Part shown: piece after piece, positions 1 to 64,000 of the stretch
Numbering within the stretch: the stretch's first letter is position 1
Layout of the letters: every line of letters begins with the position of its first letter
Source of the DNA: Nocardia iowensis
GTDB lineage: Bacteria; Actinomycetota; Actinomycetes; Mycobacteriales; Mycobacteriaceae
Assembly: GCF_019222765.1 (NCBI RefSeq)
Contig: NZ_CP078145.1
Span: 3,348,001 to 3,412,000, forward strand
Direction: 5' to 3'
DNA length: 64,000 nt
Made by a program: the position numbers and the translations under genes
Notes under the pieces: model-generated
What the model was told of the DNA's origin: nothing
The model's input: the letters and a program-made list of their open reading frames with translations, nothing else
The model's database searches: none

Positions 1-783
1 CTGGCCGGCTCGGACAACGCGGACGCGGCCATCGACTACCTGCGCTCCATGGAGCTGCCCAACGGGACGACGCTGCTGGTCGGTGGTCAACCCGCCGCGC
101 AGCGCGACAGCATCGACGCGTTGCTCGACCGGCTGCCGCTGATGCTCACGCTGGTGTTCATCGCAACGACCGCGCTGCTGGTGCTGACCTTCGGCTCGCT
201 GGTGTTGCCGCTCAAAGCGGCGGCGTTGAACCTGCTCGGGCTCGGGGCCACCATCGGCGTGCTGACCTGGATATTCGTCGAAGGACACGGCGCGGACCTG
301 CTGGGCTTCACGCCCCAGCCGATCATGCCGTTGGTATTGATGCTCATCATTTCGGTGATCTACGGCCTGTCCACCGACTACGAGGTGTTCCTGCTCGCCC
401 GCATCGTCGAGGCGCACCGGGCGGGGGTGTCCACCACCGACGCGGTCCGCACCGGTGTCGCCCGCACCGGCCGGATCATCACCGCCGCCGCCCTGATCTT
501 GATCGTGGTGACCGGTGTATTCGCGCTCTCCGATCTGGTGATGATGCAATACATTGCCCTCGGGATGGTCACGGCACTGTTCATCGACGCGACGGTGCTG
601 CGCGTACTGCTTGTCCCCGCGACGATGAAACTGCTCGGCGACGCGTGCTGGTGGGCGCCCGCCTGGATGCGCCACGTCCATCGGAAAGTCGTTGACCGCG
701 AGCCGATTACGGGCGATGCGCGGGTAGTGCTACTCACCAAGGCGGGGAGTTCCTCGGTGTATACGGACAAGTGGGATTCCTGA
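1..783 (+). CDS. MmpL/RND-family membrane transporter, C-terminal part (5' end outside window)
   Basis: Open from the first base in frame 1 to TGA at 781-783, so this is the last 260 residues of a larger protein. At least five hydrophobic segments follow a short soluble stretch, and the segment with GLSTDYEVFLLARI carries the Asp-Tyr pair typical of the proton-relay helix of MmpL/RND exporters. Family members export lipids, siderophores or drugs across the actinobacterial inner membrane. The tail after the last helix is short, about 55 residues and partly basic. Family assignment is firm; substrate cannot be told from this fragment. Confidence 0.88.
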   Translation: MAGSDNADAAIDYLRSMELPNGTTLLVGGQPAAQRDSIDALLDRLPLMLTLVFIATTALLVLTFGSLVLPLKAAALNLLGLGATIGVLTWIFVEGHGADLLGFTPQPIMPLVLMLIISVIYGLSTDYEVFLLARIVEAHRAGVSTTDAVRTGVARTGRIITAAALILIVVTGVFALSDLVMMQYIALGMVTALFIDATVLRVLLVPATMKLLGDACWWAPAWMRHVHRKVVDREPITGDARVVLLTKAGSSSVYTDKWDS

Positions 784-1065
784 GCTCCATCTATGGCTGC
801 GTTTTCCCAGCCGGGCGAAAATGCGGCTTGCACTGAAACGGCATGCTCGGGTGCGGTCGCCGCTGAGGGCGCCGCCAACGGCCGCGATCGTCGCTCGAAA
901 CTCTCGAGATCGTACCGATTCTTCCTAAACGAATTTCGAGAAAGTTGTGAATTGTTCAGTATCCACGCAGAGCGGAAGATTTCTCATTCTAGCGGCGTTA
1001 GCGTTTGCACGCTTCGGCGCTGAGCGCCGAGCACATTACCGAGAACACTTCTGTAATGAGGCAAA
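784..1065. other. Intergenic region, no convincing gene
   Basis: 282 bases between the transporter and the lipase. The open frames here lack actinobacterial codon bias. Bases 900-985 are noticeably A+T-rich for this genome and are the likeliest place for the lipase promoter. I see no clear operator. Confidence 0.5.
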
Positions 1066-2214
1066 ATGAAAATCACTACCCGGCTGTGTTCGGGGCTTTT
1101 CGCAGGCGCACTCGCGCTTGTCATCGGAATGACCGATGCCGGCGCGGATCCCACGACAACCCCTACTCCATCGTCACCCGGTACTACATCAGCTCCAGCG
1201 TCCGGCGACCAGCAACAACAACAGCTCGCCAGCTCCATCACCCCTGGTCTGAAGAATCAGTCGGCGAAGCCGATCGTCGACACCGACCCTGGTAGTCACG
1301 CCTCCGACACCGTCGGGACCGGCCCGCAGATGTCGGCGTTTCTGGCGGCATTCGGCTACAGCTTGGCCAACCCGGATGCCGCACCCCCAGGCACCAACGA
1401 CTGGAGCTGCAAACCCACCGCGGATCAACCGCGCCCCGTCGTACTGGTGCACGGAACCTGGGCGAATGCCTACGACTCGTTCGCATTCATGAGCAAGCCC
1501 ATCAAAGACGCCGGCTTTTGCGGGTTCACCTTCAATTACGGCCGATCCAACCTTCTGCAGGGCGGGGGTGTTGGTTCAGCATTGCCGGGAGCCTATGGTA
1601 CCGGCGACATTCCAACCTCGGCCAAGCAACTAGCTACTTTCGTCGATCGGGTGCTCTCCGCCACCGGTGCTCAGCAGGTCGACATCATCGGCTGGTCACA
1701 AGGCGGATCGATGGCTAACTGGTACACCAAGTACGAAGGCGGCGCGGCCAAGGTCAAGAACTTGATCACCTATGGCGCCACCCACCACGGTACAACCCTC
1801 CTCGGAATCGCAACGCTCGGCCGGGCGATCAACAACTTCGGGATCGATGTCCTCGGGCCGATTTCCCTTATTGTCGGAAAATCGGGAATTCAACAAACCA
1901 TTGGCTCGGATTTCGTGACCAAACTCAATGCCAACGGAGACACCGTGTCCGGCATTACCTACACGATCGTCGGCACCAGATATGACGAAGTAACCACCCC
2001 CCACGACTCGACCTTCCTGAAAGCCGGTCCCGGAGCGACGGTGAACAACATCACCCTGCAGGACGGCTGCGAGATCGACCTGTCCGACCACCTCACCATG
2101 ATGTACTCGCCTCGGGCCCTGTCGATTGCGCTCAAAGCTCTTGACCCGGCGAAGAACCCGACCCTCGCCTGTCAACCCAACCCGTGGCTGATCGGCGGTG
2201 GCGGCCGCCTCTGA
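1066..2214 (+). CDS. Secreted lipase/esterase, alpha/beta-hydrolase (actinobacterial class 2 lipase type)
   Basis: 382 residues. A signal peptide (basic N-terminus, hydrophobic residues 8-25, Ala-x-Ala-like exit near residue 27) is followed by a Pro/Thr/Ser/Gln-rich linker to about residue 60. The alpha/beta-hydrolase core has the oxyanion motif LVHG near 127-130, the nucleophile elbow GWSQGG with Ser211, and plausible acid and base residues Asp307 (RYDEVTTP) and His342 (SDHLTM). Cysteines at 114, 152 and 335 may form disulfides. It probably hydrolyses acylglycerols or other esters outside the membrane. The ATG has GAGG a few bases upstream. A strong hairpin terminator follows, so it is probably monocistronic. 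Confidence 0.88.
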   Translation: MKITTRLCSGLFAGALALVIGMTDAGADPTTTPTPSSPGTTSAPASGDQQQQQLASSITPGLKNQSAKPIVDTDPGSHASDTVGTGPQMSAFLAAFGYSLANPDAAPPGTNDWSCKPTADQPRPVVLVHGTWANAYDSFAFMSKPIKDAGFCGFTFNYGRSNLLQGGGVGSALPGAYGTGDIPTSAKQLATFVDRVLSATGAQQVDIIGWSQGGSMANWYTKYEGGAAKVKNLITYGATHHGTTLLGIATLGRAINNFGIDVLGPISLIVGKSGIQQTIGSDFVTKLNANGDTVSGITYTIVGTRYDEVTTPHDSTFLKAGPGATVNNITLQDGCEIDLSDHLTMMYSPRALSIALKALDPAKNPTLACQPNPWLIGGGGRL

Positions 2215-2232
2215 TCATCCTCGACCCAGGGT

Positions 2233-2271
2233 CCCGCCTGACGGCTCCGAACAGCCGAGCCGTCAGGCGGG
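2233..2271 (+). terminator. Hairpin terminator of the lipase gene
   Basis: A perfect 15-bp stem, CCCGCCTGACGGCTC with its reverse complement at 2257-2271, around a 9-base loop, starting 18 bases after the lipase stop. There is no U-run, as is usual for actinobacterial intrinsic terminators. Confidence 0.75.
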
Positions 2272-2430
2272 CTCCGTCCGCAGCTAGGTACGGCCAGCGG
2301 CGGTCCGGATCGGCACCCATGTTCGACACCCGGGGGCGGCAGGGGCTCAGGGGGAACTATCTATTTTGCTGCCGTTCCCGCAGCGGCGTCCGATACTGTG
2401 CCGACACGACCTGACGGAAGGAGCCGCAGA

Positions 2431-2718
2431 TTGGCGTCGAGCCGGTCACCACGGTGGGAGCCGCGCAACGGTGTTGGCGTTGTTGCGTTGGTGGCTGGGA
2501 TCGTTTCCGTCGTTTTCGCGTTCGTTCCGATCGTTGGGGAGCTGGTCGCTGCCCCGACTGCCGTAGTGGCTCTGACTTGTGGATGGATCGGTTTTGTCCG
2601 TGCCGACAAGGGTTTGGCCACCAATCCGCGCGATGCGGTAGTCGGTGGCGCCCTCGGCATGCTGTCGATCTTCGTGATGTTCCTGGTGTTCGCCGCGACG
2701 AACAGCGCCCCGGCGTAG
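2431..2718 (+). CDS. Small membrane protein, DUF4190-like
   Basis: 95 residues. I chose TTG at 2431 because GGAAGGAG lies 7 bases upstream (2416-2423); the GTG at 2398 in the same frame has no such site. After a basic N-terminus there are two hydrophobic hairpin segments (about residues 14-45 and 68-92) separated by WIGFVRADKG, the pattern of DUF4190 small membrane proteins. Function unknown. It stands alone between the lipase terminator and the next gene. Confidence 0.7.
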   Translation: MASSRSPRWEPRNGVGVVALVAGIVSVVFAFVPIVGELVAAPTAVVALTCGWIGFVRADKGLATNPRDAVVGGALGMLSIFVMFLVFAATNSAPA

Positions 2719-2877
2719 CCCATACGGCCGCGGATCGGGTACGTGCACCGGCCCGTGATTCGTGACGAGGCGTGGGCGGTCTGGGCAACCTTGTAGCACC
2801 GCCCCTGAAATCGGGGGCGGCAGGGCGCCTGTGCTGAAGTGGGCAGGGCCACAAGGAATATCGGAGCGGAGAGTTGG

Positions 2878-3804
2878 ATGATGATCGACCGCAGTGAAAG
2901 CGTCGTCGTTTTCGCGTTGGGCCCGAACCCCGACGACGGTTTCACCAGGACGGTGCGGACGCAGGACGACTTCGCGGTGCAGCAGGCGTGGCGGGAACTG
3001 GTTGCGGACCACGACCTCCGACCCGAGCAGGTGACCGAATTGTTCACCGAGTGGCAGCCATCCACGGCCGACGCCTTGTTTATCGAGCAGACATTCGGCG
3101 AGATCGAACTGTCCCACATGTTCGAGCGCCCCGCGCCGGACGGGTGGGACATCGCGTTCGCCGAGGCAAGCGCCGCACTCGAGGCCGAGATCCGGCGGCG
3201 CGAGGCGGAAGCGGAGGCGACGACGCGTCGCATCGACGAAAGCACCAAGGACGGGGTAGTTCTGCCGGTGCTGCGCAGCACCTCGCTGCCCGGTAGCGAC
3301 ATCGTCCAAGACGCGATGCAGTACCTCCCGCTCGGCGACCACATCTATGTCACCTTGGCGCGCATGGCGAAGACCCCGCACGGCACGATCGGGATGACGC
3401 CGCTGCTGAACCACGATTTCACTGACGACGACGATGTTTCCGAACAGTTCTCGACCGCGATCATGGCCCTCGCCGGCGGCCTCACCCTCGAAGGTTGGGC
3501 CACCGCGGACGGCCCGATTGCCCGAGTCGCCCGGCAAGACAGCTTCCAGGGCGGCTCTGCCATCCTGCTCCCCGGATTCCACGAATGGGTCGCCGACAAC
3601 ACCGGCTGGCAGGATTTGATCGTCGCCATCCACTGCCCCGACGAACTGTTCGTCACGCCCGCGGATTCCGCCATGGCCGAAAAGATGCGTCGCGACGTCC
3701 ACAACGCGCAACCCCGCTGCGCCGAACTGCGTCCCGCACTCTTCCGAATCACCGGAAACGGCCTCGACAATATCGAATTCGTGCTCGAGAGCAACCTGAC
3801 ATGA
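2878..3804 (+). CDS. Hypothetical cytoplasmic protein, probably two domains
   Basis: 308 residues, acidic, no signal peptide or membrane segment. ATG 2878 (or the adjacent ATG 2881) is preceded by GGAG at 2868-2871. The N-terminal 90 residues contain LFTEWQPSTADALFIEQTF and a WD pair. A charged helical stretch rich in Glu/Arg (about 95-115) links this to a C-terminal domain with TPHGTIGMT and LAGGLTLEGW. I do not recognise the family with certainty. The N-terminal pattern recalls small proteins encoded beside deaminase toxins, but no toxin gene is adjacent, so I assign no function. Confidence 0.75.
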   Translation: MMIDRSESVVVFALGPNPDDGFTRTVRTQDDFAVQQAWRELVADHDLRPEQVTELFTEWQPSTADALFIEQTFGEIELSHMFERPAPDGWDIAFAEASAALEAEIRRREAEAEATTRRIDESTKDGVVLPVLRSTSLPGSDIVQDAMQYLPLGDHIYVTLARMAKTPHGTIGMTPLLNHDFTDDDDVSEQFSTAIMALAGGLTLEGWATADGPIARVARQDSFQGGSAILLPGFHEWVADNTGWQDLIVAIHCPDELFVTPADSAMAEKMRRDVHNAQPRCAELRPALFRITGNGLDNIEFVLESNLT

Positions 3805-3823
3805 AAACCGTTGGGCTGCATGG

Positions 3824-4237
3824 TTAGGCACGCATAGCAGGCTCCGGCAGCGCACCGAGCCGAGCGATAACGCGCTCGCGCAACAGGAGATATTCGCTCC
3901 ACCGGTAACGCGTGGGGCCCGGCCGGCGTTCGACAACACGGGCCGCCGCCAGCGTCTGGCCCAGCTGGAACTGCTCGCGAGTCAAATCGAGTTCTATACC
4001 GCTGGACAACCGGTTCCACCAGTGAAATCCATGTTGTTCCCCGCCGAGCCACACCTCGCCGACCATCAGCTCACCGCCGAAGATGTCGTTGACAATCAAG
4101 GCTGTGATGTCACAGTGACCATACGAAGGATTTCCGGGCTGCCAGTCGGCACGAGCAAGGTCATCCGCTGAGCAGGTGTCAGCAGCCCAGCTCGCCCGCA
4201 GAGCGCTGTCGATGGCGAGTAGGTTCCAAGGGATCAT
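3824..4237 (-). CDS. YunG-family protein
   Basis: 137 residues, on the minus strand and convergent with the preceding gene. Tryptophan, cysteine and histidine positions fit the YunG family: SWAADTCSADD near the N-terminus, GHCDITALIVND in the middle, then HWWNRLSSGIELDLTREQF. These are small soluble proteins whose Cys/His pattern recalls papain-like folds, but their activity is not established. It overlaps no neighbour; the start ATG has only a weak ribosome site. Confidence 0.75.
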   Translation of the reverse strand: MIPWNLLAIDSALRASWAADTCSADDLARADWQPGNPSYGHCDITALIVNDIFGGELMVGEVWLGGEQHGFHWWNRLSSGIELDLTREQFQLGQTLAAARVVERRPGPTRYRWSEYLLLRERVIARLGALPEPAMRA

Positions 4238-4676
4238 GTCCGAAGCATCCCATCTCGGACCGACAACCGAATGACGACCGGAAACGCATCTGGGCGAACA
4301 TCATTGGCAGAACACGGAATACGGTCCGCTACTGAAGATGGCCCAACGCTTGTCAAAGGGCCGACCACGGTCCGCCTCCGCTGGCGCAGGACAGTCCGCG
4401 CCGGGCACCGAGCTCTTAGCGGAGGTGCAGCGCAACGCCGATGGTGCCGCCGGTTGCTGCGAGGTGGTCACGCCGACGTGCATGCCGATCGACAGTCGGT
4501 GTCTTTGTGTCGCCAGGCGAACCAGTACCCCGGCAACGTGACGATCACCCCCGACACGAACGCCGGTTCTCCCCTGAGTAGCACGCCGACGTCACTATCG
4601 AGGTCCACAAGATCAGCGCCGCCCTCGAACCGGTTCTGAACGAGGTGACCGTTCGCTCACTCCAGAATCCGGGCCT
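4238..4676. other. Gene-poor stretch with possible decayed coding remnants
   Basis: 439 bases. No frame has a good start and ribosome site over its whole length. A short plus-strand stretch from about 4580 to 4680 reads as protein-like sequence (VTIEVHKISAALEPVLNEV), suggesting the 3' end of a decayed gene, but it has no intact 5' part. Confidence 0.35.
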
Positions 4677-5471
4677 TCACGAGTGCAGGTCCAGGGAGCC
4701 CGCGTCGACGATGCTGACGCCGCCGTCTGCGACGAGAACCGACCCGGTGAGGTAGGTGGAGTCGTCGGAGGCGAGGAACAAGCACACGCCCGCGATCTCT
4801 TCCGGTTCGCCTTGACGACCCAGCGGGATGTAGCGGGTGGCGAATTGCCTGGCCGCGCTGTGGTCGAGATCGCGGCTCTGCATGAGGTGGGTGATCATGT
4901 TGTCGGACATGGGTGTTCGGATCTGGCCGGGGCAGATGGCGTTGACTCGGATGCCTTGCGGCCCGTAGTCGACGGCGAGGGACCGAGTCAGCCCGATCAA
5001 TGCGTGCTTGCCGGTGACATATCCGGCGCGGTCGGTCGGGGCGCTGAGTCCCGCTATCGATCCCACGATGATCACCGAGCCGCGGGTTGCCCGCAAAGCG
5101 GGCAGGGCGGGGCGAACGGTGCTGTAGCAGGTGGTGACGTTGAGGCGCAGGGCTTCGTCCCAATCGGCGCGGGACGTCTCGCCGACAGTGTCGCCGCCGC
5201 CGGTGCCCGCATTGGCGACAACGATGTCGAGTCTGCCGAACCGTTGCTTTGCTGTGTCGACTGCCGCGGCCATGGCCGCGTCGTCGGCCGCGTCGGCGGG
5301 TATGACCACGGGGTCGCCGGTCAGCTCGGCGGCCACGGTCTCCAGTGGTTCGCGGCGTCGGCCCACCAGCAGTACCCGCGCACCCTCGGCGGCGAAGCGG
5401 CGGGCGGTCGCGGCCCCGATTCCGGTGCCCGCGCCAGTGATCAAGGCGACTTTGCCCGCCAGCCTGCTCAT
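4677..5471 (-). CDS. SDR-family oxidoreductase
   Basis: 264 residues. Classical short-chain dehydrogenase: nucleotide-binding TGAGTGIG near residues 13-20, NAG motif in the middle, YxxxK as YVTGK, and the PG motif CPGQIRTPM. NAD(P)-dependent oxidation or reduction of an alcohol/ketone in the cytoplasm is expected. GGAGG lies 5 bases before the ATG. The start overlaps the stop of the upstream NTF2-like gene as ATGA, so the two are translationally coupled. Context (a PucR regulator and a carotenoid/stilbene oxygenase nearby) suggests catabolism of an aromatic or terpenoid compound; the exact substrate is unknown. Confidence 0.92.
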   Translation of the reverse strand: MSRLAGKVALITGAGTGIGAATARRFAAEGARVLLVGRRREPLETVAAELTGDPVVIPADAADDAAMAAAVDTAKQRFGRLDIVVANAGTGGGDTVGETSRADWDEALRLNVTTCYSTVRPALPALRATRGSVIIVGSIAGLSAPTDRAGYVTGKHALIGLTRSLAVDYGPQGIRVNAICPGQIRTPMSDNMITHLMQSRDLDHSAARQFATRYIPLGRQGEPEEIAGVCLFLASDDSTYLTGSVLVADGGVSIVDAGSLDLHS

Positions 5472-5884
5472 CGGCCCTCCGCAGCGAACGACACCTCGAC
5501 CGGACCCGCGCCGCGCTCGAGGGAGATACGACTGAATTTGCCGTCCCGGATTAGGTAGTGCGCGTCCAACGGCGCGATGCGGACGTCTCCGGCGTGCATC
5601 GGACCGGTTGCGAGTTTGTCGGTGTCGCGGACGCATTCCATCTTTTCGCGCGCCCGCACCCGCAGGCTGTTGTCGCCATCGCTGATCACTTCGTCGATGA
5701 GCAGGGTTTCGGTGACGCCGTCGTGAATTTCGGTCAGCCATCGGAGCGTGTCGGCAGCACCGTGGGTCACTGTCTTGCCGTAGATGACGAAACTGACATC
5801 GTCGGTGTAATAAGTGTCGACGACAGTGCGGTAGTCACCGGAATTGTAGAGCGAGACGTAAGTGTCGTAGGTGCTGCGATCCAT
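5468..5884 (-). CDS. NTF2-like (SnoaL-type) protein
   Basis: 138 residues. It begins with the NTF2-like helix pattern YDTYVSLYNSGDYRTVVDTYY and continues with the usual strands, including FVIYGKTVTHGAADTLRWL, a ring-binding fold shared by SnoaL cyclases, ketosteroid isomerases and many non-catalytic proteins. ATG 5884 has AAAGGAG at a good distance. It is the first gene of a two-gene unit with the SDR (4-base overlap). It may act on, or simply bind, the same small substrate. Confidence 0.82.
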   Translation of the reverse strand: MDRSTYDTYVSLYNSGDYRTVVDTYYTDDVSFVIYGKTVTHGAADTLRWLTEIHDGVTETLLIDEVISDGDNSLRVRAREKMECVRDTDKLATGPMHAGDVRIAPLDAHYLIRDGKFSRISLERGAGPVEVSFAAEGR

Positions 5885-6089
5885 GGCGGTCTCCTTTCGG
5901 GCATGGCGGATCGGGTGAACTGGCTCATCGATCGGCGAGCACGTCGGCATGGCAAAGCGCGGGGGACTGATGGTTTCGCATCCAGCATGTGTCCCCCTTG
6001 TCCCTGTTTCGATAGCCCTGCGGCGCAGGTTTCACCGATGGCTTTGGTCCCCGGCACAAAAGGTGCAGTCGTGCCCCGGCGGAACGCGA

Positions 6090-7289
6090 TCACGGCTGAG
6101 TGGTGTTTTCGAATTGTTCGGGAAACAGTTCGACTGCGCGTAGCGCGACCAGTAGTTCCGCGGTTCGAGCGGGGTGGGTGAGGGTGCTGCCGCTGTGTTC
6201 CTCGATGCGGTGTAGTCGGTAGCGGACTGTATTGCGGTGGCAGTGCAGCGATGTCGCGGCTTGTGGTGTCGACCCGTCGGCGTCTGACCAGGCGCGTAGC
6301 GTTTTCAGTAGTAGGGTGCGGTCGTGCTCGGGCAGTGACAGTAGCCCGCCGAGGGTGCGGCGTGCCATGGCGCTTGCCTCGTCCGGGCCGGACAGCATCA
6401 GCAGCAGGGCGAGTGGATCGTCGCCGTAGTGTGCTATCCGGCAGGTGGTTCCGTTGAGGCAGCCCAGTGCCAGTCGGGCTTGCCGCAACGCGGTCGCGGT
6501 GTCGCCGATGTCCCGGTAGGCCTCGCTGACGCCGATGCGGTCGGCGTCGATGGTGTCGAGCAGGTCGCGCAGTGGCCGTTCATCGGTGTCGAGGAGGGCT
6601 AGCACTCCGACGTTTTCTTCCGGTGAGTGCCGCCAGACCGCGCGTATCCGGGTGTTGGGGCGTTGGCGAATCTCGAAGTGCAGGTCGGGTTCGGGCTGTT
6701 TCGGGGTGGCGAGGACCACGCGGAAGTTGCCGATGCTGGGCAGGCCGAGGGATTCGACCACCGATCCGCGTTCGGCGGGATCCTTACCGCCGCCACTGAG
6801 CAACGACTCGATAAGGGTCGCGCTGAGGTGATGGTCGTGCTCGGCTTGGGCGAGGGCTGCTTGTTGGTAGCCGTCGAGGATTCGTTGGGTGCCCCGGCCC
6901 AGTGCGGTGAAAAGCCGGTCCGCGAGGGTGACCGAGAGTTCGTGGTCGGTCTGCGGGATGAGTTTCGCCGCCGCACGCAGCATGGTTCGCGAGCAGATCA
7001 TGATGAGGGCGGTGATGGCGCTGAAGGAGACTCCGGCTTCGGCGCGCTGGCGTCCGGTCAGGTCGAGGTAGTCCAACCGCAGTTCGGCACCGCAGAGATG
7101 TTCGCATATTCGGCTCATCGCGTCCGCGATCGAGCGCTCGATCCGGTCCTGTTCGGCATCCGGCAGGGCCGCGATCTCGGGGATCTCGGCCCGCGCGTCG
7201 GCCAACGCCGTGCGCGCGATATCGGATACTCGACCCGCCAGCGGGGCGAACACCACCTCGGGCGGCAAAGGTCGGGCGCGTAGCGACAT
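6090..7289 (-). CDS. PucR/CdaR-type transcriptional regulator
   Basis: 399 residues. The long helical N-terminal and central part (GGDEF-like fold of the CdaR class) leads to a C-terminal PucR helix-turn-helix, recognisable as TLRAWSDADGSTPQAATSL followed by HRNTVRYRLHRIE. The start ATG 7289 is preceded by GGAAGGGG. The gene is divergent from the carotenoid oxygenase with a 365-base intergenic region and lies upstream of the NTF2/SDR pair on the same strand, so it is the likely regulator of both. Inducer unknown. Confidence 0.88.
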   Translation of the reverse strand: MSLRARPLPPEVVFAPLAGRVSDIARTALADARAEIPEIAALPDAEQDRIERSIADAMSRICEHLCGAELRLDYLDLTGRQRAEAGVSFSAITALIMICSRTMLRAAAKLIPQTDHELSVTLADRLFTALGRGTQRILDGYQQAALAQAEHDHHLSATLIESLLSGGGKDPAERGSVVESLGLPSIGNFRVVLATPKQPEPDLHFEIRQRPNTRIRAVWRHSPEENVGVLALLDTDERPLRDLLDTIDADRIGVSEAYRDIGDTATALRQARLALGCLNGTTCRIAHYGDDPLALLLMLSGPDEASAMARRTLGGLLSLPEHDRTLLLKTLRAWSDADGSTPQAATSLHCHRNTVRYRLHRIEEHSGSTLTHPARTAELLVALRAVELFPEQFENTTQP

Positions 7290-7654
7290 CGATGAGCCCC
7301 TTCCGCCACAGGCATCGCGGGGAGCGCCGTGGAATGCGGGAGCGCGTAGGTCGGATATCCAGGACCGCCGCGGCGGCTGACGTCCTGGCATCACCGTAGC
7401 AACCACCGCAACGGGCGCCGGGGTGACACGCCGCGCACTATCGGGCGACCGCACCCGTAGTTGTTCGCCCACACAATGCGAAGAGCTCGAATCGCGGCGG
7501 GCGTACACAACGATTTCTCGGAGGCGGTGCCACGATAGATCGTGACGCCGGAAAGCCGAGCCGCGAGGTTCTTCCGACATCGTTGCTGAGCCCGAGATCC
7601 GAACACCGGTCCGTACGGCCGAGTGCCTTTCCGGAATCAGAAAAGGAGCAGTGT
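7290..7654. promoter_or_regulatory. Divergent promoter region between PucR regulator and carotenoid oxygenase
   Basis: 365 bases without a gene. CCAGGAC (7359-7365) and GTCCTGG (7382-7388) form a perfect 7-bp inverted repeat with a 16-base GC-rich spacer about 70 bases before the regulator start. This is a candidate operator for the PucR protein or a hairpin in its leader. The oxygenase end holds AAAAGGAG just before its ATG. Confidence 0.4.
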
Positions 7655-9061
7655 ATGTCGTATAGTCCGGCTACCAGCCGCAAAACTTCCTATGCCACCG
7701 GCATCATGGAGCCGATGCTCGACGAGATCACGCTGACCAACTTGCCGGTGGCAGGCGCGATACCCCCGGAGCTAGCGGGGCGATACTTCCGCAACGGCAG
7801 CAATGCGGTCCCGGAAATGGACTCCGGGCATGCGTTTCTCGCCCCAGGAATGATCCACGGGATCCGGATACGCGACGGCAAAGCGGAGTGGTATCGCAAC
7901 CGGTACGTCCGCACGCCCGCGTTCGGTACCAAAGGCAAACTGGCCTTCGATGAAGCCGGGCGTCAATTGCAGGAGTTCGCTACCAACAACACCGATGTGA
8001 AAGTGCACGGGCAGCGGATTCTGTCGCTGTCCGAGCAATGCGTTCCCTACGAAATGAGTTCGGAGCTGGACACGCTCGGCCCGTGGACGTTCGGCGGGAA
8101 ACTGCGGGGTAATATGATCGCCCATCCCAAACACGACCCCGCGACCGGGGCGTTGCATGCGTTCGGCTACGACATGGGGCGGCCGATCGTGGACTACTAC
8201 GTCATCGACGCCGAGGGCACGCTTGTCACCGATCGGCGCTTCGAAGTCGACGCACCGATGTTCCTGCACGACATGGCTCTCACCGAGCACTACGTCGTCG
8301 TCTACGACACCCCCGCTACCTACGACCTGAACCTGCTCCCACTCAATCCCTGTCCCATCGTGTGGAACGACGCGCGGCCCTCCCGGCTGGGCCTGTTGCC
8401 ACGACACGGCACCGGTACCGATATCCGATGGACCACCACCACCGCGTGCTGGATCCCGCATACCGCCAACGCCTATGAAGATGCCGAGGGCAATGTGGTG
8501 GTCGATGCCACCCGAGTCGACGCGTCGGACTGGGACCGGGGCTGGGCCGGACTGGGCGGCCTCGTCGCCCATCAGCACTCCATCGGCCCCACCACCGAAC
8601 TGGTGTTGGAGGCGTCACTGTACCGATGGACCATGAACCCGGCGACCGGAACGGTGTCCGAGGAGTACCTGGACGATCGGGTTGTCGAGTTCCCTGCCAT
8701 CAACCACGCCTTCGGCACCGGACAGCATCGCTACACCTACATCGTCGGCTACGCCGGGCGCGGCCGCACCGAAACGAGTCTGATCAAGTACGACCGAAAC
8801 ACCGGCCGGAACTGGACACGAGATTTTCCGCACGGCCAAGTGCCCGGCGAGCCCGAATTCGTCCCCGCACCCGACGCACGCAACGAAGACGACGGATGGA
8901 TCATCTCGATGGTTACCGGCAAAGACGGGCAACCCTCAGAACTGATCATCCTCGACGCCTCCGACATCACCGGCCCCGCCACGGCCCGCGTCGTGCTGCC
9001 GCACCGCCTCCCCTATGGATTCCACGGCAGTTGGATTCCTGACACCGCTCTGCGAACGTGA
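7655..9061 (+). CDS. Carotenoid/stilbene cleavage oxygenase family protein
   Basis: 468 residues, full length for the family. The four expected iron-ligand histidines are visible: IAHPKHDP, PMFLHDMAL, IPHTANAYED and the C-terminal YGFHGSWIP. FRNGSNAVPE near residue 50 is typical of the N-terminus. These seven-bladed beta-propeller enzymes use non-heme Fe(II) and O2 to split a C=C bond of carotenoids, apocarotenoids, lignostilbenes or isoeugenol-like compounds. ATG 7655 has AAAAGGAG 6 bases upstream. It is divergent from a PucR regulator. The nearby SDR fits oxidation or reduction of the aldehyde formed, which is inference. Confidence 0.92.
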   Translation: MSYSPATSRKTSYATGIMEPMLDEITLTNLPVAGAIPPELAGRYFRNGSNAVPEMDSGHAFLAPGMIHGIRIRDGKAEWYRNRYVRTPAFGTKGKLAFDEAGRQLQEFATNNTDVKVHGQRILSLSEQCVPYEMSSELDTLGPWTFGGKLRGNMIAHPKHDPATGALHAFGYDMGRPIVDYYVIDAEGTLVTDRRFEVDAPMFLHDMALTEHYVVVYDTPATYDLNLLPLNPCPIVWNDARPSRLGLLPRHGTGTDIRWTTTTACWIPHTANAYEDAEGNVVVDATRVDASDWDRGWAGLGGLVAHQHSIGPTTELVLEASLYRWTMNPATGTVSEEYLDDRVVEFPAINHAFGTGQHRYTYIVGYAGRGRTETSLIKYDRNTGRNWTRDFPHGQVPGEPEFVPAPDARNEDDGWIISMVTGKDGQPSELIILDASDITGPATARVVLPHRLPYGFHGSWIPDTALRT

Positions 9062-9132
9062 ATCGAATCGCGGCCGCTGTTGGACGGAATGAGCTGTGGC
9101 GCTGAGGCCATGACCTACCCGGGGCGGTCGCG

Positions 9133-10128
9133 TCAGTGCACGCCGAGTGCGTCGAGGATCATCGGACGTGCCGTCGCGATCGCTTGCTGCCAGTACGGCC
9201 AGGTGTGCGTTCCGTTGCCGATGTCGATGCGAGCGGCGATTCCGCCTGCCGCGATTCGATCACGGAACATCTGGGTAGCGGCTGCGGTCATCTGCTCGAG
9301 GACCATCGCGTTGACCGTGTTGCCGACCCCGTTCGGCAGGTCGAGCGGGCCGGGTAGGCCATTGCCTGTCGAAACGTACATCGGCAGACCACGGAGTAAT
9401 TCCGCCTGCACGGTGGCGTCGTTGCGGCGCCAGGTCGGTCCGCCCGCCGGACCCCACATATCGTCGACGTTGAAGTTACCTTCATCCCACATGGCGGCGC
9501 GCATCGCTTCGTTCCAGAACGGAAATGTGGGGTGCACGAATCCGGAAAAGGATCCGGCGAACTTGAACTGGTCGCGATGGTGGCCGGCCAGGGTGAGGGC
9601 AGCGTTGCCGCCCATGGAGGCACCGACGATGGCGTTGTTGGTTCGTGACACGCCGTACCGTTCCAGGAAAGCGGGCAGCTCTCGGGTGAGGAACGTTTCC
9701 CATTTGTACGTCGTCGCTTGCTGATTGGTACTACTCGGTCGATACCAGTCGGTGTAAAAGCTCGACCGACCACCGACCGGGAACACCAATGTGACGTTGT
9801 CGCCTGCGAATTGGCGCAGCACATCGGTATCCGTCGTCCACTGACTGTGGTCGGCCGGCGCACGTAGACCATCGAGCACATAGAGGGCCGCGCTGCCGCC
9901 GCGGGCCGCCCACTGCACCTGGACTTTGATCGGCCCCATGCTGGACGGCACGAACAGGTCCTGGTAACCGCCTACCGGTGCCCGCAATACCGGTGCGTGG
10001 ATCGGTGCGGCGGTGGCCGCAGCCGCACCGATCCACGGCACCAGCACAGCTGCCGCCAAGACAGCGCCGGTCTTCTTCAGCCGACCACGGATTGCCCGCT
10101 CCGTCACGGATCGCGCTGCTGCGCCCAC
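9133..10128 (-). CDS. Secreted antigen-85-like esterase/mycolyltransferase-like protein
   Basis: 331 residues. The GTG start at 10128 is fixed by AGGAGG 7 bases upstream. A basic N-terminus and a long hydrophobic signal peptide end in an Ala-rich region near residue 42. The mature part has the esterase/Ag85 signatures YVLDGLRA, the nucleophile GASMGG, FKFAGSFSGF, DMWGP, and a C-terminal GNGTHTWPYW with the catalytic His. Ag85 proteins transfer mycolic acids to trehalose and arabinogalactan in the cell envelope of mycolate-bearing actinomycetes, so this gene points to such an organism. It may be a true mycolyltransferase or a related esterase. Confidence 0.88.
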   Translation of the reverse strand: MGAAARSVTERAIRGRLKKTGAVLAAAVLVPWIGAAAATAAPIHAPVLRAPVGGYQDLFVPSSMGPIKVQVQWAARGGSAALYVLDGLRAPADHSQWTTDTDVLRQFAGDNVTLVFPVGGRSSFYTDWYRPSSTNQQATTYKWETFLTRELPAFLERYGVSRTNNAIVGASMGGNAALTLAGHHRDQFKFAGSFSGFVHPTFPFWNEAMRAAMWDEGNFNVDDMWGPAGGPTWRRNDATVQAELLRGLPMYVSTGNGLPGPLDLPNGVGNTVNAMVLEQMTAAATQMFRDRIAAGGIAARIDIGNGTHTWPYWQQAIATARPMILDALGVH

Positions 10129-10327
10129 CCCGGTACCTCCTACAGAACTGTGCCGCAATCGCTTTAGCGCCGCCTGATGCGTGCGACATACGGAGTGAAC
10201 CCTAGCGAGCCCTGACGCGAGCGCAACAGTCGGACCCGGAAAGAACTTGCCACTTGCCGGTTCGCTACCCGCGAGAGGACCACGGGGGCAGAGTGATTGG
10301 CGATCTTGTCGGTCGAGTGGTTGTGGA

Positions 10328-10792
10328 TCAGCGGGCGTTGGTACCGCGCTCCGGTGCTCGAGTGTCGAACGCCTGAGCAACGGCGAGGCTGTCTTCGTAG
10401 ACGTGGTGGCGGGTGATGAGGTCGTTCTCGACGGTGAGGTGCAGCGCGAAACGGGAACGATAGGCGCGCCCAGTGGGCCGGGCAGTCTGGCGTATTTCCC
10501 CCAGGACCACCGCATCCGGGCCGTCGACCAGAACACGTTCGATCACGGTTTTGTTCTGCTCGGGCAGGTGGTACTCGGCGATTTCGCGGTAGTGCGCAGC
10601 CGCATCGGCGCGCGTGGCACGGTGCCGAATCCAGGGAGTCTCGGTGCGGCCGTGCTCGTTCACTGGCCAATCCAACTTCCAGTCGCTGACCGGGGCGTAC
10701 AGCGCGGCGATGGCGTCCGGGTCACCCGAGCCGATCCGACGGAGAAGTTCTTCGACGATGGTCCGGGTAGCGCTGGTCGCGATGTTGCTCAT
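10328..10792 (-). CDS. NTF2-like (SnoaL-type) protein
   Basis: 154 residues from ATG 10792; an in-frame ATG at 10810 is possible and neither has a good ribosome site. The pattern TIVEELLRRIGSGDPDAIAALYA followed by a Trp-rich strand and a C-terminal HHVYEDSLAVAQAF is typical of small SnoaL/ketosteroid-isomerase-like proteins. No operon partner; 199 bases separate it from the Ag85-like gene ahead on the same strand. Substrate unknown. Confidence 0.8.
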   Translation of the reverse strand: MSNIATSATRTIVEELLRRIGSGDPDAIAALYAPVSDWKLDWPVNEHGRTETPWIRHRATRADAAAHYREIAEYHLPEQNKTVIERVLVDGPDAVVLGEIRQTARPTGRAYRSRFALHLTVENDLITRHHVYEDSLAVAQAFDTRAPERGTNAR

Positions 10793-11122
10793 AACAGCCA
10801 CGATGCCCAAGTCAACGGACGCCGTCGATTACCTCCGAGGTAATGCCGTGTGTCCTGCCAGTTGATGCTTGGGTCGAGTCGCGGTCCGGCTGGATTACCC
10901 TGTCGGGCAGTCGGTGACGAGACGCCGACCGGCCGGGCTGTCCACCCACTGCAGCGCCTCACGCAGCACGGCGCGCATGACCGACTCTCTTCGATATCGC
11001 GTGACGAGATCAGTTCAACAGGGCCTCTTCCGGTTTCGGCGAAACGGGCGGTGCGGTATCTGGGCGGTCCGGGCAGGCTGACTGAGCGTGCCGACTACTC
11101 GTGCCCGGTCAGGCCCCGTCGA
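10793..11122. other. Intergenic region with a possible CBS-gene terminator
   Basis: 330 bases with no convincing gene. CCGGTTTCG and CGAAACGGG (11030-11048) form a short imperfect hairpin about 75 bases beyond the CBS stop on the minus strand and may end that transcript. Nothing else stands out. Confidence 0.35.
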
Positions 11123-11539
11123 TCATTCCTGCGATACGGCCTCGACGACGCTGCCCGCCTGCGGGTTGTCGAGTTCGCGTGCCACGTCGGCTTGCGCGAC
11201 GATGCCGACCAGTTGGTCGTTCTCCAGCACGGGAACCCGGCGGATCTGGTGCTGCGACATCACCTCGCATACCTTCGATACATCGTCGTCGGCCTGCACC
11301 ATCACGGGAGTGCCTTGGGCCAGCTCTCCGGCCTTCACGCCGATCGGATCCATGCGCTGCGCAATCACCTTCACGACGATGTCGCGATCGGTGAGCATGC
11401 CCTTCAGCTGGTTGTCCTCGCCGCAGATCGGCAGGGAGCCGATGTCCAGGTCGGCCATCTTACGTGCCGCGTCGAGCACGGAATCGCTGGAACGAACACA
11501 TTGGACACCGGGGGTCATGATGTCGCGTGCAGTAGTCAT
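11123..11539 (-). CDS. Two-CBS-domain protein (hypoxic-response-protein-1-like)
   Basis: 138 residues, almost entirely a tandem CBS pair. Each repeat carries the usual ending: DLDIGSLPIC...GMLTDRDIV in the first and HQIRRVPVLENDQLVGIV in the second. CBS pairs bind adenine nucleotides or metals and act as sensors; stand-alone versions such as mycobacterial Hrp1 are induced by hypoxia. AGGAGG precedes the ATG at 11539. Ligand not predictable. Confidence 0.9.
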   Translation of the reverse strand: MTTARDIMTPGVQCVRSSDSVLDAARKMADLDIGSLPICGEDNQLKGMLTDRDIVVKVIAQRMDPIGVKAGELAQGTPVMVQADDDVSKVCEVMSQHQIRRVPVLENDQLVGIVAQADVARELDNPQAGSVVEAVSQE

Positions 11540-11720
11540 GGAGCGCCTCCTCGAATCGTCGGGTACGACAAGCCACCCACGATGGATGGCCTGTTCAGCG
11601 CCTACCCGTACAGCCGAGCAGTACACACGTGGCGCGCCGGGCATCTCGCACGCCTGGCGCGGTCTGTGTGTTCGGTGCGCGGCCTAGGCGGGCAACGGAA
11701 TGCGAGTGCGTCCAGGCGAA

Positions 11721-12386
11721 TCAGCGCGGAGAAGTCCCCACGCGTGCCGCCCTCTCAGTGACGTCGCTGCCCACCAGGCTTGCCAGATGTAGTCGCAGCG
11801 TGGCGCGCATCCGATCCGGGTCGCGTCGGGCCGGATCGACCACCGCGGCAAGGGCCAAACCGTCCAGCAGGGCGGCGAGTCGATCGGTCTCCTGCTCGAG
11901 ATCGCCGACCGTGCCGCGCAACACACCGGCGTCGGACATCGTGCACAGCACGCGGCGCACCAGCGAGCGCACTCCGGCCAATGGTTGCACCGCCAGGTCG
12001 GCCAGCTCCGGCCGCGCCCGCGCGGCCGTGGTGAAGGCCAGCCACACCGCCGACTCTTCGAATCGCTGCTCGTCCACGGGCAGCAGCTCGGCCAGGATCC
12101 GTTCGGCGACACTGCCCGGCACTTGCTGCACGACCACGCCCTCGGGGAATATCTCGGCCAGGTCGCGCAGCACCCGTTCGGTCACCCGCCGATTCAGTTC
12201 GGCCAGGGTGAAGCTCAGTAACTCGGTATGGCTGTCGAAGTAGTGCCGCACCGAGCCGACGACCAGCCCCGCCTCCTCGGCTACCCGGCGCAGCGAGGCG
12301 TGCTCCACCCCTTCTCGGGCGACGACTCGAAATACGGCGTCGGCCACCGCTTTTCGACGTTCGACCGGATCCACGATCTTGGGCAT
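11721..12386 (-). CDS. TetR-family transcriptional repressor
   Basis: 221 residues. N-terminal helix-turn-helix: VARE...ASLRRVAEEAGLVVGSVRHYF at residues 20-50, then an all-helical ligand domain. Divergent from the membrane protein at 12533 across a 146-base interval that contains two matching 16-bp palindromes, so it very probably controls itself and that gene. Start ATG 12386 is the only one placing the HTH at the usual distance from the N-terminus. Confidence 0.9.
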   Translation of the reverse strand: MPKIVDPVERRKAVADAVFRVVAREGVEHASLRRVAEEAGLVVGSVRHYFDSHTELLSFTLAELNRRVTERVLRDLAEIFPEGVVVQQVPGSVAERILAELLPVDEQRFEESAVWLAFTTAARARPELADLAVQPLAGVRSLVRRVLCTMSDAGVLRGTVGDLEQETDRLAALLDGLALAAVVDPARRDPDRMRATLRLHLASLVGSDVTERAARVGTSPR

Positions 12387-12448
12387 GAGTAGTGATCCTA
12401 TGTTTCTTCCACCTCGGCAAGCCGAGCGCCGTCGCATCGTTTGTCTTT

Positions 12449-12490
12449 ATAGCACACTCGAGCTACTTTAAATAGCATGATTGAGCTATT
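12449..12490. promoter_or_regulatory. Two tandem operator-like palindromes for the divergent TetR/membrane gene pair
   Basis: TAGCACACTCGAGCTA (12450-12465) and TAGCATGATTGAGCTA (12473-12488) share the form TAGCA-n6-GAGCTA, each with TAGC/GCTA arms 8 bases apart, and start 23 bases apart. The A+T content here is far above average, as expected for overlapping promoters. Confidence 0.65.
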
Positions 12491-12532
12491 AACCCGGTCG
12501 ATGTCGGTGCACGACCTGCCAGGAGCGGACTC

Positions 12533-13159
12533 ATGAGCACCCCACTGATCATCGCGCTCGTCACCGCCGTGCTGCTCTTCGTGATCGTCCGGCGGTTCCG
12601 CGGGGAACCGCTCAATGCCAGGGACATCCTGGTTCCGCCGATCCCGCTGCTGATCATCGGCGTGCAGGGCATGGTGAAACACCATCCCACCGCCGTCGAT
12701 ATCGTCTGGATCAGCGTCGGCCTACTCGTCGGATTCGCCTTCGGGGCTTGGCGTGGCACCACGATCACGCTGCTGACCCGCGACGGAGTGCTGTGGCAGC
12801 GCTACACCGGCGCCACCCTCGGGGTCTGGGCGTTCTCGCTGACGGTGAGCGCGAGCATCGGTTTCCTCGGCGTCCATCTGGGCGCCAACGCGGATGCCCG
12901 GCCGGTGCAGTTGTCGATCGGCGTGAGCATGCTCGGCGAGGCGCTGACACTCGCCCTACGCGGATTGTCCACCGGCTATCCCTTCGCACCCGAGCGCGTC
13001 CGCAAGACCGGATCACCCCTCGAACAGATTCCCGTTGAGCGCCAGCGCCTTCGGACGGCGGTTACATCGCCCCGGATCCGATCGGCGGTCGCCGAATGGC
13101 AGCGGACCGGCGATCCGCGAACGGCTCTGAACAGTCTGCGACACACCGATCGGGAGTGA
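12533..13159 (+). CDS. Multi-pass membrane protein of unknown function
   Basis: 208 residues with four hydrophobic segments (about 5-18, 35-50, 58-75 and 88-110) and a soluble basic C-terminus. An early RGEPLNARDILVPPIPLLI resembles the small membrane proteins annotated as CcdC/DUF1453-like, but I would not name it on that basis. GGAGCG precedes the ATG. It is the presumed target of the divergent TetR repressor with two operators between them. A role in transport or envelope stress is possible, but nothing in the sequence shows it. Confidence 0.75.
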   Translation: MSTPLIIALVTAVLLFVIVRRFRGEPLNARDILVPPIPLLIIGVQGMVKHHPTAVDIVWISVGLLVGFAFGAWRGTTITLLTRDGVLWQRYTGATLGVWAFSLTVSASIGFLGVHLGANADARPVQLSIGVSMLGEALTLALRGLSTGYPFAPERVRKTGSPLEQIPVERQRLRTAVTSPRIRSAVAEWQRTGDPRTALNSLRHTDRE

Positions 13160-13166
13160 TCGGGGA

Positions 13167-13844
13167 CTACATCGCCAGGGTCGGTGTGCCCACTTCGATG
13201 CCGGTTCGGCGCAGCGCCTTCGCCTTCGTCCGCATCAGTGCGTCGCGCGGTCCGCGCGCGATGTCGAGGGCCAATTCGTGGGCGGCGGCGGCCAATTCGT
13301 GGCGGGGTAGCACTGCGCTCACCAAGCCGAGCCGGAGCGCCTCGGTCGCGTCGACGGTCCGGCCGGAGAGTGTCAAATAGCGCGCGGCCGCACCGCCGAC
13401 CAGCTCCCGCAACGGCTGATACAGCACGTCGGCGAACCGTTGCTCGGGGTGGGTGAAGGTGGCTGTGTCCGCGGCGACGCGGATGTCACACAATGTCGCC
13501 AGGTCGAAGCCGCCTGCGATGGCGGGACCGTTGACGGCGGCGATGGTGGGTAGGGGAAACCGCAGCACGGTGTGATGGAAGCGATCGCTGGACGGCCACA
13601 GTGCTTGTCGCACAACGGGATCGGTCGAGCCGAACTCGGCAAGATCGAATCCCGAGGAGAAGATGTCGCCCGCTCCAGTGATCACGACGACCCGCACTGC
13701 TGCATCGACGGCGAGCGCGTCGAGAGCTGAGCTCACTTGGTCGCGTACCGCGATCGAGAGAGCGTTCTTCTTTCCCGGGTTGTCCAGGGTGAGCGTGGCG
13801 ACGCCGTCACCTTGCGCCGACACGGACACGAACTGTTCGGACAT
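13167..13844 (-). CDS. Enoyl-CoA hydratase/isomerase (crotonase) family protein
   Basis: 225 residues, a slightly short crotonase. NPGKKNALS near residue 25, the oxyanion segment FSSGFDLAEF and the second oxyanion strand AVNGPAIAGGFDLATLCD are present. The position usually held by the first catalytic Glu is less clear, so the reaction (hydration, isomerisation or other acyl-CoA chemistry) cannot be assigned. GAGAGGAA precedes the ATG. It lies convergent with, and 7 bases from, the membrane gene at 12533. Confidence 0.88.
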   Translation of the reverse strand: MSEQFVSVSAQGDGVATLTLDNPGKKNALSIAVRDQVSSALDALAVDAAVRVVVITGAGDIFSSGFDLAEFGSTDPVVRQALWPSSDRFHHTVLRFPLPTIAAVNGPAIAGGFDLATLCDIRVAADTATFTHPEQRFADVLYQPLRELVGGAAARYLTLSGRTVDATEALRLGLVSAVLPRHELAAAAHELALDIARGPRDALMRTKAKALRRTGIEVGTPTLAM

Positions 13845-13946
13845 ATCTGTTCCTCTCTGGAGCGGCCTGCGAGATCGTGCCAGCCGTCGGGCCCGGGTAC
13901 TGCCCGCGACGAAGGACCCGGGGGCCGCGCGGTTTTCTTCGTTACG

Positions 13947-14765
13947 TCACGCGGGGTGGAACAGCGTGACCAGTCGTCCGGCCAGCCACGGACGGCGGCC
14001 CCAGGCCAGCAGCTTTCCGGTCAAAGTCGGTAACCACGGGTCGATGCGGCCGTAATTGAGCAACAGCGCGGTGACCGGTTCGGCGCTGATGTGCACATCG
14101 ATCCGACCTGGGTCCGGGGGATCGATGGTGAGGTGTCCGTCGCTGAATTGATAGATGTGCGTAGCAAGCTTGCGCAGCCGGAATTCGTAAGTCGCCGTGT
14201 GACCGGCGGCCTCGGTCGAATTGATCCATCCCGGTAGCACCTGATGCTGGCCCAGCGTGATCATGGGCACGACATGTGGGGGAATTGGCCACGGGCGGCC
14301 GAGTGCTTTGGCGATGTCGTGACCGTGCACGACGAATTCGCCGATCAGCGTGCCGAGCGAGCGGTCGGCCCGCACGCGCTGGTCACCGTCGAAATTCATC
14401 AGCGGCTGGTTGTCACCGAATCCTTCGATGATGTTCAGAAAGGATGCGAGGCCGTCGCGGAGAATAGCGGCCAGTTCGGTGCGGTTTCGCGTGGGCAGGG
14501 TGCGGATCTGCTCGGCATTGAACGCGGGCAGGTCCGTCACCCGAGTGGGCCAGTTCCCTTTGCCCCGTGCGAGATCCCGGTATCGAGCCGGCTCCATGGC
14601 GACGTGGCCGAAGACGTCGGTAATAGACCAGCCCGGCGTCGCGGGCACCGGTGCGGCGGGATCCGGCGCCGACAACACGAGATCAATGAATTGTTCCGCC
14701 GCTCGGGACGCGGCGTTGGCCATCTGCGCCCTGGTCGGCGGGGTATTCGATAATGGATGTCGCAT
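13947..14765 (-). CDS. DinB-like protein of the maleylpyruvate isomerase / mycothiol-dependent family
   Basis: 272 residues. The N-terminal DinB-like four-helix domain has the family pattern VPATPGWSITDVFGHVA (about residues 40-56) and EFVVHGHDIAKALGRPW. The C-terminal domain has SCP2-like strands. Members include mycothiol-dependent maleylpyruvate isomerase, but most are uncharacterised thiol-dependent enzymes or metal-binding proteins. AAGGA precedes the ATG. It lies 101 bases upstream of the crotonase on the same strand, so co-transcription is possible. Confidence 0.85.
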   Translation of the reverse strand: MRHPLSNTPPTRAQMANAASRAAEQFIDLVLSAPDPAAPVPATPGWSITDVFGHVAMEPARYRDLARGKGNWPTRVTDLPAFNAEQIRTLPTRNRTELAAILRDGLASFLNIIEGFGDNQPLMNFDGDQRVRADRSLGTLIGEFVVHGHDIAKALGRPWPIPPHVVPMITLGQHQVLPGWINSTEAAGHTATYEFRLRKLATHIYQFSDGHLTIDPPDPGRIDVHISAEPVTALLLNYGRIDPWLPTLTGKLLAWGRRPWLAGRLVTLFHPA

Positions 14766-14982
14766 AACAGTCCTTGGGATTCATATCGGGATTGCGGCTA
14801 TCGGGGCCAGGGTGTCCCGCTGTTGTGCTGAGACCGCCCCGAAGTGCGTCGCCGGGGTAATCGGTTGATCAAGTGTGGAAAATCCTCGGTCGTACAGCAG
14901 GTTTCAATGCGGCCGAGTGCGGACTCCGTTGCCGACGGCATACGACGCGGTCCGGACGAGGGATCGCACCCGGCCGCGTCCT

Positions 14983-14998
14983 AGTAGAGCGTTCCACT
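14983..14998. promoter_or_regulatory. Putative operator upstream of the TetR gene at 15015
   Basis: AGTAGAGCGTTCCACT is a 16-bp imperfect palindrome (6 of 8 half-site positions) 17 bases before the TetR start. Closely similar elements precede the crotonase (16363) and the alcohol dehydrogenase (19182). Confidence 0.5.
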
Positions 14999-15014
14999 GG
15001 CGTTATCATCTGGT

Positions 15015-15614
15015 ATGCCTCGCGTCACCGATACCCGCGACCGTCTGCTCGATGCCGGTGCGGCGTTGTTTCGCCAGCAGGGCTATACCGGCACCGGGTT
15101 GAAGGAGATCGCGGCCGCGGGTGCGGCACCGATGGGGTCGCTCTATCACTTCTTCCCGGGTGGGAAGGAACAGCTGGGTGTCGAAGCCGTGACTCGTTCC
15201 GGCCAGCGCTATCAGCGGTTGATCGACCTCGTATTCGATCGGTCCGAGGATTTTCCCGGGGCTGTTCATCTGTGGTTCCGCCTGGCCGCCGAGGCGCTGG
15301 AGAAGTCGGATTTCGGCGACGGCTGTCCCATCGCCACGGTCGCGCTGGAGACGGCCGGAACCGGGGAGTCGCTGCGTGCGGCGTGCGCGGCCGTGTTCGA
15401 CGCGTGGTTGGACCGGGTCACCGAGGAACTCGTGCGCGACGGGCACGGACTCCGGCAGGCCCGGTCACTCGCCTCGTTCGCGCTGGCTGCGCTGGAGGGG
15501 GCGATCGTGCTGGCCAGAACCACCCGCGACACCACCCACCTGCGGCAGAGTGCCACGCACGTGGCCGACACCATCGCGGCCCGCCGCGCCGCGGCCGGCG
15601 CCAGCGGCGAATAG
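15015..15614 (+). CDS. TetR-family regulator (LmrA/YxaF-like)
   Basis: 199 residues. The HTH reads LFRQQGYTGTGLKEIAAA with GSLYHFFPGGKEQL, the variant recognition helix typical of the LmrA/YxaF subgroup, and the C-terminal domain has the subgroup pattern GCPIATVALET. Such proteins usually bind their own promoter and those of one or two neighbours. The same motif stands upstream of this gene, of the crotonase and of the alcohol dehydrogenase. The last 150 bases overlap the 3' end of the crotonase on the other strand. Confidence 0.9.
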   Translation: MPRVTDTRDRLLDAGAALFRQQGYTGTGLKEIAAAGAAPMGSLYHFFPGGKEQLGVEAVTRSGQRYQRLIDLVFDRSEDFPGAVHLWFRLAAEALEKSDFGDGCPIATVALETAGTGESLRAACAAVFDAWLDRVTEELVRDGHGLRQARSLASFALAALEGAIVLARTTRDTTHLRQSATHVADTIAARRAAAGASGE

Positions 15615-16340
15615 CTTCGCGCCGCGGAGGCCTTCCTCGGCGGCTACGCCACCGAGCCGCGCTTCGAGCCAAAAGCCCGATTGCAGGTCTTTCCCGGCAC
15701 TTTCGATGGTCGCCTGCCGGTCGGCGAGCATGGCCTGCGGTGGAAAGCCCGCGATCAGCTCGGCCAGTTGCAGCGCCCGGTCGAGTGCCGCGCCGTCGTC
15801 GACCAGCTCGGTCACCAATCCCATGGCGGACGCCTCCGGCGCGTCGATCACCCGGCCGGTGAGGATCAGGTCGAGGGCGCGGCCGAGACCGATGATGCGG
15901 GGGAGGCGTTGGGTGCCACCGTCCAGCAGCGGTACGCCCCAGCGGCGTTCGAGAAAGCCGAACCGTGCGGAGCGCGCGCTTACCCGCAGGTCGCACCACA
16001 GCGCGAGCTCCAAACCGCCTGCCACGCACCAACCTTCGATCGCGGCGATCGTCGGCTTGTCCGCGGTGAGGCGGGTGAATCCCTCGGGCCCCTCCGGCAC
16101 GTATACCCGGTCGTAGAACGATTCGAGATTCTTGAGGTCGGCGCCAGCCGCGAAGGCCGCGCCGCCCGCACCGGTCAGCACCATGACGCGCGCCTCGTCG
16201 TCGGCTTCGAATCGGCGGTACGCCTGGTTCAACTCCACCGCGGTCGGGCCGTCGACCGCGTTGCGGCGATCAGGTCGATCGATGGTCACCACCGCGGCGG
16301 CACCGATGCGGGCGTAACGAATGTTGTTGTCGTTGGGCAC
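15465..16340 (-). CDS. Enoyl-CoA hydratase/isomerase family protein with run-on C-terminus
   Basis: 291 residues from GTG 16340, which has GGAGGAA close upstream. Crotonase signatures: DRPDRRNAVDGPTA, the oxyanion AAGADLKNLE, IEGWCVAGGLELALWCDLR, and WGVPLLDGGTQRLPRIIG. It is clearly paralogous to the crotonase at 55382, which ends shortly after FAAGAGR. Here the frame runs about 37 residues past that point in Arg/Gly-rich sequence, antisense to the end of the TetR gene, as if the normal stop had been lost. A TetR-type operator (16363) lies just upstream. Likely an acyl-CoA hydratase or isomerase. Confidence 0.85.
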   Translation of the reverse strand: MPNDNNIRYARIGAAAVVTIDRPDRRNAVDGPTAVELNQAYRRFEADDEARVMVLTGAGGAAFAAGADLKNLESFYDRVYVPEGPEGFTRLTADKPTIAAIEGWCVAGGLELALWCDLRVSARSARFGFLERRWGVPLLDGGTQRLPRIIGLGRALDLILTGRVIDAPEASAMGLVTELVDDGAALDRALQLAELIAGFPPQAMLADRQATIESAGKDLQSGFWLEARLGGVAAEEGLRGAKLFAAGAGRGAAGRDGVGHVRGTLPQVGGVAGGSGQHDRPLQRSQRERGE

Positions 16341-16362
16341 TTTTCCTCCACGGAAGCCATTG

Positions 16363-16377
16363 AGTAGAACGGCTACT
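16363..16377. promoter_or_regulatory. Putative TetR operator upstream of crotonase
   Basis: AGTAG-AACGG-CTACT is a perfect 5-bp inverted repeat starting with the same AGTAGAACG as the elements at 14983 and 19182. It lies 23 bases before the crotonase start. Confidence 0.45.
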
Positions 16378-16435
16378 ATAGATAGCGGCGCCCAGCTGTG
16401 TAAGTCCACCGCCGCGCGGTGGCGAACTCGATGGC

Positions 16436-17878
16436 TCAGACGACGACTTCGACCGGGCGGTGGCCCCGCCTGACTTGGAAGACGGCCCACGCCTCGGCCA
16501 GTCGCGCCACCGCGGTCCGCAGCTGAGCTGGTTCGAGGACGAACGACAACCGCAGATGATCGGTGAAGCTGTCGTCGGGGCTGGTCCGGTTGCCCGGGAG
16601 TACTCGCACACCGTGGTCCAACGCGAACTGGGCGAATTCGCCGGTATCGCCGTGCGGGAGCCGAGCCCACAGGAATGGTCCGCCGCGCGGGCGTTCCCAC
16701 GTCCAACCGGGAAGTTGGTCCCGCAGCAGGTCGGCCATCAACTCGTATCGTTCGGCGAGCTGCCGTCGCCGGACGACGCCGAGCTCCGCGAGGCCGGGCA
16801 GCAGGCGTAGTGCGAGCAGCTGGCTGAGATGCGACGACCCGAGGTCGGTGACGACTTTGAGACGAGCCAGCCGCGCGATCAGATGTTCGTCGGCTCTGAT
16901 CCAGCCGACCCGCAACCCGGCCCAGCACAACTTGCTCAGCGAACCGACCGTGACGACCGTGCCGGCTTCCGTAGTGGCGGCCAATGGGGGTGGGCTGTCG
17001 GCGTCGAAGAGCAAATCGGCCAGGGTGGTGTCGTCTACGACGGGAACCCCGGCGGCCGCGGCCAGGCGGGTGATGTCGTGGCGTCGGGCGGTGCTCATCA
17101 CCGCGGCGGTGGGGTTGTGGCAGGTGGCCGTCACGTACACCAGCCGCGCCGCCGTGCGGTCCAGTGCCTCGCTCAGTGCTCGCGTCCGCAGGCCTTCCCC
17201 GTCGACCGGTAACCCGAGGACGGTCGCGCCCGCCGCCGACGCGGCGTCCAAAGCTCCTGCGTAGGTGGGGTTTTCGGTGATGATCGTGCCGTGGTCGCGG
17301 CCGAACAGGGTGAACAGCAGGTCGATGGCCTGCTGGCCGCCGGTCGTGACGAGGATCTGCCCGGGCCCCGTCGGCAGGCCGCCTTGGGTGTAGCGCGTCG
17401 CGATGGCGGCACGCAGGGCGGGAAGGCCGAGTGGTGCGTAATCGAATTGGCCGGCCAGCCCCCGGATGTCGGCGGGAGAGAGTCGCAGCGCCTCATCGGA
17501 CACTCCGTCGAGGCCGGGAATCACCGCCCCGGAAAGATCAATCGCGTCACCTGCCGAGGTACTGATCAATTTGGTGGCGGGGGTGACCGCGACCGGTACC
17601 GCGGGCCCGACCCAGCGCCCCGCGGTGGCGACCCTGGTTCCACTTCCGCGAGCGCTTTCCAGCAGTCCTTCCTCGCGCAGCAGCCGGTAGGCCGCGATGA
17701 CCGTGGTGCGGCTGACCTCCAGCGCCCGCGCGAGGTCGCGCTCGGACGGAAGTTTCGAGTCGGTACCGAGCACCCCGCTGCCGACCAGGGTCCGGAGCCG
17801 CTCGGCCAGGCGTTGATACAGGGGGCCGTGCCCGGCGGACCAGCGGCCGAGCTCGGACACGAGCGTGTTCATATCCAT
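16436..17878 (-). CDS. MocR-type regulator: GntR HTH fused to class I aminotransferase domain
   Basis: 480 residues. N-terminal winged helix: PLYQRLAERLRTLVGSGVL, then SERDLARALEVSRTTVIAAY. A variable linker is followed by a fold-type I PLP domain (VTTGGQQAIDLLF, TENPTYAGALDA, CHNPTA, and the PLP-lysine region VGSLSKLCWAGLRVGW). MocR proteins sense PLP or an amino-acid-derived imine and control a neighbouring gene, here the divergent cystathionine-lyase-like gene 64 bases away. ATG 17878 or 17872 may be used. The upstream palindrome TATCCAAT-n9-ATTGGATA fits MocR-type operators. Confidence 0.93.
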   Translation of the reverse strand: MDMNTLVSELGRWSAGHGPLYQRLAERLRTLVGSGVLGTDSKLPSERDLARALEVSRTTVIAAYRLLREEGLLESARGSGTRVATAGRWVGPAVPVAVTPATKLISTSAGDAIDLSGAVIPGLDGVSDEALRLSPADIRGLAGQFDYAPLGLPALRAAIATRYTQGGLPTGPGQILVTTGGQQAIDLLFTLFGRDHGTIITENPTYAGALDAASAAGATVLGLPVDGEGLRTRALSEALDRTAARLVYVTATCHNPTAAVMSTARRHDITRLAAAAGVPVVDDTTLADLLFDADSPPPLAATTEAGTVVTVGSLSKLCWAGLRVGWIRADEHLIARLARLKVVTDLGSSHLSQLLALRLLPGLAELGVVRRRQLAERYELMADLLRDQLPGWTWERPRGGPFLWARLPHGDTGEFAQFALDHGVRVLPGNRTSPDDSFTDHLRLSFVLEPAQLRTAVARLAEAWAVFQVRRGHRPVEVVV

Positions 17879-17906
17879 TTGTATCCAATCGTGGCGTAAT
17901 TGGATA
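17873..17906. promoter_or_regulatory. Palindromic operator between MocR gene and gamma-lyase gene
   Basis: TATCCAAT (17882-17889) and ATTGGATA (17899-17906) are perfect reverse complements 9 bases apart. A third half-site TATCCA lies at 17873-17878, overlapping the MocR start. This mix of inverted and direct repeats is usual for MocR regulators. Confidence 0.65.
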
Positions 17907-17941
17907 TAGATTGCCAGTCCACTATCCCGCATTCTGGCGTC

Positions 17942-19120
17942 ATGGATACCTCCTTCACTGTGGAAACGCTGCTCGTGCACGCCGACGCCGACCCCACCGA
18001 GGCGGCCATCGCACCGCCGTTGTTCGCATCGGTGCCGTTCTCGGCGGGCTCGGCCGAGGCGTTCCGCGAGATGAACAGCGGCAGGCACGATCGGTTCTAT
18101 CGTCGGTACGGCAACCCCACCCAAGCCCGGCTGGAGCAGGTGATGGCCGCTGCGGAGGGTGCCGAGACCGGCATGGCCACGGCATCCGGGATGGGTGCTA
18201 TCTCGACCACCCTGCTGACCCTGCTCGGCCGAGGCGATCATGTCGTCGGGCAACGCAGCATGTACGGCGGCACGTTGAGCCTGCTGCAGGAGATCGTGCC
18301 GCGTCTCGGCATCGAGGTGACCTTGGTCGAGCAAACCGATGTCGACGCTTTCGCGGCCGCCATCCGGCCGAACACGAAGCTGATCATGCTGGAGACCCCG
18401 AGTAACCCGCTGCTGCGGCTGACCGACGTGGCCGCGGTCGCCGCGCTAGCGCGCGAGCACGGCATTCTCACCTTCGCCGACAACACGGTCGCCACGCCGG
18501 TGAACCACCGTCCGCTCGACCACGGCGTCGATCTGGTCATGCACAGCCTGACCAAGGCGGCCTCGGGCCACTCCGACGTGCTGGCCGGCATCGTCCTCGG
18601 CCGACGGGAGCTGACCGACCGAATCTGGCAGACCCACACCATGATCGGCGCGGTGGTCAGCCCGTTCGACGCATGGCTCGCCCTGCGCGGATTGCGCACC
18701 CTGTCGATGCGGATGGACCGGCAGAACCGGACCGCCCTCGCCTTGGCCCATTTCCTCGACGAACATCCGGCTGTCCGGGTGGTGAATTACCCGGGCTTGC
18801 CGAGTCATCCGCAGCACGCGCTCGCTCAGCGGCAGATGGTGGGCTACGGCGGCTTGCTCAGTTTCGAACTCGACGGCGGCTATCAGGCGGCGGAAGAGCT
18901 GCTGGCCGCTGTCGAGCTCCCGGCGCGATCGTCGAGCCTCGGCGGTGTCCGATCGCTGGTCGTGCAACCCGCCGCCATGTGGGCCCAAGAGCTGACCGAA
19001 GAACAGTTGGCCGAGGCGGGAGTTCCCGCCGGGCTCGTGCGCTTCGCAGTCGGCTTGGAAGCCGAAACCGACCTCATCGCGGACCTTTCCCGCGCCCTGT
19101 CGGCGCTGAAACCACGGTGA
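17942..19120 (+). CDS. Cys/Met-metabolism PLP enzyme (cystathionine gamma-lyase/methionine gamma-lyase type)
   Basis: 392 residues. Trans-sulfuration family signatures: YRRYGNPTQ, GMGAISTTLLTLL, ETPSNPLL, DNTVATPVNHRPLDHG and the PLP-lysine motif HSLTKAASGHSDV. These enzymes cleave or interconvert cystathionine, cysteine, homocysteine or methionine in the cytoplasm. ATG 17942 has no ribosome site, so the message may be leaderless or start at the palindrome. The divergent MocR gene is its likely regulator. The exact substrate (cystathionine or methionine) cannot be separated by eye. Confidence 0.92.
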   Translation: MDTSFTVETLLVHADADPTEAAIAPPLFASVPFSAGSAEAFREMNSGRHDRFYRRYGNPTQARLEQVMAAAEGAETGMATASGMGAISTTLLTLLGRGDHVVGQRSMYGGTLSLLQEIVPRLGIEVTLVEQTDVDAFAAAIRPNTKLIMLETPSNPLLRLTDVAAVAALAREHGILTFADNTVATPVNHRPLDHGVDLVMHSLTKAASGHSDVLAGIVLGRRELTDRIWQTHTMIGAVVSPFDAWLALRGLRTLSMRMDRQNRTALALAHFLDEHPAVRVVNYPGLPSHPQHALAQRQMVGYGGLLSFELDGGYQAAEELLAAVELPARSSSLGGVRSLVVQPAAMWAQELTEEQLAEAGVPAGLVRFAVGLEAETDLIADLSRALSALKPR

Positions 19121-19181
19121 CACGCCTGCGCCGCTACTCGGAAAGGGCCGCCGATGAAGTCCACACCTCGAAGCTCTTCCC

Positions 19182-19197
19182 AGTAGAACGTTCTTCA
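19182..19197. promoter_or_regulatory. Putative TetR operator upstream of the alcohol dehydrogenase
   Basis: AGTAGAACGTTCTTCA contains the perfect 8-bp palindrome GAACGTTC and shares AGTAGAAC with the sites at 14983 and 16363. It is followed by CATAATACGG, a possible -10 region, 41 bases before the start codon. Confidence 0.5.
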
Positions 19198-19238
19198 TAA
19201 TACGGTGGAGGCACCGATGCTCTTTGAGGAGGAGTCAG

Positions 19239-20252
19239 GTGCAAGAACTGCAATTCATTGATCGCGGCACGCTGGAATGGCGGGAGACCGACGAACCCCG
19301 ACTGCGGCATTCCGGCGACGCTCTCGTGCGACCGCTGGCCGTCGCCATCTGTGACCTGGACCGGATGATCGTGCGAGGCGCGGCACCCGCGCGGGGTCCG
19401 TTTCCGTTCGGACACGAGTGCGTGGCCGAAGTGGTCGAGGTCGGCGACGAAGTCTGCGGCTTCGCGCCGGGCGACCGTGTCATCGTGCCCTTCCAGATCT
19501 CGTGCGGCTCGTGCTCGGCGTGCCGGCGCGGCCGCACCGGGCACTGTGCGACCGTGCCGCGGATGTCCATGTACGGGCTCGGTCCGCTCAGCGGCGCCGA
19601 GTGGGGCGGTTTCCTGTCCGACCTGGTTCGCGTCCCCTACGCCGATCACATGCTGTTTCGGCTTCCCGAGGGAGTCGACCCGGTCGCCGTCGCGAGTGCC
19701 AGCGACAACCTTGTCGACGCCTGGCGCACGGTCGCACCGCATTTGAGGGACGAGCCCGCGGGCTCGGTGCTGGTCGTTGGCAGCAACGCGGCCATCGGCC
19801 TGTACGCCGTCGCCATCGCCCGCGCCCTGGGCGCGACTGTCGACTGGGTCGGTGGCAGTGACCGGCAGCGCGGCGCCGCGGAACGCCTCGGCGCCCGTGT
19901 TCTCGATCCCGCCTTTCCGGAACGGCTCGGTCCCTACCCGATCACCGTCGACGCGAGTAACCACCCCGACGGCCTGGGCTGCGCGATTCGCTCCACCGGA
20001 CCGGACGGGGTATGCACCAGCATCGGCATCTACTTCACCGCGCAGGAACTTCCGCTGCTGGAAATGTATTCGAAGGGGATTCACTTCTACACCGGCCGTG
20101 TCCACGCCCGACCGGCCATTCCGGATGTGCTCGACCTGGTCGTCGCCAAAAAGCTGCGGCCGGAGACCGTCACCGGCGCGGTTGTCGACTGGGACGACGC
20201 CGCCGAAGCCATCACCGAACATTCCACAAAGCTCGTCATCACCCGCCGGTAA
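19239..20252 (+). CDS. Zinc-dependent medium-chain alcohol dehydrogenase
   Basis: 337 residues. The catalytic-zinc Cys (AICDLDRM near residue 33), FGHECVAEV, and the structural-zinc lobe CGSCSACRRGRTGHC are intact, as is the NAD(P) fold VLVVGSNAAIGLYAVAIA. It should oxidise or reduce an alcohol/aldehyde. GTG 19239 was chosen because AGGAGGAG sits 5-12 bases upstream; the TTG at 19224 in frame lacks a site. The upstream AGTAGAACG element suggests control by the TetR at 15015. Confidence 0.92.
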   Translation: MQELQFIDRGTLEWRETDEPRLRHSGDALVRPLAVAICDLDRMIVRGAAPARGPFPFGHECVAEVVEVGDEVCGFAPGDRVIVPFQISCGSCSACRRGRTGHCATVPRMSMYGLGPLSGAEWGGFLSDLVRVPYADHMLFRLPEGVDPVAVASASDNLVDAWRTVAPHLRDEPAGSVLVVGSNAAIGLYAVAIARALGATVDWVGGSDRQRGAAERLGARVLDPAFPERLGPYPITVDASNHPDGLGCAIRSTGPDGVCTSIGIYFTAQELPLLEMYSKGIHFYTGRVHARPAIPDVLDLVVAKKLRPETVTGAVVDWDDAAEAITEHSTKLVITRR

Positions 20253-20281
20253 GGATGTGGTGATCAACGAAGGGGCTCGCG

Positions 20282-20671
20282 ATGAGCGACGAATTCCAGG
20301 AACTACTGGCCGAGGTGATGTCGCATGCCGACCACTTCGGCCATCGGGAACACCTCGAGCTGACCTGGCTCGCGGTCCGGCGCCACGGCTCGTCGGCCGC
20401 CGTCGAGCTGGTCAGCGAAGGTATTCAGCGCACAGCCCGCTACGAGCGGGTGCCACGGAAATATCACGCGACGATCAGCCGGGCCTGGGTCGAGCTCGTC
20501 GGCCATCACGTACGGGAAAGGGCGCAGGAGAACGACTTCGCCGAGTTCGTCGCGCGAAATCCGGCGTTGCTGGACAAGCGGCTGATCAATCGCTTTTATC
20601 ACGCGAGCACCCTGGCCAGTTCCCACGCGCGCAGCGAATGGGTGGAGCCCGACCGTACGCCGTTTCCCTGA
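20282..20671 (+). CDS. Hypothetical protein, co-transcribed with a StrR-type regulator
   Basis: 129 residues, helical and soluble, beginning DEFQELLAEVMSHADHFGHREHLELTWLAVRR and rich in His, Arg and Glu. I do not recognise the family. GAAGGGG stands 7 bases before the ATG. Its TGA shares one base with the ATG of the StrR-type regulator (TGATG), so the two are translationally coupled and probably act together. It starts 29 bases after the alcohol dehydrogenase stop and may belong to that transcript too. Confidence 0.75.
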   Translation: MSDEFQELLAEVMSHADHFGHREHLELTWLAVRRHGSSAAVELVSEGIQRTARYERVPRKYHATISRAWVELVGHHVRERAQENDFAEFVARNPALLDKRLINRFYHASTLASSHARSEWVEPDRTPFP

Positions 20672-21648
20672 TGGAACAGCAGGCCGAACCGGCCCCGTGC
20701 GCTGCCGACTGGTTCGATCGACTGCCCGTTACGACAGTCGCGATAGGCGCGCTGCTTCCGGGCGACACACCACGCCGGTCCGGTGAGGACCTTCGCCATG
20801 TGAACCTTCTCGCCGAGATATCGGGGGAGTTGCCACCGATCGTGGTGCACCGACCCACGATGCGAGTCATCGATGGGATGCACCGGCTGCGCGCCGCCAT
20901 CCGCCGGGGTGACCAGACGATAGGCGTGCGGTTCTTCGACGGCAGCGCTGACGAAGGGTTCGTGTACGCGGTCGAGGCGAATATCAAACACGGACTGCCG
21001 TTGTCGCTGGCGGATCGGCAAGCGGCCGCAGAGCGCATCATGCACACCTATCCCGAGTTGTCGGACCGGGCCGTCGCTGCACGTTGCGGGTTGTCTCCGA
21101 AGACGGTGAGCGCGATCCGACGACGATCGCGAGATTCGGGTCTGCGAGTGGAGCGGCGGGTGGGCCTGGACGGGCGGATTCGGCCGTTGAATACGGCCCA
21201 AGGTCGGCGTGCGGCGCGCGATTACATCGCCGGCTGCCCGGATGCCCCCTTGCGTGAAGTGGCCGACAATGCCGGTATTTCGTTCGCCACCGCCCGCGAC
21301 GTGCGCGAGCGGATGCGGCGGGGGGAGGACCCGGTTCCAGAACGGCTCCGCCTGGTCGACACCGACCACCAGGCGCAGCACGGAAAGACCGTCGATGCGC
21401 CGCGGCCGGACAAGAACGCCATCCTTCGGCAACTGAGCAGAGATCCGTCCGTGCGGATGAACGAGTCAGGTCGGCTACTCATCCGATGGCTGGCCAGCCG
21501 TGCGATCGATCCCGCAGACTGGGCCGGTATCCGAGCAGTGATACCAGCCCACTGCGCCCCCGCCGTAATGCAATTCGCCGAACTGTGTGCCACGTCCTGG
21601 CAGGAGTTCGCCCGCGAGCTTCGACGCGATATCGACCGCACCACTTAA
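20671..21648 (+). CDS. StrR-type pathway-specific transcriptional activator (ParB-like N-terminal domain + HTH)
   Basis: 325 residues. The N-terminal ParB/sulfiredoxin-like domain has the StrR-family signature LLPGDTPRRSGED, LPPIVVHRPTMRVIDGMHRL and VEANIKHGLPLSLADR, and is followed by an HTH (LSDRAVAARCGLSPKTVSAI) at about residues 130-150. The C-terminal half is longer and less conserved. StrR, NovG, Bbr and Tei15* activate antibiotic clusters by binding GTTCGACT-n11-type palindromes. It is coupled to the 129-aa gene. No biosynthetic genes adjoin it, but a dpg operon of the type often governed by Bbr-like proteins lies about 39 kb away. Confidence 0.9.
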   Translation: MEQQAEPAPCAADWFDRLPVTTVAIGALLPGDTPRRSGEDLRHVNLLAEISGELPPIVVHRPTMRVIDGMHRLRAAIRRGDQTIGVRFFDGSADEGFVYAVEANIKHGLPLSLADRQAAAERIMHTYPELSDRAVAARCGLSPKTVSAIRRRSRDSGLRVERRVGLDGRIRPLNTAQGRRAARDYIAGCPDAPLREVADNAGISFATARDVRERMRRGEDPVPERLRLVDTDHQAQHGKTVDAPRPDKNAILRQLSRDPSVRMNESGRLLIRWLASRAIDPADWAGIRAVIPAHCAPAVMQFAELCATSWQEFARELRRDIDRTT

Positions 21649-21654
21649 AGGCCG

Positions 21655-22115
21655 GGGCGGGTTGAGCTACCGGTGTTTGCCCGCACACCGCGAAGAGCAC
21701 GAATCGCGGGTCTTCACCGACCCGCTCGTCGGCCGCATCCTCGGCGTTACCGACGGTGAACTGGCCGAATTGGAAACGCCTCTCCGCCGCAGGCATCGAC
21801 CTGCCCTAGACACTCACATTCACACCCGTCGATTTCGAAACCGAAACGCTGACAATGGGTTTGGTGGAAGCGGGATTCGTCCGATCGGCTCCGGCCGTCT
21901 TCGTGTGGCTCGGCGTCATCGCGTACCTGACCTCGGCAGCCATCGAATACATTGCGGGCCAGGCGACACCCACCGAGGTGGTCCTCGACTACGGGCAACT
22001 CCCGGCCCCCACCGAAGACCGCGCCAAGCTCCGGGCGCGCGCCGAGCGCCAGGAATTGATCACCGGGTACGCCGATGTGCCGAGTCGGCAGCGAGTTTCG
22101 CTGGGCCGCACGTAG
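21655..22115 (+). pseudogene. Remnant of a TIGR00027-type SAM-dependent methyltransferase
   Basis: Two pieces in different frames match the family. Around 21675-21780 the sequence reads HREEHESRVFTDPLVGRILG (N-terminal). From about 21822 another frame reads VDFETETLTMGLVEAGF, then PAVFVWLGVIAYLTSAA and VVLDYGQL. The central SAM-binding part is missing, a stop codon (TAG near 21810) interrupts the second frame, and the 3' end is truncated. The piece is a decayed gene. Confidence 0.7.
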
Positions 22116-22203
22116 TGCGCTACTCGCTGAGGACTGCCAGAAGATCCATGCCGCGCAGCCGATCTGAGGCGAAGCTAGCCAACGCGTGGACCGTCGATGG
22201 CTT

Positions 22204-22977
22204 TCACAGTTGGCGGGCGCGCAGTACGCCGGTCAGCATCGGGAGGGTGAATTCGCCGCTGTTGGTCTCCGGTCTGCTTGCCAGGAAAGCGCGGATCCGG
22301 GTGAGCGTGGCCGCTCGTTCCTGCTCTGGCATGACCAGCATCCCCGCGCGCGTCGCGATGGTCGCGACGAGTGAGTCGGCGGTGCGACGCTGTCCATGCG
22401 GGAACTCGGCCTGCTCAGACGAGCCGAACCGAGCGACCACACCGGTGTCGGGAAGGTGCAAGCCTGCCGTCGCGACACGCCAGCTGCTGAGCGTGTCACG
22501 CGGGCCGATAGCCGCGCTTCCGCTGACCCGCTCGAGCCCGGCAACCCAGTCGACCCGGTTGTCCACGACATTCCACAGACCGGCCAGGGTGCCGCCGGGT
22601 GCGAGGACCCTGGCTATCTCGGGCCCCGCGACGGTCATGTCGAACCAGTGCAGGGCGTTTCCGGCCAGCACGGCATCGACGGACCCGTCCGGCAGCGGTA
22701 TCGCCTCGGCACTACCCGGCAGGACACGGACACCCGGCAGCGCGCAGCGCAGTTGGGTCAGCATCGCCGGGTCGGGCTCGACCGCGATGACGTCGGCGCC
22801 CAGCGCGCACAGCGTGCCAGTCAACTTTCCGGTTCCAGCCCCGAGGTCCAGCACTCGCGGGCCGGGCGCGGACTCCAGCGCCCAGTGCACTGCGGCGGGC
22901 GCGTAGTCGGGGCGGTGCTCGGCATACGCGACCGCCGCCGTGCCGAACGACAAGGCATGCCGCGTATCCCGTTCCAT
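22204..22977 (-). CDS. Class I SAM-dependent methyltransferase
   Basis: 257 residues. Motif I VLDLGAGTGKLT (residues 42-53), acidic motif II AVEPDP, post-I GSAEAIPLPDGSVDAVLAGN and motif III VLAPGGTLAGLWN follow the Methyltransf_11 pattern. Substrate unknown. The N-terminus FGTAAVAYAEHRPDYAP is typical of the family members often annotated as ubiquinone/menaquinone-like methyltransferases. It faces away from the small secreted gene at 23101 and shows no operon partner. Confidence 0.9.
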   Translation of the reverse strand: MERDTRHALSFGTAAVAYAEHRPDYAPAAVHWALESAPGPRVLDLGAGTGKLTGTLCALGADVIAVEPDPAMLTQLRCALPGVRVLPGSAEAIPLPDGSVDAVLAGNALHWFDMTVAGPEIARVLAPGGTLAGLWNVVDNRVDWVAGLERVSGSAAIGPRDTLSSWRVATAGLHLPDTGVVARFGSSEQAEFPHGQRRTADSLVATIATRAGMLVMPEQERAATLTRIRAFLASRPETNSGEFTLPMLTGVLRARQL

Positions 22978-23100
22978 TCGGTCACCCTATCCGCGCCGCA
23001 GGTGCGCGCCTAGCGGGTTGCGTCCGTCGTAACAACGCGATGTAGGAAACCGAAAGTCACAGGACCGCGTTCGAAGCGATTTCCACCGAGAGGGATTCGA

Positions 23101-23469
23101 ATGAGAAGACCGATAGTCGCCGCCGCACGAGTTACGGCCGCCGCGGTGTTGGGTCTGGGCGTCGCGGCAGTAGTCGGCTCCGGCACGGCTCAGGCCGCGC
23201 CGGAGGACTGCGTTATCACGCGGGACCTGACCAGCGCGACGGCGACATGCCATGATTACGACGCCCCGGCCGGGCGGGAGTACGCCCTGATCGTTGAGTG
23301 TTTCGGCTTGCACGGTGTGCCGAATGCGTTTCCCCTGATGGCTTTCGGTCCTTACAACGGCTCGTGGAGCGGTTCGTTCAGTCCGTCGGGTCGCGGCACG
23401 GCCTCATGCTTGGGTCCCTTCAGCGTGGGGACCGCAACTGGCGCTCGCGTAGCGATATACCGCGACTGA
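23101..23469 (+). CDS. Small secreted protein
   Basis: 122 residues. A signal peptide (MRRPIVAAARVTAAAVL then an Ala-rich core, cleavage near AQA-AP at residue 32) precedes a mature protein of about 90 residues with four cysteines (CVITRD, CHDYD, CFGLHG, CLGPF), probably in two disulfides. Glycine/serine-rich and beta-like. Function unknown; similar small exported proteins recur in this window (27200, 27996, 35947). GAGAGGGA stands before the ATG. Confidence 0.8.
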   Translation: MRRPIVAAARVTAAAVLGLGVAAVVGSGTAQAAPEDCVITRDLTSATATCHDYDAPAGREYALIVECFGLHGVPNAFPLMAFGPYNGSWSGSFSPSGRGTASCLGPFSVGTATGARVAIYRD

Positions 23470-23506
23470 CCCGCGCCAATTAGCAGGTGTGCACGAAAAC
23501 GTGGAC

Positions 23507-23538
23507 GTTCAGGGCGCTCTGAGGGGAACGCCCTGAAC
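23507..23538. terminator. Bidirectional hairpin between convergent genes
   Basis: GTTCAGGGCG (23507-23516) and CGCCCTGAAC (23529-23538) form a perfect 10-bp stem with a 12-base loop, between the small secreted gene and the dioxygenase gene. Confidence 0.7.
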
Positions 23539-23552
23539 ATGCACGGCCGTCG

Positions 23553-24218
23553 TCAGCGGAAGTTCAGGATGAAGTCGAAAGTCCCCTCTTTGCCCGCGGG
23601 CACGGTACGCACCGTCATCAGCAATCGCCGGTCGAAGATGGAATCGGTGTTGTTTCTCGGCTCACCGGGGAAATACAGCTGGGTGGTCAGCACCCGCTGG
23701 TTGGGCGCCTGGACCTTGACGTGGATATGCCGGGTCCGACCCGGGTACAAACCTGGCACGATGGTCGACAGGTTGAACCGTCCATTCGCGTCGGTGAACT
23801 GATGCCCCCGCCAGTTGTAGCCCGAATTGTCATAGGCGCCCGCGTTGTCGGCCTGCCAGAAGTCCAGCAATGCCTTGGCCACCGGGCGGCAGGAACGAGT
23901 GAACACATAGCCGCTGACCGTCAGCCGGGTGCCCGGCGCGCCGGGAATCACCAGATCGCTCCGCAACGGCGAGTTCGGCTTGAAGTAAGGGCCTTCGGTC
24001 TGCGAAATGGTGGGTGCGTCACCGTCGTGGCAGGCCGGGGTCGGCTCCAGGTCGTCCGGCACGGCCTGCGGACTTTCGCTGGCGTTACCCCTGCTGGACG
24101 CAGCGGCGGTCACTGCCGCTGCGGCGGGTACGGCCAGTAAACCCAGTTGCAGTAGGCGTTTTCGAGTAATCGCCTGGGGGATGTCGAGGTCGTCATCCGG
24201 AGAGTGGTGGGTGGTCAT
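23553..24218 (-). CDS. Intradiol ring-cleavage dioxygenase family protein, exported
   Basis: 221 residues. The N-terminus TRKRLLQLGLLAVPAAAAV looks like a Tat-type or Sec signal (RK rather than RR). The catalytic domain has the intradiol pattern TEGPYF, ALLDFWQAD, GAYDNSGYNWRGHQFTD and the iron-ligand region PGLYPGRTRHIHVKV, so both Tyr and both His ligands appear present. Cytoplasmic members cleave catechols or protocatechuate; exported ones of this size are common in actinomycetes and their substrate is not known. AGGAG precedes ATG 24218. No aromatic-pathway genes adjoin it. Confidence 0.88.
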   Translation of the reverse strand: MTTHHSPDDDLDIPQAITRKRLLQLGLLAVPAAAAVTAAASSRGNASESPQAVPDDLEPTPACHDGDAPTISQTEGPYFKPNSPLRSDLVIPGAPGTRLTVSGYVFTRSCRPVAKALLDFWQADNAGAYDNSGYNWRGHQFTDANGRFNLSTIVPGLYPGRTRHIHVKVQAPNQRVLTTQLYFPGEPRNNTDSIFDRRLLMTVRTVPAGKEGTFDFILNFR

Positions 24219-24405
24219 GATGTTGATCTCCTCGCGGGAACAGGGTGGGCCGGAGTGTGCGGGGTTCACATCGCTCGACTGCTCGGCGGCGACGAAACAC
24301 GTTCGTGCGCGCCAGCCGTTCTGGCCGGGAGCAGAGCCGCCAGGAAGGTGCTACCGCACCCCGATTGCTATCAGCTTTTGTCCATCGGTCATTGCGCTCC
24401 TCGCA

Positions 24406-24436
24406 ACTGAGCAGCAGGGGCTGCGCGCTGCTCAGT
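24406..24436. repeat. 10-bp perfect inverted repeat
   Basis: ACTGAGCAGC (24406-24415) and GCTGCTCAGT (24427-24436) with an 11-base loop, about 190 bases upstream of the dioxygenase start. It may be an operator or the terminator of a lost gene. Confidence 0.5.
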
Positions 24437-24849
24437 ATTCAAACGCGTTGTCAGCGAACGTATTTCGAGCTCTGATGTGACAAAACGATAGGTCGCTCAC
24501 TGTGGCCGGGCAAGGGTTCGAGTCCTCGGCGACGGCAACCGCATCACACCCGCCAGTGATTCGCAGCTGGGATCTCCAGTGCCATAAGGAAACTGGTAAC
24601 GACCGCACGACTCGCAGCGGCGGGTCCCCGGTGGCTCCCCAGTTGTCGGTTACCGGTTCGGCGGCCCACCGACGTCAATCTGCTTCTGGCCGCCCGCGCT
24701 CTCGACAGCCTCGGCTACGCCTTTCATCGTCTCGGTGGGCATCTCCGAGCGGTCGCCACAACGAAGCCACCGGGCGCAATCCCGAACCCGTGCCCGGCGG
24801 CGGCGCACTGCTGTTCAGCGGCAGTCGGTTTCGCCGCTGGTGGCGTCCT

Positions 24850-25090
24850 GCATGCATGCCGGATCTCGCGTGCAAGTTGCTCCCGCGTGCGGCACCAGCC
24901 TGCTCCCCATTCGTCTTCGAGATCGAATATCTGGCCGAGCGGAAGGGCGATGACGCTGTCGGCCAGTGTGCCGCCCAAAGCGGCAGCCGTTCGGTCGGGA
25001 TGGTGTCAAGTGCTACCCAGGCGGCGACCAGGTCCGGAATCGGGATCTCGCCGGTGCCGGGTGCAGGGTACCGTTCGGCTACGATCCGTT
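24850..25090 (-). pseudogene. Frameshifted remnant of an unknown protein gene
   Basis: On the minus strand two frames join into one protein-like sequence. From about 25085 the reading is IVAERYPAPGTGEIPIPDL with VALDTIPTERLPLWAAHW, and after a frame change near 24970 it continues LADSVIALPLGQIFDLEDEW and TREQLAREIRHAC. Each half ends in stops in its own frame. Family not recognised. Confidence 0.5.
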
Positions 25091-25114
25091 AACCGCCGAT
25101 GGAAGGGGGAGGCG

Positions 25115-26272
25115 ATGTCGAAAGGCGTTGGCGGGAGGCAGTTCCGGCCGCCGGAGGATGCGCAGAAGCCGAGCAGGCAGTCGATTGTCGAGGCGAAGGC
25201 GGCGTTCGCCGAGTTCGACAGACGTGCTGGGCGTCACCACGGTCGCTACCACGAAGACGAGCTGGTTCCGCCTGGTGCGGGTGTGCTGGCAATGGTGCCG
25301 CGTCGGGTGTACGGCGACCGCTCCGTCGAGCAGTGGCCGGGTAGTGCGGACGAACGCGCGGCGCTGCAGGCTCGCGCCGAATCCGAGCGGGCCCTCCAGC
25401 ATCGGATCCGAATTGCGTTGCAGTGGGCCGATATAGCGGCAGCGGTGCGCGCCGGATATGGCGAGGCCGGTGTGTGGGAACTCGCGCGGCGGAACGCGTC
25501 TTCCCTCCAGGACATCGATGACCTCGCCGACCACCTCAATGCGGCCGGGCTTCCGGCTCGGCCCGGTGCGGTCTGGGATCGGCGTGCGGTGGGTGAAGTC
25601 ATCGGGCTGTTGTGGTCGCAAGAGCGGGCCGGTGCGTGGCCGCGTGCCGAGTTGGGCACGTACCCGGGCTATTTGGGGCCGTTACGCGACAAGCCGGGTT
25701 TCATCACCCAGTTCTCGGTGACCGCACCACAGCGCGGCCAATTCCGGTGTCTGCGTTGCGGCGCGCGGTGGCCTGCCGGGTGGCCGGATACCGGCGACGG
25801 GTTCCGGGAGATGAGATGCCCGGATTGTCTGACTCCCGGTGGGGGTACCGGCACGCGCGAGACTGAGCACAGCATTATCGATTTGCATTGGCTGATGGAT
25901 CGATTCGCGCCACGTCCGGTGAGCCCGTGTTCCATGTGTGGCGCTGCGCGAGAGCTGACGCCGCGCGGCTACAGCGGCCCGGACCGGGTGCTGTACTGGA
26001 CGTGCGCGCACGGTGACGCTCTTCGGCGCGACGAGCATTTCATGATGTCACTCGAACGCGCGGAATGGGAATCAACGGCCGCCCACTATGCGTACTGGTT
26101 GGCCGTCGACATGCTCCGGCTGGCGTACTACAGCGGCGAGGTCACCGAACTTCCGGTCGGCGCCATCTACGAGGCCCGCGATGGCAGCGGAGAACAATGG
26201 GTCTTTGGTCCGGACGGCTGGGAACGGCGGGACGGCGACACCTCTCCTTCGCACTCTGCGGGATCAAAGTAG
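25115..26272 (+). CDS. Hypothetical protein with two zinc-ribbon-like motifs
   Basis: 385 residues. ATG 25115 follows GGAAGGGGGAGG. The N-terminal 200 residues are helical and charged, with a W-rich end (VWDRRAVGEVIGLLWSQERAG). Then come two Cys pairs that look like zinc ribbons: CLRCGARWP with MRCPDC (about residues 213-240), and CSMCGAARE with WTCAHGD (about 273-300). The C-terminal part has several Trp/Tyr residues. Proteins of this shape may bind nucleic acid, but I do not recognise the family and assign no function. Confidence 0.78.
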   Translation: MSKGVGGRQFRPPEDAQKPSRQSIVEAKAAFAEFDRRAGRHHGRYHEDELVPPGAGVLAMVPRRVYGDRSVEQWPGSADERAALQARAESERALQHRIRIALQWADIAAAVRAGYGEAGVWELARRNASSLQDIDDLADHLNAAGLPARPGAVWDRRAVGEVIGLLWSQERAGAWPRAELGTYPGYLGPLRDKPGFITQFSVTAPQRGQFRCLRCGARWPAGWPDTGDGFREMRCPDCLTPGGGTGTRETEHSIIDLHWLMDRFAPRPVSPCSMCGAARELTPRGYSGPDRVLYWTCAHGDALRRDEHFMMSLERAEWESTAAHYAYWLAVDMLRLAYYSGEVTELPVGAIYEARDGSGEQWVFGPDGWERRDGDTSPSHSAGSK

Positions 26273-26319
26273 AACGACGGTTGGGATCGGTGGTGTCCGG
26301 GCCGGGGCCGCATCTTTGC

Positions 26320-26985
26320 TCACGCCAGGGCAGCTCGGGTTTGTGCGTAGGCGATGACGTCTTCGGCGTCGGTGGACGCGTCTGGTTCTACGGAGCACTT
26401 TCGGAGTTGGTCGAATGCTTCGTCGAGGTGTTGTCCTGGCCCTCGAGCGGCGAGCAGGACAACGATCGCTTCCAGGGTCCTGCTCTGCGGGGCGGGTTGG
26501 GTGAGCAACTCGTCGAGATACCGGTCCGGTTCGACCAGCCGTAATGCTCGGCGTGCGTAAGCGTGTACGCGCCGGGGTAGTTCGGCACGGATGGTGTCGA
26601 TGTCGGTGTGGAGCACGTGCTGGCCGGGTTGCTCGGGGTCGAGCCGCAGCGACCACATCGTGGTCAGCTCGGCGGGCAGGGTGCGGGTGTCGATCAGGCC
26701 GGGGCCGGTAGCTTTTTCCAGTGGTGTGGGCGGTAGACCCAGCCGCGCGTTGCGCCAGTTGCCGAATTCCCACCAGGGCTTAGGCGTTGCGTTCAGGTCC
26801 AAGCCGAAACTGAGCATCTGTTGTCCACCGGTCCAGGTGCGGGAAACCCGGGTGCGGCCGACGGACGCGACACCGCCGGGCTCGACCCGCACCCAGGCGG
26901 GTTCGGCGCCGTGAAACCCGTACGGTTGTAGCAACTTTCCGGTTTCACGCAGCAGGCGGCGCAGTGCCGTGTCGAGTCCGACCAT
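26320..26985 (-). CDS. DUF4304-like protein
   Basis: 221 residues. LLRETGKLLQPYGFHGAEPAWVR at the N-terminus and the following beta-strands (SFGLDLNATP) match the DUF4304 layout, a soluble domain often found near toxin-immunity loci, though no toxin is seen here. The C-terminal 80 residues are helical (YLDELLTQPAPQSRTLEAIV). Convergent with the zinc-ribbon gene, 47 bases apart. Function unknown. Confidence 0.65.
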   Translation of the reverse strand: MVGLDTALRRLLRETGKLLQPYGFHGAEPAWVRVEPGGVASVGRTRVSRTWTGGQQMLSFGLDLNATPKPWWEFGNWRNARLGLPPTPLEKATGPGLIDTRTLPAELTTMWSLRLDPEQPGQHVLHTDIDTIRAELPRRVHAYARRALRLVEPDRYLDELLTQPAPQSRTLEAIVVLLAARGPGQHLDEAFDQLRKCSVEPDASTDAEDVIAYAQTRAALA

Positions 26986-27199
26986 GACCGCAGACTAATG
27001 ATGTGCGCCGACAGAATATCGCCCAAGGGCGGTTCAACCAGGGCTAGCTGCGGGCACAAGCGCGGTGAGGGTATGGGTTCCGTCATTCCCGAACGCGCCG
27101 ACCAGATCGTCCACCGGAAACGGCGAGGCCGTACCGGTGGGCCGCAACGTCATCGAACGCGCCGCGCCGACCGTTCTTTCCGAGGGTGTGCCTCGACAA

Positions 27200-27703
27200 T
27201 TACCAGTCGAAGAAGGCGGCGTCGGTTTCGAGCGTTTCCGGAACGGGCTTTATGTAGAACGTGTCGCTACTTATATATTCTCGTTCATAGGTGATCCTGA
27301 TCAACTCCGCTTGCACGAACGAGGGGCCGTGTGTTGGCGTTTCGGCGAGAGATTTGAAATTTCCTTCATCGTCCACCGCTATCGCGGGACCCGCTGTGAC
27401 CGTATGGCGGTTCTCAACATCGCACAGCAAACTTCTGTTGTTTGAAGCCTTTTGGATCACGGTTTCACCTGCATCATTGGTGGTTTTCATGGTAAACCGT
27501 GCATGGTGTTCAGTGCGAGCGTCCTCGTGCTGCGGGCATTTGTACCTGTACTTTATATAGATTCCCTTCTGACCCTTCTTTACCTCGTCGATCTGCAGCA
27601 CCACATCGCTGCCGGGGTCTGCCCCAGCTCCGCCGGCAGGACCTGCGTAAATGCATGCAGTTGCCACCGCTGCGGCACCGAACATGCGGGCGATCCGGTT
27701 CAC
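27200..27703 (-). CDS. Secreted hypothetical protein
   Basis: 167 residues from GTG 27703, which is preceded by GAGAGGAG; an in-frame start 48 bases upstream lacks a site. Signal peptide: VNRIARMFGAAAVATACIYAG, cleavage likely near the GAGA stretch around residue 30. The mature part has two cysteines (KCPQHED, LLCDVE) and a beta-rich, Lys/Thr-rich composition. No recognised domain. The DNA is less G+C-rich than its neighbours, which may mean later acquisition. Confidence 0.78.
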   Translation of the reverse strand: MNRIARMFGAAAVATACIYAGPAGGAGADPGSDVVLQIDEVKKGQKGIYIKYRYKCPQHEDARTEHHARFTMKTTNDAGETVIQKASNNRSLLCDVENRHTVTAGPAIAVDDEGNFKSLAETPTHGPSFVQAELIRITYEREYISSDTFYIKPVPETLETDAAFFDW

Positions 27704-27995
27704 AGTTCTCCTCTCATTTCTATTTCTGTTCGATCGTTCCGATTTCGACATCCAGCGGTGTCAGCGGCTGGTGGTTGCTGCTGCTCGAATCCTCGGTCTG
27801 TGGCATCTGTCCCCCAGCAGCGACTGGGCAATCTGTTCACGTGCCTCAGGTCATTCGGAGCCCCGCTGCTCCCGGATGGGTCGACGCCGATGGAGCAATC
27901 CTTCCGCCCCAGCGGCAACGAACAACCAAGCGGGACGGCGGCTGTTCGGTAACCGCGGAACCGTGAATCAGTGGATCCAGCGAGGAGGAACAACT

Positions 27996-28304
27996 ATGCG
28001 GACACGGGTGATATTGCAGGCAGCGGTCCTGCTGTGCTGCGCTGTGACGACGGCAGCTGGTGCGGGACAGGCACTCGCCGACGACGACGCTTCCCAGCCG
28101 GTCTATACCTGCCAGGAGGTGCACAAAGGAGAGGACCAGGGACTCGTCGCGCTAGAGTGCCGCATCGGCGACGAGTCCTCTCCTACGGCGGCGGGGCCCG
28201 GCACGATCGTCAAGGGCGAGCAGAAATGGGAATGCGAGTCCGTCACCGGCGGCGACAAGACGGCACCGTCGGCTTACGTCGGCACATCCTGCGAGGAAAA
28301 ATAG
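27996..28304 (+). CDS. Small secreted hypothetical protein
   Basis: 102 residues. Clear signal peptide (MRTRVILQAAVLLCCAVTTA, cleavage near QALA-DD at residue 28). The mature part is acidic with four cysteines (YTCQEV, LECRIG, WECESV, TSCEEK). GAGGAGG lies 9 bases before the ATG. It is transcribed away from the secreted protein gene at 27200 and ends one base before the convergent PPOX gene. Function unknown. Confidence 0.78.
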   Translation: MRTRVILQAAVLLCCAVTTAAGAGQALADDDASQPVYTCQEVHKGEDQGLVALECRIGDESSPTAAGPGTIVKGEQKWECESVTGGDKTAPSAYVGTSCEEK

Positions 28305-28305
28305 C

Positions 28306-28737
28306 TCAGCGGATCTTCTCGCCGTACACGTGGTCGACCGTCAATGCCATCAGGACGCGGCGGTCGGACACCATGACCGAGCGGTACTCGTCCCAGTCCG
28401 GGTGTTCGCCCGCGGCGTTCCGGTAGTAGTCCACCAGGGCCTCGACCTCGGGGCCGTGCGGGTCGGTTCCGGGACCGGTGAGCGTCACGGTGCCCTCCGC
28501 GGTGGCCCAGGAGTAGCCGTCCGCGCTGGTGACCTCGAGTGCGGCGCGTGGGTCGCGGCGCAGGTTCACCGTTTTGGCGCGGCCCTCGGTCATGGATACG
28601 TAGATGATGTCGGCCTCCTGGTCGTAATAGGGCGTGACCGGCGAGAGCTGCGGGCGGCCGTCGGACTTGATGGTGGCGAGCACGCCGAGTTGGCTCTTCG
28701 CGAGCAGCGCGCGGGGATTGTAAGAAGTGGAGGTCAT
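28306..28737 (-). CDS. PPOX-class F420-dependent flavin/deazaflavin oxidoreductase
   Basis: 143 residues. LLAKSQLGVLATIKSDGRPQLSPV, IIYVSMTEGRAKTVNLRRDPRAALEV and the C-terminal VMVSDRRVLMALTVDHVYG are the usual pattern of the PNPOx-like split-barrel fold in its actinobacterial F420 subgroup. These small enzymes reduce unsaturated substrates with F420H2. ATG 28737 has no strong ribosome site; a TTG at 28749 is in frame. Substrate unknown. It precedes nothing on its strand within 300 bases. Confidence 0.9.
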   Translation of the reverse strand: MTSTSYNPRALLAKSQLGVLATIKSDGRPQLSPVTPYYDQEADIIYVSMTEGRAKTVNLRRDPRAALEVTSADGYSWATAEGTVTLTGPGTDPHGPEVEALVDYYRNAAGEHPDWDEYRSVMVSDRRVLMALTVDHVYGEKIR

Positions 28738-28766
28738 ATCCGATGTCAAAGGTTCCTGGCCGCCGA

Positions 28767-29990
28767 CTATTCCCTGGTGTCACCGCTGCGCGGCGCTACG
28801 ACAGTGGGGGAGGGCCGGAATCCCGCTCGCAGGGCGATCGACGCCACCACCATGGCGACCGCGACGGCGCTGGACAGACTCAAAGCGCCTGCCGCGCCGA
28901 AATTTTCGATGACGGCGCCGTAGGCGATGGGTGCGGCTGCGGACAGCAGGAAGCTCGGCAGCAGTAATCGTCCGACGCGTGCGCCGTAACCGTGGGGCTC
29001 GAACAGCGCCAGCGGTAGCGTGCCGCGGGTGATGGTGGCCAGCCCGTTGCCCGCTCCGTAAAGGGCGGCGTACCCGGCCGCCAGTACGGCGACGTGACCA
29101 CCGAATCCCGCGGCGAAGGACGTCGCGATCAGGCCGACGGATATGACGTTGAGATCCAGCGCATGCAGCCTGCGGCCGAACAGAACGTCCACGAGCCGGG
29201 CGACGGACTGGGCGATGCCACGCAGTGTCGACACCCAGACGGCCACCCCGGTCGCCAAGCCGAGACCGGTCAGGATGCCGATCATGTGCGCGGACATGCC
29301 GGAGGCGAGGAAGCCGACTCCGGCCATGATCAGGGCGTAGAGACCGCCCGTAATGCGACGCTCGCGTGGATTGATGGGATCCATTGCGGGAGTGGAGCGT
29401 TCCGTGAGGTGAAGCGGTTTCCGGCTCGGGATCGCCCAGTGCAGCGGCGCCGTCGACAGCGCGAACGCCGCGTACACCAGAACCGCACCGCGCCAGCCCA
29501 TGAGTTCGGCCAGACCGTGACCCACCGGCCAGAAGACGGTGGAGGCCAATCCGCCCAGCAGCGTGATCCGCGACATAGCCTGTTTTGCCCGGGTCCCGCC
29601 CAGCCCGGCCAACGTCGCGAACGCGGCGTCGTACAGGGTGCACCGCATCGCGGCCCCGAGCACGACCCACGAGAAGTAGTACCCCGCAACAGATCCGGTT
29701 GTCGCGAGGCCGACGCAGCCCAGCGCGGACAACACCGAACCGGTCACCATCACCGGTCGGCCGCCGAACCGATCGATGCATCCCCCGACGACCGGCGAGC
29801 ACCCACCGGCCGTCAGCAGTGCCACCGAAAAGCCGCCCTGCACAAGGGTTTCGCTCCAACCGCGATCCGCGCCGATCGCGTCGTTGAAGATGCCGATCAG
29901 GTAGTAGCTGACACCCCAGCAGACGAGCTGCGAGATTCCGAGACAGGCCTCGACCTTGCGGGGAATCTCGGCCACGGTCCTGTGTGTCAC
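28767..29990 (-). CDS. MFS transporter
   Basis: About 407 residues with roughly twelve hydrophobic segments and the cytoplasmic loop motif DRFGGRPVMV between helices 2 and 3, typical of the major facilitator superfamily. It is similar to the monocarboxylate-porter-like group (CWGVSYYLIGIF). The start is uncertain: GTG at 29990, 29975 or 30002 are all in frame. It is divergent from the LysR regulator at 30058, which probably controls it. Substrate unknown. Confidence 0.9.
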   Translation of the reverse strand: MTHRTVAEIPRKVEACLGISQLVCWGVSYYLIGIFNDAIGADRGWSETLVQGGFSVALLTAGGCSPVVGGCIDRFGGRPVMVTGSVLSALGCVGLATTGSVAGYYFSWVVLGAAMRCTLYDAAFATLAGLGGTRAKQAMSRITLLGGLASTVFWPVGHGLAELMGWRGAVLVYAAFALSTAPLHWAIPSRKPLHLTERSTPAMDPINPRERRITGGLYALIMAGVGFLASGMSAHMIGILTGLGLATGVAVWVSTLRGIAQSVARLVDVLFGRRLHALDLNVISVGLIATSFAAGFGGHVAVLAAGYAALYGAGNGLATITRGTLPLALFEPHGYGARVGRLLLPSFLLSAAAPIAYGAVIENFGAAGALSLSSAVAVAMVVASIALRAGFRPSPTVVAPRSGDTRE

Positions 29991-30057
29991 ACCATTCGGC
30001 ACCTGTCCGAGAATAAGTACTGCTGATAGCGCTGATTCGAACCATAAGGCGGGCTTT

Positions 30058-31044
30058 GTGACGAACGAACTCGATCTAGACCAGCTGCGCACCTTCGTCA
30101 AAATTGCCGAGCGCGGTAGCTTTTCGGCCGCCGCGCAGCAGCTCGGCATCACCCAGCCGGCCGTCAGCCTGCGGATTCGCCAGCTGGAGACTCGGCTCGG
30201 CCTGGTCCTGCTGGAACGGGTCGGCAAACGCGTGCGCCCCACTGCGGCCGGAGCCGAACTACTCGGGCACGCCGCGCGTATCGAGGGCGCGGTGGCGGGA
30301 GCGCTGGCGAGTATGGCCAGTTACACCGAGGGCACCACGGGCACCGTCCGCCTGGGCACCGGCGAGACCGCCTGCGTGTTCCTGCTGCCACCGATCCTGC
30401 GGGATCTGCGCCGCCGCTTTCCCGCACTGGAGCTCGTGGTCCACACCGGCAATACCGATCGGCTGCTGCAGTTGCTGGCCGACAACCGCATCGACCTGGG
30501 TTTCGTCACCCTGCCGGTGCCGGGCCGGGCGTTCGAGGTGACGCCGGTGCTGCAGGACGAATTCGTGCTGGTCGCTGCCTCCGACGCCGAGGCACCGCCG
30601 GCCCGGCCGACGCCCGCCGCACTCGCGGCGCGACCGCTGGTGCTGTTCGAATCCGGCGGCAGCACCAGGCGTTTGGTCGACCAGTGGTTCGCGCGGGCGG
30701 GCCGCACCGTGAAACCGGTGATGGAGCTCGGCAGCGTCGCAGCCATCAAAGAGCTGGTGGGCGCGGGACTCGGTTACGCGGTACTGCCCGAAATGGCCAT
30801 GCCCGCTAACGATCCCGGTTCGCGCATTCGAGCCCGGCCACTCGCGCCACGACTGCATCGCACGATCGGCTTGGTCATCCGGCGGGACAAGCCGCGCACC
30901 CGCGGTCTGCAGGCGGTGATCGATGCGCTTCAGGCGACGGGAGCCTCGGGCACGAGCGCCGGTGCGCCGCAATCGAGCACGGCGACACCAGCGGCCTCGG
31001 TCGCGGCTGAGGACACCACCTTTCGCACGTCGTTCACGGCGTAA
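30058..31044 (+). CDS. LysR-family transcriptional regulator
   Basis: 328 residues from GTG 30058 with AAGGCGGG upstream. N-terminal HTH: LDLDQLRTFVKIAERGSFSAAAQQLGITQPAVSLRIRQLE (the usual LysR pattern; described in pieces here), then the two-lobed effector domain (LGTGETACVFLLPP, ALELVVHTGNTDRLL). The C-terminal 30 residues are Ala/Thr/Ser-rich. Divergent from the MFS transporter with a 67-base interval. Its 3' end overlaps the exported DUF4430 gene by 11 bases. Effector unknown. Confidence 0.9.
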   Translation: MTNELDLDQLRTFVKIAERGSFSAAAQQLGITQPAVSLRIRQLETRLGLVLLERVGKRVRPTAAGAELLGHAARIEGAVAGALASMASYTEGTTGTVRLGTGETACVFLLPPILRDLRRRFPALELVVHTGNTDRLLQLLADNRIDLGFVTLPVPGRAFEVTPVLQDEFVLVAASDAEAPPARPTPAALAARPLVLFESGGSTRRLVDQWFARAGRTVKPVMELGSVAAIKELVGAGLGYAVLPEMAMPANDPGSRIRARPLAPRLHRTIGLVIRRDKPRTRGLQAVIDALQATGASGTSAGAPQSSTATPAASVAAEDTTFRTSFTA

Positions 31045-31771
31045 CGATGACCTCGAGACGGTTGGACCGGATCGCCTGCGGGTGTTCGGCTTTCACCTGT
31101 TGCATGCCGACGCTGGTGAAGGTGACCGAAGCGCGACCGTTGGCGTCGGTGGTCGCTCCGTTCACCGTCGCGCCTGCGGCGGGGTTTCCGGCAAGGGAGT
31201 CGGTGACGGTCACGGTGATGGGCTGGCCGACGCGCGCGGTGCGGGGACCTTCGAGCCGGAGAAACTGCGACTTGTTGAACGCGTCGAAGGCGAACAGCAC
31301 CTCGTCGAACTGATTGACCCGCTGCTGGCAGCCACCGACCTGGGTGAACTGGCCGTTGCGCAAGATGCCCCAGAACTGGTCGGCAGTTTGCGCGTCGTTG
31401 GCGATGCGGGTGATGAAGTAGTCGTCGAACTGCGTCGAGTAGGTTCCGTCCCAAGTGAATCCGTTCTGCCTGGCCCCGTCATCGAGTGCGCTGGTCGCCG
31501 TGGGCCCGGGTTTCGGGTTCGCGTTGTTGTTGGTGCCGTCGCAATGATGGGTTCCGCCCGATGGCGTTGTGACGTCATGCCCGCGGGTGAAGATCTGGCC
31601 TTCGAAGATCGTGGCCGTCGCACCTTCCACCCGGAGCGTGACGAGTGCCCCCGGCGTGCCGGTGACATCTGGTTGCGCGGCAACGGATACGACGCCGCCG
31701 CCCAGTAGCGCGGCGATGGCGAAGAACAACCAGCTTGCTCGGGCGAATACCCGCCACCTGTGAATACTCAC
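31034..31771 (-). CDS. Exported DUF4430-containing protein
   Basis: 245 residues from GTG 31771 (AAGGAG 7 bases upstream). Signal peptide or anchor: ASWLFFAIAALLGGGVVSVAA. The N-terminal mature part matches DUF4430, a transcobalamin-like fold (EGATATIFEGQIFTRGHDVT, THHCDGT, FDDYFITRIAND, QFWGILRNGQF). The C-terminal 80 residues look like a Big/Ig-type domain (LEGPRTARVGQPITVTVTD, DANGRASVTFTSVG). Probably a surface or secreted binding protein. The 3' end overlaps the LysR gene by 11 bases. Confidence 0.8.
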   Translation of the reverse strand: MSIHRWRVFARASWLFFAIAALLGGGVVSVAAQPDVTGTPGALVTLRVEGATATIFEGQIFTRGHDVTTPSGGTHHCDGTNNNANPKPGPTATSALDDGARQNGFTWDGTYSTQFDDYFITRIANDAQTADQFWGILRNGQFTQVGGCQQRVNQFDEVLFAFDAFNKSQFLRLEGPRTARVGQPITVTVTDSLAGNPAAGATVNGATTDANGRASVTFTSVGMQQVKAEHPQAIRSNRLEVIVTP

Positions 31772-32132
31772 GTTAGCTCCTTGATCTCTTGCCGTGTCGG
31801 CTGAACGGAGGCTCCGACAGCCGATCGCTAGGTCTGTCCCACCAACCTCGGCAACACTGTCGACGTGGCAGCACCCGGGAGTCGGTCCGAAACCTCGACC
31901 GATGCTGCAGGGAGCTGTGGCTGGGTTCTGAATAGCCGCTGACCCCAGCCACTTTCAGTGTTCGAACCGGCGTGCACGTATCGGATCGCCCCCTGCTCGG
32001 TGACCGAATACGCCGATACCTGATTGTCGCGCACAGCACGCGCGTATGAGTCGGGTTCGGTGCAGGTTGCTCGCGAGAGATGTTGGATCGCAGCTGGTTT
32101 GAAATCCGCTGGTCCGGCGGAAGTCCGGCGCG
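31772..32132. other. Intergenic region with possible gene fragment
   Basis: 361 bases. On the minus strand about 31828-32110 reads as plausible protein (SRATCTEPDSYARAVRDNQ, SAYSVTEQGAIRYVHAGSN) but the only in-frame start is a GTG near 32034 with no ribosome site and upstream coding signal continues past it. It may be a truncated gene; family not recognised. Confidence 0.4.
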
Positions 32133-32969
32133 TTACCGGTGCGGCAGGTTCATCCGGGTGTGGTGGCCGTCAGCACTGCGCGCGTATTGCCCGGGTGTCG
32201 TGCCAAGAATGCGTTTGAAGTGGCGGATCAGGTGCGGCTGATCATGAAAACCAGTGGTGGCGGCCACGTCTCGCGCAGGCATGCCGCCCAGCAGCAGCGG
32301 ACGAGCAAGATCTATCCGGCGGGAGATCAGATACTGGTGCGGTGGCATCCCGAACTCACGGCTGAACGCGCGGATGAGGTGGGTGGGATCGGCGTGCAAT
32401 ATGGTCGCGGCCTCGGTGAGGGAAATCCCTTCGATGGTTCGGGAATCGAGCAGTTCGCGCAGGCGGTGGGCCAGCCCGGGATCGGCGCGCCGAGCCGGTG
32501 GATCGGTGCCGCGCAGCAGGTCCCGAAGCCGATCGTGGATGAGAGCGAGGCGACTGGCCGCCTCTAGTTCCTCGCCGAGGTGGGGGAGTGCCGCGTGCAG
32601 CTGGCGGATGCGGCGGTGCAGCAGTGGGTCGGTGAAGGTGGGAGTGTCTACGGCGCGACCGATCATTGCCTCGGCGAGATGGGCAGGGTCGAGGTACAGG
32701 ACACGCTTGCGAAACCCGTGCTCGGTCGCGGCCTGGCCGTTGTGCGGAACATGCGGCGGAAGCAGCGAGACCACGGAGCCGAGGACCCCGTGTTCGTGAC
32801 GGTCCAGGTTGTAGCGGACGGCCCCATCGTCGACGATCAGCAGCGTCCAGGAATTGTGTGCGTGCATCGGGTAGACGTGCCCGATGAAACGGGCATGAAA
32901 GACTTCGACGATACCCGGAACTCGCGGCTGCCAGGCCCTGACCTGCTCGAATGCGCCGCCGACAACCAT
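32133..32969 (-). CDS. AraC-family transcriptional regulator
   Basis: 278 residues. N-terminal cupin-like AraC-binding domain (FIGHVYPMHAHNSWTLLIV; His pair typical of the jelly roll), C-terminal double HTH: SLTEAATILHADPTHLIRAF and ARDVAATTGFHDQPHLIRHF, ending ILGTTPGQYA. ATG 32969 is preferred over the in-frame TTG at 32984. Divergent from the DUF2000 gene with a 50-base gap, the likely target. Confidence 0.92.
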   Translation of the reverse strand: MVVGGAFEQVRAWQPRVPGIVEVFHARFIGHVYPMHAHNSWTLLIVDDGAVRYNLDRHEHGVLGSVVSLLPPHVPHNGQAATEHGFRKRVLYLDPAHLAEAMIGRAVDTPTFTDPLLHRRIRQLHAALPHLGEELEAASRLALIHDRLRDLLRGTDPPARRADPGLAHRLRELLDSRTIEGISLTEAATILHADPTHLIRAFSREFGMPPHQYLISRRIDLARPLLLGGMPARDVAATTGFHDQPHLIRHFKRILGTTPGQYARSADGHHTRMNLPHR

Positions 32970-33019
32970 GCCAGGATCGTACAAGCCTTGGCGGGCCGGA
33001 TGACGGGAGAGTCATCGGC

Positions 33020-33439
33020 ATGGAGAACGTGCGATTCGACACCAAGATCGCGGTACTGCTGCGCGACGACCTACAGACCTGGCAGCGGCTGAATGTGACG
33101 GCATTTCTGGTCAGTGGTCTGGGTACGGCACAACCGGAGGTGATCGGGGAACCGTACGAGGACGCGGACGCAACGATCTACCTGCCGATGTTCCGGCAGC
33201 CGGTGCTCGTCTTCGAGGGCAGCAAGGAGGTGCTGCGCGGCGCGCACGGCAAGGCACTGGCGCGGGAGATTCGGACGGCGGTATTCACTTCCGATCTGTT
33301 CACCACTGGAAACGACCGAGACAACCGCGCCGCGGTGCGGGCGGTCGGCACCGACGGCCTGGACCTCGTCGGCATCGCCGTGTACGGACCGCGCAACGTG
33401 GTGGACAAGATACTGAAAGGTTCACGAATGCATCCGTGA
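33020..33439 (+). CDS. DUF2000 family protein
   Basis: 139 residues. FDTKIAVLLRDDLQTWQRLN at the start, GEPYEDADATIYLPMFRQPV in the middle and ALAREIRTAVFTSDLFTT near the end match DUF2000, a small soluble fold related to peptidyl-tRNA hydrolase 2-like domains. In actinomycetes such genes are often beside an AraC regulator, as here. Function unknown. Confidence 0.85.
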   Translation: MENVRFDTKIAVLLRDDLQTWQRLNVTAFLVSGLGTAQPEVIGEPYEDADATIYLPMFRQPVLVFEGSKEVLRGAHGKALAREIRTAVFTSDLFTTGNDRDNRAAVRAVGTDGLDLVGIAVYGPRNVVDKILKGSRMHP

Positions 33440-33449
33440 ACCGACCGAG

Positions 33450-33710
33450 GTGGCCCGAGCGGCAGCGGCTGAAGCGCGAGGGACGGCGACCCGCGCGGTC
33501 GGCGTCGTCGGCGCGCTGACGGGTGCCATCAGCGCCGCCGCCGTCGCCAGCCTCCAGCGCGGCGAGTCACCCGAACAGACCCGCGCCGCAATGCAACACG
33601 CCGCTGAGATCGCATTGCACTACGTGGAATCGCTCGGCAGATCGGCGGCAGATCATCCCGCGGGACGGCTCGGACCGCTGAGTTCCCAGTCGTGGCAAGT
33701 GATCTCGTAG
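33450..33710 (+). CDS. Possible small Ala-rich protein (weak)
   Basis: 86 residues if GTG 33450 is used; there is no proper ribosome site. The segment AISAAAVASLQRGESPEQTRAAM and following helix has coding-like composition and could be the last helices of a decayed enzyme. It overlaps the 3' end of the GNAT gene on the other strand by 58 bases. Kept at low confidence. Confidence 0.3.
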   Translation: MARAAAAEARGTATRAVGVVGALTGAISAAAVASLQRGESPEQTRAAMQHAAEIALHYVESLGRSAADHPAGRLGPLSSQSWQVIS

Positions 33711-34231
33711 CGGACCTCGCCATGCTCGGCGCCCTCGATCAGGGGTGGCTCGGGGAAGTGCGTCTGCACGTGGGTCATCCCGACTTTCTCCATGACGTTG
33801 CGCGAAGCGCGGTTGACGAACATTGTTTCGGCCCAGACCATGTGCACCCCGAGTTCGGTGAATGCTTTGTGTAGCAATGCGGTTGAGCCTTCGGTCGCGT
33901 AGCCGTTGCCCCAGGCTGTCTTGCGGAACCGGTAGCCGAGTTCGACCTCGTCGAGCGGGCCGTCGGCCTTGGGGCGCAGGATGAACCAGCCGATGAACTC
34001 GCCGCTGGTCTTCTCGTGCGCCGCGAAAGTGCCGTAGGCGCCGTCCCACTTCTCGTATTGGCTCAGCAGTCGGGGCATGGTCTCTTGGTGAATCTTTTCC
34101 GGCGGGGTCGGGACGCCGCCGGAGAGGTAGCGCATTACCTCGGGGTCGCTGTCGAGTTCGATGAGCAGCTCGGCGTCGTTTTCGGTGAAGTGACGCAGTA
34201 TCAGTCGGTCGGTTTCGAGGTAGATAGCCAT
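33653..34231 (-). CDS. GNAT N-acetyltransferase (RimJ/RimL type)
   Basis: 192 residues. LETDRLILRHFTENDAELLI at the N-terminus, motif A ELGYRFRKTAWGNGYATEGS with the acetyl-CoA-binding GNGYATEG loop, and the C-terminal FVNRASRNVMEKVGM are the usual RimJ/RimL signatures. It would acetylate an N-terminal amine or a small-molecule amine. Three GNATs occur in this window; acceptors cannot be predicted. No operon partner. Confidence 0.9.
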   Translation of the reverse strand: MAIYLETDRLILRHFTENDAELLIELDSDPEVMRYLSGGVPTPPEKIHQETMPRLLSQYEKWDGAYGTFAAHEKTSGEFIGWFILRPKADGPLDEVELGYRFRKTAWGNGYATEGSTALLHKAFTELGVHMVWAETMFVNRASRNVMEKVGMTHVQTHFPEPPLIEGAEHGEVRYEITCHDWELSGPSRPAG

Positions 34232-34458
34232 ACGCGATGGTCACACGCAGTCGATCACGCCATCCAGTGGTTTCCCATGCCGCGTTGCTTCGAAGCTCGC
34301 CATTGGCGCGGATGTTCTATTCGAATGACGCTGTGGTACAAGCATTTTCTGTCTCTATCTCATTAGGCTCGCTGAGCGTCGAACGTCACCGGCCGCGAAG
34401 TGCCCAACCAGTGCGCTCCCCGCTATCCCGACGTTGAACATCTCATAAGGAGCCATCT

Positions 34459-35694
34459 ATGAAACATGAGCCGATCGTGCTGGACGCCACCGGTGTCGAC
34501 ATCCAAGGCGAGTCGGCACGGATCCGCCGACGCGGGCCGATCACCAGGGTCGTGCTGCCCGGTGACGTTCCCGCGTGGTCGGTCACCGACACCGCCATGC
34601 TGCACGGCCTGCTGACCGACTCCCGAGTATCCAAGGACGCGCGGCAGCACTGGACGGCATTCAAGACGGGGCAGATCCCTGCGGATTGGCCGCTGCGCTC
34701 GTGGGTCGCCGTCGACAATATGTTCACCGCCTACGGGCCCGAGCATCGGCGACTTCGAAAGCTGGTGTCCCCGGCGTTCACCCACCGCCGGACGATGGCG
34801 ATGCGCCCACGGATCGAAGCCATCACCGCCGATCTGCTGGACCAGTTGTCGGCGATCGCGCCCGGTACGGTGGTCGATCTGCGGCAGCGGTTCGCGTATC
34901 CGGTGCCGATCCGGGTGATCAGCGAATTGATAGGCGTCCCAGATCATCTGACCGCCGCGATGCACGCGTGCGTAGACAGGTTCTTCAACACCGCGGACAT
35001 GCACAAAGATCAGCCGGCCAACTACCTCGAAATGCACCGGCTGGTCAGCGAACTCGTCGCCTACCGCAGAGCCGAGCCCGGCGACGACATCACCAGCGTG
35101 CTGACCGCCACCTACGACGAAGATGGCACCCGGCTGACCGAAAAAGAACTCGTCGACACCCTCATGCTGATCATCACCGCCGGGCACGAGACCACCGTGA
35201 ACCTGCTCGACCAAGCGATTTTCGCCCTGCTGACCCAGCCGCGGCAGCGTGCCGACGTGCTCGAAGGGCGGTCGAGCTGGACCGACGTGGTGGAGGAGAC
35301 GCTGCGCTACCAAGCGCCCCTCGCGCACCTGCCGCTGCGGTTCGCCGTCGAGGATCTCGACATCGACGGCTTCCGCATCCCCAAAGGCGACGCGATCCTG
35401 GCCTCCTATGCCGCGGTAGGACGCGACCCAAAGGTGCACGGGCCCACCGCCGACGACTTCGACGTGCATCGCGACACCAAAGCCCAGCACCTGGCCTTCG
35501 GCCATGGGGCCCACCACTGCCTCGGTGCGCCGCTTGCCCGGCTCGAGGCGCAGATTGCGCTGCCTGCTCTGTTCGCATGCTTCCCGGAGTTGCGCCTGGC
35601 AGCCGAGCCGACCGAGTTGAGTTCGGTGGTTAGCTTCATCTCCAACGGGCATTCCCGACTGCCCGTCCAGCTCACCGCCCGAAGCGCTGGTTGA
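34459..35694 (+). CDS. Cytochrome P450
   Basis: 411 residues, complete. Key motifs: I-helix AGHETT (oxygen activation, near residue 240), EETLR (ExxR), and the heme-binding loop FGHGAHHCLGAPLARLE with the axial Cys near 353. It resembles the CYP105/107 group of soluble actinobacterial P450s that hydroxylate macrolides, terpenes or drugs. AAGGAG stands before the ATG. No ferredoxin gene is adjacent, so electrons must come from elsewhere. A short hairpin follows the stop (35704-35720). Confidence 0.94.
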   Translation: MKHEPIVLDATGVDIQGESARIRRRGPITRVVLPGDVPAWSVTDTAMLHGLLTDSRVSKDARQHWTAFKTGQIPADWPLRSWVAVDNMFTAYGPEHRRLRKLVSPAFTHRRTMAMRPRIEAITADLLDQLSAIAPGTVVDLRQRFAYPVPIRVISELIGVPDHLTAAMHACVDRFFNTADMHKDQPANYLEMHRLVSELVAYRRAEPGDDITSVLTATYDEDGTRLTEKELVDTLMLIITAGHETTVNLLDQAIFALLTQPRQRADVLEGRSSWTDVVEETLRYQAPLAHLPLRFAVEDLDIDGFRIPKGDAILASYAAVGRDPKVHGPTADDFDVHRDTKAQHLAFGHGAHHCLGAPLARLEAQIALPALFACFPELRLAAEPTELSSVVSFISNGHSRLPVQLTARSAG

Positions 35695-35703
35695 CCGCGA
35701 ATC

Positions 35704-35720
35704 CTATTGTGGCGCAATAG
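35704..35720. repeat. Short perfect inverted repeat after the P450 gene
   Basis: CTATTG and CAATAG flank a 5-base spacer (35710-35714), 10 bases beyond the P450 stop. It may be a weak terminator or an operator for the gene that follows. Confidence 0.3.
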
Positions 35721-35946
35721 TGTAGGAATGTCGTCGGCTCGTGGCGGCCGCCGCGTCACCGCGTCGATGTGGTGACCTCCGATGAGACCGCATGGCCGTT
35801 GAAAACCCGTGCGGTTTCGGGCTCTGGGGTAGGGCAGTTCGGCGGGTGGGACCCGAGAAGTGGTGGCTTCGCGTCTATGGCCGGGATGGATAGCGTTTCC
35901 GGGGGAGGAGATATCGCGGGGGCGCACAACCGAGGGTAGGAGACTT

Positions 35947-36156
35947 ATGCGGAGAACTCTGGCCGTGGTCACCGTGGCGGCCGCGCTGTTCGTTCCGATC
36001 CAGCTTGCATCCGCCGGTGCAGCTGCGGCCCAGACAAGCACTGCCGTGGCTTCGACCGGTTCGGCGGAGATCCCGCCGTCCTGCGTCGGAAAAATTGATC
36101 CGATCCAGTTCTACATTCAGTCGCTGTTCGGCACACAGCCCCGGCACTGCCTCTGA
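35947..36156 (+). CDS. Very small secreted protein
   Basis: 69 residues. Signal peptide MRRTLAVVTVAAALFVPIQLASAGAAAAQ; the mature peptide of about 40 residues has two cysteines (SCVGKI and RHCL at the very end). GGTAGGAGA precedes the ATG. It lies 10 bases before the GNAT gene and may be co-transcribed with it. Function unknown. Confidence 0.7.
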   Translation: MRRTLAVVTVAAALFVPIQLASAGAAAAQTSTAVASTGSAEIPPSCVGKIDPIQFYIQSLFGTQPRHCL

Positions 36157-36166
36157 TCGGTAACCC

Positions 36167-36715
36167 ATGACCGAGCTCGGACCCGTCGCCTGGCCACCCT
36201 CCCCGATCAGAACCGAGCGGCTGGTGCTCCGCGAGTCCGAGACCCGGGACCGCGCGGCGTTCATCGAACTGTTCGCCTCGCCCGAGGTGGGTACCTACAT
36301 CGGTGGCTCTCGACCGCGTGATGAGCTCGAAAGCGAGATGCCTGAGGTGCCCGGGCGGCGCCCTGGCCTCTTCGTCATCGATCTCAACGGAACGATGATC
36401 GGCATGATCACGTTCGATGCGCGCGACACAGAGCGTCCGGGTCACGTCCGCCCGCATGCCGGAGATGTCGAACTCGGCTACCTGCTGTTGCCGGAGGCAT
36501 GGGGGTGCGGATACGCCGCCGAGGCGTGCACAGCGGCACTCGACTGGTTCGCTGCCGCCCTGCCCAGCGAGCCGCTGCTGCTCTGCACCCAGACTGCCAA
36601 CGACCGCGCGATGCGCCTCGCGGCGAAGCTGGGATTCACCGAGGTGGAACGGTTCGAAGAGTACGGCGCCGAGCAGTGGCTCGGCCTGTGGTCCTCGGTC
36701 ACGCCTTCCACTTGA
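36167..36715 (+). CDS. GNAT N-acetyltransferase
   Basis: 182 residues. IRTERLVLRESETRDRAAFIELF, the acetyl-CoA loop ELGYLLLPEAWGCGYAAEAC and a C-terminal NDRAMRLAAKLGFTEVE are typical of the RimJ-like GNAT fold. Acceptor unknown. It starts 10 bases after the small secreted gene. The next gene downstream has a structured leader. Confidence 0.9.
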   Translation: MTELGPVAWPPSPIRTERLVLRESETRDRAAFIELFASPEVGTYIGGSRPRDELESEMPEVPGRRPGLFVIDLNGTMIGMITFDARDTERPGHVRPHAGDVELGYLLLPEAWGCGYAAEACTAALDWFAAALPSEPLLLCTQTANDRAMRLAAKLGFTEVERFEEYGAEQWLGLWSSVTPST

Positions 36716-36780
36716 GCTCGTACTAAATAGCGCGCTGAAACCCGCGAACGTCGAAGGTTGTTTTCAGGTACGTTGGTCAA

Positions 36781-36896
36781 GTCTTCTCACCGGAAAGCCC
36801 GTGGGCTTTCTAAGGCTTCGGCCTCACCGGCAGGTTTCTCGGTGCCAGGTGGCATCGAGAAGGTGGGAGTCGTTTCCGACTCCGGTGAGGTGTGTC
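36781..36896 (+). promoter_or_regulatory. Highly structured 5' leader with alternative anti-SD pairing (candidate RNA switch)
   Basis: Four hairpins in tandem: 36793-36810 (GAAAGCC/GGCTTTC, loop CGTG), 36813-36824 (AGGC-TTCG-GCCT), 36836-36861 (TTCTCG/CGAGAA plus TGCC-AGGT-GGCA) and 36866-36883 (GGAGTCG-TTTC-CGACTCC). The Shine-Dalgarno segment CCGGTGAGG (36882-36890) is perfectly complementary to CTCACCGG at 36786-36793 and to CCTCACCGG at 36822-36830; the two pairings exclude each other. No U-run follows, so translation control is more likely than termination. Confidence 0.6.
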
Positions 36897-38162
36897 TTGA
36901 GCAATCCCGAATCACGACCTTTCTCTATTTCTTCCAGCCCACGGTCGCCGCGTACGCACGTAATCGTCGTCGGCGCGGGTCTTGGTGGCCTCTGCCTCGC
37001 GCAGGGCTTGCGGCGCGCCGGAATCAGCGTCGCCGTCTACGAGCGAGATGCCGCCGCGGTCACCCGTGCCCAGGGCCACCGGCTGCACATCGATGGACGC
37101 GGTCGACAGGCGCTGTCGGCGACGCTGCCACCGCACCTGTTCGAGCTGGTCGCGGCTGTCGCCGGGCGGCCGGCGCCGAACGCAAACGGTTTCGACCATC
37201 AGTTACGTCCGACCGGGGTCTTCTTCCTGGACGATTCGGAGCCGGGCCCTGCCACCCACGCCGACACAATGCCCGCGCACACCGTCATCGATCGGCAGGT
37301 GCTGCGCCGGATCCTTCTCACCGGGCTCGACGACATCGTTCATTTCGGCCGCCGTTGCCTCGGATACGACAGTGACGCGGACACCGTCACAGCACGGTTC
37401 GCCGATGGCAGTTCCGCACGGGGTTCGGTGCTGGTCGCCGCAGACGGTGTCGGTTCGGTGATCCGCGCCCAGCGTCTGCCGCACGCACGTGTCGTTGACT
37501 CCCAGGTCCGCCTGATCTACGGCCGGGTGCCACTGACACCCGGCCTGCGACGCGCGCTGCCGCCGGAGCTGATCAGCATCTTCAATTCGGTTGTCGGGCC
37601 AGGCAATCGGTTCGTCGGCATTGCGCCAGTGCAGTACCGTCAACCACTGGTAGCGGCCGCGTCTCGGCTGGCGCCCGAGGTGACTTTCGAGCCGGCCGAG
37701 GACACGCTTGCGGTGATGTTCGGTCGTCGCCGCGATCGACTCGGGCTCTCCGACTCGGAATTGCGCGCTGCTTCCGGTCGGCGACTGCGCGAGGTGGTGC
37801 TCGAACAGATTTCCGGTTGGCATCCGCTGGTGACCCGGATCATCGAGAAGTGGACTCCCTCCAGCGTTTACCCGATAGCCGTGCGCTCCAGCGTTCCCGT
37901 CCCACCGTGGCCGACATCGAATGTGACCCTGCTCGGCGACGCGATCCACGCCATGAGCCCCGCCGCGGGCGCGGGCGCGAATATCGCGCTCCGCGACGCC
38001 GCTGCGCTCGCCACGGCGCTGACCGAGGCGACCAGCGGCCGCCCGCTCCGGGACTCACTGCGCGACTACGAACAGGCGATGATCGACGAAGGCTTCCGCA
38101 TGGTGCGCCTGTCGGCGGCGAACGGGACGCAAACACTGGGAGCAGACCCACTGCCGATCTGA
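36897..38162 (+). CDS. FAD-dependent aromatic monooxygenase (class A flavoprotein, TetX/PHBH-like)
   Basis: 421 residues from TTG 36897, which has GGTGAGG 6 bases upstream. FAD-binding GxGxxG: VIVVGAGLGGLCLAQGL (about residues 24-40) with the following acidic VYERD. Mid-protein RxxR-like VIDRQVLRRIL and the second FAD motif LLGDAIHAMSPAAGAGAN near the C-terminus. It should hydroxylate a small aromatic or polyketide substrate with NAD(P)H and O2; some relatives inactivate tetracyclines or rifamycins. The 5' leader is unusually structured (see 36781-36896), suggesting control by RNA structure. Confidence 0.9.
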   Translation: MSNPESRPFSISSSPRSPRTHVIVVGAGLGGLCLAQGLRRAGISVAVYERDAAAVTRAQGHRLHIDGRGRQALSATLPPHLFELVAAVAGRPAPNANGFDHQLRPTGVFFLDDSEPGPATHADTMPAHTVIDRQVLRRILLTGLDDIVHFGRRCLGYDSDADTVTARFADGSSARGSVLVAADGVGSVIRAQRLPHARVVDSQVRLIYGRVPLTPGLRRALPPELISIFNSVVGPGNRFVGIAPVQYRQPLVAAASRLAPEVTFEPAEDTLAVMFGRRRDRLGLSDSELRAASGRRLREVVLEQISGWHPLVTRIIEKWTPSSVYPIAVRSSVPVPPWPTSNVTLLGDAIHAMSPAAGAGANIALRDAAALATALTEATSGRPLRDSLRDYEQAMIDEGFRMVRLSAANGTQTLGADPLPI

Positions 38163-38184
38163 GTCACGGTGCCATCGCCTGGCG

Positions 38185-38682
38185 TCAGAGTTCGTGTTCG
38201 GGGGCGCCGGGATTGCACAGTGCGGCGACGGTTGCCGGGTAGCCGACGGCGGGGCGCCACGGTTCGATGTTCCAGCTCGGCTTGTCCGGCATGGCGATTC
38301 GTGCCCAGTCCCAGTGGCAGAGGAACTGGTCGCGCATGCCGGGGGTGTCGGCGGTGCCGGCCTGGCGCAGCACTTCCTGCCAGGCGCGTTCCCCGGCGGG
38401 CGGGAAGGGATCCTGGCGTCCGGCGTCAGTGGGGTAGATCATCAGGCGGGTGCCATCGGCCCCATCGGTCCAGACAACGCGATCGATGAGTGGGCGATCG
38501 ATGAACGGATCGAGGGCTGATCCGCTGGGCAATGTCGAAAGGTGCGCGGCGCTAAGGGGTTTCGAGAACTGCTGCTCGGACCCTGGCGGGAGTGGCGCTG
38601 TGGCACCGGCCGATCCGACGCCCGTAGTAAATGCCGCCAGCAAGGCTACGGTGCCGGTGGTAAGAATTCCGTATCGTCGCAT
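38185..38682 (-). CDS. Exported DUF2599-like protein
   Basis: 165 residues. Signal peptide (MRRYGILTTGTVALLAAFTTG, cleavage near AGA-TA). The mature protein has the DUF2599 pattern: VVWTDGADGTRLMIYPTD, then AWQEVLRQAG, and the ending DQFLCHWDWA with WNIEPWRPAVGYP and a second Cys near the C-terminus. AAAGGA precedes the ATG. Convergent with the monooxygenase. Found mostly in mycolate-bearing actinomycetes; function unknown. Confidence 0.8.
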   Translation of the reverse strand: MRRYGILTTGTVALLAAFTTGVGSAGATAPLPPGSEQQFSKPLSAAHLSTLPSGSALDPFIDRPLIDRVVWTDGADGTRLMIYPTDAGRQDPFPPAGERAWQEVLRQAGTADTPGMRDQFLCHWDWARIAMPDKPSWNIEPWRPAVGYPATVAALCNPGAPEHEL

Positions 38683-38706
38683 CGGAGTGCGTCCTTTCGA
38701 GTCGGG

Positions 38707-39642
38707 TTATCCGTCGATGGCCGGGCGTAGTGCCCCGGTGATTACCTGGGCGGATTGCGCGACCAACGGATCGTCGGCGGGTGCGTGTTCGTCGGTGTTG
38801 ATCGACAGCACTGCGATTACGATCGGCGCGTCGCTGTTGGGCGGCCAGGTCACCGCGGCGTCGTTGGTGAGCCCGTAGTCGCCGCCGCCGGTCTTGTCCC
38901 CAATTTTCCAGTCCTGCGGCAACCCGGCGCGGATCCGGCCCATGCCGGTGGTGCTGCGCAGCAGCCATTGGGTCAGCTGCTCGCGCTCGGGCTCGGCCAA
39001 TGCGTCACCGGACACGACCGCGCGGTAATCCGCGGCGAGTGCGGCGGGGGTGGTGGAGTTGTGCTCGGGGTTGGTGTCTCCGCTGTTGCTCAGTGGCTCC
39101 CAGTCGTCGAGGCTGGTGACGGTATCGCCCAGCGTCCGAACGAATTTCGTGATGGCTGTGGGTCCGCCGAGAAGTTTCAGCAGCTCGTTGGCCGCAGTGT
39201 TATCACTCTTTTCGATGGCCGCGGCGGCCAGGTCGCGCACGGTCATGCCGCTGTCGACGTGAGTTTCGGTGATCGGCGAGTACTTCACCACATCGTCGGT
39301 GCTGAACTGGATGACTGTGTCGAAGTAGCCGTCCGTCAGTGGATGATCACGAAGCAGTGCCGCGGCGGCCAGCGTCTTGAAGGTGGAGCCGATCGGGAAT
39401 CGTTCGTTCTCGCGGTAACCCAGCGCGGTGCCCGTCGCCGTATCGATGGCGAAGACACCGACTCGCGCGTGGTGACCGTTCTCGAGATCTTTCACCCGAG
39501 CGGTCGCCATCGCGGCCGCGGCGGAATCGGGCATCTGGGTGCGTTCCGTCTGCGATTCCGAGTTGGGCATCGAGCACGCACCGACCAGCGCGGCCGCCGT
39601 GACCGCGGCTAGCAGAGAACCGATGCTGGACTTGGCTGTCAT
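38707..39642 (-). CDS. Class A beta-lactamase, lipoprotein type
   Basis: 311 residues. Signal peptide with lipobox-like VGAC (Cys near residue 22), then the serine beta-lactamase motifs: STFK (active-site Ser-x-x-Lys), SDN, a Glu-Pro-x-x-Asn omega-loop (WEPLSN, so Glu166 and Asn170 are retained although the intervening residues are unusual), and KTGGGDYG (KTG). It hydrolyses penicillins and perhaps cephalosporins at the outer face of the membrane. AGGAGAG precedes the ATG. Divergent from a LysR gene, as in known Nocardia beta-lactamase loci. Confidence 0.94.
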   Translation of the reverse strand: MTAKSSIGSLLAAVTAAALVGACSMPNSESQTERTQMPDSAAAAMATARVKDLENGHHARVGVFAIDTATGTALGYRENERFPIGSTFKTLAAAALLRDHPLTDGYFDTVIQFSTDDVVKYSPITETHVDSGMTVRDLAAAAIEKSDNTAANELLKLLGGPTAITKFVRTLGDTVTSLDDWEPLSNSGDTNPEHNSTTPAALAADYRAVVSGDALAEPEREQLTQWLLRSTTGMGRIRAGLPQDWKIGDKTGGGDYGLTNDAAVTWPPNSDAPIVIAVLSINTDEHAPADDPLVAQSAQVITGALRPAIDG

Positions 39643-39704
39643 GACTGCTCTCCTGTGAAGGCCGATAAGGGGTCGATGGGCGCGACCGAGCATGGCACTC
39701 CCTC

Positions 39705-39736
39705 ATTCATGCAGTCCAAGGTTGCGATGCATGGAT
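39705..39736. promoter_or_regulatory. LysR-type operator between beta-lactamase and LysR genes
   Basis: ATTCATGCA (39705-39713) and TGCATGGAT (39728-39736) form an inverted repeat matching at 8 of 9 positions with a 14-base spacer, in the 122-base divergent interval. CATGCA/TGCATG arms are perfect. Confidence 0.6.
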
Positions 39737-39764
39737 TGATGCCGAACTGGCATACTGGCTCGTC

Positions 39765-40658
39765 ATGGATATCGTCGAAGCCTGTCGAGCATTCGTGGCA
39801 GTCGGCGATTACGGCAGTTTCACCGACGGTGCCGCTGTGGCGCGCATCCCACAGTCGGTGGCCAGCCGACGGATCGCGGCGCTGGAGCGGCGTTTCGGAG
39901 CTCAACTGTTCAACCGGTCGACCCGCACGGTCACCTTGACCTCGTTCGGGCGCGAGTTGCTGCCGTCGGCCAAACGCCTGGTCGAGCTCGCCGAAACCCT
40001 GGAGCACAACGCCGAACGCGCCAGACTCCGGCCTTTTCGGATGGCGGTCCCGATTGTGTGCAACCCGCTGCAGCTGGCGCGGTTGATCGCCGCGGGGCGG
40101 TGCAAGGGGCTGAATCTGGACCTGCACGCCGCCGAGCCCGGAGAGCGCGCCGAGTCGCTTCGCACGATGGAGGTGCGAGCTGCTCTCGTGGCGGTCCCGC
40201 CCGGTGAGGGCACCTGGCGGGTGCCGCTGGGGCTCGCCGGTGGCATCGCTGTGCAAAGCCGGGCACTGTATATGGAGTCGCTGCGGCCCAGCCGTGCCGA
40301 CGAGGACGCCCGCCGCCGCCGCGTCTGGCTGCAGCCTGAAGACGATGTACCGCACATTCGGGACCCGCTCACCCGGCTCGGTGCCGCGGTGGGATTGCAG
40401 CCCGCGCAGGTGCAGGTAGCGAACTCGGTCGCGGCCGCCGCGGCCGAAGCGCTCGGTTCGACCGATCTACTGCTCTGTTCGGCGAGCCAAGCCGAGGAGC
40501 TGGACCTGCACTGGCGGCAGATCGGCGAGCTGACCGAGTTGGCTCGCGGCTACCGGCTCGTGACCGGGCTGAGCGAGGACACGCAGCGAACCCATACGCT
40601 GTCCGCCGCCGAGATCGGGCGCTGTCTCGGTGCGCCCGAGGCCGACAGATCGGGGTAA
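39765..40658 (+). CDS. LysR-family regulator (AmpR-like context)
   Basis: 297 residues. HTH: AFVAVGDYGSFTDGAAVARI then QSVASRRIAALERRFGAQLF; the effector domain is less typical. It is divergent from the beta-lactamase with a palindrome between them, the layout of ampR-ampC, so it probably regulates that gene. It reads directly into the serine hydrolase 24 bases downstream. Inducer unknown; in AmpR it is a cell-wall fragment. Confidence 0.9.
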   Translation: MDIVEACRAFVAVGDYGSFTDGAAVARIPQSVASRRIAALERRFGAQLFNRSTRTVTLTSFGRELLPSAKRLVELAETLEHNAERARLRPFRMAVPIVCNPLQLARLIAAGRCKGLNLDLHAAEPGERAESLRTMEVRAALVAVPPGEGTWRVPLGLAGGIAVQSRALYMESLRPSRADEDARRRRVWLQPEDDVPHIRDPLTRLGAAVGLQPAQVQVANSVAAAAAEALGSTDLLLCSASQAEELDLHWRQIGELTELARGYRLVTGLSEDTQRTHTLSAAEIGRCLGAPEADRSG

Positions 40659-40682
40659 TGATTCGACAGACCGGAGGTGCTA

Positions 40683-41585
40683 GTGGGAGTGGCCCAGATT
40701 CTGCGGGCGGCACGAGAGGACCTGGACAGCGCGGGGTTACGCGGGTCCTTCCTGGTTCGCGATCTCGATTCCGGTGACGAGCTCGGGATCGACGCCGAGG
40801 CGGAGTACCCGTCGGCTTCGCTGGTCAAAGTGCCGTTGGCGGTCGTCACCCTGGAGCGCATCGCCCGTGGCGAGCTCGATCCGGTGACACCGATCGTGGT
40901 GCAGCCGGGCCGCGTGACCGCGCCTGGCCCGGTCGGGGTGACCAAATTCCGCCATCCCGCCACGATCGCGCTCGAAGATCTGCTCTATCTCACCCTGTCG
41001 ATCAGCGATAACGCCGCTGCGGACGCACTATTCGGGCTCACCCCACCCGAGGCGGTGGCCGCCGAACTGACTCGCCTCGGTGTCGAGGGGATCTCCGTAC
41101 GGCACCTCCTGGACGAGCTCACCCGGACGCCGACCGAGATGCTCGCACCCGAGCATGCCCATCTCGCGCACACCCTCGCGATCACCGCGACGACGGCCGG
41201 ACACGGACACCCGGTCCCGCAACTCGATATCAGCCGCGCGAACACCGGTTCAGCCCGCGCGTTCGTCGAACTGCTGCACAAGATCTGGCGGCCCAGCAGT
41301 ATTCGGCCCGCAGCTGCGGCGCAGGTCCGCCGGCTGATGGGGGAGAATATGCTGCGCAACCGGCTGGCCCCCGACTTCAGCTGCGACGCGTCCCGATGGT
41401 CATCGAAGACCGGAACCTTGATCAACCTCCGCCACGAAATCGGCGTGGTCGAGCACGCTGACGGCCAAGTCTTCGCCGTCGCCGCCCTCACCGAATCACG
41501 AGTCCCCGCCGCCGCCCAACCCGCCGCGGAAGCGGTGATGGCCAGGGTCGCCAGGCGGCTCCGCGATGAACTGCGACGGATGTAG
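40683..41585 (+). CDS. Serine hydrolase of the class A beta-lactamase fold
   Basis: 300 residues from GTG 40683 (GGAG at 40673-40676). No signal peptide. SASLVKVPLAV supplies Ser-x-x-Lys, SISDNAAAD the SDN, and SSKTGTL the KTG motif. I see no clear equivalent of the omega-loop Glu, so it may be a D,D-peptidase-like or penicillin-binding hydrolase rather than an efficient beta-lactamase. Being cytoplasmic and 24 bases after the LysR gene, it could process a muropeptide signal; that is speculation. Confidence 0.82.
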   Translation: MGVAQILRAAREDLDSAGLRGSFLVRDLDSGDELGIDAEAEYPSASLVKVPLAVVTLERIARGELDPVTPIVVQPGRVTAPGPVGVTKFRHPATIALEDLLYLTLSISDNAAADALFGLTPPEAVAAELTRLGVEGISVRHLLDELTRTPTEMLAPEHAHLAHTLAITATTAGHGHPVPQLDISRANTGSARAFVELLHKIWRPSSIRPAAAAQVRRLMGENMLRNRLAPDFSCDASRWSSKTGTLINLRHEIGVVEHADGQVFAVAALTESRVPAAAQPAAEAVMARVARRLRDELRRM

Positions 41586-41626
41586 CACTCGATCCCATAC
41601 CCCAGCCCGGCCACCCCCTGCTGCCG

Positions 41627-41880
41627 CTACGGCGATGGCTTACCGAGTACGCGCGTCATCCAGATCGAGTCGCCACGATCGGGATCCGCTGTGACACGGC
41701 CACTGTGGTAGAAGTCCAGCTTTTCCAGTACGCGGAACGAGGCGGCGTTCCACTCCCGCACCGTCGCCCACAACCGCCGTCGCCCCGTGCCAGCCGCCGC
41801 CTCGACAACAGCCAGGGCCGCCTCGGTGGCGTAGCCATAACCGTGGGCCCGCTGAGCGAGCTGGGACGTCACCGAATCGC
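41627..41880 (-). pseudogene. 3' fragment of a GNAT acetyltransferase gene
   Basis: The last 80 residues of a RimJ-type GNAT are clear (GYGYATEAALAVVEAAAGTG, ATVREWNAASFRVLEKLDFY, then DPDRGDSIWMTRVLG before the stop). Upstream of about 41880 the frame continues but the sequence no longer resembles a GNAT N-terminus, and no start with a ribosome site is found. A truncated remnant. Confidence 0.65.
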
Positions 41881-42164
41881 CTGGGCTGCTTGCCCACATT
41901 CGAACCGGAAAAGTAGAGCACGCAATTGGAGCCAATATTGGACGTTCGGATGCGTACCGGCAGCATGGCTCGGTGTGCAGCCGCGGGTGGGGAATTGCGT
42001 GACAGTCACGCCGGAAACCCCGACGGTCCAGGTGAGGGGAACTTCGTGACGGACAACGCGCACAACCGGGGAAATGACGGCTGGGGATCGGTTGTGGGCG
42101 GACGGCGACCCGGCCACCATCGTGGGCAAGATGCTTCCTTTCACCCACACGAGGGGAGATTGCT

Positions 42165-43010
42165 TTGTCCCGCAACAATTTTGCACCGAAGCGACGCACA
42201 CTGCTAACTCTGGTTGTCACCGCCGCAGCCCTTCTCGTCGCCCCCGTCCTGCCTGCCGTCGCCGCGCCGCAGGCGGTCGACTGGGACAAGCCGGGACCGC
42301 ACCAGGTGCAGGTGCAGGCCATGACGGACCACACGCTGTACTTCCCGGCCAAGATGGATCGACACCCCGTGATCATTTGGGGCAATGGCTCTCTGGCGCG
42401 GCCGGCGATCTACGACGGGCTACTTCGGCACTGGGCCAGCCACGGTTTCATCGTCGCCGCGGCGAACACCGTTTGGGCCACCAGTGGTAGCGAGATGCTC
42501 CAGGGCATCGATCTCCTCACCCGGCTCAACCAGCAGGCGGACAGTCCCTTCCACCAGAAGGTGGATCTGGCGAACATCGGCGCCTCCGGCCATTCCAGGG
42601 GCGGCGGGGGCAGCCTCAATGCCGGCGCGGATCCTCGTGTCGACACCACAGTGCCGATCGAACCGGGCCCGCGCCCCAGTTCCGCTGGCCTACGCGGACC
42701 CACCTTTCTCCTGGCCGGTGAGAACGACACCATCGTCACCCCGGCTGGGGTGAAGCAGTACTACGAGAGCGCCGACCACGTAGTCGCGATCTACGGGTCA
42801 CTGGCGGGCGCCGGGCACTTCACCCCGCTGAACGACGGCGGCGGGTTCCGGGGACCCAGCACAGCCTGGCTCGCCTTCCAGCTGAAGGGCGACGAGCGAG
42901 CCAGGGGCGAATTCTTCGGCGCCAACTGTGGGATCTGCACGAGCAAGGCTTGGAGCGAAGTTCAGCGCAACCGCCTGGCACAGCAGGTGCCTGGGCCGAA
43001 CGGCGCCTAA
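42165..43010 (+). CDS. Secreted alpha/beta hydrolase (cutinase/PET-hydrolase-like)
   Basis: 281 residues from TTG 42165 with GAGGGGAG about 6 bases upstream. Signal peptide RRTLLTLVVTAAALLVAPVLPAVA. Nucleophile elbow GHSRGG (near residue 143), acid and base in FLLAGENDTIVTP and AGHFTPLN. IIWGNGSLARPAIYDGLLRHW and the two C-terminal cysteines (CGICTS) follow the chlorophyllase/PETase-like pattern. It may hydrolyse polyester or lipid esters outside the cell. A strong hairpin terminator follows. Confidence 0.87.
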   Translation: MSRNNFAPKRRTLLTLVVTAAALLVAPVLPAVAAPQAVDWDKPGPHQVQVQAMTDHTLYFPAKMDRHPVIIWGNGSLARPAIYDGLLRHWASHGFIVAAANTVWATSGSEMLQGIDLLTRLNQQADSPFHQKVDLANIGASGHSRGGGGSLNAGADPRVDTTVPIEPGPRPSSAGLRGPTFLLAGENDTIVTPAGVKQYYESADHVVAIYGSLAGAGHFTPLNDGGGFRGPSTAWLAFQLKGDERARGEFFGANCGICTSKAWSEVQRNRLAQQVPGPNGA

Positions 43011-43027
43011 TCTGCGATCACCCGATC

Positions 43028-43068
43028 GGTGGCGCGGCCAGTACTCGCGCGTGCCTGGCCGCGTCACC
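43028..43068 (+). terminator. Hairpin terminator after the secreted hydrolase
   Basis: GGTGGCGCGGCCAG (43028-43041) pairs with CTGGCCGCGTCACC (43055-43068): 14 bp with one G-U pair and a 13-base loop, 17 bases after the stop. Confidence 0.75.
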
Positions 43069-43169
43069 AGAACCGGCTGCGGGCGAAGGTGCTGCGGAGC
43101 CTGAGCGTGACAAACCTTTCGGCTAAGAGCACTTGTTCGGATGAACATGTGCTCGGTGGCGCCGAAGTT

Positions 43170-43673
43170 TCACGAGTTCGGCTGTCGCAGTACAGGCTTG
43201 TCGATCTGCTCGCGGAGGATGTCGCCGTGACCTGCATGCCTGGCGAACTCTTGGATCATGGCGAGCAATGTCCATCGCATGCTGACGTTTCCCTCGCGGG
43301 GATTGTCCTTGGTGTCGTCGAGGTCGAAGCGGGACGCGATCTCCCGTGATCGTTGGCTTGCGCGCTCGAACTCGGCGATGACGTCTGCCAGCGACTCGTC
43401 GTCGGCGACGGCGAAGGTGCCCTCGTCGCGGCGCGAGTATCCATCGCATTCGGATTCATCGAGTCCCGCCCAGAACCGTTGGAACCAAATCCGTTCCGCG
43501 GCAGCGGCATGCTTGAGCAATGAGATCGGTGTCGTCAGCGACGCGACGAGCCGTCGGCGGGCGTCGGCGTCGGACAGGCCGCGAACGGTCTCGATGAGTG
43601 CTTCGCGGTTGTGGTCGAGCAGGTTCTCGATGATCGCTCGCTCGGTGCCGTTGGTAATTATGTTGGTACTCAC
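43170..43673 (-). CDS. DinB family protein (DUF664-like)
   Basis: 167 residues from GTG 43673. DHNREALIETVRGLSDADARRR, LLKHAAAAERIWFQRF and the C-terminal MIQEFARHAGHGDILREQI supply the helices and the three histidines of the DinB metal site. Many actinobacterial members are thiol-dependent S-transferases or have unknown roles. No operon partner. Confidence 0.85.
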   Translation of the reverse strand: MSTNIITNGTERAIIENLLDHNREALIETVRGLSDADARRRLVASLTTPISLLKHAAAAERIWFQRFWAGLDESECDGYSRRDEGTFAVADDESLADVIAEFERASQRSREIASRFDLDDTKDNPREGNVSMRWTLLAMIQEFARHAGHGDILREQIDKPVLRQPNS

Positions 43674-43979
43674 GGGCTTTCACTCCATTCTGTTGTGTGG
43701 TTGAGGTGAGGGGTCTCTTGATCGGGCTGAATGACGCAAGGCGTTGCGGCACGATCGATTTCGGGAGAAGAACCGGCGTCAGGGAACGACCGGGAAGGAG
43801 GGGATTCGAGCTACTCGTCGCGCGGATTGCGCAGGGAGGGTGGCGAGGCGGGCGACGTCGACACCGCAGCCCAGGCCTGTCAAGAGGCGCTGCTGCCTGC
43901 GGTCAGCATATCGCAGAGTTTCGATCCGGGCTGCACGTCGATGACGGCAGCGTTGTCGGCTTTCGATCGGTACCGTCGA
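43674..43979. other. Intergenic region, no convincing gene
   Basis: About 306 bases between two minus-strand genes. Several short frames are open but none has a ribosome site with normal codon use. A strong hairpin with a T-run follows (see 43980-44023). Confidence 0.4.
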
Positions 43980-44023
43980 GCCGGACCAGCTGGCCGATGC
44001 CGGTCCGGCTCAGGCTTTTTTGC
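43980..44023. terminator. Strong hairpin with T-run on plus strand
   Basis: GAGCCGGACC (43980-43989) and GGTCCGGCTC (44004-44013) form a perfect 10-bp stem, followed on the plus strand by AGGCTTTTTT. By orientation it would end a plus-strand transcript, but it also lies just downstream of the minus-strand methyltransferase stop and may serve that gene without a U-run. Confidence 0.65.
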
Positions 44024-44034
44024 GTAGGCGGCGG

Positions 44035-44784
44035 TCAGCTGGACTGCAGGACGAAGAACAGGAAGCTCGGGCCGGTGGTGAGGGCTCGGTATTCCTCGGG
44101 GAACAGCTCGCGGGCGGCCGGGACGGGCTGCGGCTCGCTGATGATGGAGATGCGAAAGCCGGCCGCGTTGAAGGCGTCGGTCATCGCATGCAGCGGCCGG
44201 GCCCACAAGCTCATCGGGACGGTTCGGCCGCCCATGGTCCACTCGAAGGTCCATTTGTAGGTCTCGAAGTAGTTGGGACTGTGCCCGGCCGAACGCTGAA
44301 TGCCGTAGGCCACAAAGGGATGATCGACCGAGACGAGCAGTCGACCGCCGGGGGTCAGTACACGCCGCAGCTCGGCAAGCGTCGGCCCCCAATCCTCCAG
44401 GTAGTGCAGCACCAGGGAGGCGACGACGTCGTCGAACGCGCCATCGGAGAAGGGCAGCGGGCTGGCCAGATCGGCGATCCGCAGGTCCGCGTCAGTACCG
44501 AGGCGCCGTCGAGCCAGCTCCAACATCCCGGCGCTCGCGTCGATGCCGCTCACCCTGGCCCCGCGATCGCGCAGCGCCGCGAACAGCGGGCCCGAGCCGC
44601 AGCCGGCGTCGAGGATCCGTCTGCCTGCGACGTCCCCCGCGAGTTCCAGCATCGCGGGCCGTTCGTAATAGGCGTTGTAGAGGCTGGCCTCGTTCTCAGC
44701 CGTATACGCCTCGGCGAAGCTGTCATAGTCGTTGGCCCGGGCGGGATCAGCGGGAAGTGCACAATTTTCTGGAACCTGAGTCAT
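44035..44784 (-). CDS. Class I SAM-dependent methyltransferase
   Basis: 249 residues. Motif I ILDAGCGSGPLF (about residues 57-68), acidic GIDASAGMLELA, DLASPLPFSDGAFDDVV and VLTPGGRLLVSVDHP. The middle insertion SPNYFETYKWTFEWTMGG is typical of a group of small-molecule methyltransferases. Substrate unknown. Divergent from the GNAT at 44837 with 52 bases between. Confidence 0.9.
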   Translation of the reverse strand: MTQVPENCALPADPARANDYDSFAEAYTAENEASLYNAYYERPAMLELAGDVAGRRILDAGCGSGPLFAALRDRGARVSGIDASAGMLELARRRLGTDADLRIADLASPLPFSDGAFDDVVASLVLHYLEDWGPTLAELRRVLTPGGRLLVSVDHPFVAYGIQRSAGHSPNYFETYKWTFEWTMGGRTVPMSLWARPLHAMTDAFNAAGFRISIISEPQPVPAARELFPEEYRALTTGPSFLFFVLQSS

Positions 44785-44836
44785 GCAGCCATGCTGGCAC
44801 GCCGAGCTTGCCGTATCCCGGTGACATCATTGCGTG

Positions 44837-45319
44837 ATGAAACGTCGGGAACCCGCCGAGATGATCGTATCCGCGACCATGCGAGATTTCCGGGAGGTGA
44901 TCGAAAACCATTCTCGCTATTGGGGTGGACGTGACCTGCGGTCACTTCACCTCGCTGCACTGGTGCACGAGTTCCCGGAGACCAACTTGGTGGCAGTGGC
45001 CGATGACGGCATCCGCGGATATATCTTCGGATTCGTCACACCCGCACGTGTGGCCTACGTCCATCTGATCGCCACACGTGACGACACACGAGGTACTGGG
45101 CTCGGCCATCGCCTATACGAGGCGTTCGCTGTGGCGGCACGTGCCCAGGACGCTACGCGGCTCAAGGCCATCACCTCGCCAGATAACAAGGGCTCGATCG
45201 CTTTTCACCAAAGGCTCGGCTTCGATGTCCATGTGGTCGAGGACTACAACGGGCCAGGTGCGGATCGCGTCGTTCTTACAAAGGAATTGAACGGCTGCCT
45301 GTGGCGTGCTCGACGGTAA
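44837..45319 (+). CDS. GNAT N-acetyltransferase
   Basis: 160 residues; starts at 44837 (ATG), 44834 (GTG) or 44861 (ATG) are possible and none has a clear ribosome site. AYVHLIATRDDTRGTGLGHRL carries the acetyl-CoA loop, and AITSPDNKGSIAFHQRLGFD is the usual C-terminal motif. Acceptor unknown. Confidence 0.87.
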   Translation: MKRREPAEMIVSATMRDFREVIENHSRYWGGRDLRSLHLAALVHEFPETNLVAVADDGIRGYIFGFVTPARVAYVHLIATRDDTRGTGLGHRLYEAFAVAARAQDATRLKAITSPDNKGSIAFHQRLGFDVHVVEDYNGPGADRVVLTKELNGCLWRARR

Positions 45320-45437
45320 AGCGGAAGCAAACACAGGCGCCGACAATTATGAAACCGATGCCATAGATGCCTACAAGACGGCTCGATGGATTGATACGTG
45401 ATGGTTTGCGGGCTGAAGCCGGACGGCAGGTATTCAT
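45276..45437 (-). CDS. Possible small membrane peptide (weak)
   Basis: 53 residues with one hydrophobic helix, RLVGIYGIGFIIVGACVCF. It overlaps the 3' end of the GNAT gene on the other strand and has no good ribosome site. The DNA from 45320 to 45480 is markedly less G+C-rich than average, which is the only other reason to list it. Confidence 0.25.
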   Translation of the reverse strand: MNTCRPASARKPSRINPSSRLVGIYGIGFIIVGACVCFRFTVEHATGSRSIPL

Positions 45438-45523
45438 GCCAGCGAAGTTGGTAACATTCTCCACGCTTCTGTGATTCCTATAGTGACGGTGAATTGTCAG
45501 ATCTGGTGAGGAGCCACGAAGCC

Positions 45524-47149
45524 ATGATCAGGAGTACTAGCGCAATAGCCCACGGGTGCCGTCGAGGCGGGCGCTGGCGGTACCTGCATCTACCCGTTGT
45601 GGTGATCGCCGTTGTTGTGCTGATGGCAGGTACCGGCTTCGGACAACCTGCCCCGGTCAATGGTGACTGGCCCATGTGGCAATTCGATCCCACCGGTTCG
45701 CGGTTCAACTCGAACGAAACTGCTCTCACGCCGGATACTGTCGGTGATTTGCAACTGAAGTGGGCGTTCGCGTTCCCCGAGACCATCGCCGCGTCCAGCC
45801 AACCGGCGGTCGTCGACGGCACTGTCTATGTCGGTGGGCGCAACGGGACATTCTATGCGCTGGACGCCGAAACCGGTTCGACCCGATGGGAATTCGAAGC
45901 CGAGACACCCCTCGGCGGAAATCTCCCGACGTACGGGCTGCGCAACGGTCCCGCGGTCGCGGACGGCCTGGTCTACTTCGGTGACAACTCGGCCAGGATG
46001 TGGGCTCTCGACGCGAAGACGGGAGCGTTGCGCTGGGTCCGCCAGCTGGACGACCACGATTACGCGATCATCACCAGCTCGCCACTGGTGTTCGAGGGTC
46101 GCGTCTATGTCGGAGTGTCCAGTCAGGAGTTGGGCGCCGCTACCAACGATGCGTACCCGTGCTGCACCTTCCGAGGAAGTATGGTGGCGCTCGACGCCGC
46201 AACCGGCGACGTGCAGTGGAAGTACTACACGATCCCGCAACCGCAGCCGACCGGTGGCAAGCCCGACTTCGCTCCCAGCGGTGCGCCGATCTGGTCCTCA
46301 CCCACGATCGACGCGAATTCACGGACGCTGTACTACACCTCGGGCAACCCCTACTCGGGTTATCCCGAGGGAGCGGAAGCAATCGGAGCGCTGGACATCG
46401 ACACGGGGACGGCCCGGTGGGTTCGACGGATGACTCCAGGTGATCCGCCCTGGAACGGTCGCTGTGCGGTGCCGCCGCCCGGCGGGAACTGTCCCGATCC
46501 CGGACACGATTTCGACTTCGGATCGCAGGCGAACATTTTCAGCATCGATGGTCGGATGGTTGTCGGCGCCGGCCAGAAGAGCGGGGTTTACCATCTGCTC
46601 GACGCCACGACCGGTGAGATCGTCTGGCAGACCAGGTTGTCCACGCCGGAACCGGTTCTGCCCATTCCCGGCTCGGAGTCGCTGCAGGGTATCCAGTGGG
46701 GTGCCAGCTATGACGGCCGCCACCTGTACGTTGCCACGTATCAGGCCCAGCCGGGCACGCTGTACGCGTTGCACCCGGCCGATGGCGCGGTCGTCTGGAG
46801 CACCCCGAATCCCGCGACCGGCTGCCTGATCGACCCGCCTCCGATACCGAACCTTCCGCTGTGCCAGCTCGCTATGCCCAATGCCGTATCGTCCACGCCC
46901 GGCCTGGTTTACGAGGGCAGCCTCGACGGCAAGATGCGTGTCTTCTCGGCTGACACCGGCGCCATCCTCTGGGAATACAACACGGCGCGCACTTTCAAGA
47001 CGGTGAATGGGGTGCCGGGCGTCGGCGGCGGTATCAACGGTCACGGTGCCGTCATCGCGAACGGGATGCTGTTCACCAATTCCGGTTACGGCCGACAGAT
47101 CACCACCGGCATGCCGGGCAATGTTCTGCTGGCCTTCGCGCTTCCGTAA
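45524..47149 (+). CDS. Exported PQQ-binding-like beta-propeller protein (polyvinyl-alcohol-dehydrogenase-like)
   Basis: 541 residues. Signal/anchor LHLPVVVIAVVVLMAGTGFG. The mature part is an eight-bladed quinoprotein-type propeller: repeated YALDAETGSTRWEFE, MWALDAKTGALRWV, MVALDAATGDVQWKYY, ALDIDTGTARWV, LLDATTGEIVWQ, ALHPADGAVVW and VFSADTGAILWEY. An adjacent Cys-Cys pair (YPCCTFRGS) resembles the vicinal disulfide beside PQQ in alcohol dehydrogenases. Closest by eye to polyvinyl alcohol dehydrogenases. Without a visible PQQ synthesis locus the cofactor is an inference. ATG 45524 has GTGAGGAG 10 bases upstream. Confidence 0.88.
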   Translation: MIRSTSAIAHGCRRGGRWRYLHLPVVVIAVVVLMAGTGFGQPAPVNGDWPMWQFDPTGSRFNSNETALTPDTVGDLQLKWAFAFPETIAASSQPAVVDGTVYVGGRNGTFYALDAETGSTRWEFEAETPLGGNLPTYGLRNGPAVADGLVYFGDNSARMWALDAKTGALRWVRQLDDHDYAIITSSPLVFEGRVYVGVSSQELGAATNDAYPCCTFRGSMVALDAATGDVQWKYYTIPQPQPTGGKPDFAPSGAPIWSSPTIDANSRTLYYTSGNPYSGYPEGAEAIGALDIDTGTARWVRRMTPGDPPWNGRCAVPPPGGNCPDPGHDFDFGSQANIFSIDGRMVVGAGQKSGVYHLLDATTGEIVWQTRLSTPEPVLPIPGSESLQGIQWGASYDGRHLYVATYQAQPGTLYALHPADGAVVWSTPNPATGCLIDPPPIPNLPLCQLAMPNAVSSTPGLVYEGSLDGKMRVFSADTGAILWEYNTARTFKTVNGVPGVGGGINGHGAVIANGMLFTNSGYGRQITTGMPGNVLLAFALP

Positions 47150-47266
47150 CCCGTTCGGGAACAACGACATAGGCAGTACGGCTTGATCGCGACACTGCAC
47201 CAACGCCGACGCGACGAAATCAACAGAGACGCCCGAGCGGCTGGGAGATCGGCTGTGCGGGAACTG

Positions 47267-48088
47267 TCAGAACTCGAAGCGGTTCAGTACGTCGTAGTTC
47301 CGGGCCGGGGTCGCGTGGATCAGTCGGTACAGCAGTCGTATCGGCGTGGAGTTGATCCGTTCGTAGCCCGCCAGTGCGGAGTTCTGTTCGAGGAAGCGCA
47401 AGCGTGGATTCCAGCGCTCCAACTCGCGGGCGTCGCTGGTGCCCCATTTGACGATGCCTTTGCTGAAGACCTTCGACAGGCGTGGTCCCATCGGTGACAG
47501 CGTGTCGAAGAGCAGTTCTCCGGTAGTGAATCGGTCCGTCAGGCGCTGGAGCAGCGTGCGCACCTCCGACTGGGGGAGATACATGAGTAGACCCTCGGCG
47601 ACGATCAATGTGGGCCGGTCCGTTGGGGTTTCGTCCAGCCAGCTTGCTTCCGTGACCGATGAGCCGAGCATTCGGTAGCCGTCGCGGTCGGCGTACAGCT
47701 TGCGGCGCAACTCGATGACGTTCGGCTGGTCCACGTCGAACCACTGGACGTGGCGAGGCAGACGCAGCCGGAAGGCGCGGGTGTCCATTCCGCATCCCAG
47801 ATGCAGCACGACGGCGTCAGGGTGGCGGCCGAGAAAGGCCGCGCTCCAGTCGTCCAGGCGGGCGGCCCGCAGGGCGACCAACCACTGGTTCGCGGGCGGG
47901 AGCATATAGCGGCGCATTCTGGCCCAGTCGTAGTCGATCCGGTCCACTGCCTCCGCCGCCGCGTCGTCGCCGAGAATCGGGTTCGGCGAACGACTTTCGC
48001 AGGCGCGCAGGTACAGCGTGCCCAGGTTCGTCCACTCCACCGAGCCCCACCGCACGCCGCTGAAGTCGACCTTCCTCGTCTGCGTCAT
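47267..48088 (-). CDS. SAM-dependent methyltransferase of the leucine carboxyl methyltransferase (TIGR00027/PPM1-like) family
   Basis: 273 residues. VLHLGCGMDTRAFRL (motif I), WFDVDQPNVIELRRKLY, and LIVAEGLLMYLPQSEV are diagnostic for the LCM/PPM1 fold. In actinomycetes such proteins methylate carboxyl or hydroxyl groups of small molecules, including polyketides. GGGAGG precedes ATG 48088. It is convergent with the PQQ-type gene and divergent from the erythromycin-esterase gene. Confidence 0.9.
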   Translation of the reverse strand: MTQTRKVDFSGVRWGSVEWTNLGTLYLRACESRSPNPILGDDAAAEAVDRIDYDWARMRRYMLPPANQWLVALRAARLDDWSAAFLGRHPDAVVLHLGCGMDTRAFRLRLPRHVQWFDVDQPNVIELRRKLYADRDGYRMLGSSVTEASWLDETPTDRPTLIVAEGLLMYLPQSEVRTLLQRLTDRFTTGELLFDTLSPMGPRLSKVFSKGIVKWGTSDARELERWNPRLRFLEQNSALAGYERINSTPIRLLYRLIHATPARNYDVLNRFEF

Positions 48089-48307
48089 ACCGCCTCCCGG
48101 ATGAGTGATTGTCCTGCTGACAGAGACAAGCGCGAGGTGCCCGCCACCATTGTCGCGCATCCACAGCCACGCCGCCGCCGCCCGCGCCGTCGAATTCGCC
48201 AGTGGCCGTTCGGGTACGTCGAGCGGCGTAGCCGAGTAGTCGCTTCCGGGCGGACGTGTACCGGACCGGTAGCCGCGATCGTGGAGATGCAGAGGAAGGA
48301 GAATTCG

Positions 48308-49627
48308 ATGCATCGACAGGAACGCAGTTGGGGGCGACGGTTGGGACTGTTCGCCGTTGGTGTCGGAACCATGGTGCTCGCCGGCACGCCGACGGCGGCC
48401 GCTGGGGATCCGCCGCAGTCTGTGCCCGACTGGATCAGACACCATGCGGTCGCACTAGACCACGTGGATCCCGCTGGCCCGGACGACGATCTGATGCCCC
48501 TTCGCGGGTCGATCGGTGAAGCGCACATCGTAGGGCTGGGCGAGTCGACTCATGGCGCGGCCGAGGAGCTCACGCTCAAACACCGCACCCTGCGTCTGCT
48601 CGTCGAACAGCTGGGGTTCCGTTCCATCGCCTTCGAAGAGCAGTGGACAACAGGACTGCAGGTCAACGAGTACATCCGCACGGGCAAAGGCGATCTGAAC
48701 ACGGTCATGAGCCAGCTGGGCGGGCAGTGGCAGACACAGGAGGTGGCCGACCTGCTGCGGTGGCTGCGCGACTTCAACACCGAGCGCGTTGACAAGGTGC
48801 AGTTCATCGGGGTCGAGTACTACTTGACGGGCCCATCGGCCTATGACGGAATCGACGCCTATGTCGCCGGTGCCGCTCCAGAGAAGCTTGCCGAACTCCG
48901 TAGTCACCTGCATGCGATCCGGCCCGCCACGCCGAACATGAACGACCACGTCAGCTGGTACCAGGGTGTGCCGGACAAAAAGCCCTATGTCGATCATGCC
49001 CATCGCGTCCATGACCTGATCGCCGGCGTGCCGCACCAGCCCGGGTCCAGCGCCCACGAACTGGCGCTACAGCACGCGCGGCAAATCGTCTCGTTCTATG
49101 AGCATTACCGCCTGTCCTTTGCCGACAGCCTCGGGTACCGGGACGCCCATGCGGCCCAAAACCTCAGGTGGTGGCGCGAATTCACCGGTGACAAAGTCGC
49201 ATACTGGGCGGCGAGCGCGCACACCGCCAACGCCCCCCAACTACGTATCGCTGTCCCACCCGCGCCGGACTTGCGATTCCCGAGCGCGGGTTCGTATCTG
49301 CGCCAGTGGTACGGCCAGGGGTACTTGTCGATCGGCTTCACCTTCGACCACGGCGCCGTCAGCCTCGGACCCGGGAAAACCGCTGCCATGCCGCCACCCG
49401 CCTCGGACTGGTTCGAACAGCCCTTCGGCAAGGTGCACCTCGACCAGTTCGCCCTGGATCTACGTCGGCCCGCTCCCACCGCGGTGCGGCGCTGGCTTGC
49501 GGCCCCCGTCAAGACGCGTGGCCTGGCTCATGGCGGTCCTGACTCATACATGGACGGCGGCAGCCTGGGCCAGTGGTTCGACGTGGTCGTCCACCGCCAG
49601 GAGGTGAGCCCCGCAGTACCGACCTGA
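48308..49627 (+). CDS. Exported erythromycin-esterase-family protein
   Basis: 439 residues. Signal peptide RRLGLFAVGVGTMVLAGTPTAAA. The domain begins with the family signature IVGLGESTHGAAE (about residues 74-86), then FEEQWTTGLQVNEYI, and later a conserved HTANAPQL. Erythromycin esterases EreA/EreB open macrolide lactones in the cytoplasm; secreted members like this one may degrade macrolides or other lactones outside, or have another role. AGGAAGGAG precedes the ATG. A hairpin terminator lies between it and the desaturase gene. Confidence 0.87.
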   Translation: MHRQERSWGRRLGLFAVGVGTMVLAGTPTAAAGDPPQSVPDWIRHHAVALDHVDPAGPDDDLMPLRGSIGEAHIVGLGESTHGAAEELTLKHRTLRLLVEQLGFRSIAFEEQWTTGLQVNEYIRTGKGDLNTVMSQLGGQWQTQEVADLLRWLRDFNTERVDKVQFIGVEYYLTGPSAYDGIDAYVAGAAPEKLAELRSHLHAIRPATPNMNDHVSWYQGVPDKKPYVDHAHRVHDLIAGVPHQPGSSAHELALQHARQIVSFYEHYRLSFADSLGYRDAHAAQNLRWWREFTGDKVAYWAASAHTANAPQLRIAVPPAPDLRFPSAGSYLRQWYGQGYLSIGFTFDHGAVSLGPGKTAAMPPPASDWFEQPFGKVHLDQFALDLRRPAPTAVRRWLAAPVKTRGLAHGGPDSYMDGGSLGQWFDVVVHRQEVSPAVPT

Positions 49628-49631
49628 GTAT

Positions 49632-49667
49632 CTGGGTCCAGAACGATTTCGGCTCGTCCGGACCCAG
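49632..49667. terminator. Hairpin between convergent genes
   Basis: CTGGGTCC (49632-49639) and GGACCCAG (49660-49667), a perfect 8-bp stem with a 20-base loop between the erythromycin-esterase-like and desaturase genes. Confidence 0.55.
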
Positions 49668-49674
49668 CTTGTGT

Positions 49675-50751
49675 TCAATTGCGTTGCGGCACTGCCGAAT
49701 TTCGATCGGGGTTGCGCAGCGGGGCGCCGACGTGGTGCAGGTGTCTCAGCGCCTCTCGGTAAGAGGAGATCAGCCCGGTTTCGTGGTAGGACACGCCGAT
49801 TTCGGTGCAGTAGTCGCGGACGATCACCTGGGCGTGCCGCAGGTTCGGCGTCGGCATGCTCGGGAACAAATGGTGCTCGATCTGATAGTTGAGCCCGCCG
49901 AGGGCGAGGTCGGTCAATGCGCCACCCCGCACGTTGCGGGAGGTCAGTACCTGGCGACGCAGGTAGTCGGGGCGGTCGTCGCCGGTCAAGGTCGGCATGC
50001 CTTTGTGGTTCGGGGCGAAGATGCAGCCCATGTACAGACCGAAGAGGCCTTGGTGGACAGCAAGAAACGCGAAGGCTTTGTCGGCGGGCAGCACCGCGAA
50101 CAGTGCGGCCAGGTAGAGGGCGAAGTGGCCGAACAGCAGTGCGCCCTCCAATTTGCGGTGTTTCACCGAGCGATTTCTCAGCGCCCGCACACCGGCCACA
50201 TGGAGGTTCAGGCCCTCCAGCAGCAGGAGGGGGAAGAACAGGAACGCCTGCGCCCGCCCGATGAGACGAGGCAGACCGTGGCTGGACCGTGCCTGCTGTT
50301 GGGACCAAACCAGAATGTCGGGCGCGACATCGGGGTCGAGTTCCTCATGGTTCGGGTTGGCGTGATGCCGGGTGTGCTTGTCCTGCCACCAGCCGTAGCC
50401 CAGGCCGATGCCTGCGTTGCCGACGAGTCGTCCCACGAGCTCCGTCGGCTGCCGTAGCCGGAAGACTTGGCGGTGTGCGACATCGTGCATGACGAGCGCG
50501 ATTTGGGCGAACGTCACGGCCATGAACCCCGCGACCAGCAGTGTCCACCACGAATCGCCGACGATGAAGAACGCCGCCCAGCCAGCCACGAACGCGGCCC
50601 CGACGAGGCTGAGCCGGACGGCGTAGTAGACGGGACGCCGGTTCATCAGCCCCGCTTCGGAGATCCGGCGTAACAGACGGGCATAATCACCGTCGGCGCC
50701 GCCCCGCGGTGACCGCGGCGATGACTCGGGGACCAAGGCAGGTGTCGTCAT
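49675..50751 (-). CDS. Membrane fatty acid desaturase
   Basis: 358 residues. Three histidine boxes of the di-iron FA_desaturase fold: HDVAH, HTRHH (in DKHTRHHANPNHEE) and QIEHH, with four hydrophobic segments arranged around them. It introduces a double bond into acyl chains, probably of membrane lipids, or acts on related lipids. AGGAAGA precedes ATG 50751. Divergent from the arylamine N-acetyltransferase gene. Confidence 0.93.
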   Translation of the reverse strand: MTTPALVPESSPRSPRGGADGDYARLLRRISEAGLMNRRPVYYAVRLSLVGAAFVAGWAAFFIVGDSWWTLLVAGFMAVTFAQIALVMHDVAHRQVFRLRQPTELVGRLVGNAGIGLGYGWWQDKHTRHHANPNHEELDPDVAPDILVWSQQQARSSHGLPRLIGRAQAFLFFPLLLLEGLNLHVAGVRALRNRSVKHRKLEGALLFGHFALYLAALFAVLPADKAFAFLAVHQGLFGLYMGCIFAPNHKGMPTLTGDDRPDYLRRQVLTSRNVRGGALTDLALGGLNYQIEHHLFPSMPTPNLRHAQVIVRDYCTEIGVSYHETGLISSYREALRHLHHVGAPLRNPDRNSAVPQRN

Positions 50752-51056
50752 AGATCTTCCTGAGAGCTGAGGCGGAGACGCCACCTCCGTCCGTCGACGA
50801 TGGCCAGGTCGGTGGATGTCGGAGCGGGGGCGGCGATTTCAATACCCGACGCTATCCGCCGGATTCTCGTTACCGGTAATCCCTTGGTATGAGATGGAAT
50901 CGGACCACAGTGTGATACGTCCGCCGCGGACCGAGGCGGCTGACCGGTTTATCGGCCGACACATCCGGGTCGCCGGACCTGACGCGCCGAACCGTCGGGC
51001 GCGGCGACATTTTCGGGCGTGACCTCAAGTGCACTCGAGGGTTTACTGTTCGGTGT
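50752..51056. promoter_or_regulatory. Divergent promoter region, desaturase / arylamine N-acetyltransferase
   Basis: 305 bases without a gene. Contains the 10-bp palindrome TTACCGGTAA (50870-50879) and a 16-bp near-palindrome CTCAAGTGCACTCGAG (51024-51039) 17 bases before the acetyltransferase start. Either could be an operator. Confidence 0.35.
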
Positions 51057-51836
51057 ATGGATCATGACCTCGTAGTCGATTATCTGCGGCGGCTCGGAGT
51101 CGAGGCACCGGTTCGTCCCGACATCGACACCCTGCGCGACCTGCACCGGCGGCATCTCAAGGCGGTGCCGTTCGAAAATCTCAGCATTCACCTCGGCGAA
51201 CCCATCGTGCTGGACGAGAAACTGTTGGTGGACAAGATCGTGCGACGACGGCGCGGCGGGTTCTGTTACGAGTTGAACGGGGCGTTCGGCACCCTGCTGT
51301 CGGCCCTCGGATTCCCGGTGACGCTGCTTGCCTCCGGGGTGTTCGACGACGGGCACGTCCGGCCGCCGTTCGACCATCTCGTGCTGCGCGTCGACCTGGA
51401 CCGGCCGTGGCTGGTGGACGTGGGATTCGGCCAAAACGCCCGGTACCCGCTGCGTTTGGACAGCACCGACGACCAGCCCGATCCGGACGGCGTGTTCCGA
51501 GTCGTCCCGGTCGAAGACGGCAGCGGCGACCTCGACCTGCTCTGCGACGACGAGCCGCTTTACCGGATCGAGACCCGGCCCCGCCGACTGATCGATTTCG
51601 AACCGTTCTGCTGGTATCACCAGACCTCGCCGGATTCGCCCTTCACCGGCAAGCTGGTGTGCTCGCGACCCACTCCCACCGGCCGCATCACGCTCAGTGA
51701 CCACGAACTCACCCGCACCGAGAACGACGAGCGCACCGAGCAGACCCTGACCGACGATGAGGCCCTGGCCGCCTACCGCGAACTGTTCGGCATCGAGTTG
51801 GACCGTCTGCCGTCGGCGGGCAGCGGCGGTAGCTAG
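51057..51836 (+). CDS. nat: Arylamine N-acetyltransferase
   Basis: 259 residues, normal NAT length. The catalytic triad is visible: Cys in RRGGFCYELN (near residue 69), His in PPFDHLVLRV (near 108), Asp in WLVDVGFG (near 124). DLHRRHLKAVPFENLSIHLG is the usual start of the fold. It transfers acetyl from acetyl-CoA to arylamines and hydrazines, including isoniazid-like drugs, and in mycolate actinomycetes influences lipid metabolism. Confidence 0.94.
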   Translation: MDHDLVVDYLRRLGVEAPVRPDIDTLRDLHRRHLKAVPFENLSIHLGEPIVLDEKLLVDKIVRRRRGGFCYELNGAFGTLLSALGFPVTLLASGVFDDGHVRPPFDHLVLRVDLDRPWLVDVGFGQNARYPLRLDSTDDQPDPDGVFRVVPVEDGSGDLDLLCDDEPLYRIETRPRRLIDFEPFCWYHQTSPDSPFTGKLVCSRPTPTGRITLSDHELTRTENDERTEQTLTDDEALAAYRELFGIELDRLPSAGSGGS

Positions 51837-51884
51837 CTCGTCATGGCAGCACCGCAAGAGCGAGGACTGCGATCTGCATGCTCA

Positions 51885-52469
51885 TCACCCGTTGGTTACG
51901 GACTCGGGAAGTCGATGCACGTGGAATTCGTCCTCGCCGACGGTCACGAGTAACGCGTATCCGCCGCTCAGCGTTTCGGCTGCCACGGTGAGTTCGTACC
52001 GGCCCGCTTCGACGGGTGACTTGTTCAGTTCGTCGACCACGAAGCTGCCGTCGACGATGCGATAGAGGGTGACCGTCACCGTGCACGGCTCTCGCACGGT
52101 TGCGCCGATCCGCACGCCGGAATCGATGGCCACAGCGGTGAAGTCCGCCAGCACTTCACGCCTGGCCGACACGGCCGCGATGATCTGGCGGACGGCGATC
52201 GGTGCGAGCGCGTCCAGGAAATTCACGGCCGGATTACGCCGGGCGAACGCGCGGCGGAGCCGTTCGGTCACCGGCCCGATCGCCCCGGACCCGAACACGA
52301 TCAGGTCGAACTCGCGAGCGTCGAACTCGCTGTCCGCCTGCTCCGGCCGAAGAGATCCCTGCGCGGCAATTCCGTGTTCGCGCAGCCGCTCCAGGATATT
52401 GTCCAGTGCCTGCCGCGTCCGACCGAGAACAAGCACGCGTCGCTTCGAAACCCTCTCATTCGCTTCCAT
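51885..52469 (-). CDS. Hypothetical protein
   Basis: 194 residues from ATG 52469. The N-terminal part resembles a small nucleotide-binding alpha/beta domain (RRVLVLGRTRQALDNILERL, FDLIVFGSGAIGP), while the C-terminal half is beta-rich (YRIVDGSFVVDELNKSPVEAG, GRYELTVAAETLSGGYALL) and resembles an interaction sandwich. I do not recognise a known family. No signal peptide. Convergent with the NAT gene. Confidence 0.72.
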   Translation of the reverse strand: MEANERVSKRRVLVLGRTRQALDNILERLREHGIAAQGSLRPEQADSEFDAREFDLIVFGSGAIGPVTERLRRAFARRNPAVNFLDALAPIAVRQIIAAVSARREVLADFTAVAIDSGVRIGATVREPCTVTVTLYRIVDGSFVVDELNKSPVEAGRYELTVAAETLSGGYALLVTVGEDEFHVHRLPESVTNG

Positions 52470-52567
52470 GCGACCATCATGAAACCTCAATGAACGTTAA
52501 GGTCAACTCCGCCGCACGCCAGTGGCGTGTGAGTGCGGTGCAAGTCCCCGCTGGCAGGGTCGATGGC

Positions 52568-53494
52568 ATGACGCGGCATAGCGGCCAGCGGGCCGAGGGG
52601 AAAACCATTCTGGTTACCGGCGCCAACGCGGGCATCGGGTATTTCGTCGCCGAGCAACTCGCGGCCAACGGTGCCACCGTGGTGCTTGGCTGCCGTGACA
52701 CCGCCAAGGGCGACGTCGCGGTGCGCGCGATCCGGGCCCAGGTTCCCGGCGCTCAGCTGCGGTGCGTGCGTTTGGATCTGGCTGACCTGTCCTCCCTGAC
52801 CGCGACAGTGGACGCCCTCGATGCCGACAGGCTGGACGCGGTCGTGCTCAATGCCGGGGTCCTGCTGTCGGGTCCCGATCGCCGCGTGAGTGCTCAGGGA
52901 CACGAATTGATGTTCGCGACAAACCATCTCGGGCATTTCGCGCTGGTCGCTCATCTGGCGCCGATACTGACCGCCACCACGAACAGCCGGGTGATCACGG
53001 TGGGCAGCTTTGCCGCGCGGTCGGAGCGACTGGATCTCACCGATCTGCAATCCGAACACGACTATCGGCCCAAGCGCAGCTACGGGCGCTCGAAGCTGGC
53101 CCAGATGCTGTTCGGTTTAGAACTGGACCGCCGCCTGCACGCACACGGTGCCGACACCGCCAGCATTGTCGTCCACCCCGGCGGCGCCATGGACTCACTG
53201 ACCCCGTCGCGACCACCGCTATTCGTTCGCACCACCGCCCAGCGCCTGCGCGGGCTGCCCGCAAGTGTTGTGCTGCACGGCAAACACGCAGCGGCCGCAA
53301 CCATTGTCCGAGCCATTCTGGACACTGAGATCACCGGTGGACAACTTTGGGGGCCAAGGGTTTTCGGTCTCCGTGGACAACCGCACCAGGAAACACCGCA
53401 TGCGCATATGACCGACCTCGACACCGCCGCTGAACTATGGGCCGCTAGTTCGGAACTCACAGGCGTCGATCCGCTCGTGCGTCCGTCTTTCTAG
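52568..53494 (+). CDS. SDR-family oxidoreductase (retinol-dehydrogenase-like)
   Basis: 308 residues. TGANAGIG (cofactor loop), VVLNAGVLL (NAG), and YGRSKLAQML (YxxxK) are intact; the long C-terminal part and HLGHFALVAHL are typical of the RDH-like group that reduces or oxidises retinoid-like or lipid substrates. ATG 52568 was chosen to give the usual distance to TGANAGIG; the ribosome site is weak. Its last four bases overlap the convergent hydrolase gene. Confidence 0.9.
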   Translation: MTRHSGQRAEGKTILVTGANAGIGYFVAEQLAANGATVVLGCRDTAKGDVAVRAIRAQVPGAQLRCVRLDLADLSSLTATVDALDADRLDAVVLNAGVLLSGPDRRVSAQGHELMFATNHLGHFALVAHLAPILTATTNSRVITVGSFAARSERLDLTDLQSEHDYRPKRSYGRSKLAQMLFGLELDRRLHAHGADTASIVVHPGGAMDSLTPSRPPLFVRTTAQRLRGLPASVVLHGKHAAAATIVRAILDTEITGGQLWGPRVFGLRGQPHQETPHAHMTDLDTAAELWAASSELTGVDPLVRPSF

Positions 53495-54492
53495 GAACCT
53501 GTCAAGATCTGGGCTTCGGGGGCGGCCGAAACCGCTTCTGTGACGGCGGTTTGCGCGGTGGCGGCGTCGGTGGCGGGTGCGTGGGCGGGGTAGTAGTCGG
53601 CGGTTCTGGTGCCGGTGAAATAGTCGGTGGTCCAACCGACCGCGAGGGTTTGCAGGGTCGAGATGTTCACCGATTTCGGGTTGCCGCACAACAGGTTTCC
53701 CAGCGTGTCGCCGCTGGCGCCTTCCGCGTCGGTGTGCACGCCGGTGCCGATGCGGACGCCGAGGTATCGACGGTGCAGCAGTCGCTGGACGGCCGCGGTG
53801 CCGACACCGAAGAGATTGCATTGGGAGGGTTTCGCGGCGATATCGAGAATCGGTAGGTCGGTGTGGTCGAGGTCGGCAAGGGCTTGGTCGGTGTTGTCGC
53901 CGAGGAACGATTTCACAGGATCGAGCAGGACGAGTCCGCGTAAGTCGGCGAAGGCGGCGGGGTGGTCGGCGTGTAGCCGGTGTGCGACATATTCGACGGC
54001 CTCGGCTCCCGCGGAGTGCCCGACGAACACGGTCTCCTGCGGCAGCCGCAGATCCGGCCGGTTCGCCGCGGCCGTAGCCGCGGCGAAGCTGCGCGCCAGG
54101 GGACTGGTGGGTCCGGCGGCGGTGGCGAACAGTCCGGCGATGTTGTCGAGGAAGCCGGTGTTGTCGCCGAGATTCTGCAGGGTGCAACCGGCCGGATCGA
54201 GGAACGGCAAGGCGGGCGCGAACACGACGTATCCGGCAGCGGCGAAATGCTCGGCGAGGCTGGCCACATTCGCGTTGCTTCGGGCGAAACCGTGTTGCAG
54301 CCAGACCAGGCCATGGGCGGCCCCATCGGGCAGGTACCAGTCGGCGTTCCGGTGCCGGATGGCACCCGCACAGGCGATGTCGACGGTGTCCGGCACCCGC
54401 TCGGGTTCGGCGTGTGCGATCGGTGTCGCGGTGGTCGCCGCGGCGCAGGCGGCGGCAAACATGGCAGTGAGCACGAGGCTCCGTAGGTTCAT
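53491..54492 (-). CDS. Exported alpha/beta hydrolase (chlorophyllase/PHB-depolymerase-like)
   Basis: 333 residues. Signal peptide NLRSLVLTAMFAAACAAA with cleavage near AHA-EP (residue 30). LVWLQHGFARSNAN supplies the oxyanion region, FVGHSAGAEAVEYV the nucleophile (GHSAG), and an Asp/His pair lies further on. Five cysteines in the mature part. AGGAG lies 6 bases before ATG 54492. Convergent with the SDR by a 4-base overlap. Substrate probably an ester or lipid. Confidence 0.85.
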   Translation of the reverse strand: MNLRSLVLTAMFAAACAAATTATPIAHAEPERVPDTVDIACAGAIRHRNADWYLPDGAAHGLVWLQHGFARSNANVASLAEHFAAAGYVVFAPALPFLDPAGCTLQNLGDNTGFLDNIAGLFATAAGPTSPLARSFAAATAAANRPDLRLPQETVFVGHSAGAEAVEYVAHRLHADHPAAFADLRGLVLLDPVKSFLGDNTDQALADLDHTDLPILDIAAKPSQCNLFGVGTAAVQRLLHRRYLGVRIGTGVHTDAEGASGDTLGNLLCGNPKSVNISTLQTLAVGWTTDYFTGTRTADYYPAHAPATDAATAQTAVTEAVSAAPEAQILTGS

Positions 54493-54622
54493 CGTCACTC
54501 CTGTGCGGAAACACGCTGCTCCGTGCGGGAGCGCGAGCTAACTGGTCATATGACCAATTGAGACCCGCTGACCGAGGGCTGTCAAACGGTAGGCCACAGA
54601 TCACACAGGCGGACGGTCGTGG

Positions 54623-55216
54623 TTACGGCGTTTTGTCCGATGACATCGTGTGAACAGCGATCCGCCAGTCGGCGAGCAACTTGTCACGATGATTGGTACT
54701 GAGGATTGTCGTCAGGGCCAGGCCGCGAAAGTAGGTGAGGGTCATTTCGAAGATCGTGTCGAAGTTTTCGGGTGTGGCCTCGGTATTGGCCACGATGGTC
54801 GCGCGAATGTTGCCGTGTAGTTCTCGCTGGTAGCGCAGCAGCGCTTCGCGGAGGTCGGTATCGGTTCGTGCGGCTACCCACAGCTCGAGTACCGCGCCGA
54901 ACAGCGGGGTCGCGAAGATGTGCCAGAGGGCGTCGATCCAGTCGTCCTCGGCGGCTTTCGCTTCCGCGTTGTCGATGGCCTCGCGCATCTGTTGGTCGGA
55001 GAGATGGCGTACGGCGTCGACGAGCAGGTGGGCCTTGTTCGGGTACTGGTGCAACAGGGCGCCGCGGGAAATCTCGGCGCGCGCCTGGATGGCCCCGATG
55101 CTGGTCGCGGCGTAGCCGTCCTCGATGAGGGAGTCGACCGCGGCGCGCAGGATGCGCTCGCGGGTCTGGTGGCTGCGTGCCGCGTCGCTGTGTCGACGTC
55201 CTTCCGTGCGTGCCAT
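54623..55216 (-). CDS. TetR-family transcriptional repressor
   Basis: 197 residues. HTH: RERILRAAVDSLIEDGYAAT, then SIGAIQARAEISRGALLHQY at residues 20-60. The C-terminal domain is all-helical. A perfect-looking 18-bp operator (55242-55259) lies 26 bases before its start, between it and the divergent crotonase, so it probably regulates both. Ligand may be an acyl-CoA, by analogy with FadR-like TetR proteins beside crotonases. Confidence 0.92.
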   Translation of the reverse strand: MARTEGRRHSDAARSHQTRERILRAAVDSLIEDGYAATSIGAIQARAEISRGALLHQYPNKAHLLVDAVRHLSDQQMREAIDNAEAKAAEDDWIDALWHIFATPLFGAVLELWVAARTDTDLREALLRYQRELHGNIRATIVANTEATPENFDTIFEMTLTYFRGLALTTILSTNHRDKLLADWRIAVHTMSSDKTP

Positions 55217-55241
55217 GGCTGCATCATCGCAGGTATTGACA

Positions 55242-55259
55242 ACAGTACGATCGGACTGT
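55242..55259. promoter_or_regulatory. TetR operator between TetR and crotonase genes
   Basis: ACAGTACGATCGGACTGT reads almost identically on both strands (ACAGT/ACTGT arms, CGATCG core; one mismatched pair), overlapping a likely -35 TTGACA on the TetR-crotonase interval (55236-55241). Confidence 0.65.
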
Positions 55260-55381
55260 TTCACTTTGCGGGTCGCCGCAGCCGCCGGGCGGGGCTGCGC
55301 CGTGATCGACAGGCACGTCGAAGGTGTCGTCGGCAATCGCGGACTCGACCCACTCGGACCGCCCGGATGGAAGTAGGTTTC

Positions 55382-56185
55382 ATGTCCACCGACACCGTTC
55401 TCATCGAGCGTGCCGGGCCGGTCACGCTGATCGGCATCAATCGGCCGCAGGCCCGCAACGCAGTCGACGGTCCGACGGCCGCGGCACTCGCCACCGCCTT
55501 CCGTGACTTCGACGCCGACCCCGATTCGGCCGTCGCCGTGCTGCACGGCGTAGGCGGAACATTCTGTGCCGGAGCAGATCTCAAGGCACTCGGCACCGAG
55601 CGTGGCAATCGGACCGACCACGACGGCGACGGTCCGATGGGTCCGACGCGCATGCGACTTGGGAAACCGGTCATCGCGGCGATCTCCGGATACGCCGTCG
55701 CGGGCGGTATCGAACTGGCCGTATGGGCCGACTTACGGGTGGCCGAGGAGGACGCCGTGCTCGGCGTGTTCTGCCGCCGCTGGGGTGTCCCGTTGATCGA
55801 CGGCGGCACCGTCCGGCTGCCCCGGCTCATCGGAGCGAGTCACGCCATGGACCTGATTCTGACCGGCCGCCCCGTCGACGCCACGGAAGCGCACCGGATC
55901 GGCCTGGTCAACCGGATCGTGCCACACGGGCAGGCCCTGGCCGCGGCCCGCGATCTCGCGCACGAGCTCACCCGATTCCCTCAGACCTGTCTGCGCCAGG
56001 ACCGGCTTTCCCTGCTCGAACAGGACGGTCTCACCGAAACTGCTGCTCTGGCAACCGAATTCGAGCACGGTAAATCCGCATTCCTGGAGAGTCTGGCCGG
56101 TGCCGCGCGATTCGCCGCAGGCGCGGGACGGCACGGCGATTTCACGAAACTCGCCCCCGACCCTGCGGAAGGGCCGTCCTCCTGA
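55382..56185 (+). CDS. Enoyl-CoA hydratase/isomerase (crotonase) family protein
   Basis: 267 residues. RPQARNAVDGPTAA, FCAGADLKAL (oxyanion), ISGYAVAGGIELAVWADLR and RWGVPLIDGGTVRLPRLIG are intact. It is a paralogue of the crotonase at 15465. GGAAGTAGG precedes ATG 55382. Divergent from the TetR gene; probably part of a fatty acid or branched acyl-CoA breakdown step. Confidence 0.93.
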   Translation: MSTDTVLIERAGPVTLIGINRPQARNAVDGPTAAALATAFRDFDADPDSAVAVLHGVGGTFCAGADLKALGTERGNRTDHDGDGPMGPTRMRLGKPVIAAISGYAVAGGIELAVWADLRVAEEDAVLGVFCRRWGVPLIDGGTVRLPRLIGASHAMDLILTGRPVDATEAHRIGLVNRIVPHGQALAAARDLAHELTRFPQTCLRQDRLSLLEQDGLTETAALATEFEHGKSAFLESLAGAARFAAGAGRHGDFTKLAPDPAEGPSS

Positions 56186-56494
56186 CGTGAGCATCACCGG
56201 CAGGTAAGACCGCGATCGGCATCGGCGCTGCCGTTCCCCCGAGCTCTGCATCGGCCGCGGTATGCAGTGCCGAAAGCCCTTGCGCTGCAGTGGAGGCATC
56301 GTCGTGGAGACAGCAGTGACATTCGTCATCGTCCACCGCACACATCGGTATCTACCAGGCCAGCGGCCCGGCTGCGACAGTCAGCAGTGTCATCGACCAT
56401 CGGGCGCTCGCGGGGTTTCGACAGCACAGGAAAGGCTCCAACCTCACCGGCCACTGAAACCGGGCAGCCCTCATCTACACGAGATTGGAACGCC
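56186..56494. other. Intergenic region, no gene
   Basis: 309 bases. Open frames here lack ribosome sites and do not resemble proteins. Presumed promoter of the hydrolase gene lies within; no clear operator. Confidence 0.4.
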
Positions 56495-57310
56495 ATGCAG
56501 ATGCTCGTCCGACTCCGAAACGTCGCCACGGCTCTCGTCGCGACAGCCGTGCTGGCAACCGCCGGGTGCGGTAGTGACACCGAGTCCACCTCGGAACCAG
56601 CCGAGAACAAAGCCGCCGCAAAGCCCGCGATCGTGCTGGTTCATGGCTCGTTCTCGGACAGCTCCAGCTGGGACACCGTCGCGAAAAACCTGCGCGGTCA
56701 GGGCTATCAGGTGGTTCAGCCCGACAATCCGCTGCGGGGCCCCGCGGCCGACGCGGCCGCCGTCACCAAAGCTATCGAAGGGATCGCCGGACCGGTCGTC
56801 CTGGTCGGGCACTCCTACGGTGGGGCGGTGATCAGCAATATCCACCGCCCGAACGTCAAGGCCGAGGTATTCGTCGCGGCCTTCGCACCAGAAAAGGGGG
56901 AATCGGTGCTGGCCCTCAGTGATCCCGGTCGTTATCCGGGCAGCAAGATCGAAACGGCGCTGCGGATCCAGCCCACCGAGAAGGGGGCGGAGGTGACAAT
57001 GGCACCGGAACGGTTCGGCGAGGTCTTCGCGCAGGACGTCAGCGCCGATGTCGCAGCACGACTCGCGGCCAGCCAGCGCCCCACCTCCGCGGCCGCGAAT
57101 GCCGAGCCGAGCGGCGACCCGTCGTGGGCCAAGGTGCCGTCCTGGTACCTGATTTCGACCGACGACCTGACCTTTCCCCCCGCATCGCAACGCTTCCAGG
57201 CCGACCGCATGCGGGCACAGATCAGCGAAGTGAAATCCTCGCACGCCTCGCCGGTGTCCCACCCGGATGAGGTGGTCGCGACCATCACTGCCGCGGCAAG
57301 CAGCTCCTGA
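56495..57310 (+). CDS. Exported alpha/beta hydrolase, probable lipoprotein
   Basis: 271 residues. Signal peptide ending LATAGC, where Cys near residue 25 could be lipid-modified (the -3 position Thr is not ideal). AIVLVHGSFSDSSSWD is the oxyanion loop, LVGHSYGGAVI the nucleophile elbow, and HASPVSHPDEV provides the C-terminal His. It resembles esterases of the salicylate/methyl-ester-hydrolase group. GGAA precedes the ATG. Substrate unknown. Confidence 0.85.
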   Translation: MQMLVRLRNVATALVATAVLATAGCGSDTESTSEPAENKAAAKPAIVLVHGSFSDSSSWDTVAKNLRGQGYQVVQPDNPLRGPAADAAAVTKAIEGIAGPVVLVGHSYGGAVISNIHRPNVKAEVFVAAFAPEKGESVLALSDPGRYPGSKIETALRIQPTEKGAEVTMAPERFGEVFAQDVSADVAARLAASQRPTSAAANAEPSGDPSWAKVPSWYLISTDDLTFPPASQRFQADRMRAQISEVKSSHASPVSHPDEVVATITAAASSS

Positions 57311-57416
57311 CCGGAATGCAGTTCGGAACCTCGGCAGCGACCGGGAACGAGTGGCGACAAATGAGCCGAATGTCGCTACTCGGTCCCGGCTTTCGCCGTG
57401 CTGACCGATCTCGCTA

Positions 57417-58022
57417 TTACAGCCAACCGGCGTGGCGGGCGATGCGGATCGCGTCGATACGATTGCGGCCGCCGATTTTGATGATCGCGTTCGACAGGTA
57501 GTTGCGCACGGTCGCAGCTGAGAGGAACAGCGTTCGCGCGATTTCGTCGGTGCTGATACCGGTCTCGGCGGCCCGGAGCACATCGGCCTCGCGGTGGGTG
57601 AGGGGACTGGTGCCGGTTTCGAGCGCCGCGGCGACCAGGTCCGCATCGATCACGCGCTCACCGGCGACGACCCGGCGGATGCTGTCGGCAAGCGTCTGTG
57701 CGGGTGCGTCTTTGACGACGAAGCCGCGCACATGCGCCTGCAAGGCGCGCAGTAGATATCCCGGTTGACTGAGCCCGGTCAAGATGAGCACCTGGCACTG
57801 GGGAACCTGTTCGTGGACACGTTCGGCGGCGCTGATGCCATCGAGGCCCGGCATGTCGATGTCCAACAGTGCGACATCGGGTCGCGTGCGCACGATTTCG
57901 TCGACGACGAGGTCACCGCGATCGAGTTCGGCGATCACGTCGATATCGTCCTCGCGGGACAGCAATGCCACAAGCGCGCCGCGGATCATGTGCATGTCTT
58001 CGGCGACCAGCACACGAATCAT
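57417..58022 (-). CDS. NarL/LuxR-family response regulator
   Basis: 201 residues. Receiver domain with phospho-acceptor Asp in DVALLDIDMPGLDG (residue 54), conserved Lys in GFVVKDAPA, and acidic pair near residues 8-9. C-terminal LuxR HTH: LTHREADVLRAAETGISTDE then LSAATVRNYLSNAIIKIG. Last gene of a leftward three-gene unit; its start overlaps the kinase stop (ATGA). It probably controls a nearby target, most likely the divergent dpg operon. Confidence 0.94.
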   Translation of the reverse strand: MIRVLVAEDMHMIRGALVALLSREDDIDVIAELDRGDLVVDEIVRTRPDVALLDIDMPGLDGISAAERVHEQVPQCQVLILTGLSQPGYLLRALQAHVRGFVVKDAPAQTLADSIRRVVAGERVIDADLVAAALETGTSPLTHREADVLRAAETGISTDEIARTLFLSAATVRNYLSNAIIKIGGRNRIDAIRIARHAGWL

Positions 58023-59164
58023 CGTGTCACCTCCGGTATTTCGATGCGCAGCCGGAATTTGCCGTCCCTGCTCTGCCGCGCGGACAAGGTACCGGACAGC
58101 GCGGCGGCCCGCTCCGCGAGGCCGGACAGGCCATTGCCCGCACCCGTTTTCTTGTGCGCGCCGTCGTTGACAATTTCCAGAAATACCTTGCCGCCGTTAC
58201 ATCCGGCGACTATCGAGCAGGTGCGCGCGGCACTGTGCCGCAGCACGTTGGTGACGCCTTCGCGGGTTCCCCAGGCGAGCACGTCATCGACTTCGGCCGC
58301 CAGCTGTGGCAGGTCGATGTGGTGGTGGGTGGCGATGCCGGCGGCGGAAAGGAGCGCGGTGGCCCCCGCCGCCTCGGCTTCCAGCGAAACGGTGTGTTCG
58401 CCGAGGGTGACCCTGCGCATCGCCTGCAGGGTGTCGCGAGCGAGCATGGCGACGCCTCGAATCTCCGATCTCGCTGCGTCGGGATCGCTCGCCAGCAATG
58501 CGGCAGCCAGGTCACCTTTCAACGACACCGCCGAGAGGCTTTGACCGAGTAGGTCGTGCAGATCTCGGGATACCCGCAGCCGCTCGCGTTCGGCCGCCTG
58601 TTCGGCCAGATCGGTCCTTGTGCGGTCGAGCTGGTCAACGGCGCGCACCAGCACGGCCACGCCGACGAGGCACGCGGAGAGCACGGTGAACACGACCACC
58701 ACCTCGATGGCATCCGCGGTCATCAGCCAGGGGTCGACACGGTCGGAGTCGACCAGTCTGCCCGCTGCGGTTCCGATGATCGGCAGTGTCACCAGGATGA
58801 GCCGGACCCACCCACGGAACAGCAGTGCGGCCGATGCGATGAAGAACACCTGGGTGATGCCCCACGCCACCGGAAACCAGAACGTCGGAACGTATACGAG
58901 CGCGGTCAGCAGCAGGAATGTCGCGGGCCAGAAGCGTGGGCGTCCGTTCGGGATCGTGCCGAACACATGGTGCAGGTGGACCAAGACCGTGGCGGCAGCG
59001 ACAACCCACAACAGAACCGCGACGCCGAATTGGTCGGGTCCCTGTGCCGGTGCCTGCGACGGCGCCAAAGCGCCCGTCGCACAGGTGGTTCCGACCAGGA
59101 GCACACGCGCGTGCCGGACCGTCACCAGCCACGGTCCGCTGAGGGGTCGCGATGCCTCATTCAT
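58019..59164 (-). CDS. Membrane sensor histidine kinase (HisKA_3/DesK-like)
   Basis: 381 residues. Five or six hydrophobic N-terminal segments (residues 10-160), a coiled linker, then the HisKA_3 box RVSRDLHDLLGQSLSAVSLK with the phospho-accepting His, N-box REGVTNVLRHSA and G-box GAGNGLSGLAER. All catalytic elements are present. AGGGAGCA precedes ATG 59164. It overlaps both neighbours by four bases. Cognate regulator is the next gene. Confidence 0.94.
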   Translation of the reverse strand: MNEASRPLSGPWLVTVRHARVLLVGTTCATGALAPSQAPAQGPDQFGVAVLLWVVAAATVLVHLHHVFGTIPNGRPRFWPATFLLLTALVYVPTFWFPVAWGITQVFFIASAALLFRGWVRLILVTLPIIGTAAGRLVDSDRVDPWLMTADAIEVVVVFTVLSACLVGVAVLVRAVDQLDRTRTDLAEQAAERERLRVSRDLHDLLGQSLSAVSLKGDLAAALLASDPDAARSEIRGVAMLARDTLQAMRRVTLGEHTVSLEAEAAGATALLSAAGIATHHHIDLPQLAAEVDDVLAWGTREGVTNVLRHSAARTCSIVAGCNGGKVFLEIVNDGAHKKTGAGNGLSGLAERAAALSGTLSARQSRDGKFRLRIEIPEVTR

Positions 59165-60249
59165 GCGCTGCTCCCTGAACTCGGTACGAGCGTATCGATG
59201 TGGCACTCGAGCACCCAGTCGCCGTCGACCCTGCGAACGGCGAGCACCACTGGTCCGGCTGCCCCGTCGCGGAGCAGCCGTGCCAGCACGGCGCGTAGGG
59301 CGGCACGCAGCGATTCGTCCGCCTTCTCCGGCAGCCCAGTGGCGGGAAGCTCGACCCGGGCTTCGATCCCCGCCGCAGCGAGAAGTGCCGACGCGGAGGT
59401 GATTTCGTGCGGGAACGCGGGATGTTGGAAACCGCGGATCAGTTGGCGGGCCTCGGCCAGCCCGTGACGCGAGACATCGACCAGCGCTTCGAGTTCGGTG
59501 CGAGCCGACGCGCGATCGCCGCGTGCGGTGAACTCTTCCGCATGACTCGCGCAGGCGGTGATCTCCACCAGCGCTCGCTGCACCGTCCGCGCCAGTTCAC
59601 CATCGATGCGTAGTCGTTCCCTGGCGACTGCCCGCTCGGAGAGAGCCGCCCCGGCATCGAGCAGCCTGCGCAAGGCGACGACCATCCACACCAGTGTGTA
59701 TACCGCGATGACTCGCATCCCGGTCGTCACCGCCAACCACAGCGCGTGCTGCTCGGTTGCGCCGAGCAGCAGTGCCAACGGCGCCGTGGCAGCGACGAGG
59801 ATCAGCGAGATCGGCACCGCGAGGATCGGCCGCAGCGTCAGGGCGACAACCACGGCGACGATGTGCACGGTGTTCAGCCAGGAAACGCCGAGCACCGGCG
59901 TCGCGCCGAGCACCAGCGCGGCCAGTACCGCCGCCGTGTACGACGCGCCGGGCGGAATGGTGTCACGCATGGCAAAGGCTATGTGCCGCAGATAGATCGG
60001 CAGGCACACGGCCAGTAGAACGGCGGTCGCGCCGACATCGGCCCTAGGGTCGGCGCCACTGCTGGTCACCGTCGCGAGCAGGGCTAGTAACGCGAGCGAC
60101 AGGGCGGCCACGACAGTACCCGCCGCGGCCACATCCACGATGTCGCGCGGCATGCATGCAGACAGGCGCCGCAATGCCCCCGGTGTGGCTCCGATCCGCT
60201 CGGGTCGGACCGCGCTCGGTGTCGGCGCACGCTCCACTGTGATCGTCAC
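59161..60249 (-). CDS. Membrane histidine-kinase-like protein lacking the catalytic His (pseudokinase)
   Basis: 362 residues from GTG 60249 (GTG 60252 is also possible). Six hydrophobic segments in the first 200 residues. The following helix RERLRIDGELARTVQRALVE aligns with the HisKA_3 box, but the His is replaced (ELAR instead of ELHD), and the C-terminal region has no recognisable N- or G-box. It cannot autophosphorylate by itself and probably forms a complex with the kinase encoded next, with which it overlaps by ATGA. First gene of the leftward operon, divergent from dpgA. Confidence 0.85.
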   Translation of the reverse strand: MTITVERAPTPSAVRPERIGATPGALRRLSACMPRDIVDVAAAGTVVAALSLALLALLATVTSSGADPRADVGATAVLLAVCLPIYLRHIAFAMRDTIPPGASYTAAVLAALVLGATPVLGVSWLNTVHIVAVVVALTLRPILAVPISLILVAATAPLALLLGATEQHALWLAVTTGMRVIAVYTLVWMVVALRRLLDAGAALSERAVARERLRIDGELARTVQRALVEITACASHAEEFTARGDRASARTELEALVDVSRHGLAEARQLIRGFQHPAFPHEITSASALLAAAGIEARVELPATGLPEKADESLRAALRAVLARLLRDGAAGPVVLAVRRVDGDWVLECHIDTLVPSSGSSA

Positions 60250-60599
60250 CACCCCCCTCAGTGTTCCCCTGTCGCGGATACTCCACGAGTGACAAATGCG
60301 GACGTTTACCAATGATATTTATAATCGAAAGCTGTCGACATCCACTCTAGTGACATTTCGGACCGGATGTGATTGTCGATCTTGTGGCCTCGAACGAGGC
60401 CTGTGTGCTGCAGTTTGCCCCCGGCACTGGGGGCTCGCGCAAACATCTGCCGCGACGTAGCTTGAAATTGGTTTCAGGTCTTCGCGTGTACCGAATATCT
60501 CGGTGCGGAGACCGACGGGGGTATCAAGCGACAACAGCCATATTGGGCGCACGTTCAGTTGTGCGCACTGCCCGACTTTGCTCTAGGGAGGGAGCAGGC
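60250..60599. promoter_or_regulatory. Divergent regulatory region between kinase operon and dpg operon
   Basis: 350 bases. An A+T-rich block (60303-60345) is the likeliest promoter area. GGCCTCG-AA-CGAGGCC (60386-60401) is a perfect palindrome, GCCCCC/GGGGGC (60417-60434) a perfect 6-bp hairpin with 6-base loop, and GCGCAC-n8-GTGCGC (60547-60566) a perfect inverted repeat 34 bases before the leader ORF. Any of these could be the response-regulator site. Confidence 0.5.
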
Positions 60600-60698
60600 A
60601 TGATACGAAGACTTCGTTCTTCGGCCGATTGGACCGCGGCAAACCGTGACCGGTGCCGCGCGCGGCGCCTACCGCAATACCTCGGATTTCGCCGATGA
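60600..60698 (+). CDS. Short Arg-rich leader ORF coupled to dpgA
   Basis: 32 codons: MIRRLRSSADWTAANRDRC then 13 more, ten residues Arg and one Trp. GGGAGGGAGCAGG lies just before ATG 60600, the best ribosome site in this region. Its TGA (60696-60698) overlaps the dpgA ATG (60695) as ATGA. dpgA lacks its own site, so translation of dpgA probably depends on this ORF. Whether the peptide itself has a role is unknown. Confidence 0.6.
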   Translation: MIRRLRSSADWTAANRDRCRARRLPQYLGFRR

Positions 60699-61825
60699 CC
60701 ATCATCGAGCAAGCCGACTTCCCGAGCACGCTCGGCATGGACACCGAACCCGTTGCGGGACAAGCGACTCCGATGCTTCTCGGGGTGGCGACCGCCAACC
60801 CGCCGACCAGGTACAGCCAGCGCGAACTGGTCGAGCTGCTGGCCATCGACGACCCGAAGATCCGCGGTATCTTCCTCAACGGCGGTATCGAAAGCCGTTA
60901 TCTCACATTGCCTTCCGTTGACAAAGAGGGAAACTTCAGGTCCGAGACGCAGGGTGAGTTGCTGGCGAAGCATCGTCGTTACGGCGTGGCAACCGGAGCA
61001 GCGGCAATTCGTAAGTGCCTCAGTAGAATCGGCAAAGATTTGGACGAGGTCGACTACCTCGTGGCGGTAACGACGACGGGGTTCCTCACGCCCGGATTCA
61101 GTGCGCTGTTGATCAACGAGCTCGGATTGTCGCCGGGTACCGCACGGCTGGATGTCGTCGGAATGGGATGCAACGCCGGGCTGAACGGGTTGACCGCCGC
61201 AGCCGCATGGTCGACCGCGAACCCGGGCAAGCTCGCGGTCCTGGTATGTACGGAATCATGCTCTGCCGCATACGTATACGACGGGACGATGCGCACCGCA
61301 GTGGTCAACAGCCTGTTCGGCGACGGCGCGGCCGCGATGGCGGTGAGCACCGACGGGGCGCACATTCGTCCCGCGGCGGATCCGCCGCCGCGACTGTTGG
61401 GCATGCGCAGCTACATGATCATCCATGCGATGGATGCCATGCGCTATGACTGGGACGACGAGGCCGGGAAATTCAGCTTCTACCTCGACAAAGAGGTTCC
61501 CTACGAGGTAGGCGCGCACGTGGAGACGGTTGTCGACCAACTGCTCGGCGAAGCCGGGCTGCGGCGCAAGGAGATCACCCACTGGATCGTGCACTCCGGC
61601 GGCAAGAAGGTGATCGATGCCGTGAAAATCAATCTCGGCCTGACGAATCACGATCTGCGGCACACCGTGAGCGTGATGCGTGATTACGGAAATCTGTCGA
61701 GTGGGTCGTTCCTGTTCTCGTATCAACGACTTCTTGCCGAGGGGCGGGTGGCGCGCGGAGATTACGGCGTCTTCATGACGATGGGTCCCGGCTCGCAGAT
61801 CGAAACCGCACTCTTTCAGTACTGA
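60695..61825 (+). CDS. dpgA: DpgA, type III polyketide synthase for 3,5-dihydroxyphenylacetyl-CoA
   Basis: 376 residues. Chalcone-synthase fold with the catalytic triad: Cys in VVGMGCNAGLNG (near residue 158), His in WIVHSGGKKV (near 296) and Asn in MRDYGNLSSGS (near 329). TTTGFLTPGFSALLI and the ending MGPGSQIE fit the DpgA group, which condenses four malonyl-CoA units into a 3,5-dihydroxyphenylacetyl-CoA precursor. ATG 60695 overlaps the leader ORF stop. First enzyme of the operon; DpgB and DpgC follow, as in glycopeptide antibiotic clusters. Confidence 0.93.
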   Translation: MTIIEQADFPSTLGMDTEPVAGQATPMLLGVATANPPTRYSQRELVELLAIDDPKIRGIFLNGGIESRYLTLPSVDKEGNFRSETQGELLAKHRRYGVATGAAAIRKCLSRIGKDLDEVDYLVAVTTTGFLTPGFSALLINELGLSPGTARLDVVGMGCNAGLNGLTAAAAWSTANPGKLAVLVCTESCSAAYVYDGTMRTAVVNSLFGDGAAAMAVSTDGAHIRPAADPPPRLLGMRSYMIIHAMDAMRYDWDDEAGKFSFYLDKEVPYEVGAHVETVVDQLLGEAGLRRKEITHWIVHSGGKKVIDAVKINLGLTNHDLRHTVSVMRDYGNLSSGSFLFSYQRLLAEGRVARGDYGVFMTMGPGSQIETALFQY

Positions 61826-61864
61826 GCAGCTATCGCGAAATCGTCCACAAATGAAAGGCAATTC

Positions 61865-62566
61865 GTGACTGTCAATCCGCGCGAACAGGAATTGGAAACA
61901 ATTACCACCGCAGTGGCGGCGAATACCGGATTGTCGCCGGATCTCACCATGTCGGTGGCGGCAGCGGCGATGGCGGCCGAGGATGCCTCGGCCGCGCCCG
62001 GGACCTGCGTCGTCCTGCATATCGTCGGGCCACCGGCCGGTCACCGGTTCGACTGGCCCGGGCGCGTCACCGTCGGTGATGTGAACAAGTGGGAAGGCGC
62101 GTTGCGTCGGCTCGAGCAAGTGCCCGCGCCCATCGTCGCCATCGTCGACGGCGACGCGTACGGGCCCGCCGCGGAGCTGCTGCTCGTCGCCGACTACCGG
62201 ATCATGCGGGCGCGCACGACCTTCTCGTTCGCGTCGTCGGACGCCGGAGTCTGGCCGGCAATGGCGGTATATCGGCTTGCGGTGCAGGTCGGTGTCGGCC
62301 GGGCACGCGAGCTGGCGGTACAGGGCGGAGCGCTGTCGGCCGAGGCGGCCAGGGCCTGCGGCGTGATCGACGCGGTGGCCGAACCCGGGACCGAAGCCGA
62401 CGCGGTCGCCACCGGCCTCGCGATTTTCGAATCCTCCGTCGGATCCGAGATCGCGATTCGCCGACGCCTCGTGCTGGACGCGGCGACCACCCGGTTCGAA
62501 GATGCGCTCGGCGCGCATCTGGCCGCCTCCGATCGAACGCTGCGACGCGAGCGAACCGCCTCATGA
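61865..62566 (+). CDS. dpgB: DpgB, crotonase-like partner of DpgA
   Basis: 233 residues from GTG 61865 (GAAAGG upstream). VPAPIVAIVDGDAYGPAAEL and LLVADYRIMRARTTFSF are the crotonase core, but the N-terminal 70 residues are atypical, as in DpgB of glycopeptide producers. DpgB with DpgD accelerates release/dehydration steps in forming 3,5-dihydroxyphenylacetyl-CoA. 39 bases after dpgA and overlapping dpgC by ATGA. Confidence 0.88.
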   Translation: MTVNPREQELETITTAVAANTGLSPDLTMSVAAAAMAAEDASAAPGTCVVLHIVGPPAGHRFDWPGRVTVGDVNKWEGALRRLEQVPAPIVAIVDGDAYGPAAELLLVADYRIMRARTTFSFASSDAGVWPAMAVYRLAVQVGVGRARELAVQGGALSAEAARACGVIDAVAEPGTEADAVATGLAIFESSVGSEIAIRRRLVLDAATTRFEDALGAHLAASDRTLRRERTAS

Positions 62567-63876
62567 CCACCATTGCCGACCTCGGCTTCAGCACCGGTGA
62601 CCTCGACCTGGACCGGGCCGAGTTACGCACGGCCGCAAGTGAACACGCCGCACTGCTGCGCGCGCTGGGCCCGGTTCGAGCCCGCGACGACAGCGCCGCG
62701 GCCCGCGCCGCCGCGGCGCATCGGGATCTTCGCCGACTGCGCCGGAAATTCCTGCGTCAGCATCTGCGCACTGTGTACCGCGCGGCAACCGACGACCTCC
62801 GGCGTGGTCTGCGACTGTCCGAGCTCGGTGCCGCCGCGGCCGAACTGTTTCCCGGTCTGCTGCCGGATCCGGCGCAGTTGGGCGCCGACGCCGAGGTGGC
62901 GCAGCCGGACAAGGAAGGCTGGGAGATCGATCAGGGAATCTTCTTCCACGCCGTGTTCGCGGACCCGGTGGCAGGCAACCATCTCCTCGACCAGATGCGC
63001 GCGCCGACCACCCGTGCCACTGACCTGCTCGCCGAGTTCCAGTCCACCGGTGCGATCACGCTGCCGGCTGTACACCTGGCGCGCAGTGGTGCCACGTCGA
63101 CGATCACCATCACCAACACGGCTTGCCTCAACGCCGAGGACAACCAGCATGTCGCCGACATGGAAACCGCGGTCGACCTGGTACTGCTGGATCCCATGTC
63201 GCACGTCGGCGTCGTCCGCGGCGGTGAGATGGAGCATCCGCGTTACCGCGGCAAACGAGTCTTCAGCGCCGGAATCAACCTCGCGCACCTGCACCAGGGC
63301 AAGATCTCCTTCATCGATTTCCTGCTGCGCCGGGAGACCGGTTACATCGCGAAGATCCTGCGCGGACTCGCCCAAGATGACGCCGGGTGGCCCGTCGTCC
63401 CGGCCTGCAAGCCCTGGATAGCGGCCGTCGACTCCTTCGCAATCGGTGGCGGGGCGCAGCTGCTCATGGTCTTCGACCGGGTCATCGCCAGCACCGACAG
63501 CTATATCAGTCTGCCCGCCGCACAGGAGGGCATCATTCCGGGCGCGGCGAACCTGCGTCTGGGGCGCGCGTCGAACTTCCGGTTGTCCCGGGACGTCATC
63601 CTGTGGGGCCGCAAGCTCTGGGCGACCGACCCGGACGCCCGTTTCGTCCTCGACACGGTGGTCGAGCCGGCCGCCATGGACCACGAGATCGCCGAGGCCG
63701 CAACGAGACTCGCGTCGCCCGCGGTCGTCGCGAACAAGCACATGCTGGTCGGTGCCGAAGAGCCGCAGGATGTTTTTCGCCGCTACCTGTCGGAGTTCTC
63801 GCTGCACCAGGCCATGCGCCTGTACTCCGCCGATGTGCTGGCCAAGACCGAGCGATTCCAGTCGGCGGGCCGATGA
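62563..63876 (+). CDS. dpgC: DpgC, cofactor-free dioxygenase of the crotonase superfamily
   Basis: 437 residues, characteristically longer than ordinary crotonases. The helical N-terminal domain (to about residue 190) leads to a crotonase core with TNTACLNAEDNQHVADMETA, GGEMEHPRYRGKRVFSAGIN, and VDSFAIGGGAQLLMVFDRV. DpgC oxidises 3,5-dihydroxyphenylacetyl-CoA with O2, without metal or cofactor, to 3,5-dihydroxyphenylglyoxylate. It overlaps dpgB and dpgD by ATGA, so the operon is tightly coupled. Confidence 0.93.
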   Translation: MTTIADLGFSTGDLDLDRAELRTAASEHAALLRALGPVRARDDSAAARAAAAHRDLRRLRRKFLRQHLRTVYRAATDDLRRGLRLSELGAAAAELFPGLLPDPAQLGADAEVAQPDKEGWEIDQGIFFHAVFADPVAGNHLLDQMRAPTTRATDLLAEFQSTGAITLPAVHLARSGATSTITITNTACLNAEDNQHVADMETAVDLVLLDPMSHVGVVRGGEMEHPRYRGKRVFSAGINLAHLHQGKISFIDFLLRRETGYIAKILRGLAQDDAGWPVVPACKPWIAAVDSFAIGGGAQLLMVFDRVIASTDSYISLPAAQEGIIPGAANLRLGRASNFRLSRDVILWGRKLWATDPDARFVLDTVVEPAAMDHEIAEAATRLASPAVVANKHMLVGAEEPQDVFRRYLSEFSLHQAMRLYSADVLAKTERFQSAGR

Positions 63877-64000
63877 CTACGGCATCGCGTAGTGATTCGG
63901 TGCGGGACGGTGGTCGGGCGACAGCTGGGTCCACCGCAATGGAACTGCACACGGTCGACTACCGCAAGCACGGACGTATCGCCACCGTGCAGCTGAATCG
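63873..64000 (+). CDS. dpgD: DpgD, enoyl-CoA hydratase-like, 5' part only
   Basis: The first 42 codons are in the window (start overlaps dpgC stop as ATGA). The reading is MTTASRSDSVRDGG, then an Ala/Thr segment and HTVDYRKHGRIATVQLNR, the start of a crotonase N-terminal strand. Order dpgA-B-C-D is as in balhimycin- and vancomycin-type clusters. The rest lies beyond the window, so partners such as an aminotransferase cannot be judged. Confidence 0.8.
   Translation, partial: MTTASRSDSVRDGGRATAGSTAMELHTVDYRKHGRIATVQLN

Follow-up and report, generated by a model that had tools for sequence, protein, structure and literature searches.

To our knowledge, natural antibiotic-sensing riboswitches are rare and contested. 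Among the families counted in Rfam is the yjdF riboswitch. As described in PMC4793209, this RNA was an orphan candidate that was later shown to bind diverse azaaromatics, and it sets a precedent for an RNA that senses aromatic compounds. The guanidine riboswitches, in the account of PMC7736828 and PMC7266159, are RNAs that switch on exporter genes in response to a small molecule, and a survey of 50 genomes offers among its motifs a Streptomyces dauA motif candidate that takes in the Shine-Dalgarno (SD) sequence (PMC11109978); the main text of this survey mentions neither monooxygenase, efflux or multidrug, nor Nocardia or Amycolatopsis. Lastly, according to PMC9410878, integron-cassette aminoglycoside resistance genes are not under riboswitch control.

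Here, we describe a leader RNA that precedes an FAD-dependent monooxygenase gene in a 64,000-nucleotide stretch of Nocardia iowensis DNA, henceforth the window. Unlike the yjdF riboswitch, which goes with other genes, and unlike the guanidine riboswitches, it has no match in Rfam, and the genes concerned here are DrrA and DHA2 exporters and a monooxygenase. At the gathering level, none of the 4227 families of Rfam 15 matches in the whole window or in 10 related loci, which agrees with a preliminary description of this DNA that recognized no known riboswitch class. Permissive E-value searches of positions 36700-37000 and 15 related loci returned four matches, none of which reaches the gathering level and each of which is to an unrelated family; the only one from 36700-37000 lies outside the leader. 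We found no report of the element in the open-access literature searched, which is not proof of its absence from print. In our view, sequence comparison establishes the leader as a cis-regulatory RNA that is conserved and has no entry in Rfam.

The leader and its gene in the window

The features of the locus, in window coordinates, are the following:

36769..36774, forward strand: promoter -10 hexamer TACGTT, 6 nt 5' of the first P1 base
36781..36791, forward strand: P1 5' strand (GUCUUC-U-CACC), the inferred RNA 5' end; includes most of the first anti-SD segment
36793..36810, forward strand: P2 hairpin, restricted to monooxygenase-type leaders and absent in six efflux leaders
36813..36824, forward strand: P3 hairpin (AGGC-UUCG-GCCU), which competes with P6
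36821..36828, forward strand: P6 5' strand (GCCUCACC), the second anti-SD segment of the preliminary description; partner 36884-36891
36836..36861, forward strand: P4 hairpin, with two-sided changes in the 17- and 23-leader alignments
36862..36871, forward strand: P1 3' strand (GGUGGGAGUC), which overlaps P5
36866..36883, forward strand: P5 hairpin of the SD-sequestered state (92.4% of cells paired, zero two-sided changes)
36884..36891, forward strand: P6 3' strand (GGUGAGGU), which includes most of the Shine-Dalgarno core
36897..38162, forward strand: FAD-dependent monooxygenase, TTG start, PHBH/TetX-like fold

The four hairpins reported in the preliminary description (P2 to P5) all lie where it had placed them, as do its two anti-SD segments, CTCACCGG (36786-36793) and CCTCACCGG (36822-36830), both of which are complementary to the ribosome-binding segment CCGGTGAGG (36882-36890) exactly as described. 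For 8 of the 63,780 nine-mers in the window, the 110 nt upstream hold two perfect complements at separate sites, each at least 8 nt long; 481 have one. The 130-nt window RNA has a minimum free energy (MFE) of -60.1 kcal/mol (z -3.4), and one of 200 dinucleotide shuffles folds equally well or better. An SD-like GAGGUG can be read at 36887-36892, and the window sequence has no U-run terminator after the leader. The earlier proposal that control acts on translation is supported.

A TAnnnT hexamer ends 5-7 nt 5' of P1 in 22 of 23 leaders (the exception is L033), compared to 4 of 1518 comparable stretches farther upstream. Given this fixed promoter spacing, the RNA 5' end is placed at P1, with which the transcript most likely begins. 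Among the 17 monooxygenase-type leaders described below, lengths range from 115 to 122 nt with indels that are not multiples of three, and seven are interrupted by stops in the frame of the gene; both observations argue against a coding leader. Nor is an upstream ORF conserved in these 17, four of which have no ATG, and no ATG is common to all. A coding leader or upstream peptide was thus rejected for this type. In the window itself, the monooxygenase frame is open through the leader up to an ATG at 36417, and an automatic gene caller could mistake this 581-codon frame (36417-38162, forward strand) for a 581-residue protein.

The position of the start codon is kept across the 17 leaders (TTG in 14, GTG in 3). 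By its PF01494 domain and fold criteria, the window enzyme is a class A FAD monooxygenase of the PHBH fold. The preliminary description had called it TetX/PHBH-like. The enzyme scores far under both curated cut-offs for Tet(X) and tetracycline destructases (NF033476, 44.0 versus 550; NF033111, 52.6 versus 750), and its closest structure is 4hb9, a putative monooxygenase. The cut-off of the curated NCBIfam model for rifampin monooxygenase (Rox) was likewise not reached (46.9 versus 800). Beside the locus, the window encodes a class A beta-lactamase (38710-39693, reverse strand; 294 versus a cut-off of 200), a LysR-type regulator (39765-40655, forward strand) and a second beta-lactamase-like protein (40677-41582, forward strand). 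Leaving aside the gene and the frames in its shadow, the ten compared loci of this leader type (leader A) have no ORF family that recurs in three or more of them, and the conserved unit is therefore the leader plus the gene.

Homologous leaders and their crossing pairings

Our alignment of leader A (A7) comprises 17 distinct full leaders, including that of the window, from Nocardia, Amycolatopsis, Crossiella, Pseudonocardia and one further relative. Named carriers include Nocardia crassostreae, N. mexicana, N. tenerifensis, N. brasiliensis and N. vulneris, Pseudonocardia acaciae, Amycolatopsis oliviviridis and A. azurea, and Crossiella. Downstream lie orthologs of the window monooxygenase or decayed or lost copies: the gene is apparently intact in frame behind 14 leaders, and truncated, frameshifted or lost behind L058, L130 and L137. 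In a survey of 150 genomes of the genus, 21 have a relative of the enzyme at E <= 1e-85, in a total of 23 loci; eleven of these are at least 68% identical, ten with the same leader directly 5' and the eleventh (L038) at a contig end. A covariance model built from ten genus leaders (R1) scored above 100 bits in 11 of 148 genus genomes, the additional one (G012) preceding a truncated gene. It further reported 9 of 298 genomes in a sample of the order (E <= 0.1; the clear ones are G000 and G237) and 7 of 317 in a sample of Pseudonocardiaceae (E <= 0.005), four of which score 89-102 bits.

Weak covariance-model matches were not counted as members, namely those in L059-L061 (24-28 bits), in L063, L064 and L066-L069 of the order sample (22-27 bits), one in L112 (25.0 bits) and, at 16-18 bits, a pair in L124 and the second match of L101; a tblastn search with the enzyme as query turned up no relative in the vicinity of L059-L061, L063, L064, L066 or L068. 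L038 and L103 (contig ends) and L104 (N. wallacei; first 67 residues missing, no leader) were unusable for the leader, and L065 (26.1 bits), which retains the 5' half of the leader and a decayed gene, was excluded from A7 and is unreported by the later model R3. In two genomes of one genus (L137 in G808, L065 in G384), the monooxygenase gene has decayed or been lost but the leader, or its 5' half, survives, which suggests the loss of a dispensable cassette. Neither leader model (A, or B, see below) matches before the gene in L116, L119-L121, L123-L125, L127-L129, L133 and L134: relatives in Nonomuraea, Sphaerisporangium, Microbispora, Microtetraspora, Streptosporangium and others are without either leader. 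A search of plasmids with the window leader gave no convincing match, the three 31-nt matches in Rhodococcus being at E 0.1.

Of the 565 cells of the SD-sequestered structure (P2, P4, P5 and P6) on A7, 95.9% are paired, and 11 of 34 pairs have two-sided changes; in a control with the partners slid, 39-49% of cells are paired. P2 is paired in 94.7% of cells with two-sided changes in four of eight pairs, P4 in 96.6% with such changes in 5 of 11 (and in 9 of 10 in the 23-leader R3 alignment introduced below), and P3 in 98.5%, its stem being kept in L100 with a different loop. P6, which joins the second anti-SD segment to the SD, is paired in 99.3% of cells; pairing fails in a single cell, where L058 alone has a G (column 46), and the gene behind this leader is truncated. 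An A-U pair of P6 is exchanged for G-C in four of the 17 leaders (L101, L102, L130 and L138), possibly in one event, as the four carriers are related (Amycolatopsis/Crossiella group), and a C-G pair for U-A in one (L002). The covariance search suggested in the preliminary description thus recovered conserved stems in homologous loci, with compensatory changes in P2, P4 and P6, and its second anti-SD segment proved to covary with the SD.

The alternative state (P1 to P4) pairs in 93.6% of 548 cells of A7, and two-sided changes are found in 10 of 33 pairs, none of them within P1. P1 itself (columns 1-11 of A6/A7) is paired in 90.4% of cells in 23 sequences with zero two-sided changes; five of its ten pairs are invariant, monooxygenase-type leaders have U.U as pair 2, and L142, L173 and L185 have A.A as pair 4. 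P6 overlaps P3 and crosses P1, so that P1 and P6 are mutually exclusive as nested folds; P6 covaries, whereas P1 is complementary without two-sided changes.

We rejected the pairing of the first segment (36786-36793) with the SD as a conserved switch. None of its eight pairs has a two-sided change, all 500 shuffles are as good on every measure, and one pair breaks (A.C) in the same four leaders in which the second-segment pairing is kept by the A-U to G-C exchange; another is broken in L002 and a third in two further sequences. For 36781-36791, the segment 36862-36871 fits better as a partner than the SD segment. Of the junction envisaged earlier, the riboswitch-like P1 stands, but not its closure by the first segment and the SD.

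Energetically, the folds with the first and the second segment paired to the SD tie in the window RNA (-60.1 against -59.7). The MFE fold holds P6 in 13 of the 17 leaders and the first-segment pairing in four (L001, L032, L058 and L100), the window's among them, and with folds enforced by alignment columns, the first-segment fold ranges from 3.5 kcal/mol more stable than P6 to 6.3 kcal/mol less stable. Our preference for P6 is thus due to the comparison, not to energy. In the full RNA, the enforced P1 fold is 3.4-13.2 kcal/mol above the enforced P6 fold in all 17 leaders, while RNA that ends 5' of the SD folds into P1 in each of the ten leaders tried. Consequently, P1 can form first as the RNA is transcribed and would need a ligand to last; as a gap of up to 13 kcal/mol is larger than a normal equilibrium ligand payment, such a model needs kinetic control.

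A common core before efflux genes and an unrelated second leader

Three weak R1 matches (31-39 bits) share a core with leader A that consists of GACUUCUCACCG, the P3 hairpin, CCUCGCC..CAGC, the P4 hairpin and GGAAGGUGGRAGUC. A second model, R3, was built after this core had been seen and run in 335 genome searches. It reported 3 of 296 genomes in a sample of the class, namely the window's, G740 (79.6 bits) and one judged a chance match, and 18 of 39 chosen genomes; it added L173, from another family of the class, and L185 (Amycolatopsis). On inspection, L175 (29.5 bits) and L193 (28.9 bits) were put down to chance. A blastn search with the efflux-type leaders yielded a further copy, L194, on a Streptomyces chartreusis plasmid (E 2e-6, 5e-7 and 8e-4).

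Altogether, six copies of the P1-P3-P4 core were found 5' of drug-efflux genes. The genes at L140 and L173 are DrrA-type ABC ATPases (TIGR01188, 319.8 and 318.4 versus 312.45), and those at L141, L142, L185 and L194 are DHA2 (EmrB-type) exporters (TIGR00711, 270-318 versus 230.2), with TcmA (tetracenomycin) as the second-best family for three of these four, far under its cut-off. All six leaders keep the P1 5' strand, lack P2 and have SD-covering hairpins of their own, such as GUCACAAACCAU/AUGGUUGUGAC in L185. In the 23-sequence R3 alignment, which was fitted to the structure, 87.1% of 542 cells pair. One core is thus found before several gene types with one physiological theme: monooxygenase, DrrA ABC and DHA2 MFS.

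In L141, L142 and L194, a short ORF or N-terminal extension can be read from the leader SD (for instance, MVVTVRRARP in L142), and the DHA2 exporter starts up to ~310 nt past it; in L185, the exporter itself begins at the leader SD (MVVTFRRAN). It is possible that attenuation by an upstream ORF is layered on the leader in the former three.

More distant FAD monooxygenases are preceded by a second candidate riboswitch-like RNA, leader B, which is unrelated to the window leader. It occurs in Nocardia, Amycolatopsis, Kibdelosporangium and Actinocatenispora, in all 12 genus relatives at 44-51% identity (alignment A2 holds ten of these loci, the near-duplicates L005 and L042 being left out) and in 24 of 25 relatives retrieved from the genus to which G237 belongs (presumably Amycolatopsis). 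Its layout is GGACGYGCGAAGAC..CCGG-UAUGGGUUAGU-CCGG..ACCUGUGCGUCC, followed by a hairpin covering the SD whose start is abutted exactly by the end of leader B's own P1. In A8, an alignment fitted to the model and comprising 29 chosen loci rather than all those found, 92.5% of 822 cells pair, with two-sided changes in 18 of 30 pairs. One of these loci serves as an example:

L004:2671-2798, reverse strand: leader B

No Rfam family matched in the ten B loci scanned. The leader-B model (R2) reported 27 of 80 genomes in the genus of G237 and 13 of 148 in that of the window, 11 of them above 60 bits; its 0 of 296 in the class-wide sample shows little, as this sample is without a known positive. R2 matches in L154-L156 (29-32 bits) were not counted as members, and when these were searched by tblastn with the enzyme, L154 gave a short fragment (63% across 46 residues; E 7e-5) while neither L155 nor L156 gave a relative. 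Additional leader-B copies at L167, L168 and L169 (42-44 bits) have still more distant monooxygenase paralogs downstream, with 36-38% identity to the window enzyme.

Proposed mechanism and alternatives

The most likely reading of the leader is that of a riboswitch. We consider it probable that it acts as a translational ON switch for a toxic small molecule, in which a P1 aptamer fold competes with the SD-sequestering P6 fold. The nascent RNA would form P1 and P3 first, and the ON switch would be kinetically set. Without ligand, 36821-36828 would pair with 36884-36891 (P6) around P4 and P5, and little translation would occur. With it, a toxic small molecule would bind the core (P1, 36781-36791/36862-36871, together with P3 and P4, P2 being an add-on); the ligand-held P3 would retain the 5' strand of P6, P1 would retain bases of P5, and the ribosome-binding site would be left free for the detoxifying enzyme to be made. 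In other actinomycetes, relatives of the core would drive efflux pumps via different SD-sequestering hairpins, and the ligand would be the compound broken down by the enzyme or exported by the pumps.

In this model, we infer ligand binding, the direction of switching and the type of ligand, a toxic and probably aromatic natural product. The gene content (PHBH/TetX-fold oxidase, DrrA and DHA2) and the lack of conserved neighbors in ten loci suggest an external toxic, probably aromatic compound. The link to such compounds made in the preliminary description is plausible in view of the oxidase and pump contexts, but it is only a lead, as DrrA and DHA2 are broad families.

Alternatively, the leader could be genuinely regulatory but bind a protein or the ribosome; its partner could be an RNA-binding protein, or ribosomes that a drug has stalled on a short ORF upstream. 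The short ORFs or extensions at the leader SD in L141, L142 and L194 would suit drug-dependent stalling, and the nearly invariant purine stretch AGGUGGGAG looks like a ribosome-binding site. We nevertheless think this unlikely: no upstream ORF is conserved among the monooxygenase leaders, the exporter of L185 starts directly at the leader SD, and the conserved part is a compact junction from the inferred +1. Still less probable is a static structure that lowers translation or stabilizes the mRNA without responding to a signal. An SD-sequestering fold is indeed the MFE in all 17 leaders, yet two crossing pairings are kept across families, unpaired letters are highly conserved and the core precedes unrelated detoxification genes. 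Lastly, although hairpins are inverted repeats, it is most improbable that the stretch is a DNA element of operator palindromes, as it lies entirely 3' of the -10 hexamer, changes in P2 and P4 preserve pairing rather than sequence, and P6 joins segments 55-70 nt apart, SD included.

Going beyond the single leader, we tentatively entertain, as a possibility that is rather less likely than the switch itself, a riboswitch class that senses antibiotic-like aromatic natural products and, in actinomycetes, induces the DrrA and DHA2 pumps that export them as well as the enzyme that destroys them by oxidation; the unrelated leader B on the same enzyme family may respond to the same ligand or to a related one. 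That efflux pumps of two kinds and an enzyme resembling a drug oxidase have one core in common points to an RNA that senses toxins. Since one RNA serves several gene types, the question of its ligand is directly testable in vitro, and the identity of this ligand would name the substrate of otherwise uncharacterized resistance-like genes.
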